30,914 nucleotides of DNA, from positions 1 through 30,914 of the forward strand of contig JAAZCN010000388.1 in NCBI GenBank assembly GCA_012513245.1, in the 5' to 3' direction. The notes under the pieces are model-generated. The model did not search any database and was not told where the DNA came from. It saw only the letters and a program-made list of their open reading frames with translations. Position numbers and translations under genes: made by a program. This stretch comes from Synergistaceae bacterium (GTDB taxonomy: Bacteria > Synergistota > Synergistia > Synergistales > Synergistaceae). How positions within the stretch are numbered: the first letter of the stretch is position 1; each line of letters starts with the position of its first letter. Below, one piece after another: positions 1-30,914 of the stretch.

Positions 1-1
1 C

Positions 2-718
<717 letters not shown>

Positions 719-722
719 CCAT

Positions 723-1913
723 ATGAAGCTGAAAACTTTTTTGCCCGGTGACGTCACCGGAAAAAAGGTTTTGGTGAGGGTGGACTTCAATGTCCCCCTC
801 GCTGATGGCAAGGTTGCTGATACTACAAGGATCTGTGCCCATCTTCAGACTTTGAGGGCTCTGAAGGCAGCAGGGGCAAAAGTTGCGCTCGTCTCGCATC
901 TTGGCAGACCAAAGGGCAAAATAGAGATGAAGTATTCACTTGAGCCTGTTGGAGAAGAACTTGCAAAGATAACAGGATGGAATGTGCGGTTTGTTCCTGA
1001 ATGCATCGGCCCTGAAGTTGAAAAGGCAGCCTCAGAATGGGGCAACGAGGTCCTTCTTCTCGAAAACGCCAGATTCCATCCTGAAGAAGAGAAGAACGAT
1101 ATGGGGTTTGCAAAAAAACTGGCAGAGAACTTTGATATATTTGTCATGGATGCATTCAGTGCAGCCCATAGAGCCCACTCTTCCACACGAGCTGTTGCAG
1201 AGGTGCTCCCATCATTCGCAGGCCTTCTGCTAACCAAAGAAACAGATATGCTTGGGATCGTCCGCGATGATCCAAAAAAACCATTTGTGCTGATATTAGG
1301 CGGTGCGAAGGTCTCCGATAAGATCGGTGTAGTTGAAAGTATGATGAAAAAAGTCGACACGATCCTGATAGGCGGAGGCATGGCATTCACCTTTTTTAAA
1401 GCAAAAGGCCTTGAAATAGGCAACTCTCTCTGTGAGACAGACAAGATCGATTTTGCGTACAAGATGCTGACAGAAGCAGAAAAACTGGGGGTCAAGCTGC
1501 TTTTGCCTTTGGATATCCTGGCAGCGGACGAATTTAAGGCAGATTCTCCTTATTCCCTGGTCGCACCGGAAGCAATACCGGCTGGGAAAATGGGTCTCGA
1601 TATCGGTCCTGAGACGGTCAAATCCTTTACCGAGGTCATCCTCTCATCTAAGACTGTACTTTGGAACGGGCCTATGGGAGTATTCGAGATGCCCGCATTT
1701 TCAAAGGGCACAGAGGCTGTCGCTCAGGCACTGGTAAAAGCAACAGAAATGGGTTCGTTCACTGTCGTTGGGGGAGGGGATTCCGCAGCTGCAATAGCGC
1801 AGTTCGGATATGAAGACCAGGTTTCCCACGTTTCGACAGGAGGAGGGGCAAGCCTCGAGTTCCTAGAGGGAAAAATACTGCCCGGAATAGAACCGTATAA
1901 TATTATTGAGTAA
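723..1913 (+). CDS. pgk: Phosphoglycerate kinase
   Basis: Transfers the acyl phosphate of 1,3-bisphosphoglycerate to ADP, giving 3-phosphoglycerate and ATP. The 396-residue length is normal for bacterial PGK. The N-terminal substrate domain opens with VLVRVDFNVPL and carries the conserved SHLGRPKG loop; the C-terminal nucleotide domain shows LILGGAKVSDKI, LWNGPMGVFE and the GGGDSAAA nucleotide loop near the end. It starts with ATG 4 nt after the gap stop, with only a weak AAGGGA ribosome-binding site lying inside the gap 3' end, which suggests translational coupling. A hairpin terminator follows within 15 nt. Its product 3-phosphoglycerate is also the substrate of the serA gene encoded at 22 kb. 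Confidence 0.98.
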   Translation: MKLKTFLPGDVTGKKVLVRVDFNVPLADGKVADTTRICAHLQTLRALKAAGAKVALVSHLGRPKGKIEMKYSLEPVGEELAKITGWNVRFVPECIGPEVEKAASEWGNEVLLLENARFHPEEEKNDMGFAKKLAENFDIFVMDAFSAAHRAHSSTRAVAEVLPSFAGLLLTKETDMLGIVRDDPKKPFVLILGGAKVSDKIGVVESMMKKVDTILIGGGMAFTFFKAKGLEIGNSLCETDKIDFAYKMLTEAEKLGVKLLLPLDILAADEFKADSPYSLVAPEAIPAGKMGLDIGPETVKSFTEVILSSKTVLWNGPMGVFEMPAFSKGTEAVAQALVKATEMGSFTVVGGGDSAAAIAQFGYEDQVSHVSTGGGASLEFLEGKILPGIEPYNIIE

Positions 1914-1926
1914 TAAAATATTAAAA

Positions 1927-1968
1927 AGTGGTTTCGGAAAAGCAAAGTCGCCGGAACCGCTTTTTTTA
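1927..1968 (+). terminator. Hairpin terminator or attenuator between pgk and tpiA
   Basis: An 11-bp stem pairs AGTGGTTTCGG with CCGGAACCGCT (two G-U pairs) and is followed directly by seven T. It lies 14 nt after pgk. Since tpiA begins 25 nt later with no clear promoter between, it may lower rather than abolish read-through. Confidence 0.8.
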
Positions 1969-1992
1969 TTAATTTAAGGAGGATCAGATAAA

Positions 1993-2781
1993 ATGCGCAG
2001 AAGATTTATCGCAGGAAACTGGAAAATGTTCAACGGACCGGCAGCGACCTCAGGATTTATGGCCGATTTTGTGCCAAAACTGGTCTCATCTAAAGAAATC
2101 GCTTCTAATATAGACAAGGGGATGATGGAAGTAGCGATCTTTGCGCCATTTGTCTCTCTTGAAGCAGCAATAAAAGGAAAAGAAACTTCGTCTCTCATTA
2201 TAGGCGCACAAAATATGCACTGGGAACAAAGCGGGGCATTTACGGGCGAAGTTTCAGCACCGATGCTGAAAGAGCTTGGCTGTACCCATGTTCTCATTGG
2301 ACACAGTGAACGCCGCCACATATTTCGTGAAACAAGTGAAGAACTTCACAATAAGCTGCTGGCAGCACTTAAAGATGCTTTGACGCCTGTTTTCTGCGTT
2401 GGTGAACTTTTGGAGGAACGGGAGTCAGGAAGCACCTTTGATGTCATAAGGATGCAGCTGATGGCCGGTCTTAAGCTAATGGATGGCAATGATGTCGCGG
2501 ATAAGATAATAGTTGCTTATGAGCCCGTTTGGGCTATCGGAACCGGCAAGACCGCAAGCAGCGAAGATGCCCAGGAAGTCTGTGCATTCATCAGAAAGTT
2601 GATTGCAGATACATTTGGTGAAGGAGTCGCAGAAAAAACGATCATACTTTACGGAGGAAGCGTGAAACCTGAGAATACAGCTTTGATACTTTCAATGAAA
2701 GACATCGATGGTGTTCTTGTCGGTGGTGCTTCACTGAAGCCTGACAGTTTTCTGGCGATCACAAAAGCGGCTGTCCAATAA
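1993..2781 (+). CDS. tpiA: Triosephosphate isomerase
   Basis: Interconverts dihydroxyacetone phosphate and glyceraldehyde 3-phosphate. The 262-residue protein is slightly longer than the usual 250. All catalytic signatures are visible: GNWKM near residue 11 (catalytic Lys), IGHSERR near 102 (electrophilic His), AYEPVWAIGTG near 177 (catalytic Glu plus flexible loop 6), and the phosphate-binding YGGSV and GVLVGGASL segments. The ATG is preceded by a strong AAGGAGG ribosome-binding site. It lies downstream of the pgk terminator, so its expression depends on read-through or an unseen promoter in the 79-nt gap. Confidence 0.98.
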   Translation: MRRRFIAGNWKMFNGPAATSGFMADFVPKLVSSKEIASNIDKGMMEVAIFAPFVSLEAAIKGKETSSLIIGAQNMHWEQSGAFTGEVSAPMLKELGCTHVLIGHSERRHIFRETSEELHNKLLAALKDALTPVFCVGELLEERESGSTFDVIRMQLMAGLKLMDGNDVADKIIVAYEPVWAIGTGKTASSEDAQEVCAFIRKLIADTFGEGVAEKTIILYGGSVKPENTALILSMKDIDGVLVGGASLKPDSFLAITKAAVQ

Positions 2782-2793
2782 ATATGATCAGGT

Positions 2794-2810
2794 AAGCCGG
2801 CGGGGCTTTT
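2794..2810 (+). terminator. Weak hairpin just after tpiA
   Basis: AAGCC pairs with GGCTT over a 5-nt GC loop and runs into TTTT, 12 nt after the tpiA stop. The stem is only 5 bp, so termination here would be weak. Confidence 0.3.
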
Positions 2811-2897
2811 CAAGAGTCACTACCATGCACAGATAATCAACAGAAATTATTTTGATTATCAAATAGTTAAAAAATGTTATAAAAATAGGGTAATACC

Positions 2898-2945
2898 GTG
2901 GCTGGAGACCTGAAGCATACTTATTCAGTATTCAGCCTTTTTATC
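2898..2945 (+). terminator. Imperfect hairpin with T tract, possible tpiA terminator
   Basis: GGCTG and TTCAGCC ends pair with internal mismatches (GGCTGGAGAC-CTGAAG against ATTCAGTATTCAGCC), and the 3' arm runs into TTTTTATC. It is 117 nt after tpiA. The mismatched stem keeps confidence low. Confidence 0.35.
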
Positions 2946-2965
2946 TAAAGTCAACCCGAAAACAA

Positions 2966-2992
2966 GCCCCTCCAGGATCAACGTGGAGGGGC
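2966..2992 (-). terminator. 9-bp perfect hairpin, possible terminator of the rplU-HIT transcript
   Basis: GCCCCTCCA pairs perfectly with TGGAGGGGC over a 9-nt loop. On the minus strand the stem is followed by TTGTTTT, whereas the plus side has no T run, so it fits best as the end of the leftward transcript, about 190 nt after the HIT gene. Confidence 0.4.
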
Positions 2993-3181
2993 CTAACCTG
3001 TCTTAGGAGGCATGTTTATACCTCTAGAAATAATGGTTTAAAAACAGATTGAAATATTTTATTTGTATTTGAATATGTGTTGCAGTAGAAAAGGAAGCGC
3101 ATGTTATTATATTATAAGACAACTGTAAGTATGTTATTTTAAGGTCACATAAGATATATTATAGGACATTGTTAAATTTTA

Positions 3182-3547
3182 TTATATATACTTCATTTTC
3201 TCCGGAATGACGCCCCGGACACCACCGTCCGGAGATTCGGTATCTCCTGCGTACCTCGGTATAAGGTGAACGTGAACATGCATGACAGACTGTCCTGATG
3301 TCTTGCCGCAGTTCACGCCAATGTTGTAACCTTCCGGTGAGTATATCTGATCGATCATAGGTCTGGCCTCGTCAATAAGGTCAAAGATAGCTTCGCGCTC
3401 TTCTTTTGTAATATCAAAAAAACTTTCAACGTGTCTTTTTGTTACGAATAGCATGTGACCTTTATTGACCGGAGCTTTATCGAAGATCGCATAAACCAGC
3501 TCGTTGTCCAGTATATAGTCGTCCAACTCACAGAATATACAGCTCAT
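3182..3547 (-). CDS. HIT-family nucleotide-binding hydrolase (HinT-like)
   Basis: Histidine-triad proteins of this size hydrolyse nucleoside phosphoramidates or related nucleotide conjugates in the cytoplasm. The 121-residue product begins with a CxxC pair (MSCIFCEL), has the substrate-binding NKGHMLFVTKRH segment near residue 30, and carries the triad HVHVHLIPR near residue 91-99. The family member and physiological substrate cannot be told from sequence. It is last in the leftward run, 14 nt after rsfS, with an AAGGAAA ribosome-binding site. Confidence 0.93.
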   Translation of the reverse strand: MSCIFCELDDYILDNELVYAIFDKAPVNKGHMLFVTKRHVESFFDITKEEREAIFDLIDEARPMIDQIYSPEGYNIGVNCGKTSGQSVMHVHVHLIPRYAGDTESPDGGVRGVIPEKMKYI

Positions 3548-3561
3548 CTTAGTTATTTCCT

Positions 3562-3939
3562 TTATAATTCGTCCTGATCCTGGAACTTCAGGGTAGGAGC
3601 ATCGCCCCAGAGAGAATCAAGCCTGTAGTAGTCATTGCCTTCCCTGCTGAGGATGTTTACTACTAAATGTCCTGCATCCATAAGGCACCAGCGGCTGCTT
3701 CCTTCTCCCTCCACTTTGTGCGGCAGCTTCATTTCATCCAGCTTTTCGCTTGCTGTGTTAAGGAGTGTCTTTGCGTGGAGATCGGAACGTGCTATTGCTA
3801 CTATAAATGCCTCAGTGAAACCCGAGACTTCGCTTAGGTTGTGTACAGTAACTTCCAATGCGTGTTTTTCGATCAGTGCGTCCACGATAGGCTTGTAGGG
3901 CTCATAGAACTGTTCGATCGTTTTTGCCGATGTAATCAT
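3562..3939 (-). CDS. rsfS: Ribosomal silencing factor RsfS (YbeB/Iojap family)
   Basis: RsfS binds ribosomal protein L14 on the large subunit and blocks joining with the small subunit during starvation. The protein shows family hallmarks: the LSEVSGFTEAFIVAIARSD stretch, HAKTLL, and the C-terminal segments GEGSSRWCLMDAGHLVV and YYRLDSLWGDA. A GTG at 3951 would give 129 residues, but the GAGG motif is adjacent to it. The ATG at 3939, 11 nt after GAGG and giving 125 residues, fits better, so I use it. Its place after nadD and an LCP-family gene matches the order seen in many bacteria. Confidence 0.95.
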   Translation of the reverse strand: MITSAKTIEQFYEPYKPIVDALIEKHALEVTVHNLSEVSGFTEAFIVAIARSDLHAKTLLNTASEKLDEMKLPHKVEGEGSSRWCLMDAGHLVVNILSREGNDYYRLDSLWGDAPTLKFQDQDEL

Positions 3940-4009
3940 AAATGTATGCACCTCGCCTTTTTATATTCTATCAAATTAGAAATATTAGTATTTTTGTAAT
4001 AACTTGATA

Positions 4010-5425
4010 CTATTGTGAGCTTATCTCTACCAGTTTGTCAATGCGGCTGATAAGATCCTTGCTATCATGTCCTATAATAATTGATGGGTAGAATGCCTGA
4101 TTGTTCGACCTCACGAGGTTTTTGGGTATTCCAAGGAGCTCACCTAGTATCTGGGCAGTTTTTATCATTCCTGGTTTTGCATTCAGAGGATATACTACGT
4201 TGCTGCTCCTGTAGTCGAAGTGCTTTGCGTTTGCTGACATGACTACTTCTATGCCTATCTTCTGAAGTTTTGAAGCGACTTCTGTACTCAAACCTGACTT
4301 TCCTGTTCCATTCAGAACAGCTATTGATTCAGACATAGACCTTACAAGGCTTAGTAAATCTTTATTAGACATCAGAGCTTCGGCTTTCTTCTCTTCTTTT
4401 TTTACTTCACCCAGCACATGCCCGTTTACTTTTGTCTCTTCGGCTGCTGATGAGTATGACAAAGAGAGTCCCGCAAAATTGTTTGTGTCTTTGCTTTCTT
4501 TTATATCTCCCGAAATAAGCATTTCGACAGGAATATTCAGAAATTCATTCGCCGCTTTGGTGTCGCCTATCCAGTAGCTTAGATTGTTGACCGTCGCAGC
4601 CTGTCCATGGAGGGTAGAAAAGAATATACGTTCCCTTCCAAGCTCGTTTTTTGCGAATCCCGCAAGCTGCATAGCGAGCCCCGGAGACATGTCAGTTTTA
4701 AAGAGTTTCATGATCTGCGCTGTAAGTTCGGGTATCTTGACCAGTATTCTTGGGTCGTAGGCTTTCTTTAATATCGCTTTTATGAATTGCTGCTGCCTAT
4801 GTACCCTTCCAATGTCACCAAGAGCATCCATCCTGAAACGCACATAGTGCAGAGCGGTTTTTCCGTCCATTACCTGAAGTCCGGGCTGTATGTTAATGTC
4901 CAGTTTTCCTGCTCTGTCCACGTAACGCATCCTTTTCTGGACATCTATCTCTACCCCGCCCAATATGTCCACAACAGCCGGAAAGCTGACATAGTCAATT
5001 ATTACATAATAGAGGATAGGCTGTCCCAGATACTTCTCAACAGATGCCTTAAGCAGATCCGGCCCTCCGTAGGCAAAGGCGTGGTTAAGCTTTTGTACTC
5101 CATGCCCGGGTATCTGTACTCTGGTATCTCTTGGCAGAGAGAGTATCCTTATGTTTTTGTCGTCGATGTCTATCGTTGCGAATAATACAGTATCAGACCT
5201 ACTGGAGCCCTCTACGTCATCTTCTCCTATTATAAGGATGTTGAACCTGCCCTGTTCTTTCAAAGCCGCATACTGCGCGCTGCCGCTGTCTATTGAACTC
5301 TCAATGGTACCAAGAATGTCTTCTGATTTGGTGTGAAGGATAGTATATGCTTTTAGACCGACGCCGGCAGCTATGCCCAATATTGCCAGCAGTACGATCA
5401 TGATCATTGATTTATAATGTTTCAA
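4010..5425 (-). CDS. LytR-CpsA-Psr (LCP) family protein with LytR C-terminal domain
   Basis: LCP proteins are membrane-anchored phosphotransferases that attach polymers from lipid carriers to peptidoglycan or related acceptors. Residues about 7-27 form one membrane anchor; the LCP domain spans about 60-215 with the conserved SRSDTVLFATI, LSLPRDTRV, LNHAFAYGG and HYVRFR segments whose Asp and Arg residues bind the pyrophosphate. A LytR_C domain occupies about 355-465. The start is TTG at 5425, supported by GGAGG 9 nt upstream; the next Met would cut into the anchor region. It sits 23 nt after nadD. The polymer acted on is unknown. Confidence 0.92.
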   Translation of the reverse strand: MKHYKSMIMIVLLAILGIAAGVGLKAYTILHTKSEDILGTIESSIDSGSAQYAALKEQGRFNILIIGEDDVEGSSRSDTVLFATIDIDDKNIRILSLPRDTRVQIPGHGVQKLNHAFAYGGPDLLKASVEKYLGQPILYYVIIDYVSFPAVVDILGGVEIDVQKRMRYVDRAGKLDINIQPGLQVMDGKTALHYVRFRMDALGDIGRVHRQQQFIKAILKKAYDPRILVKIPELTAQIMKLFKTDMSPGLAMQLAGFAKNELGRERIFFSTLHGQAATVNNLSYWIGDTKAANEFLNIPVEMLISGDIKESKDTNNFAGLSLSYSSAAEETKVNGHVLGEVKKEEKKAEALMSNKDLLSLVRSMSESIAVLNGTGKSGLSTEVASKLQKIGIEVVMSANAKHFDYRSSNVVYPLNAKPGMIKTAQILGELLGIPKNLVRSNNQAFYPSIIIGHDSKDLISRIDKLVEISSQ

Positions 5426-5448
5426 AGACGTTTACCTCCATGTCAATA

Positions 5449-6069
5449 TCAAATGTCTTTGTATAGTGAATTCTTCCTGATAAAATGCTCTACTGAAGGA
5501 GGAACAAGGAACCTGATACTCCTGTCTTTTCTTACCCTCTCCCTGAGCCCCGTACTTGATATTGCCAGAAGGGGTATCTCAAGAGGAATTATTGCGGATC
5601 TCAACTCTTTTGGCAAATCTTCCATCGTGCTGTGAGTATATCCATGCCTGCTGACAGCAACAAATTTACACAGACCCATGATTTCTTCAGGGTTTTTCCA
5701 GGATACAATGTCCAATACAGCATCCAGCCCTGTTATGAAATAGAATTCTGTGTCGAAGTATTCGGGTATTGATTTGAGCCGTCTCAGGGTATCTATCGTA
5801 TAGCTTTTGCCTGTTTTATCTATTTCCAGCCTTGAAACAGAAAAGTATGGACAGTCGACTGTAGCTAAAACAGTCATCATGAATCTGTCCTCTGCCGATG
5901 AGACCCTCTCCCCTTCTTTGTGGGGAGGTCGTCCTGTCGGGACGAAAATAACCTCAGAAAGTCCAAAGGCAGCATGAGCCTCGTCTGCAGCTCTGAGATG
6001 TCCGTAATGCACCGGGTCAAAGGTCCCACCCATAATACCTATCCTTCTTCGTTGATAGCTATTTGCCAT
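5449..6069 (-). CDS. nadD: Nicotinate-nucleotide adenylyltransferase
   Basis: Adenylates nicotinate mononucleotide to deamido-NAD, an essential step of NAD synthesis. The 206-residue protein has the nucleotidyltransferase signature GGTFDPVHYGHL near residue 14 (HxGH-type motif), the family FVPTGRPPHK segment near 40, and the ISSTGLR motif near the C-terminus. ATG start with an AGAGGC ribosome-binding site, 19 nt after obgE. An HD-domain yqeK-type gene, often next to nadD in Firmicutes, is absent here. NAD kinase is encoded at 10 kb in the next operon. Confidence 0.96.
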   Translation of the reverse strand: MANSYQRRRIGIMGGTFDPVHYGHLRAADEAHAAFGLSEVIFVPTGRPPHKEGERVSSAEDRFMMTVLATVDCPYFSVSRLEIDKTGKSYTIDTLRRLKSIPEYFDTEFYFITGLDAVLDIVSWKNPEEIMGLCKFVAVSRHGYTHSTMEDLPKELRSAIIPLEIPLLAISSTGLRERVRKDRSIRFLVPPSVEHFIRKNSLYKDI

Positions 6070-6088
6070 TTTTTATGCCTCTTTTATT

Positions 6089-7471
6089 TTATTGGTTTTG
6101 ACCCGGATCGGTATCCGCTGCAGAATTATCTTCATCAGGTCCTTCGGGTTCCTCGAACTCGGAAGGATAATAATCAGGATAGAAAATGAAATCTTTGGGC
6201 CCTATCGTTATCTGATCTCCCTCTTTTGCTCCTGCAGCCTCCAGAAGATCCTCAACCTTATGCTTCCTCATCAGTATTGTAAACCTTGCAACGTTTTCAT
6301 CCTGGCTGAGGTCATAACGCTCGACAGCTTTCTCAAGTCGATGGTGAAGGATCCTGAATCCCCCTCCTCCTTGGAGTGAGATCACCTGGATCTTGTTTCT
6401 TGTCCTGAACGGAGTCTGAATATCTTCCGCCCTGTCAAGAGCGTAAAGCCTGACCTCGCTTTTCGGCCTCGGATTCTTTTCTGTGAAGTCTATTATATGC
6501 CTTACGAGTTCCGGTATCCCCTCTTCGGTCAGAGCGCTTATTGCACAAAAGTTGATCCCGATGGATCCAAAATGTTCGGACAGCCTCCTGATAAGCTCTT
6601 CAGGGTTTTCCAGTTCATCAAGCTTGTTTGCAACTACAAAATATGGACGCTTGTCCAGATCCGGGTCATAGGATCTCATTTCATTGCGGACAGTATCCAG
6701 CTCTTCAATAAGTTTATCAATTTCTCCGCATTCAAGGCTCAAAACGTGAATAAGAAGCCTGCTGCGTGCTATATGCCTCAGGAACTGTACTCCCAGACCT
6801 TTATTCATGTGCGCACCCTCGATAAGTCCGGGGATGTCTGCTATTACGATCCTCTCATATCCGGTTGTAAGTACTCCCAGATTGGGGGAAAGGGTGGTAA
6901 AAGGATAATCTGCTATCTTGGGCTGAGCGTTGGAAATAGCTGCCAGGATGCTTGATTTGCCTACGTTGGGAACTCCGACGAGTCCCACGTCTGCGATAAG
7001 CCTCAGTTCAAGCCTGATCTCAGCTTCTTCGCCGAGATCCCCGTTCTCACTAAATCTTGGGGCTTTTCTGGCAGAACTGGAAAAATATCGATTTCCCCTT
7101 CCTCCCCTGCCTCCCCTTGCGGCAAAAAAACGGTCGCCCGGTTCTACAAGGTCGGCAAGGCCTTCATTTGTCATGGCGTCATATATGATCGTACCGCAAG
7201 GAACCAAAACAATAGTGTCTTCACCCATCGCTCCGTTTCTTGCGCTGCCCTTGCCATGTGTTCCGTTTTTTCCCTTAATATTTCTCTGATATTCCAGATC
7301 CGCTAGTGTCTGAAGATTGGTAGTGGCTTCAAAAATAATGCTTCCGCCTTTACCGCCGTTGCCTCCGTCCGGTCCTCCGTATGGTTTGCACCTTTCACGA
7401 AGGAAACTCATACAACCGTTTCCTCCTCTGCCTGCTTTAACGGAAAGACGCATTGAATCAATAAATCTCAT
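6089..7471 (-). CDS. obgE: Obg/CgtA GTPase
   Basis: Essential GTPase acting in 50S ribosomal subunit assembly and stress signalling. The 460-residue protein has the glycine-rich Obg fold at residues 1-158 (AGRGGNGCMSF, GGPDGGNGGKGG, ARGGRGGRGN), the GTPase domain at about 159-330 with G1 GVPNVGKSS, G3 DIPGLIEGA and G4 ANKLDEL, and a C-terminal OCT domain at about 350-430. The last ~25 residues are acidic. It lies downstream of rplU-rpmA, the usual arrangement, but a hairpin terminator separates it from rpmA, so it may be expressed at a lower level. Confidence 0.97.
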   Translation of the reverse strand: MRFIDSMRLSVKAGRGGNGCMSFLRERCKPYGGPDGGNGGKGGSIIFEATTNLQTLADLEYQRNIKGKNGTHGKGSARNGAMGEDTIVLVPCGTIIYDAMTNEGLADLVEPGDRFFAARGGRGGRGNRYFSSSARKAPRFSENGDLGEEAEIRLELRLIADVGLVGVPNVGKSSILAAISNAQPKIADYPFTTLSPNLGVLTTGYERIVIADIPGLIEGAHMNKGLGVQFLRHIARSRLLIHVLSLECGEIDKLIEELDTVRNEMRSYDPDLDKRPYFVVANKLDELENPEELIRRLSEHFGSIGINFCAISALTEEGIPELVRHIIDFTEKNPRPKSEVRLYALDRAEDIQTPFRTRNKIQVISLQGGGGFRILHHRLEKAVERYDLSQDENVARFTILMRKHKVEDLLEAAGAKEGDQITIGPKDFIFYPDYYPSEFEEPEGPDEDNSAADTDPGQNQ

Positions 7472-7487
7472 AATGTTACCCCGTCCC

Positions 7488-7524
7488 TAAAATACTATAA
7501 AGGGGGCCTGATATAAAGGCCCCC
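7488..7524 (-). terminator. Hairpin between rpmA and obgE
   Basis: On the minus strand GGGGGCC pairs perfectly with GGCCCCC over a 9-nt loop and is followed by TTTATAGTATTTT. It lies 27 nt after the rpmA stop and 31 nt before obgE. It probably ends most rplU-rpmA transcripts and lets some proceed into obgE. Confidence 0.7.
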
Positions 7525-7550
7525 GGAATCATACTCAAATTTATTATTGT

Positions 7551-7808
7551 TTAAAGCGTTTCAGGCTCAACAGTTACAAATTTGCGGTCTGCTCTGGTAA
7601 GAAAACGGACTTTACCTGTTGCAAGAGCAAAAAGCGTATAGTCGCGGCCGATCCCTACGTTTTGTCCGGGATGGAATTTTGTGCCGCGCTGACGCACTAT
7701 TATCGTTCCTGCGTTAACAAACTGACCGTCGCTGCGTTTTACGCCGAGATATTTGGGCTGACTATCCCGTCCGTTAGTACTGCTACCTTGTCCTTTTTTA
7801 TGTGCCAT
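7551..7808 (-). CDS. rpmA: 50S ribosomal protein L27
   Basis: Large-subunit protein whose N-terminus reaches the peptidyl transferase centre. The 85-residue sequence begins [16 protein letters not shown] and contains [10 protein letters not shown] and [13 protein letters not shown], all typical of L27. It begins directly with the mature-type sequence and lacks the short N-terminal extension that the Prp protease removes in many Firmicutes. No prp/ysxB gene sits between it and rplU, which agrees with that. The rplU-rpmA gap is 30 nt and carries a ribosome-binding site (AAGGAGG). Confidence 0.98.
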
Positions 7809-7838
7809 GACTGATTACCTCCTTATTAAAGTGATGCT

Positions 7839-8150
7839 CTAGCCTTTAATACCGTCAACCTGAATAAGTGTATACTGCTGACGATGTCCGCGGAATTTGC
7901 GGTAGTTCTTCTTTCTGCGGTACCTGAAGACGATAACTTTGTCCTCTTTGCCGTGCTCAAGGATCTTGCCTGTTACGACTGCCCCGTCAATATAAGGAGT
8001 GCCGATCACCGGTCCGTCATCCTTACCGAGAAGGATCACCTTATCAAAAGATATTTGTTCGCCCTCTTCGGCGTGGATCTTTTCAAGGCGTAGCTTGTCT
8101 CCGGATGTTACCCTGTACTGCTTCCCGCCTGTTTCGATAACTGCATACAT
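7839..8150 (-). CDS. rplU: 50S ribosomal protein L21
   Basis: Large-subunit protein binding 23S rRNA. The 103-residue sequence starts MYAVIETGGKQYRV and ends with the characteristic basic stretch KKNYRKFRGHRQQYT and the I-x-V-x-G-I tail. It is the first gene of the rplU-rpmA transcript, with a near-consensus promoter about 80 nt upstream and a leader hairpin between. RBS: GGAGGGAGG before the ATG. Confidence 0.98.
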   Translation of the reverse strand: MYAVIETGGKQYRVTSGDKLRLEKIHAEEGEQISFDKVILLGKDDGPVIGTPYIDGAVVTGKILEHGKEDKVIVFRYRRKKNYRKFRGHRQQYTLIQVDGIKG

Positions 8151-8178
8151 ACTTATTTTTCCTCCCTCCGCTGCGTGT

Positions 8179-8206
8179 CAGGCAGCCTTTCGGCTTTTGT
8201 AGCCTG
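8179..8206 (-). promoter_or_regulatory. Leader hairpin in the rplU 5' UTR
   Basis: On the minus strand CAGGC ... AGCC-GAAA-GGCT-GCCTG folds into an outer 5-bp and inner 4-bp stem capped by a GNRA tetraloop, with a 6-nt bulge on the 5' side. It sits between the rplU promoter and its ribosome-binding site. Many bacteria regulate rplU-rpmA through structured leaders; whether this is one is inference. Confidence 0.45.
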
Positions 8207-8232
8207 CACCAAGCGCATTCTATAACCTGAAT

Positions 8233-8261
8233 ATTATAGTGAAAAACTATAATTTAGTCAA
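8233..8261 (-). promoter_or_regulatory. Sigma-70-type promoter for rplU-rpmA
   Basis: On the minus strand TTGACT (8261-8256), a 17-nt spacer and a perfect TATAAT (8238-8233) are present. The -10 box is one arm of an 8-bp inverted repeat (ATTATAGT/ACTATAAT, 8233-8253). Transcription would start near 8226, leaving a leader of about 75 nt. Confidence 0.8.
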
Positions 8262-8295
8262 TAAGGACCGGCCTATTCAGCGCCCATTGCCCCAT

Positions 8296-9966
8296 TCATT
8301 CCGTTGCTGCTGCGTTCCGGCTTGTTTGAAGCAGGGATCTTGCGTGTTCCAACGCTTCATGGGAATTATCATCGCCGGCAAGCATCCTTGCAATTTCTTT
8401 TTCACGGTCTTCATCTCTGATCACAAATATATTGGTCTCTTCCCCGTCTCTTTTTACGAGGAAATGTTGATCTGCCATGGAGGCTATTGCAGCCTCATGG
8501 GTTATCAGTATAGTCCTGCATCGTTTGGAGAGCTCCCTCAGTTTGTAACCTGCCAGCAAGGCGGTCCTTCCTCCAAGCCCGGCCTCGACCTCATCAAAGA
8601 CAAGGGTCCCCGGCAGTTGTTCGTCTCCCAGTGAAAGCTGAAGTGCAATAAGTATCCTGCTAAGTTCTCCGCCCGAGGCTGTCCTTCCTACCGGCAGAGG
8701 AGGCTGCTCAGGCATGCGTAGTTTGAAAGAGACTGCTTCTGCACCGTTTGAACGAAGTTTGTCCTGTTCTTCTATCTCTATGGAGAAGAGAGCATGTTCC
8801 ATTGCAAGGTCTGTGAGGTGACTGTTTACTCTTGAAGCAAGCTCAGCTGCCGCAGTTTTTCTCAGTTTACGAAGTTCCATTGCCAGGTTTTTTGTTTTTT
8901 TTCTCTTTTCAGCTGCGTCCTTTTCAAGTGCTTGCAGTTCCAGGTGGCTTTCTTTCAGCCAAGTCATCTCATCCTTTGCCTTTACAGCATATTCTATGAG
9001 TTGTCTGCAGTTGACAAGACCAAGCGAACGCTTTAATTTTCTGAGCATGCCGATCTTTTTCTCGAGACGTTCTTTTGCTTCTTCTATGTTTCCTCCTGCC
9101 GAAAGTTCATACAGTTCCTTTTGAAGCAGCTTAGACACTGACTGTGAGGAGATAAGCATGTTTTCGATGCTCTCTTTCCAGTCCTCTCTCTTTGAAGGGG
9201 ATGATTCGTATATGTCTCTGCCTATTGATTCCAGTTCTTCTATCATTCCTCCGCTGACAGTTCCGCCTGAAAGCCTTTCATATATGAGAGCAAGCGCCTC
9301 TTTTACTTTTTCCTTTGATTCAAGTTCTTTCAGTTCCGTTTCCCACTTTTTTTCGCTATCTTCTTCTACCGTAAGAACTTTTATCTGCTGTAGAGTGGTT
9401 TCCGCACCCTGATAGAGTTCTTCTGTCTCTATACGCCTTTTTTTAAGACTGACGATCTGACGCTCTGTTGCGATCGTTTCACAAAAGGTCTTTTCAAGTT
9501 CTTTTTTTACCTGATCCAGAATTTCTCCTCCGCAGGAATCCACAAGGTCCAGCTGTATAGCAGAGTCAATGAGTCCAAGTTGTGCAAACTGGCTCTGGAT
9601 GACAAGTTTTCTTTCCATTGCCGAAGAGAGCAGGCTGAGCGGTACAGGGCTGTTTTGGATCATACATCTGCCTCTGCCGTTCCGGCTGAACTGACGCCTG
9701 ACGATGAGAGTGCCGTCCTGGGGCTGGTATTCTTCATCAAGGCCCGGGATGGGGTCAGTTGAGAGGGTCATCAGGACATCGGCAGATTCTTCAAGGGCGT
9801 GGATGTAGTTCGTCTGGGCACGTTTTCCGGATACGAATTCCATGGCACGTACAAGGCTGCTCTTGCCTGAGCCGCTTTCTCCGGTTATTACTATGAAGTC
9901 ACCCTTGAGTGATAGTTCGGCTTCCCTTATTCCGCCGACTCCACGGACGCGGATCTCTTCGATCAA
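8296..9966 (-). CDS. recN: DNA repair protein RecN
   Basis: SMC-like ATPase acting early in double-strand-break repair. The 556-residue length matches the family. The N-terminal ATPase half has Walker A GESGSGKSS near residue 30; a long coiled-coil region spans about 150-370 with the usual Glu/Lys-rich heptads; the C-terminal half has the ABC signature ASGGELSRI and Walker B TLVFDEVEAGLGG. The start is TTG at 9966, 2 nt after the nadK stop, with a GGGGGAG site inside the nadK 3' end. No terminator is visible before the rplU promoter, which lies only about 35 nt beyond the recN stop. Confidence 0.96.
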   Translation of the reverse strand: MIEEIRVRGVGGIREAELSLKGDFIVITGESGSGKSSLVRAMEFVSGKRAQTNYIHALEESADVLMTLSTDPIPGLDEEYQPQDGTLIVRRQFSRNGRGRCMIQNSPVPLSLLSSAMERKLVIQSQFAQLGLIDSAIQLDLVDSCGGEILDQVKKELEKTFCETIATERQIVSLKKRRIETEELYQGAETTLQQIKVLTVEEDSEKKWETELKELESKEKVKEALALIYERLSGGTVSGGMIEELESIGRDIYESSPSKREDWKESIENMLISSQSVSKLLQKELYELSAGGNIEEAKERLEKKIGMLRKLKRSLGLVNCRQLIEYAVKAKDEMTWLKESHLELQALEKDAAEKRKKTKNLAMELRKLRKTAAAELASRVNSHLTDLAMEHALFSIEIEEQDKLRSNGAEAVSFKLRMPEQPPLPVGRTASGGELSRILIALQLSLGDEQLPGTLVFDEVEAGLGGRTALLAGYKLRELSKRCRTILITHEAAIASMADQHFLVKRDGEETNIFVIRDEDREKEIARMLAGDDNSHEALEHARSLLQTSRNAAATE

Positions 9967-9968
9967 TA

Positions 9969-10850
9969 TCAGTCTCCCCCGTCAGTAATGCCGTTGAAGC
10001 CCCAGCGTAACTTTTCTCTGAGGAGGTCGTAGTAGCTCCTGTCTTTGAGCTGTATTATGTTGATGTAAATGTCAGGATCGAGCATGGCTTCGAGGTGGTC
10101 ATCGGGGAGCAGTTCGTAACATAGCTGCCCGTCCTGGGTAAGAATAAGATTTCTGTTATCCCCTTTAGGTGTTACGTAAGCCTTGTCCGTGCCGCTCAGG
10201 ACAACCGGACGTGCGTAAAGGGTATGTGCACAAATCGGCGCAAGAAGCATGCAGGGTACGTGGGGCGGGACTATCGGACCGCCTGCCGAAAGGGCATACG
10301 CAGTTGATCCGGTCGGCGTTGAGAGGATAATTCCGTCAGCAAGGAAAAGAGAAAGTATTTCCTCCCCTACCCTGACTTCAAGGTCGATCACCCTCGCAAG
10401 GTTTCCCTTTGAGATAACAAGATCGTTTAGCGCGTGAAGCTCATATACGACACGATCGCCCCTCCATACGAGGCCTTTTATCAGATGTCTCTGCTGGACA
10501 GTGAAACTGTTTTCAAGAATCGAAGTTATATCTTCCTTGGCACATTCAGGGTCTCCTGTGGCCAGAAAGCCAAGCCTACCCAAATTTATCCCATAAAGGG
10601 GGATCTTGTAGCCGAAAGTGTATCTTGCGGCTCGCAGAAAAGTACCGTCACCGCCCAGTATTACAGCAAATTCGACTTCTTCTCGCCATGTGCTGTCAGG
10701 AGTTTCGGGTATGCTCAAAGCAGAAGCTTCGTGCGGAGGGAGCATAAAATTGATCCCGTTCTCTCTTCCCCATGCATAGAGTTTAGCGGCCAGGTTTATC
10801 GCTTCCGGTTTTTGTGTGTTAAAAAGAAGTCCAACATTATTAGTATTCAT
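9969..10850 (-). CDS. nadK: NAD kinase
   Basis: Phosphorylates NAD to NADP. The 293-residue protein has the catalytic/NAD-binding GGDGTFLRAAR motif near residue 70, NLGRLGFLA near 112, and the second conserved motif GSTAYALSAGGPIV near 182, in the correct order. ATG start, 17 nt after the tlyA stop. It occupies the position between tlyA and recN where many Firmicutes have the arginine repressor argR/ahrC, sometimes with nadK; no argR is present here. Confidence 0.96.
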   Translation of the reverse strand: MNTNNVGLLFNTQKPEAINLAAKLYAWGRENGINFMLPPHEASALSIPETPDSTWREEVEFAVILGGDGTFLRAARYTFGYKIPLYGINLGRLGFLATGDPECAKEDITSILENSFTVQQRHLIKGLVWRGDRVVYELHALNDLVISKGNLARVIDLEVRVGEEILSLFLADGIILSTPTGSTAYALSAGGPIVPPHVPCMLLAPICAHTLYARPVVLSGTDKAYVTPKGDNRNLILTQDGQLCYELLPDDHLEAMLDPDIYINIIQLKDRSYYDLLREKLRWGFNGITDGGD

Positions 10851-10867
10851 CTGATGACCTCCTGCCT

Positions 10868-11683
10868 TTACTGCGTAGCCTCGTGTGCCTCTTTGACCAG
10901 TTTCTTAAAGTCTATATTAGCATGTTTAATTATTGTATTGCTCTTTGTTCCTAAAAGAAAGAGGAATTCTATGTTTCCTTCCGGTCCCCGTATCGGTGAA
11001 TAAGTAGCGTTAAAAAGTGCAAGCTCTGTTTCAGTCTCTATGAATGACGACAGATCCCTTAGTGTTTCTTCGTGCAGCAGCGGATCCTGTACTACTCCCC
11101 TTCCAACCTTTTCTCTTGTTACTTCGAACTGAGGCTTGACCAGAACGACCATCGTGCCGTTTTCAGCCAGCAATGTCCCAAGTGGTTTTAAAAGGAGTTT
11201 TAACGAGATGAAAGAGGCGTCAGAGACGATCATGTCGACTTTTTCTCCGTCAAGCATTTCAATATTAAGGTGGCGGGCGTTCGTCCTCTCCATGACGACG
11301 ACCCTTGGGTCGTTTCTCAGCTTCCATGCAAACTGCCCATATCCAACGTCAACAGCATATACTGTTTTTGCGCCTCTGGAAAGCAGGACGTCTGTAAATC
11401 CACCGGTTGAAGCTCCTATATCGACACAGGTCAAGCCTGAAGGATCTAAATCAAAGTGCTCCAGAGCTCTGATGAGCTTGTGAGCCCCCCTGCTTACCCA
11501 TTCCTTTTCAGGGGCATCGACCTTTATGCTGGAATCAAAGGAGACCATCGAAGCAGTTTTCTTTATAGTTATCCCGTCTACTTTTATTCTTCCCTCTTCT
11601 ATATAGCTCTGAGCAAGAGTATTTGAAAGGAGGATCTGCCGCTTTACTATCAGCTTATCAAGCCTGACGAGTTTTTTTTTCAT
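10868..11683 (-). CDS. tlyA: TlyA-family rRNA (cytidine-2'-O)-methyltransferase
   Basis: TlyA proteins methylate the 2'-OH of specific rRNA cytidines; some were first called hemolysins. The 271-residue protein has an N-terminal S4 RNA-binding domain (RLDKLIVKRQILLSNTLAQ, about 5-65) and an FtsJ-like SAM-dependent domain with CVDIGASTGGFTDVLL near residue 86-101, then IVSDASFISL and VLVKPQFE. Its ATG lies 26 nt inside the 3' end of dxs. There is only a weak upstream ribosome-binding site, so coupling to dxs translation is likely. Nine consecutive A follow the start codon. Confidence 0.94.
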   Translation of the reverse strand: MKKKLVRLDKLIVKRQILLSNTLAQSYIEEGRIKVDGITIKKTASMVSFDSSIKVDAPEKEWVSRGAHKLIRALEHFDLDPSGLTCVDIGASTGGFTDVLLSRGAKTVYAVDVGYGQFAWKLRNDPRVVVMERTNARHLNIEMLDGEKVDMIVSDASFISLKLLLKPLGTLLAENGTMVVLVKPQFEVTREKVGRGVVQDPLLHEETLRDLSSFIETETELALFNATYSPIRGPEGNIEFLFLLGTKSNTIIKHANIDFKKLVKEAHEATQ

Positions 11684-13553
11684 TTTCTTTTTTAATGGAT
11701 CTGATTATGTTTTCCGGAGTAAGGCCGCATTCAGCCCACTGCTCGGTTCTAGTTGCATGCGAGATATACCTGTCCGGCACGCCTATGTTAATGACCTTGC
11801 ATTTCGGATAATTATTGCACGCACGTACAGATATGGTTTTGCCTGATCCACCGTTAAGGTAATTTTCTTCGGCTGTGACAACGATACTGTGTTCTTTAAG
11901 TATTTCCGAAATACCGTCGATGTCCAAAGGCTTGATAAATCTAAGGTCGACCACAGTAGGCGTTATACCTTCTTCATCACGGAGTTTTTCCGCTGTTTTC
12001 ATCATGAGTTCCACGGTGCTTCCGACTCCGATAAGACATACTTCTTTTCCCCGTGACATTAGTTCCAGCTTCCCCCATGCTGCAGGGATCCTCTCCGGAC
12101 TTCCTTCCGGCAAAATAATTTTTGGGGCAATACCTCGGGGGTATCTTACAGCCATAGGGATCCCTTTTCCCAGCCAGCCGTTTATAAAAAACCTCAAGTC
12201 CGCAGCATCCCTTGGCGCTGCTATCGTTATCCCCGGAAGTGCCCTTAGCCATGGCACATCAAGCAGACCGTGATGGGTCTCACCATCCTCGCCCACGAGT
12301 CCGGCTCTGTCGATTCCAAGAAGAACGGGTAGTTTTGAAAGGCATATATCATGCATTAGTTGATCCATAGCTCTTTGAAGGAATGTAGAGTATATACATA
12401 CTGCAGGCTTCATGCCCCCAGCAGCCATGCCTGCCGCAAAGGTGAGCATGTGTTCTTCGGCAATGCCGACATCAAAAAATCTGTCGGGAAATTTTTCTGC
12501 GAAGCCGTGGAGTTTGGTCCCGTCAGTCATCGCCGCAGTGCAGACAGCGATACGAGGGTCGTTATAGGCTGCCTCTGTGAGGGTCCCGGACATGACCTCG
12601 CTCCATGAAGGCAAAGAGGACTGTTTATGATTTTGCGCCGCATCAAGCGAAGTGTTCGGGCCGATGCCATGGAAGAATGGTGCGTTGCTCTCTGCTTCAA
12701 TGCATCCCTTGCCTTTTTTCGTGAGGACATGTATCAGTACAGGCTCTTTGTAATGCCTGGCAAGCCGGAATACTTCCTCCATCTCTTCGATGTTATGTCC
12801 GTCAAAAGGTCCCCAGTAACTTATGCCGAGTTCTTCAAATATGTTTGTCGGGAGAAGCAGCGACTTAAGTTTGGACTTGATCTTTTTGAGTGCATCCTCA
12901 AGTGCGTCTCCGCGATTTAATGTATGGCACTGGTCCTTAATGAAATCTTTGACCTTAAGGTATGTCGGGTTTACAGAGAGGCGCGCAAGATGGCCTGCCA
13001 TTCCGCCTATCCTTGGGTTAATTGACATTTTGTTGTCGTTGAGGACTATTATTATTTTTGTCTTTGTGCTTTCAACACAGTTAAGTGCCTCGAAAGATAC
13101 CCCGTTAAGAAGGGCTCCGTCGCCTATCACAGCTACAACTTCATGATTCTGGCGGCTGATGTCCCTTGCTTTGGCATATCCCATTGCAGCAGAAATGGAA
13201 GTGCTGCTGTGTCCCGTCGTGAAAAAATCGTAGGGACTTTCATCCATTCGGGGGAAGCCTGCGATCCCGCCTTTAGTCCTTAGTGTGTGGAAACGGTCCA
13301 GTCTCTTTGTAAGTATTTTATAAGCGTATGATTGGTGTCCCACGTCAAAAATTATTTTATCTCTGTCGGGGTCAAATTCCCTTAAAAGGGCTATCGTGAG
13401 CTCCACAGCTCCAAGAGAGGATGCGAGATGTCCCCCGTTTTTCAGTGTTACCTGAAGTATCATTTTCCTTATTTCACAGCTTAGTTCATTCAAATCATTG
13501 TAGGTGAGACCATTGAGACCTCTGAAATCCTTTGCTGATCCAAGTATGCTCAT
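11658..13553 (-). CDS. dxs: 1-deoxy-D-xylulose-5-phosphate synthase
   Basis: Condenses pyruvate and glyceraldehyde 3-phosphate to DXP, the entry step of the MEP isoprenoid pathway, with thiamine diphosphate as cofactor. The 631-residue length is typical. The N-terminal domain has TTGHSSTSISAAMGYAKA and the ThDP/Mg motif GDGALLNG...NDNKMSINP; the central transketolase domain has the AEEHMLTFAAGMA segment with its catalytic Glu and GEDGETHHG; the C-terminal transketolase domain closes with VTAEENYLNGG. ATG start with GGAGAG upstream. It follows ispA by about 100 nt, a gap with no evident promoter or terminator. Confidence 0.98.
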   Translation of the reverse strand: MSILGSAKDFRGLNGLTYNDLNELSCEIRKMILQVTLKNGGHLASSLGAVELTIALLREFDPDRDKIIFDVGHQSYAYKILTKRLDRFHTLRTKGGIAGFPRMDESPYDFFTTGHSSTSISAAMGYAKARDISRQNHEVVAVIGDGALLNGVSFEALNCVESTKTKIIIVLNDNKMSINPRIGGMAGHLARLSVNPTYLKVKDFIKDQCHTLNRGDALEDALKKIKSKLKSLLLPTNIFEELGISYWGPFDGHNIEEMEEVFRLARHYKEPVLIHVLTKKGKGCIEAESNAPFFHGIGPNTSLDAAQNHKQSSLPSWSEVMSGTLTEAAYNDPRIAVCTAAMTDGTKLHGFAEKFPDRFFDVGIAEEHMLTFAAGMAAGGMKPAVCIYSTFLQRAMDQLMHDICLSKLPVLLGIDRAGLVGEDGETHHGLLDVPWLRALPGITIAAPRDAADLRFFINGWLGKGIPMAVRYPRGIAPKIILPEGSPERIPAAWGKLELMSRGKEVCLIGVGSTVELMMKTAEKLRDEEGITPTVVDLRFIKPLDIDGISEILKEHSIVVTAEENYLNGGSGKTISVRACNNYPKCKVINIGVPDRYISHATRTEQWAECGLTPENIIRSIKKENEKKTRQA

Positions 13554-13653
13554 TTAGAATCTCTCCAAATTTGTATTATTGAGATCAAGCTGTAAGCCTG
13601 ATTTGACAATGTCTGCCATTATCTTAGCATAGCGTCTGAATTATCTTATAAAC

Positions 13654-14562
13654 TCAATGAGTTCTCCTCAAAAGATATTCTGTAAATTCAGCCAGAAAAT
13701 CATCCTCCGGAAGGATCTTAATTATTGATCTTTTTGCATGCATTGTCTCCTGTTCAGCGATTGTTGCGGCTTTTTCCATCCCGTATACCGAGACATGAGT
13801 TATCTTTCCCTGCTCGGCATCCTTTCCGGGAGTTTTGCCAAGCTTCTCTGCTGTACTTGAAACATCGAGTATATCGTCAATGATTTGGAATGCTGAGCCC
13901 ATATGTGTGCCGTAGTCATAGAAACAGCTGAGTACTTTTTCTTCGTCAGTCCCAAGCGCAGCCCCTGATGTTACGGCTGCTCTGATCAGCGATCCGGTCT
14001 TGAGCGAGGCTATTTTTCGTACATAGTCAGGGTCAGTGGCTGACGGGGCTGAGTCCATGTCCAGGGCCTGACCACCGCATACGCCAGCCGGCCCAATTGC
14101 GCTGCTGAATATCTGCATCGCTCTTAAAAGCTTGTGAGGTTCAATGTTTTTGCTGTTACAGAGAGGGTATTCAAGCGAGAGTGCAAGCAGTGCGTCTCCC
14201 GCGAGCACGGCCAGTGTCTCGCCAAAAACAGCGTGGTTTGACGGTTTTCCTCTCCTCATGTCGTCATCATCCATACATGGAAGGTCGTCATGGATCAGCG
14301 TTGCAGTGTGGAGCATCTCAAAGCCAAGGGCCAGCGGAAGGGCATCACGGGCATCGCATCCGCATCTTTCTGCCGCCGCAAGGCAGAGCACAGGGCGTAG
14401 CCTTTTGCCACCTGCGAAAAGCGAGTAGTCCATAGCCTGCCTAAGTTTTTCAGGAACGTCTCTGTTTCTCTGTTCTGAAGATGAATCAAGATATTCTTCA
14501 AAAAGATCCCTGTATCTTTGTAGCTCTTTTTTTACCCTCAGGTCCGCTTCGGTTTTACCCAT
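13654..14562 (-). CDS. ispA: Polyprenyl (farnesyl/geranylgeranyl) diphosphate synthase
   Basis: Head-to-tail prenyltransferase making farnesyl- or geranylgeranyl-PP from IPP and allylic primers. The 302-residue protein has GGKRLRPVLCLAA near 53, the first Asp-rich motif DDLPCMDDDDMRRG near 93 with the two-residue insertion typical of bacterial FPP synthases, GQALDMDS near 160, and the second Asp-rich motif DDILDVSS near 227 followed by GKTPGKDAEQGK. Product chain length is not decided by sequence inspection alone. It starts 2 nt after the xseB stop. Confidence 0.94.
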   Translation of the reverse strand: MGKTEADLRVKKELQRYRDLFEEYLDSSSEQRNRDVPEKLRQAMDYSLFAGGKRLRPVLCLAAAERCGCDARDALPLALGFEMLHTATLIHDDLPCMDDDDMRRGKPSNHAVFGETLAVLAGDALLALSLEYPLCNSKNIEPHKLLRAMQIFSSAIGPAGVCGGQALDMDSAPSATDPDYVRKIASLKTGSLIRAAVTSGAALGTDEEKVLSCFYDYGTHMGSAFQIIDDILDVSSTAEKLGKTPGKDAEQGKITHVSVYGMEKAATIAEQETMHAKRSIIKILPEDDFLAEFTEYLLRRTH

Positions 14563-14564
14563 TA

Positions 14565-14780
14565 TCAGGCATCCTCTTTTTTATGGAGATCAAAAGCAAC
14601 TTCCCCGTCATCGGTCAGCATCGTTACCTTCTGTTTAGCTTCCTCTAAATAAGTCCGGCAGTCCCTGACCAATCCTATCCCCTTTTCAAATTCAGAAAGG
14701 GCCTCTTCCAGTAGGATGGAGTCTCCTTCAAGCTTGCGTAATATTTTGTCCAGTTCTGCCATTTTTTCGCTGAAATTCAT
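14565..14780 (-). CDS. xseB: Exodeoxyribonuclease VII small subunit
   Basis: Small helical subunit of exonuclease VII, which degrades single-stranded DNA. The 71-residue product shows the family pattern FSEKMAELDKILRKLE, LEEALSEFEKGIGLVRDC and LEEAKQKV. It heads a leftward run with ispA, dxs, tlyA, nadK and recN. The xseA partner usually upstream is not here; rpmB on the other strand takes that place, so xseA must be elsewhere if present. RBS: GGAGG, 8 nt before the ATG. Confidence 0.92.
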   Translation of the reverse strand: MNFSEKMAELDKILRKLEGDSILLEEALSEFEKGIGLVRDCRTYLEEAKQKVTMLTDDGEVAFDLHKKEDA

Positions 14781-14803
14781 TTATTTTCCTCCAATACTAT
14801 TAG

Positions 14804-14833
14804 TTGCAAGATTTTAATATATTATGATACAAT
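14804..14833 (+). promoter_or_regulatory. Promoter for rpmB
   Basis: TTGCAA (14804-14809), 18-nt spacer and TACAAT (14828-14833) give a good sigma-70-type promoter. Transcription would begin near 14840, about 35 nt before the rpmB ATG. Confidence 0.65.
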
Positions 14834-14874
14834 GCACAGGTTGAATGTTCCAAGGTATAAGGGGGGGAAACAAA

Positions 14875-15069
14875 ATGTCCAAGTTCTGTGATTGCTGCGG
14901 TCGTGGACCGGCGACGGGAAATGCCGTTAGCCACTCTAACCGCCATACAAGGCGTCGTTGGCTCATAAACCTTCAGAGTGTACGCGTTGATGTAGGCGGT
15001 GGGGAGACACGCAAACTTCGTATCTGTACGAAGTGCCTCCGCTCCGGTAAAGTCCAAAGAGCCGTTTAG
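14875..15069 (+). CDS. rpmB: 50S ribosomal protein L28, zinc-binding type
   Basis: Large-subunit protein needed for 70S assembly. The 64-residue sequence starts MSKFCDCCGRGPATGNAVSH, followed by SNRHTRRRW and a C-terminal RICTKCLRSGKV. Two CxxC pairs (CDCC and CTKC) mark the zinc-binding form. An in-frame ATG 10 codons upstream (14845) is rejected because the GGGGGGG site is 7 nt before the ATG at 14875 and L28 proteins begin at that residue. It is a lone plus-strand gene between leftward operons, with its own promoter and terminator. Confidence 0.97.
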   Translation: MSKFCDCCGRGPATGNAVSHSNRHTRRRWLINLQSVRVDVGGGETRKLRICTKCLRSGKVQRAV

Positions 15070-15085
15070 TAAACGGCTCTTTTTT
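15056..15085 (+). terminator. rpmB terminator overlapping the stop codon
   Basis: AAAGAGCCGTTT pairs perfectly with AAACGGCTCTTT around a 3-nt loop AGT, followed by more T. The TAG stop spans the last stem base and the loop, so the 5' arm is the last few codons of rpmB. On the minus strand only three T follow the stem, so it may weakly stop ftsK transcripts too. Confidence 0.85.
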
Positions 15086-15103
15086 CTTCTCACGTTTCTT
15101 TTT

Positions 15104-17353
15104 TTAACAACCATTTTTCGCATTTATTATCATTTCCCGCGCCTCATCCTCATCGACGAGTATCTCGCGCGGCTTTGATCCGTCTGCAGGACCTACGATA
15201 CCTACCATTTCCATCATGTCTATCATACGTGATGCCCTCGAAAATCCTACCCTGAGCCTACGCTGAAGACCGCTTGCAGATGCGATGCCTGTTGACATAA
15301 CAGTATCTACGGCATCCTCCAGCAGGTCGTCGTCAAAAGCGGCGCTGTTGTCTATACCCGATGGTCCGTTTCCCTGTTTGTCTATCTCTATAAAATCAGG
15401 CAGGCCAAAAAGATTTACAAGGTAATTTAGCCAGTTGCTCAGTACCTGTTCATCGACCCATGGAGACTGGATCCTTATCGGCTTTGGATGTCTAGTTGAG
15501 AGGAAGAGCATGTCTCCCTTCCCGAGCAGCTTTTCTGCGCCTGAACAGTCTATTATTGTTCTGGAGTCGATCGAACTGGGAAGGGTGAAGGCGACCCTTG
15601 CCGGTATGTTTGCCTTGATAAGGCCTGTAATAACGTTTACAGAGGGCCTCTGTGTCGCGAGGATGAGATGAATGCCGGTGGCTCTTGCCATCTGGGCGAG
15701 GCGGCAGATGTATTCTTCAACTTCTTTAGGAGCGGTCATCATAAGGTCTGCAAGTTCGTCTACAACTATTACGATATGCGGGAGCCTATCTTTAGGTATT
15801 ACCTTCTTATTGAAGTTCTCGAGGTTCCTGACCCTTGCCTTTGCGAACATAGTGTATCGGGATTCCATCTCTCTTATGGCCCAGGCCAGGACATGGACAG
15901 CCTTCTTTGCGTTAGTAACGGGAGGTGTCAGGAGGTGTGGAAGCTTATCGTATACAGCCATTTCGACCCTCTTGGGGTCGACAAGGATCATCCGTAGCTC
16001 ATCCGGAGTTCGCATTGAACAGAGACCAACTATACAGGAGTTGATAAAAACGCTTTTCCCTGAGCCGGTTGTTCCTGCAACAAGAAGATGAGGGAGCTCT
16101 TCAAGGCCTGTAATGACAGAATCTCCGTTTACAGCCACCCCGAACGGCAGAGGCAGGTCTGTTTCAGTCTCCTGAAAAGCAGGATCCTCAATAATTGTTC
16201 TAAGAGGGATACCCCTGCGTCTCGGGTTCGGTATCTCTATACCTACGTAAGGTTTCCCCGGTATCGGAGCCTCGATCCTTAAACTTGGTACAGCCATGGC
16301 AAGTGCGATGTCATTTGAAAGCACAGCCACCTTGTTTACTTTAATGCCCGGGGCAAGCTGGATCCTAAACTGTATAACAGTCGGACCGACAAGTATTTCT
16401 GCAAGTCTGGCTTCTATGTTGAACTGTTTGAGAGTTTTTATTATCTTATCCCCCAAGGGCATGGATTTTTCTTCGTCCATTTCCCCCTCATGAGATTCTT
16501 CTTTTCCGAATATTTCTATGGGAGGAGGAAAAACGCCCTGCTCCACTCCTCCATATAATGGGTTTTCGTCAAGGTTGAACTCAGGATCCAGTGTCTGTTC
16601 GTTGGAATATACAGATCCATCTGATCCCTGCAGGCCTAACCCGGTCACAGTGACCGGGGGCTGATCGATATCTTCGCCCGCCGGACCGAAGTAATCAGAT
16701 CCTTCGTATTTGGAAATGTTGATCGCATCATTTCGGGATGTTTTTTCTGCTGAATGTTCCACAGTCTCTTTTTCTTTATTCCGGAAAAGATTGAACAAAG
16801 ATGCACCGGGCAGTTTTATCCTTGAAAACAAAGGAATGTTATAAAGCAATACAGATATATATATAGAAAGAGCTCCTGTAATAAAGGTGCCAAATGCTCC
16901 AAGCATCGAAAATGCCTGTTCAGCAAAAGAATTTCCAAACTCTCCGGGGGAAAGCCAGAGGGGATAGTTTGCATGATCTGACGTCATGGTGTTGAGCCCC
17001 AGAAGGAGGGAGGCCGTGAAAAACAAAAGCAGGGTTCCGGCAGACTGCCTTATCAAATGAGGCACTTTTCTTGAAAGCAGTCTGGAAATACTGAAATATA
17101 GAGTAAAAAGGATAGGTATTATTGAGGCCCCGCCGACCGTTCCAAGTATCGATGAAGAGATCCTCTTACCAAGTGTTCCGGTCCAGGGAGTGTAGAAAGA
17201 TGCTGTAAGATAAAGAGAAATTAGAGCGAGGACAATGTACGCAAGTCTTGTCCATGCCCCGTCTCCTGTCAGTTTTGCCTTTGTTTTTGGCAGGCTGACA
17301 GGCGGTTTTTCATACCTCTTACTTTTTTTTCCGAAGAACATATCAGGCTTCAC
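15104..17353 (-). CDS. ftsK: DNA translocase FtsK/SpoIIIE
   Basis: Septum-located ATP-driven DNA pump that clears chromosome termini and supports dimer resolution. The 749-residue protein has four predicted membrane segments (about 36-55, 72-92, 105-123, 148-171), an acidic linker (about 195-300), the motor domain with Walker A GTTGSGKS at 427-434 and Walker B IVIVVDELAD at 527-536, and a C-terminal winged-helix gamma domain (about 685-745) that would read KOPS-type sites. The start is unclear: GTG at 17353 is 2 nt after AGGAGG, while ATG at 17341 is 14 nt after it. It overlaps tldD by 11 nt. Confidence 0.96.
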   Translation of the reverse strand: MKPDMFFGKKSKRYEKPPVSLPKTKAKLTGDGAWTRLAYIVLALISLYLTASFYTPWTGTLGKRISSSILGTVGGASIIPILFTLYFSISRLLSRKVPHLIRQSAGTLLLFFTASLLLGLNTMTSDHANYPLWLSPGEFGNSFAEQAFSMLGAFGTFITGALSIYISVLLYNIPLFSRIKLPGASLFNLFRNKEKETVEHSAEKTSRNDAINISKYEGSDYFGPAGEDIDQPPVTVTGLGLQGSDGSVYSNEQTLDPEFNLDENPLYGGVEQGVFPPPIEIFGKEESHEGEMDEEKSMPLGDKIIKTLKQFNIEARLAEILVGPTVIQFRIQLAPGIKVNKVAVLSNDIALAMAVPSLRIEAPIPGKPYVGIEIPNPRRRGIPLRTIIEDPAFQETETDLPLPFGVAVNGDSVITGLEELPHLLVAGTTGSGKSVFINSCIVGLCSMRTPDELRMILVDPKRVEMAVYDKLPHLLTPPVTNAKKAVHVLAWAIREMESRYTMFAKARVRNLENFNKKVIPKDRLPHIVIVVDELADLMMTAPKEVEEYICRLAQMARATGIHLILATQRPSVNVITGLIKANIPARVAFTLPSSIDSRTIIDCSGAEKLLGKGDMLFLSTRHPKPIRIQSPWVDEQVLSNWLNYLVNLFGLPDFIEIDKQGNGPSGIDNSAAFDDDLLEDAVDTVMSTGIASASGLQRRLRVGFSRASRMIDMMEMVGIVGPADGSKPREILVDEDEAREMIINAKNGC

Positions 17354-18713
17354 TACCTCCTACAGTCATCCCATTGATCAGCATCGACGGCTGTCCGTCA
17401 GTAACAGGTACTCCCTGCCCTGATTTTCCGCAGACACCGGGGTCCATGTACAGGTCTTTTCCAAGCGAAATAATGTTTTGAAGCACAGCAGGCCCGTTTC
17501 CCGTAAGTATTGCACCCTTTACAGGGTGTGACAACTTACCCTTTGTGATTATATACGCTTCTGAGACATAAAAAACAAAATCTCCGGTAGTGGGGTTGAC
17601 TTCCCCTCCCCCCATCTTCTTGACCAGAAGTCCGCGATCGGTTTGAGCAAGCATCGATTCAAAGTCAGAATCTCCCGGAAGAAGAAATGTGTTGCTCATC
17701 CTTGGTACGGGAATGTTCCTGTACGACTGTCTTCTTCCGCTTCCTGTCAGCGGCAGGTTGGATGTTCCGGCAGAAAGTATGTCGGTCAGATAGGTCTTTA
17801 ATACTCCATTTTCGATCAGGACATTTTTTCTGGCAGGGGTCCCCTCGTCATCGAATCTATATGAGCCATACAGGCATGGGATCGTGGGGTCATCTATCAT
17901 CGTCACCGAGCTATGAGCCACCTTTTCTCCTATCTTATCCCTGTATATTGAGTGGTCTTTTTCTACTATATCAGCCTCAAGTCCATGACCGCATGCTTCG
18001 TGGATCACAGTGCCTCCGGCCTCTCCCGCCAGGAGGACCTTCATTTTTCCAGCCGGACAGGGTTTTGCCTCAAGCATCAGAAGGGCCCTGTCAAGTGCAG
18101 CAAAAGCGATCTTATCGGGATCGGAACCCGACCAGAAGTCAGGGTGAGGGACCGCCATGCAGCGTCTATCCGATGCTGTCTGAAGGGTCCCGTTTTTTTC
18201 AGCTATTATCTGTGCTGAAAAACTGCAGTATGTTCTGGTGTCCTCTGAGCAGATGCCGTCAGATCTTATAATAAGTATGTTTCTTTTTGATATGCTGTAT
18301 CTGAAAGCTGCCTGTCTTACATATTTTGATCTTCCCCTGATCTTTGAGTCGAGTTCTTTCATGTAATCTATCTCGGGAGGTGATATATGCTCATCCATTG
18401 TCAAGACCGGGTCTTTATCCTTTTCGGAAGTAAAGCTCAGATCGCCGAAAGCAGAGGCCTCTGCTTCAGAGAGGATCCGTGATATTGCAGATATAGATGT
18501 GCCCGGGGAATGAGAATAGAATGTTTTGTCTCCAGATATTATCCTCGCTCCCGAACCATCAGTGTTCGAGGATGATAGTTCTTCGATCCTACCGTCTTCA
18601 TAATGTGCAGAGTGTGCTGTACCGGCCTGTATAAAAACGTCGGCGTGCACGGCTCCTTTTTTATGTGTTTCAGCAAGTTTCTGCCGGATAATTTCGATCG
18701 ATCTCTCTCTCAT
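17343..18713 (-). CDS. tldD: TldD-type metalloprotease
   Basis: TldD normally acts with TldE as a heterodimeric metallopeptidase that trims unfolded or modified peptides. The zinc motif HEACGHGLEAD (HExxxH) near residue 234 follows AGEAGGTVI, and the C-terminal GNGPAVLQNI, DPGVCGKSGQGVPV and MTVGG motifs are clear. The frame is open to 18752, but the ATG at 18713 has AGGAGAG 6 nt upstream and leaves a 17-nt gap after the DUF4911 gene, so 456 residues is preferred. No tldE/pmbA is in the window. Confidence 0.93.
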   Translation of the reverse strand: MRERSIEIIRQKLAETHKKGAVHADVFIQAGTAHSAHYEDGRIEELSSSNTDGSGARIISGDKTFYSHSPGTSISAISRILSEAEASAFGDLSFTSEKDKDPVLTMDEHISPPEIDYMKELDSKIRGRSKYVRQAAFRYSISKRNILIIRSDGICSEDTRTYCSFSAQIIAEKNGTLQTASDRRCMAVPHPDFWSGSDPDKIAFAALDRALLMLEAKPCPAGKMKVLLAGEAGGTVIHEACGHGLEADIVEKDHSIYRDKIGEKVAHSSVTMIDDPTIPCLYGSYRFDDEGTPARKNVLIENGVLKTYLTDILSAGTSNLPLTGSGRRQSYRNIPVPRMSNTFLLPGDSDFESMLAQTDRGLLVKKMGGGEVNPTTGDFVFYVSEAYIITKGKLSHPVKGAILTGNGPAVLQNIISLGKDLYMDPGVCGKSGQGVPVTDGQPSMLINGMTVGGSEA

Positions 18714-18730
18714 TATCTCTCTCCTGTCGA

Positions 18731-18958
18731 TTAGCTTACGTTGATCATGCATATATCCAGACCTTCGTCCCTAAGGCCTTCAATGCACCCGAGCATGTCT
18801 CCTAAAAGTTCTGAAGGTGTGAATACTGTTACTTCTCCGCTTTTGGCGTCATCTGTCCTTAAGAGACCGAGGCCTTCACACGCGTCAATAGTCCAGCTGA
18901 TATAGTATATATCCTTTTGAGGGACCTTAAGCGAGATAACGCTCAAACTAGGTTTCAC
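18731..18958 (-). CDS. Small DUF4911-type protein
   Basis: A 75-residue protein of unknown function. Its sequence, with a charged hydrophobic-alternating core (IYYISWTIDACEGLGLLRTD) and a C-terminal amphipathic helix (LLGDMLGCIEGLRDEG), resembles the DUF4911 family, to which I assign it tentatively. It starts with GTG overlapping the mltG stop (GTGA), indicating translational coupling, and ends 17 nt before tldD. No membrane segment, signal peptide or known catalytic motif is visible. Its conserved place between a cell-wall enzyme and tldD is the only functional clue. Confidence 0.7.
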   Translation of the reverse strand: MKPSLSVISLKVPQKDIYYISWTIDACEGLGLLRTDDAKSGEVTVFTPSELLGDMLGCIEGLRDEGLDICMINVS

Positions 18959-19962
18959 TCGGTCCCCGACCCCTGTTTTCTAAGGTGTTCGTCATATGTC
19001 ACGCTGAAGATGTGACTTCCGTTTGAAGTCGCAAAGAAAAAGAGGTAGTCTGTTTTTGCGGGATCCAGAGCGCTTATCCAGGAATCTTCAGAAGGTACTG
19101 AGATCGGGCCCGGAGGCAGACCGTAGTTCCTGTAAGTGTTGTAAGAAGAATCGATCTCCAGGTCTTTATAAGTGAGGCTTTTCTTTTTTATGCCCAGTTC
19201 GTCCCAGCAATAGATCACGGTAGCACAAGACTGAAGCGGCATCCATTTTTCTATCCTGTTTAAAAAGATTCCGGCCAGAATAGGGCGCTCTTCTTTTATC
19301 TTTGCCTCTCCTTCGACTATAGAAGCGAGTATTCCCCTCTGTACTGTGAATTTTTTTTCTGTATTTTCAGGAAGGTGCTTCCCTACTCTTTCCATCCACA
19401 GTTTTGACGCTCTTTTTACTGTCTGTGCTCCCACTCTGTTGCCCGGTGCAAGGGAATATGTTTCAGGAAGCAAAAAAATGATCCTGTCCCTTGGATCATC
19501 AGGCAGGAGATCATGGAGCTCGGTAGGGAAATTCCCCTTGTCGGAGAGAGCGTTTAAAAGTCCATCATCACCCTCAGGCAGTCTAAGTGCGGCGTTCATT
19601 GCGCTGTATCTTGTCCCCGGAATTATTGTTACGTTGTGCGTTACAGGCTTGGCTTCTTTAAGACGGTTTGCGACAGAAATCTCATCTCCGGGGGCAAGAA
19701 GGTATGTGCCCGGTCTCAAAGTTCTGTCAATATCAAGTTTGATCATCCATTTGATAAGTTTATTTGCGTCCCTGACCACTCCTGCATCCTTAAGCACTCT
19801 TGCGGCCTGTCCTGCAGACATGCCTCCTGTAATAGTCACTTCGATCTTTTTTGATGAGTAGGCGAACATGTCGGGATACATGGCTGGCATAACAAAGCAA
19901 AGGAAACAGAAAAGTATCAAAGCTGTCGCAGATGGTATAAGGTCTCTTGTTCTGTTTGTCAA
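18955..19962 (-). CDS. mltG: Endolytic murein transglycosylase MltG (YceG-like)
   Basis: Inner-membrane enzyme that cuts nascent peptidoglycan strands and sets glycan length. The 335-residue protein has one N-terminal membrane segment (about 11-30), a LysM-like region with GMSAGQAARVLKDAGVV, and the YceG catalytic domain with LLPETYSLAPG, the catalytic-Glu motif SIVEGEAK near residue 215, FLNRI, and the substrate-cleft segments SSYNTYRNYGLPPGPI and YLFFFATSNGSH. The start is TTG at 19962 with GGAGAG upstream; the next Met (residue 25) would destroy the membrane anchor. It heads the mltG-DUF4911-tldD-ftsK run. Confidence 0.93.
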   Translation of the reverse strand: MTNRTRDLIPSATALILFCFLCFVMPAMYPDMFAYSSKKIEVTITGGMSAGQAARVLKDAGVVRDANKLIKWMIKLDIDRTLRPGTYLLAPGDEISVANRLKEAKPVTHNVTIIPGTRYSAMNAALRLPEGDDGLLNALSDKGNFPTELHDLLPDDPRDRIIFLLPETYSLAPGNRVGAQTVKRASKLWMERVGKHLPENTEKKFTVQRGILASIVEGEAKIKEERPILAGIFLNRIEKWMPLQSCATVIYCWDELGIKKKSLTYKDLEIDSSYNTYRNYGLPPGPISVPSEDSWISALDPAKTDYLFFFATSNGSHIFSVTYDEHLRKQGSGTE

Positions 19963-20023
19963 AAAATTCTCTCCTTACTCTTTAAGGCTTGCCCAATGCT
20001 TGGACGGACAAACACACGTAGGA

Positions 20024-20029
20024 ATTATA
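20024..20029 (-). promoter_or_regulatory. Possible -10 box for the mltG operon
   Basis: TATAAT on the minus strand about 62 nt before the mltG start. A weak TTTAAC lies 17 nt further upstream in the -35 position. Only the -10 is convincing. Confidence 0.4.
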
Positions 20030-20069
20030 CCTTTAATAGCGGGAAGGTTAAATGGGGAAAATACTTATG

Positions 20070-20180
20070 GCCGGCCGGAAGATCGCCGGCGGGGAATTGC
20101 GGCGAGGATCGTGCCACGGGGAATTTGCCAGGTGGTTTGTTTGGCGGAGAAATTGCGACATAAAAACGTTGCGGAGAATT
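20070..20180 (-). repeat. Left array of four stem-loops with GGRGAAATT linkers
   Basis: Four hairpin units begin at 20070, 20099, 20127 and 20155 (spacing 29, 28, 28). Each is followed by GGGGAATT, GGGGAATTT, GGAGAAATT or GGAGAATT. Stems differ: GCCGGC/GCCGGC; GCGGCG/TGCCAC (one mismatch, one G-U); GCCAGG/TTTGGC (two G-U); GCGAC/GTTGC (one G-U). The linker is the reverse complement of that in the right array, so the two arrays are oppositely oriented. It does not match a known family that I can name. Confidence 0.75.
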
Positions 20181-20222
20181 AAACCTTAGCCTGACCTAAG
20201 TAGTGTGCACTCCCAAAATGAG

Positions 20223-20273
20223 CCCGTCATCCCCGCACCCCCTCCCCGCTCAGGTGCATACGGGAATGACGGG
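20223..20273. repeat. 51-nt imperfect palindrome (CCCGTCAT core)
   Basis: CCCGTCATCCCCG (20223-20235) pairs with CGGGAATGACGGG (20261-20273) with one mismatch, and GCACC pairs with GGTGC further in. CCCGTCATTCCCG-type palindromes are common in dispersed bacterial intergenic repeats; here it lies between the two stem-loop arrays. Confidence 0.7.
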
Positions 20274-20331
20274 AAAGGGACCAAATAGGTAGGTGGATCT
20301 TTAGTGTTGACGCCCCAAGGTTCTAACAACC

Positions 20332-20370
20332 GCTTGCCTATTGCTTGCCAACGCTTGCCTATCGCTTGCC
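20332..20370 (+). repeat. Four GCTTGCC direct repeats with 10-11 bp phasing
   Basis: Exact GCTTGCC heptamers begin at 20332, 20343, 20353 and 20364 (spacing 11, 10, 11), and one more copy is at 19987. Helical phasing could suit protein binding, but short tandem duplication is an equally simple explanation. Confidence 0.6.
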
Positions 20371-20395
20371 CGCCCCTACTGCCCCTAATGGTCTC

Positions 20396-20561
20396 ATTCT
20401 CCGACAGATGTTTTTATTGGCAATTGACTCCCGCGGCTTGAAAAGTCGCAATTCTCCGCAGCACGTATCATGCTGCAAATTCCCCGCTGGACTTGTGTCC
20501 AGCAAATTCTCCGCGATGTTTTGCATCGCAATTCTCCGTCGGACGCAGTCCGACAATTTCC
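20396..20561 (+). repeat. Right array of six stem-loops with AATTCTCC linkers
   Basis: Hairpin units begin at 20403 (degenerate), 20433, 20458, 20486, 20513 and 20538 (spacing 30, 25, 28, 27, 25). Linkers are ATTCTCC, AATTGACTCCC, AATTCTCC, AAATTCCCC, AAATTCTCC, AATTCTCC and AATTTCC. Stems differ but pair: GCGGCTT/AAGTCGC (one G-U), GCAGCACG/CATGCTGC (one mismatch), GCTGGAC/GTCCAGC, GCGATG/CATCGC and GTCGGAC/GTCCGAC. Compensating differences between units point to selection for, or copying of, the folded form. Confidence 0.85.
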
Positions 20562-20577
20562 TAATTTAAAAAAACAC

Positions 20578-20606
20578 TTGACATTTAATCCCAACAAGAG
20601 TATATA
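20578..20606 (+). promoter_or_regulatory. Promoter of the serine operon
   Basis: A consensus TTGACA (20578-20583), 17-nt spacer and TATATA (20601-20606) predict a start near 20613, about 35 nt before the leader peptide ATG. The right stem-loop array ends 17 nt upstream of the -35 box. Confidence 0.85.
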
Positions 20607-20647
20607 TGTTAACCATTCAACGGGGACACAGGAAAGGAGCGCTTAAA

Positions 20648-20785
20648 ATGATAAGATCAGAATGTTTTGCTTATACCGGCATTTCGTCATCATCTTACTC
20701 TTCCGGCGTTTCTTCCTCATGCGGCGGCTCTGGTTGTATTTGCCGGTTCCGAAACGTGTACCCGATGGAGAGAGAAAATCGTTAA
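20648..20785 (+). CDS. Serine-rich leader peptide of the serine operon (45 aa)
   Basis: A short frame with ATG at 20648, 8 nt after AAAGGAG, ends at TAA 20783-20785. Of 45 residues 11 are Ser, 5 Gly and 4 Cys; the core GISSSSYSSGVSSSCGGSGC covers residues 11-30. Every Ser codon is TCN. The run of Ser codons (20684-20719) covers a segment able to pair with the antiterminator 5' arm, which itself lies in codons 32-37. Downstream genes make serine from 3-phosphoglycerate, and Gly and Cys derive from serine. The peptide probably has no function beyond ribosome stalling. This is inferred from classic leader-peptide attenuators (trp, his, thr). Confidence 0.85.
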   Translation: MIRSECFAYTGISSSSYSSGVSSSCGGSGCICRFRNVYPMERENR

Positions 20786-20848
20786 CTTTTCTAGAACATC
20801 AAGGCGTTTCAGGGACCGGAAGAAATTCTTCCGGTCCCTTTTTCTTTT
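20703..20848 (+). promoter_or_regulatory. Transcription attenuator: alternative antiterminator and terminator
   Basis: The terminator is GGGACCGGAAG (20812-20822) paired with CTTCCGGTCCC (20828-20838), then TTTTTCTTTT. The competing antiterminator pairs CCGGTTCCGAAACG (20743-20756) with CGTTTC-A-GGGACCGG (20805-20819): 14 bp, one G-U, one bulged A, using up 8 bases of the terminator 5' arm. GGCGTTTC occurs both at 20705-20712 in the leader and at 20803-20810, so the leader copy can compete for GAAACG (20751-20756). A ribosome stalled on the Ser codons would cover the first copy and free the antiterminator; one reaching the stop codon would mask 20743-20756 and allow termination. Confidence 0.85.
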
Positions 20849-20887
20849 GATACAATTTTAGATTTTCATAATGAGGAGGAGAAATGA

Positions 20888-22036
20888 ATGAATACGAAAT
20901 ATCTACTTACACCCGGTCCGGTGGAACTGCCTGCAGAAGTACTGAGGGCGGGCTCGCGACCGCTAATAGGACACAGGTGTCCGGCTTTTTCAGAGCTTTT
21001 TACACGGATCGAGAAGAAACTCCGGGAACTTTTAAAAAGTGAAGGCCCGGTAATAATACTTCCATCCTCAGGCACCGGCGCTCTTGAGTGCATGGCAGTC
21101 AATTTTCTGGGGAAAGGTGATAAATTCATTTCGATCTCATGCGGAGTTTTTGGCAGCAGATTTCGTGAAATTGCACTGAGAACAGGCGCCGAAGGCATCA
21201 ATATAGATGTGCAGTTCGGAGATCCTATGACGCCGGCAATAGCGGCAGAGGCAGTAAAAAACAATCCGGGCTGTAAAGTTCTCTTGATAACTCAGAATGA
21301 GACATCGACCGGCGTTCTTAATCCTATCAAAGAAATAATTGCAGCAATACCTGAAAAAGATCGTCCGTTGATCCTCGTTGACGGAGTCAGCTCTGTTGGC
21401 GCAATGGAATGCTTTCCACAGGAATGGGGCATCGACGCAATAGGAACAGCCTCTCAGAAAGGACTTCTTACCCCTCCGGGACTGGGGCTTGTTTGGCTCT
21501 CAGAAAAAGCCTGGAATGCTCTCGAAGGAAAAACATGTCCCAGCTATAGCTACGATCTGAAGCTGCACAAAAAAGACCTTGAAGCGAAATCCCCGGCAAA
21601 TCCCTTTACACCCCCGGTATCCCTTTACTATGCCCTTGACGAAGCTCTGGGGGATATACTCGAGGTTGGTACAGAGGCCTGGTTCAAATCGAGAAGAAAA
21701 TACGCCGATGCTCTAGCCGCAGGACTTGAAGCAATGGGATTTGAACTTCTCGTCAAGCGTCCGGAGGTACGCTCACCGGGAGTTACAGCCTTTAAATACC
21801 CCGGAGGCGATACGGAAGCAGTTCGTAAAAAACTTCGTGCGATGGGTATCGAGACTGCGGGAGGACAGGGAAAACTTAAAGGAGAGCTTATCAGGGTCGC
21901 ACATTACAACAACTGGGGATGGCCCGAACTCTGCATTATCCTTGGCTCGCTCTACGGGGCTGCAGATATGGCACATACTCTTAAAAAAGACTTCCTTGCA
22001 GAAGCCTGGAATGTCTGGAACAGGGAGGATCAATAG
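20888..22036 (+). CDS. Class V PLP aminotransferase, probably phosphoserine aminotransferase (SPT/AGT type)
   Basis: The 382-residue protein belongs to the alanine-glyoxylate/serine-pyruvate aminotransferase group of fold-type I PLP enzymes: LLTPGPVELPAEVL at the N-terminus, GHRCPAF, PSSGTGALECM (cofactor phosphate loop) near 58-68, VDGVSSVGAMEC with the PLP-contacting Asp near 164, and the Schiff-base lysine in ASQKGLLTPPG near residue 191. Such enzymes replace classical SerC in some archaea and bacteria. Its position behind a Ser attenuator and directly before serA supports conversion of 3-phosphohydroxypyruvate to phosphoserine; serine-glyoxylate or alanine-glyoxylate transamination remains possible. 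ATG with GGAGGAG 7 nt upstream. Confidence 0.9.
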   Translation: MNTKYLLTPGPVELPAEVLRAGSRPLIGHRCPAFSELFTRIEKKLRELLKSEGPVIILPSSGTGALECMAVNFLGKGDKFISISCGVFGSRFREIALRTGAEGINIDVQFGDPMTPAIAAEAVKNNPGCKVLLITQNETSTGVLNPIKEIIAAIPEKDRPLILVDGVSSVGAMECFPQEWGIDAIGTASQKGLLTPPGLGLVWLSEKAWNALEGKTCPSYSYDLKLHKKDLEAKSPANPFTPPVSLYYALDEALGDILEVGTEAWFKSRRKYADALAAGLEAMGFELLVKRPEVRSPGVTAFKYPGGDTEAVRKKLRAMGIETAGGQGKLKGELIRVAHYNNWGWPELCIILGSLYGAADMAHTLKKDFLAEAWNVWNREDQ

Positions 22037-22038
22037 TG

Positions 22039-23688
22039 ATGGCTGAAAATAGAAAATGGAAGGTACTGGTTGCAGAGACTGTCGGTGAGGCGGGCCTTCA
22101 GATGCTCAGGGACGCCCCTGACATTGAACTGATAGAAGAAGTGGGCATGTCACGCGAAGACCTGCTTAAAAAACTGCCCGAAATGGATGCAGTGCTCACA
22201 AGAAGCGGTACAAAGATGGACGAAGAAGCCCTGAACGCAGCAGTAAATCTCAAAGTAGTTGCCCGTGCAGGTGTTGGTGTGGACAATGTCAATGTTCCTA
22301 TTGCCAGCCGTAAGGGTGTAGTGGTCATAAATGCACCTACCGGAAACACACTTGCGGCAGCAGAACTGACAATGGCTCTTATGCTGGGGCTCGTAAGAAA
22401 GGTCCCGCAGGCATTTGGTTCCCTTAGGAGCGGTGAATGGGACAGAAAAAGATTCTCAGGCCACCAGCTTAGCGGCAAGAAGGTCCTCGTTCTCGGACTT
22501 GGAAGGATAGGTGTAGCAGTAGCCCAGCGCTGCCGCGCTTTTGGAATGGATGTTATCGCATACGATCCCTACACGCCGAAGAAGAAAGCGGAGTCACTTG
22601 GCATACCAATGAGGGAAGACCTCGCTGACGCGCTCTCGATAGCCGACGTTGTTACGATCCACATGCCGCTTACACCTGACACCGCCAATATGATAGATGA
22701 AAAAACGCTCAAAGCATTCAAAAAGGGAGCGTATCTGATAAACTGCGCAAGGGGCGGCATAGTGGACGAAAAGGCGGCGGCCGATGCGGTAAGGGACGGA
22801 AGGCTGTCAGGAATAGCTTTTGATGTATATACTGCAGAGCCTCTGTGTGAAGGTCATCCCTTCCTTGCTAAAGACATTGAAGACAAGATAATCATAACTC
22901 CGCACCTTGGAGCCAGCACAGAAGAGGCACAGACAGAGGTCGCAAAGATCGCCGCAGCGAACATGATTGCAGCTCTGAGGGGTGAACCTTACGACCATGC
23001 TGTGAACCTTCCCTTCCTGGAACAGAAACTTAACAAAGCCCAGATGGCATTCCTTCAGCTTTCAAGAAAAATGGGAATAATGGGGGCCAAACTTGCAGAA
23101 ACAGAGTGCGGTGCTATTCATAGCTGCCACATTATGCTGCGCGGAGATATGTTTGCCGAGGATGAACCACTGCCCAACAGGCTTTGTGCCTACAGCATAG
23201 CTGTACTTAAAGGTCTTTTTGAGGTGATCAGCGGTCCGGAAGTCTCATATATGCTTGCACCCCTCCTTGCCAAGGACAGCGGTCTGAGTGTGGACGAAGG
23301 TATAGGAGATCCTAAAACATATAAAAATACCGTGGAGGTAAAACTGGACGCGGAAAAATGCAATGTTTCTCTGATAGGGACCATCACAGAAGAGGGCCGT
23401 ATGCGTATTGTAAAAGTTAATGAATACTGGCTCGATTTTGTTCCCAGCGGCAAGCTCATACTTTTCCAAAACCACGACAGACCCGGCGTAATTGGAAAGA
23501 TCGGTAATATCCTTGGTGACGCCAAGATCAACATCGCCAACTTTGCCCTCGGAAGAAAGGACAACAGCGGGCTGGCGCTTGGAGCGCTTGAAGTTGACAG
23601 CGACATCGATGAGTTAACAAAGAAAAAACTTGAAAAGAGCGGAGACATGCTTTGGCTCACCCTCATCGATTTCACTGATGCGGAATAA
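22039..23688 (+). CDS. serA: D-3-phosphoglycerate dehydrogenase with ACT domain
   Basis: Oxidises 3-phosphoglycerate to 3-phosphohydroxypyruvate, the committed step of serine synthesis. The 549-residue length is that of the long SerA type: split substrate domain, NAD domain with VLGLGRIGVAVAQ near 153-165, catalytic Arg in NCARGGIVDE, His in ITPHLGAST, an intervening ASB domain (about 320-470), and a C-terminal ACT domain beginning LILFQNHDRPGVIGKIGNIL, the usual site of serine feedback. ATG at 22039 is used; a GTG at 22036, overlapping the previous stop, is also possible since GGAGG lies 7 nt before it. The gene couples directly to the aminotransferase. Confidence 0.97.
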   Translation: MAENRKWKVLVAETVGEAGLQMLRDAPDIELIEEVGMSREDLLKKLPEMDAVLTRSGTKMDEEALNAAVNLKVVARAGVGVDNVNVPIASRKGVVVINAPTGNTLAAAELTMALMLGLVRKVPQAFGSLRSGEWDRKRFSGHQLSGKKVLVLGLGRIGVAVAQRCRAFGMDVIAYDPYTPKKKAESLGIPMREDLADALSIADVVTIHMPLTPDTANMIDEKTLKAFKKGAYLINCARGGIVDEKAAADAVRDGRLSGIAFDVYTAEPLCEGHPFLAKDIEDKIIITPHLGASTEEAQTEVAKIAAANMIAALRGEPYDHAVNLPFLEQKLNKAQMAFLQLSRKMGIMGAKLAETECGAIHSCHIMLRGDMFAEDEPLPNRLCAYSIAVLKGLFEVISGPEVSYMLAPLLAKDSGLSVDEGIGDPKTYKNTVEVKLDAEKCNVSLIGTITEEGRMRIVKVNEYWLDFVPSGKLILFQNHDRPGVIGKIGNILGDAKINIANFALGRKDNSGLALGALEVDSDIDELTKKKLEKSGDMLWLTLIDFTDAE

Positions 23689-23696
23689 ATAAGAGA

Positions 23697-24122
23697 ATGT
23701 TGAACTATTACTGGCCGATAGCATTTATTGTTTTTTCAAATATTCTTTACCATATCTGTTCAAAATCTATATCACAGGATGGAAATCTATATTTTTCGTT
23801 TCTCGTCACATATTTTGTAGCAGCATTGATCTGTCTTGCCCTATATCTGTCTGGTGGGCATTTCAAGGATTTTATCTGTGATATTAAAAGCATAAGATGG
23901 AACGCCGGCCTGCTTGGTATCTCTATAGTTTGTCTTGAGTTAGGATTCGTAATGATGTACAAGGTAGGATGGAATATCAGCATCGGGTCACTTGTTGCCA
24001 ATATATCTCTTGCAATTGCACTTGTTCTGATCGGAGTATTTTTTTACAGAGATAACCTTTCTATAAACCATATTATAGGAATGATCCTATGTATTTCAGG
24101 GTTGATATTTATAAACAGATAG
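23697..24122 (+). CDS. Half-size DMT (EamA-like) membrane transporter
   Basis: The 141-residue protein has five predicted membrane segments (about 4-24, 30-52, 68-90, 93-115, 120-140), matching one EamA repeat of the drug/metabolite transporter superfamily rather than the usual ten-segment double unit. Single-repeat members act as dimers, sometimes with a second gene; none is adjacent. It starts 8 nt after serA with a weak site and ends 40 nt before a terminator, so it is the third gene of the serine operon. Its sequence is visibly more AT-rich than serA. Serine or a related amino acid is the obvious candidate substrate, purely by context. Confidence 0.8.
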   Translation: MLNYYWPIAFIVFSNILYHICSKSISQDGNLYFSFLVTYFVAALICLALYLSGGHFKDFICDIKSIRWNAGLLGISIVCLELGFVMMYKVGWNISIGSLVANISLAIALVLIGVFFYRDNLSINHIIGMILCISGLIFINR

Positions 24123-24159
24123 GCATTTCACGTGAATGCATCGTATATATATCACAAAT

Positions 24160-24200
24160 AAAAAAAGCTGCCCTGTTCTTTCCGGGCAGCCTTTTTTTAT
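24160..24200. terminator. Bidirectional terminator between the serine operon and fchA
   Basis: GCTGCCC (24167-24173) pairs with GGGCAGC (24184-24190) over a 10-nt loop. Seven T follow on the plus strand and seven A precede it, so it can end both the rightward serine operon and the leftward hutU-fchA transcript. Confidence 0.9.
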
Positions 24201-24219
24201 TTGATGTCCTGATCAGAAA

Positions 24220-24849
24220 TTACTGAAGTGCCTTGTCCAGAATTTCAGTAGTTTTATCTGCGTTTGTACTGAGCTGCAGAAGAGCCTCTGTCATGCGGGC
24301 TTTGAAATCAGCTGCAAACGTCTCGTCAGTTACGCCGGGAAGGTTTATCTTCACGTTGTAAGCTGCGGCTTTTCCGGCTGCTTCTCCTATCAGTGCGGCA
24401 CTTCCGGCATCGCTTATAGTGTTGGTATTGCCGTTTTTCGCTGCCAGATAAGCCAGTTCAGTCATTTCTACGCAGGCTTCAAGAGTAAGGAGAGGTACCT
24501 CTGTTGCCAGTTTTGAAGCCTCGCCCATTGCTTTTTTGCGTACGCATTTCTCATCTTCCGTAGCCTTAGGCATTTTCATCGCTGCCATAAAAGTTTTGAA
24601 CGACTCGGTATCCCTGTTCATCAGGTCTACGAATTCAAACCTCAGGGACTCGCTTTTAGCGACGACATCCTCCATCAGCTGCCAATTCTCTTTGTATTTT
24701 TCCTTGCCTATTGTAAGGTTTGCAACCATCGAAACAAGAGCTGATCCCAGAGAGGCGCACAAAGCAGCAACGCTTCCTCCCCCCGGTGCCGGTGATTCAG
24801 AGGCAAGTTCATCGAGAAACGCGCGTATTTCCATTCTTTCAAATTTCAT
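24220..24849 (-). CDS. fchA: Formiminotetrahydrofolate cyclodeaminase
   Basis: Converts 5-formimino-THF to 5,10-methenyl-THF and ammonia, capturing the one-carbon unit of histidine. The 209-residue all-helical protein begins with FLDELASESPAPGGGSVAAL, the signature folate-binding glycine-rich segment of this family, and contains MVANLT, MNRDTESFK and the NTNTISDAGSAALI stretch typical of cyclodeaminases. It corresponds to the C-terminal half of mammalian FTCD; the transferase half is a separate gene, ftcD, on the divergent transcript. It lies 14 nt after hutU, with a GGGGGG site before its ATG. Confidence 0.95.
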   Translation of the reverse strand: MKFERMEIRAFLDELASESPAPGGGSVAALCASLGSALVSMVANLTIGKEKYKENWQLMEDVVAKSESLRFEFVDLMNRDTESFKTFMAAMKMPKATEDEKCVRKKAMGEASKLATEVPLLTLEACVEMTELAYLAAKNGNTNTISDAGSAALIGEAAGKAAAYNVKINLPGVTDETFAADFKARMTEALLQLSTNADKTTEILDKALQ

Positions 24850-24863
24850 TACGATCCCCCCTG

Positions 24864-26879
24864 CTATTCTTTTACAAGTTTGGTCAGATATTTATCGTCA
24901 GCTATAAACGGAACTGTGATGTGACCATCGCTTCTCTTGCTGTTGAACTCCTCTGCGGTTGAAATAGCATGTTCATTTCTTGCCCAGGAACGTCTTGCTA
25001 CTCCGCTGATCACGTCCCAGCTCAAAGAAGATTTTATCACGCTGTCTACCCTTTCACTTCCATCAAGCACAAGGCCGAAACCGCCGTTTATAGCTTTGCC
25101 GGTCCCGACTCCTCCGCCGTTGTGCAGTGCCACCATACTCATTCCCCTGGCGCAGTTTCCTGCGAAGCAGTGTATGGCCATCTCGCCCATGATGTTGCTT
25201 CCGTCCTTGATATTAGAAGTTTCACGGTATGGCGAATCGGTCCCTGATACGTCGTGGTGGTCTCTTCCCAACATGACAGGCCCTATATCACCGGTACGGA
25301 CCATTTCATTGAACTTAAGTGCAATACGCATTCTTCCCTCTTCGTCCTGATATAGTATCCTGCACTGTGTACCGACGACCAGCTTATTCTTTTCTGCGTC
25401 CCTGATCCATGCCCAGTTGTCGTGATCCTGGAACCTACGGGTAGGGTCGATGCAGTCCATGGCAGCTTTATCTGTCTTCCTGAGATCTTCCGGGTCGCGG
25501 CTGAGGCAGCACCAGCGGAAGGGACCGTAGCCGTAATCGAAGAGGAGCGGACCCATAATGTCTTCTACATATGAGGGGAAGATGAATCCTTCATATGTAT
25601 CGACTCCGTTTTTAGAGATTTCTGTGATTCCCGCGTCAAAGACGGCTCTCATGAAGGAGTTGCCGTAGTCAAAGAAATAGGTTCCTTTCTCTGTAAGTGA
25701 CTTGATCAGTTCATAATGCTTCTTGAGTGTCTTGTCTACGAGTTTGCAGAACTTTTCTTTGTCCTCTGTAAGAAGTCTTGTCCTCTCTTCGAACGTAATG
25801 TCCTGCGGGCAGTATCCGCCATCGTAGACTGCGTGGCATGATGTCTGGTCTGAGAGAAGTTCTATGTTGATATTTTTGTCTAGCGCGAACTGCAGAAGGT
25901 CTACGATGTTGCCTTCGTAGGCTATCGAAAGAGGCTTGCCCTCATCCATTGCTTTCTTTGCCCATTTGAAGGCCTCAGATAGATCTTTGGTCTTTTTGCT
26001 GACCCATCCCTGGCTGTGTCTTGTCTCTATACGCGAGGGGTCGACCTCTGCGACGATAGAGACAGCGCCTGCGATCTCTGCGGCTTTCGGCTGTGCTCCG
26101 CTCATTCCGCCAAGTCCGGAGGAGACGAAAAGGTGTCCTGCAAGGCCCTTGCCTTCGGGCAGGTGGAATTTGCTTCTTCCGGCGTTGAGGAGTGTGTTGT
26201 ACGTTCCGTGTACTATGCCCTGGGGACCGATGTACATCCATCCTCCGGCTGTCATCTGACCGTAGTTGGCTACACCGAGAGCCGCTGCCCTTGCAAAATC
26301 CTTGGGATTGTCGAACATGCCTATCATAAGGCCGTTCGTCAGTATTACCCTTGGAGCAGAAGGGTCGGAACGGAAGAGGCCCAGGGGATGTCCTGACTGT
26401 ACTATCAGAGTCTGGTCGGGTGTGAGTATTTCAAGGTATTTTTTGATCAGTTGATACTGCATCCAGTTCTGGCATACCTGTCCGGTCTCACCGTAAGTTA
26501 CAAGTTCATATGGATAGAGAGCTACCTCAAAGTCCAGATTATTGTCGATCATTACCTGGATGGCTTTGCCCTCTGTGCATTTGCCCCTGTATTTATCGAT
26601 CGGTTTTCCATAGAGGTGCCCCTGAGGTCTGCACCGGTAACCGTATATGCGTCCATGTTCACGGTATTCCTGTAGGAATTCCGGTGCGATCTCTTTATGG
26701 TACTTTTCAGGTATGTAACGAAGCGCATTCTTAAGAGCAAGTACCGTCTCTTTATCGTTCAGTACCTGTCCTCTGTTTGGAGCTCTTCTGATATCTGCCT
26801 CGAAATCCGCTTTGGGTGGGAGCCCTTTTGAAAAGTCCAGAGTTATTTCGAGTGCTTTTCCTGTCTTTGGATCAAACAT
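24864..26879 (-). CDS. hutU: Urocanate hydratase
   Basis: Hydrates urocanate to 4-imidazolone-5-propanoate using tightly bound NAD+ as an electrophile. The 671-residue protein is the long form (vertebrate-like length) rather than the about 555-residue Pseudomonas type. Recognisable stretches are the NAD-region SSGLGGMSGAQPKAAEIAGA, GWVSKKTKDLSEA, the LLSDQTSCHAVYDGGY segment, FRWCCLSRDPEDL and the C-terminal ALHNGGGVGTGKAINGGFG. ATG start with GGAG upstream. It leads the leftward hutU-fchA transcript and shares a 228-nt control region with hutH. Confidence 0.97.
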   Translation of the reverse strand: MFDPKTGKALEITLDFSKGLPPKADFEADIRRAPNRGQVLNDKETVLALKNALRYIPEKYHKEIAPEFLQEYREHGRIYGYRCRPQGHLYGKPIDKYRGKCTEGKAIQVMIDNNLDFEVALYPYELVTYGETGQVCQNWMQYQLIKKYLEILTPDQTLIVQSGHPLGLFRSDPSAPRVILTNGLMIGMFDNPKDFARAAALGVANYGQMTAGGWMYIGPQGIVHGTYNTLLNAGRSKFHLPEGKGLAGHLFVSSGLGGMSGAQPKAAEIAGAVSIVAEVDPSRIETRHSQGWVSKKTKDLSEAFKWAKKAMDEGKPLSIAYEGNIVDLLQFALDKNINIELLSDQTSCHAVYDGGYCPQDITFEERTRLLTEDKEKFCKLVDKTLKKHYELIKSLTEKGTYFFDYGNSFMRAVFDAGITEISKNGVDTYEGFIFPSYVEDIMGPLLFDYGYGPFRWCCLSRDPEDLRKTDKAAMDCIDPTRRFQDHDNWAWIRDAEKNKLVVGTQCRILYQDEEGRMRIALKFNEMVRTGDIGPVMLGRDHHDVSGTDSPYRETSNIKDGSNIMGEMAIHCFAGNCARGMSMVALHNGGGVGTGKAINGGFGLVLDGSERVDSVIKSSLSWDVISGVARRSWARNEHAISTAEEFNSKRSDGHITVPFIADDKYLTKLVKE

Positions 26880-27107
26880 GCTGCGTCAACTCCATTCATT
26901 GTGATTTTTAATATAATTGGATATTTTACTTGACTAAGAAAAATATCTGACTATATAATTGTAACGCAAAGGTTTAGGAATGGAAAGTATTAAAGCTGTG
27001 AAATATGATAAATATCTAACAGTAAAATGTTTCACCCTAATAACACGATTATAGCACCTGAGATCAAAGAGAAAAGCAGTCAAATACGATAAAGGGGGAT
27101 GTATCAA
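26880..27107. promoter_or_regulatory. Divergent control region between hutU and hutH
   Basis: The 228-nt AT-rich gap holds a good rightward promoter: TTGACT (26930-26935), 18-nt spacer, TATAAT (26954-26959), start near 26966 with a leader of about 140 nt. For hutU only a weak leftward TATATT with a poor TTAGTC is seen. An 8-bp inverted repeat, GATATTTT/AAAATATC at 26920-26947, brackets the -35 box and could be an operator. No terminator or known riboswitch is recognised in the leader. Confidence 0.65.
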
Positions 27108-28640
27108 ATGGGTACAAATTCAGTCGTACTGGACGGAAAATCTTTAACAATTGAGGACATTGTCAACGTCTCAAGAAATGGGTATAAGGTTGAGCTTGAT
27201 CCTAATGCAGAAAAGCTTATAACAGAATGCGCTGATTCTGTCAGTGCATGGGCTAACGAAGGGCGCGTAGTTTATGGTGTAACTACAGGGTTTGGGGATC
27301 TGGCATCAGTGGTCATCCCACGCGACCAGAGCCGTCAGCTGCAGGAAAATCTTTTGATGAGCCATGCATGCGGTTTTGGAGAAGCCCTTGCTGAAGATTT
27401 TGTAAGAGCAATAATGCTTCTTCGCATCAACACCCTTACCAGAGGCTACTCCGGCATAAGCCTCAACACACTTACACAGCTTCTAAACTATCTCAATCTT
27501 GGTATACATCCTGTAATTCCGCGTCAGGGATCAGTAGGAGCCAGCGGTGACCTCTGCCCTCTTTCACACCTTGCGATAACCCTTATCGGGCTGGGAGACG
27601 TGGTTTACAAAGGTAAAAAGATGTCCACCAAAGAGGTACTGAGCCTTACAGGAATGAAACCTGTCGAACTGATGCCGAAAGAAGGGCTTGCCCTGAACAA
27701 CGGCACTACGGTCATGACAAGTATAGCAGCACTATGTGTCTATGATGCAAAAAAACTTATGAAGAATGCGGATATTGCCTCAGCTCTATCAGCTGAAGCA
27801 CTGCACGCCGTTCCCTACGCCTTTGACAGGCGTACTCACGATCTGCGTCCTCAGGTCGGACAGAGCATAGTTGCCGAGAACATGAGAAGGCTTATCGAAG
27901 GCAGTGAAATAATCGAGACATACAAAAAAGACCGCGTTCAGGACGCATACTCTCTGCGCTGCCTCCCTCAGGTCCACGGAGCCAGCAGAGATGCACTTGC
28001 ATATGTAGAAAACATCATCAACATAGAGATAAATTCAGTCACAGACAACCCGATAATATTCCATGAAGACGGAGATGCTATAAGTGGAGGCAACTTCCAC
28101 GGACAGCCTATAGCCATGGCTATGGATTTCTTTGGAATCGCCGCAGCAGAGATAGCAAACATATCTGAACGGCGGGTGGCAAGGCTTGTAGACCATAAGC
28201 TGTCTGACCTCCCTCCTTTCCTTGTGTCCCAGAGCGGAGTCAACAATGGGTTCATGATACCTCAGTACACTGCTGCTGCTATAGTCTCGGAGAATAAAGT
28301 CCTGGCACATCCTTCGTGCGTGGACTCCATTCCCACCTCTGCAGGGCAGGAAGATCACGTCTCAATGGGAGCGTTCAGCTCAGTAAAAGGGTTCAGGATA
28401 TTAAACAACACCAGACGTGTGATCTCTATAGAGATGCTCAACGCAGCTCAGGGCCTCGATTTCAGGACCCCGCTCAAGCCGGGCCGCGGTACATCGGCAG
28501 CGTACAAAGCATTCCGCAGTGAGATCCCTTTCTACGCAAAGGATCAGTATATGCAGCCTCTTATGCTGAAATCTCTTGAACTGGTGACTGATGGCACTAT
28601 AATTGATGCAGTTGAGAAAGAGATCGGGGAATTAAAGTAA
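27108..28640 (+). CDS. hutH: Histidine ammonia-lyase
   Basis: Removes ammonia from histidine to form urocanate, the first step of degradation. The 510-residue length is standard. The autocatalytic MIO cofactor forms from Ala145-Ser146-Gly147 in GSVGASGDLCPLSH; the active-site Tyr is in VYGVTTGFGDL near residue 56, and NGTTVMTS, RVQDAYSLRC and QEDHVSMGAF are also diagnostic. An in-frame ATG at 27099 touches the AAAGGGGG site, whereas 27108 is about 10 nt after it, so the latter is used. First gene of the rightward hut transcript; ftcD follows 39 nt later. Confidence 0.98.
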   Translation: MGTNSVVLDGKSLTIEDIVNVSRNGYKVELDPNAEKLITECADSVSAWANEGRVVYGVTTGFGDLASVVIPRDQSRQLQENLLMSHACGFGEALAEDFVRAIMLLRINTLTRGYSGISLNTLTQLLNYLNLGIHPVIPRQGSVGASGDLCPLSHLAITLIGLGDVVYKGKKMSTKEVLSLTGMKPVELMPKEGLALNNGTTVMTSIAALCVYDAKKLMKNADIASALSAEALHAVPYAFDRRTHDLRPQVGQSIVAENMRRLIEGSEIIETYKKDRVQDAYSLRCLPQVHGASRDALAYVENIINIEINSVTDNPIIFHEDGDAISGGNFHGQPIAMAMDFFGIAAAEIANISERRVARLVDHKLSDLPPFLVSQSGVNNGFMIPQYTAAAIVSENKVLAHPSCVDSIPTSAGQEDHVSMGAFSSVKGFRILNNTRRVISIEMLNAAQGLDFRTPLKPGRGTSAAYKAFRSEIPFYAKDQYMQPLMLKSLELVTDGTIIDAVEKEIGELK

Positions 28641-28679
28641 AAAACAGGGATCTTTATTCAAATCGAGGGAGGAATATAT

Positions 28680-29603
28680 ATGGCAATGCAGTTGATCGAA
28701 TGTGTGCCGAACTTCAGTGAAGGAAGGCGCCCGGAAGTTATTGAAAAGATAGTTGATTGCTTTAAGGATAAAAGAGGGGTATACCTTCTTGACCACCGTG
28801 CCGACGAAGATCACAACAGGCTGGTCATAAGTCTGGTAGGTGCTCCTGCACCAATTCAGGATGCTCTGATAGAAGCAGCTAAAATAGCACTTGATAATAT
28901 AGATATGAACTCTCATCAGGGCGGACATCCCCGGATAGGCGCGGTTGATGTTGTACCCTTCACCCCTATTAAAGGGATAACCATGGAAGAGTGCATCAAA
29001 ATTGCTCAGAATTTTGGAGAACGTTATTTCAAAGAATGTGGGATCCCCGTCTACTATTATGAAGATGCAGCCAAAAGACCCGAAAGGAAACGTCTCGAGG
29101 TCATCCGCAAAGGACAGTATGAAGTTCTTAAAGAAGAAGCAAAGACAAAAGAAGAGAGAATGCCTGACGTGGGCGGCCCCGGACTCCATCCTACGGCAGG
29201 AGCGACTGTCATTGGAGCCCGCAAGTTCCTCGTGGCTTTCAACGTGAACCTGGATACGGCTGACCTCGATGTAGCAAAGAAGATAGCGAACACAGTAAGG
29301 GCTTCTTCCGGCGGTTTCTGCCACGTCAAGGGCATTGGTCTTGCGCTGGAAGAACGCGGCATCACCCAGGTAAGCATGAACCTCGTAGATTATGAGAAGA
29401 ACTCACTTTACAGGGTAGTTGAAATGATAAGGATGGAAGCCAGAAGGTGGGGCGTTCAGGTCATAGAGACCGAAGTATACGGCATGATCCCTATAAATGC
29501 CATACTTGAGAGCGCTGCATACTACATGCAGATCAACGACTTTGACCCCGCACAGGTACTGGAGCTTCAGCTTCTGGAACTGATGGGAGAGAGGGCGGAA
29601 TGA
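28680..29603 (+). CDS. ftcD: Glutamate formiminotransferase
   Basis: Moves the formimino group from formiminoglutamate to tetrahydrofolate, releasing glutamate. The 307-residue protein is the stand-alone transferase, with LIECVPNFSEGRRPEVIEKI at the N-terminus (substrate loop), LLDHRADEDHNRLVISLVG with the catalytic-type His near 40-45, SHQGGHPRIGAVDVVPFTP near 81-99, and HPTAGATVIGARKFLVAFN near 176. The cyclodeaminase half is encoded by fchA on the opposite transcript. ATG preceded by GGGAGG; its stop overlaps hutI by ATGA. Confidence 0.96.
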   Translation: MAMQLIECVPNFSEGRRPEVIEKIVDCFKDKRGVYLLDHRADEDHNRLVISLVGAPAPIQDALIEAAKIALDNIDMNSHQGGHPRIGAVDVVPFTPIKGITMEECIKIAQNFGERYFKECGIPVYYYEDAAKRPERKRLEVIRKGQYEVLKEEAKTKEERMPDVGGPGLHPTAGATVIGARKFLVAFNVNLDTADLDVAKKIANTVRASSGGFCHVKGIGLALEERGITQVSMNLVDYEKNSLYRVVEMIRMEARRWGVQVIETEVYGMIPINAILESAAYYMQINDFDPAQVLELQLLELMGERAE

Positions 29604-30847
29604 CAGTAAAACTATACAGGAACGCAAGGATATTCACCCCGCTCGACCCGGGGTGCCCTCTGAGAGGCAAAGAGCAGGGAAAGATAACGGAGTACAGCCG
29701 GGGAGCTATTCTTGCCGTCAACGGCCTGATAAAGGCTATAGGAGACGAAAAAAAAGTTCTCAGAGGGCTCTCATCTGCGTCTTTTGTCAATGAAGAGAGA
29801 GACATGGAAGGAGCCTGTCTGATACCCGGATTTGTAGATCCGCACACGCATCTTTGTTTCGCAAAGAGACGCGAGGACGAATTCAAGATGAGACTGGACG
29901 GTCTCCCCTACCTTGAGATACTCAAGCGAGGAGGCGGAATACTCTCATCTGTGAAGGCAGTAAGATCCGTTACAGAACAAGAGCTCTTCTGCAGCACGAA
30001 AAAACTTGCCATGTCCGCCCTGGCCAAGGGTACAACAACGGTTGAGATCAAGAGCGGCTACGGACTGGACCTCGAACTGGAGCTGAAGATGCTTTCAGTC
30101 ATCAGCAGAATATCGAGGGAGACCCCGCTTGATGTTATTCCTACATTTATGGGCGCACATGCAGTTCCTACAGAATACAAGAAAAGATCGGACGATTTCG
30201 TTGACCTCATAATCAACGATATGCTTCCTAGGGTCAAAGATCAGGGAATAGCTGAGTTCTGCGACATATTCTGCGAAGAGGGTGTTTTTTCCGTAGACCA
30301 GAGCAGAAAGATACTCAAAGCGGCGAAGGCTCTGGGGTTTGAGTTAAAGATACACGCCGACGAAGTCCATGATCTGGGCGGAGCCGGACTTGCAGCTGAA
30401 CTTGGTGTGAGGTCTGCGGAGCACCTTCTTGCGGCAAGTGAAGAGAACCTCCGTGCCATGGGGCGTGCCGGATCTATAGCGGTACTTCTTCCGGCGACTG
30501 CTTACAGTCTAAAAAAACCTTACGCCAGAGGCAGGGACATGATAGACTGGGATGTCCCGGTAGCGCTGGCTACAGACTGCAACCCCGGCTCATGCTTCTG
30601 TGAATCTGTACCCTTTATATTCGGTCTGGGCGTTATGAATATGAACATGACGATAGAGGAAGCTCTCGTTGCATCAACGCTGAATGCGGCATACGCAGTC
30701 AACAGGCAGCACAAGGTCGGAAGCCTTGAACCCGGCAAACAGGCAGATTTCCTCATCCTTGACGGAGAGACGCCCACAACATTGGCCTATCATGTGGGAA
30801 GCACCTCAGTACTTGAAGTACACAAACTGGCTGAACGTGTAGCATAA
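29600..30847 (+). CDS. hutI: Imidazolonepropionase
   Basis: Hydrolyses imidazolonepropionate to N-formimino-L-glutamate. The 415-residue amidohydrolase has the metal-binding DPHTHLCFAKR (HxH) near residue 78, the TTVEIKSGYGLDLE segment near 150, the metal/substrate HADEVHDLGGAGLA near 250 and SAEHLL, plus ALATDCNPGS with the catalytic Asp near 320. The N-terminus has about 20 more variable residues than short HutI forms. It overlaps ftcD by 4 nt (ATGA), so the two are translated together, and it ends the hut transcript with a terminator 12 nt beyond its stop. Confidence 0.97.
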   Translation: MTVKLYRNARIFTPLDPGCPLRGKEQGKITEYSRGAILAVNGLIKAIGDEKKVLRGLSSASFVNEERDMEGACLIPGFVDPHTHLCFAKRREDEFKMRLDGLPYLEILKRGGGILSSVKAVRSVTEQELFCSTKKLAMSALAKGTTTVEIKSGYGLDLELELKMLSVISRISRETPLDVIPTFMGAHAVPTEYKKRSDDFVDLIINDMLPRVKDQGIAEFCDIFCEEGVFSVDQSRKILKAAKALGFELKIHADEVHDLGGAGLAAELGVRSAEHLLAASEENLRAMGRAGSIAVLLPATAYSLKKPYARGRDMIDWDVPVALATDCNPGSCFCESVPFIFGLGVMNMNMTIEEALVASTLNAAYAVNRQHKVGSLEPGKQADFLILDGETPTTLAYHVGSTSVLEVHKLAERVA

Positions 30848-30859
30848 AAACTCTTAAAC

Positions 30860-30908
30860 TATAAAACAATAAGTCGGAGCTATCTCAGCTCCGACTTATT
30901 GTTTTATA
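30860..30908. terminator. hutI terminator, 22-bp perfect inverted repeat
   Basis: The arms 30860-30881 and 30887-30908 are perfectly complementary over 22 bp around an ATCTC loop. The AAAACAAT/ATTGTTTT ends give a T-rich 3' side. The symmetry makes it usable from both strands. Confidence 0.9.
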
Positions 30909-30914
30909 TACTTA

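Follow-up and report, generated by a model that had tools for sequence, protein, structure and literature searches.

A candidate serine leader-peptide attenuator upstream of serA in Synergistota

Leader-peptide attenuators are known from the enterobacterial trp, his, thr, leu, ilv and phe operons. A T-box leader interacts with tRNA itself and does without a leader ORF. Attenuation of the his operon by a leader peptide is outlined in the passages of PMC9413887 that deal with this operon, which also report His attenuators in Firmicutes. According to the corresponding sections of a 2010 survey (PMC2965389), the main text of which never mentions serine, leader-peptide systems were known to its authors only in Proteobacteria and Actinobacteria, with two exceptions, the atypical leader of ermC and the His case that they themselves described in bacilli. 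For Actinobacteria, Trp, Cys and Leu leader peptides are given in the relevant part of PMC1262725. As regards serine, the pertinent lines of PMC8002221 place serine biosynthesis in Paenibacillus under T-box control, the account of the alpha-proteobacterial serC element (RF00517) in PMC1273637 presents two stems, proposed to hide the ribosome-binding site, and, in the passages of PMC3862929 on Bacillus subtilis sinR, the UCN serine codons of this gene respond to serine starvation. Among the matches listed from the open-licence literature, beyond which many attenuator papers lie, no serine leader-peptide attenuator is described.

The window, meaning the whole stretch of 30,914 nucleotides of a Synergistaceae contig (JAAZCN010000388.1) that was analysed, carries upstream of serA a leader whose parts are collected in the table, and in which the anatomy expected of a serine leader-peptide attenuator is confirmed. 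A preliminary description had announced a consensus promoter, a term that holds for the -35 box (6/6 positions) and fails for the weak -10 box (4/6), the pair not being among the matches of a consensus promoter scan of the window; both boxes are invariant across seven aligned loci. The ribosome-binding site and the 45-codon ORF with 11 Ser codons, also announced, are read directly in the sequence. The peptide would be MIRSECFAYTGISSSSYSSGVSSSCGGSGCICRFRNVYPMERENR, its Ser codons being UCN without exception and accompanied by 4 Cys codons and, with ORF, Shine-Dalgarno sequence and coding signature in place, translation is predicted. The antiterminator, given as 14 bp with one G-U pair and one bulge, was found with an extra U-G pair (20757 x 20804), joining 20743-20757 to 20804-20810 plus 20812-20819 around one bulged A (20811), with a free energy of -30.4 kcal/mol (z -3.74 versus 200 shuffles). 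The terminator is present with its T tract between the leader ORF and the first gene, its stem of 13 bp being slightly longer than the 11 bp claimed, and reaches -24.3 kcal/mol (z -5.66). Both the 8 bases held in common by these two structures (20812-20819) and the duplication of GGCGTTTC (copies at 20705-20712 and 20803-20810) are as had been reported. A strong 1:2 hairpin was not found, the stretch 20696-20765 folding like shuffles (z 0.09), and the alternative segment 1 is listed as putative because its stretch folds no better than shuffles.

Features of the leader and of the genes that follow it (positions in the window)
Feature	Position	Strand	Remarks
Promoter	20578-20606	+	-35 TTGACA 20578-20583, 17-nt spacer, -10 TATATA 20601-20606
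Shine-Dalgarno AAAGGAG of leader ORF	20633-20639	+	anti-SD duplex -7.2 kcal/mol
Leader ORF	20648-20785	+	ATG to TAA, 45 aa; Ser enrichment, coding signature
Candidate segment 1, GGCGTTTC	20705-20712	+	inside Ser codon run; putative pairing with segment 2
Alternative segment 1, CGGCTCTGGT	20725-20734	+	around last Ser codon; putative folding on 20742-20751
Segment 2, antiterminator 5' arm, CCGGTTCCGAAACGT	20743-20757	+	fold; both-side changes in relatives
Segment 3, antiterminator 3' arm	20804-20819	+	20812-20819 doubles as terminator 5' arm
Intrinsic terminator	20811-20847	+	13-bp stem, 3-nt loop (20811-20839), T tract
Class-V aminotransferase (serC-like, presumed phosphoserine aminotransferase)	20888-22036	+	first structural gene
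serA, phosphoglycerate dehydrogenase	22036-23688	+	TIGR01327 554 bits, cut-off 454

Regarding the genes downstream, the first of which is preceded by a GAGGAGG motif, the pair had been called serC-like and serA; the second name stands, serA scoring above its cut-off, and the first gene, a class-V aminotransferase of presumed biosynthetic role, scores far below the cut-offs of the SerC models. The nearest solved structure by sequence is 2dr1, named hypothetical serine aminotransferase. Since the SerC model TIGR01364 is over its cut-off in 0/9 close relatives, the class-V aminotransferase is likely the phosphoserine aminotransferase. Six Synergistaceae metagenome genomes come nearest to the window, with 88-95% identity in the aminotransferase, and we take the window to belong to their group, within the phylum Synergistota. 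In two other loci (L118 and L119, from genomes G028 and G032) the serA homologues are read with one internal TGA, the Ser-rich leader being intact.

Apart from the leader, repeat arrays were observed at 20395-20560 (+) and 20091-20180 (-) of the window, in which a constant spacer, AAATTCTCC or near it, alternates with short hairpins whose stem sequence varies from unit to unit with self-complementarity kept; in the + array, the terminal stem reaches 5 bp or more in 5/5 typed units. The pattern AAATTCTCCGN{12,24}AATTCTCC occurs 41 times in 7/9 close relative genomes (reversed-pattern control, 0), and a terminal stem of no fewer than 5 bp is present in 13/22 distinct inner segments, the shuffles averaging 0.14/22. 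The arrays are a dispersed repeat family with variable palindromes.

The survey of the leader was extended to 185 genomes of the phylum to which the genome of locus L001 belongs, 71 of them with the aminotransferase (E<=1e-60) and 87 with serA (E<=1e-90). A total of 69 upstream regions, 67 of them distinct and the window included, were searched for short ORFs in which a stretch of 20 residues contains 6 or more Ser, and compared with 30 dinucleotide shuffles per region. Loci L001-L006 were left out of the counts, as they are the same places as L009, L011-L013, L015 and L016; L068 and L072 have less than 229 nt upstream, L113 and L126 offered too little upstream sequence, G005 (= L127) was left out of the shuffle test, and 2/73 aminotransferase matches (G127:C210 and G038:C97), being at contig ends, are not in the sample. 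The Ser-rich ORF, the keeping of which in homologues had been proposed as a check on the reading, is present in 57/69 regions, and in 43/69 with at least 7 Ser. The enrichment in codons of a single amino acid that is expected of an attenuator was found for Ser, which beats all 30 shuffles in 40/69 regions, followed by Gly (10), Pro (10), Ala (9) and the others with fewer. A terminator below -12 kcal/mol was called in 58/69 regions by a simple rule that overlooks some visible terminators (e.g. L066), and 53 regions combine it with the Ser ORF, 25 of these having a significant antiterminator besides. In addition, where serA has no aminotransferase relative in the fetched stretch, a Ser-rich ORF lies directly upstream of it in 10/16 cases, only 6/16 beating all shuffles for Ser.

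The 12/69 regions that fail the Ser threshold comprise L019, which keeps the terminator, L020, L036, L048 and L049, without a terminator by the rule, L023, L025, L045 and L073, with 5 Ser each, and L076-L078, which are 41-43% identical. L019 and L020 belong to 1.6 Mb genomes that have the aminotransferase and serA with no Ser-rich ORF upstream. Among 55 distinct leaders, Ser makes up 23.8% of the residues versus 7.3% in the downstream gene, a leader percentage that is inflated because these ORFs were picked for Ser richness, and the share of UCN among Ser codons is 457/522 versus 1150/1490.

Among the close relatives, seven aligned loci all retain the promoter, the run of Ser codons and segments 2-4, and indels in that run come in multiples of three. 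The stop codon shifts, L003/L013/L014 and L006/L015 stopping directly after segment 2, and the nucleotides past the moved stop stay alike. Pairwise codon differences in the Ser region of nine leaders are 137 synonymous and 136 nonsynonymous in frame (137/273), against 39 and 198 (39/237) and 48 and 192 (48/240) in the other frames, and at the N-terminus 10/10 compared codons change the residue. This in-frame excess of synonymous differences, together with the changing N-terminal codons, argues that the Ser region is selected for the encoded residues, in this frame only, and that the N-terminus is free. On the scale of the phylum the leader sequences diverge freely; the Ser codons and the terminator persist, and the antiterminator does so in 27/57 loci.

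Indeed, the duplex between a segment of the ORF region and the terminator 5' arm is significant (p<0.05) in these 27/57 loci, about 3 being expected, and not significant in 30/57, and it falls in the top 5% of a cross-locus segment control in 17/57, all these counts spanning related and hence non-independent loci. L035 and L075 are outside them because the terminator call fell inside the ORF, and L019, L068 and L072 gave no ORF in this comparison. The antiterminator arm begins inside the ORF in 54/57 loci, a figure that is partly built in because the arm search began at the ORF start. In the wider clade of the window (15 sequences, 14 pairs), 200/210 cells pair, with the register picked per sequence to maximise pairs, which favours the structure. 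In this clade the pairing of 20743-20756 with 20804-20819, whose breakage in homologues was to have spoken against the reading, is kept despite changes on both sides, found at pairs 7 and 9. Moreover, one site co-varies in segments 2-3-4, as C-G-C in seven sequences, C-G-T in one and T-A-T in seven; such a three-way change is what mutually exclusive stems would predict, but the subclades amount to few independent events. A MAFFT alignment of clade A breaks the pairs in one subclade because the bulge is lost there. The folds of the window and the clade comparison both support an antiterminator that is mutually exclusive with the terminator and becomes available when a ribosome stalls on the Ser codons. 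The interpretation offered in the preliminary description, a Ser leader-peptide attenuator of the serA operon, is supported by these sequence comparisons.

From these features a mechanism can be proposed in which transcription would start near 20612 and a ribosome would begin to translate the leader ORF of 45 codons. A shortage of charged Ser-tRNA (UCN isoacceptors) would make this ribosome stall on codons 13-28, the Ser run, with a leading edge that reaches no farther than about 20741, immediately 5' of segment 2; this segment would pair with segment 3 once the latter is made, the terminator would come too late and the polymerase would continue into the aminotransferase and serA. With serine plentiful, the synthesis of segments 3 and 4 would coincide with the passage of the ribosome over segment 2, the 3:4 terminator would form and transcription would halt near 20847. 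In this replete state, segment 2 may still be covered by a coupled ribosome at the time segment 3 is transcribed; alternatively, such a ribosome, located between segments 2 and 3, may hinder their pairing.

The folding calculations were carried out with the ribosome edge modelled 12 nt downstream of the A-site codon's first base, which is where the leading edge of the ribosome lies. For a ribosome on Ser codons 13-28 the modelled edge lies between 20696 and 20741; once the RNA has reached 20822, the antiterminator probability is 0.89-1.00 for these positions, and it falls to 0.00 when the ribosome is over segment 2. At the same RNA length the probability is 1.00 without a ribosome and 0.96 with one at the stop codon (covering 20765-20795). 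Since the ORF extends 25 nt beyond segment 2, a ribosome at the stop leaves that arm uncovered, and since the antiterminator forms with the ribosome absent or at the stop, the replete state would need coupling or steric hindrance. Once the RNA extends to 20850, the terminator prevails at equilibrium for each of the ribosome positions tried, and therefore the switch must be kinetic. In the model, the replete state is the least secure point, folding alone leaving it unexplained. We infer both the kinetic window and the control of expression by serine, a response to Ser-tRNA charging being the best reading of the leader. All in all, the leader is very probably a ribosome-mediated transcription attenuator sensing serine, as comparison and modelling suggest, and the switch probably turns serine synthesis on when serine is short.

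Several other readings have to be weighed against this attenuator. The Ser-rich ORF could be a chance frame in a pyrimidine-rich region, with a terminator that ends another transcript, which would agree with the weak -10 box and with a control made of the regions upstream of hutH in Synergistota, where 8/29 pass the Ser threshold and 4 beat all shuffles; in all 8 passing regions, however, the Ser-rich frame lies antisense to the divergent hutU (L134 not quite wholly), the dinucleotide shuffles do not give the Ser signal, the coding signature is present and the large ORF found 5' of the leader (18955-19962) is on the opposite strand. The chance frame was rejected on the grounds of shuffles, natural controls and codon-difference counts, and we regard it as extremely improbable. 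As a side result, the antisense strand of the start of hutU is a source of false positives in scans for Ser-rich frames, and the window itself has a divergent hutU (-) and hutH (+) at 24864-28640. Coding selection on the Ser region, as well as the keeping of CGGSGC or a near variant in the close relatives of the window, would equally suit a small functional protein or a peptidic natural product, rich in Ser, Cys and Gly by chance, with a terminator that merely lowers expression. This second reading is nevertheless ranked low because, by eye, little besides Ser richness is kept across the phylum; moreover, in close relatives none of the ten compared N-terminal codons keeps its residue, and towards its 3' end the ORF is conserved as nucleotide sequence across the shifting stop codon, all of which makes a small protein very unlikely. 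A pair of terminator and antiterminator would fit any sensor, and the sensor could be a leader that binds tRNA (T-box) or a metabolite (serine riboswitch), or else a terminator under protein control, the ORF being incidental. In fact, in the phylum of a Clostridia genome (G186), the same operon has a T-box in 11/20 loci searched, and the Ser threshold is passed there in 1/30 upstream regions; the aminotransferase was recognised before serA in 18/30 of these loci and, in the other 12/30, tested directly upstream of serA, the true operon start may be elsewhere and the region perhaps intra-operon. Against such a sensor, no Rfam family reached its gathering score in the window or in 20 chosen Synergistota loci, neither the T-box (RF00230) nor, by covariance model, the serC element RF00517 having a match in them, and the Ser codon enrichment and the coding selection would be left unexplained. 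The T-box, the other Rfam riboswitches and RF00517 were rejected as the identity of the leader on these searches, and we consider an incidental ORF highly unlikely.

A different matter is whether the attenuator would sense the serine family (Ser and Cys, perhaps Gly) and not serine alone. Cys, which was not selected for in picking the 55 leaders, makes up 5.3% of their residues versus 1.5% in the downstream gene, so that its enrichment over that gene is about the same as that of Ser (3.4x and 3.3x). It exceeds the shuffles (p<=0.05) in 13/69 regions, in 6/16 of the serA-only set and in 1/29 of the hutH control, a signal far weaker than that of Ser; Gly, for its part, exceeds them in 17/69 regions, but in 0/16 of the serA-only set and 6/29 of the control, being no better than the latter. 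The TGY codons may serve RNA pairing, and the compositional background is a single gene family. The Cys excess suggests serine-family (dual) sensing, which we regard as rather unlikely. We would be equally hesitant about a wider statement, for the time being doubtful, in which an attenuator constrained in anatomy and not in sequence would be spread across much of the phylum, in the place of the T-box, reading Ser (UCN) and Cys.

The putative serine attenuator may now be set beside the described systems. With RF00517 (PMC1273637) it shares the position of a cis-regulatory RNA before serC-serA, although the description of that element in the source mentions no leader peptide, and the element has no match in the window. 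With sinR it shares the use of UCN codons, which account for 457/522 Ser codons in the Synergistota leaders; however, as the passages of PMC3862929 on this gene describe it, sinR involves no attenuator and works by a lowered synthesis of the codon-carrying protein. The T-box before the serA operons of Bacillota is likewise a leader RNA that controls serine biosynthesis genes, but its model was unmatched in the 20 Synergistota loci searched; related operons elsewhere having a T-box, different sensors would therefore act on the same genes. The candidate Cys leaders of Actinobacteria also place runs of serine-family codons before biosynthetic genes, and differ in the amino acid, cysteine, and in that, according to the relevant part of PMC1262725, no conserved terminator hairpin was found in Mycobacterium. 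Similarly to the leader of the window, the His leaders of Firmicutes, as presented in the pertinent passages of PMC9413887 and PMC2965389, bring attenuation outside Proteobacteria, replacing the T-boxes of other lineages, but they respond to histidine and contain three to five consecutive His codons.

A further parallel is that with the enterobacterial attenuators, which likewise combine a short ORF rich in codons of the end product, a terminator, a competing antiterminator and a biosynthetic operon, and from which the present leader would depart in the amino acid (serine), in the phylum (Synergistota), in an ORF that often extends past the antiterminator arm and in a weak 1:2 protector. Since the leaders vary almost freely, they offer dozens of natural experiments on the number of Ser codons, the choice of UCN and the position of the arm. 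As far as we have searched, the mechanism suggested is the known, textbook one, and the amino acid sensed and the phylum would be new. If this is true, leader-peptide attenuation gains serine as a sensed amino acid and Synergistota as a phylum that employs it.
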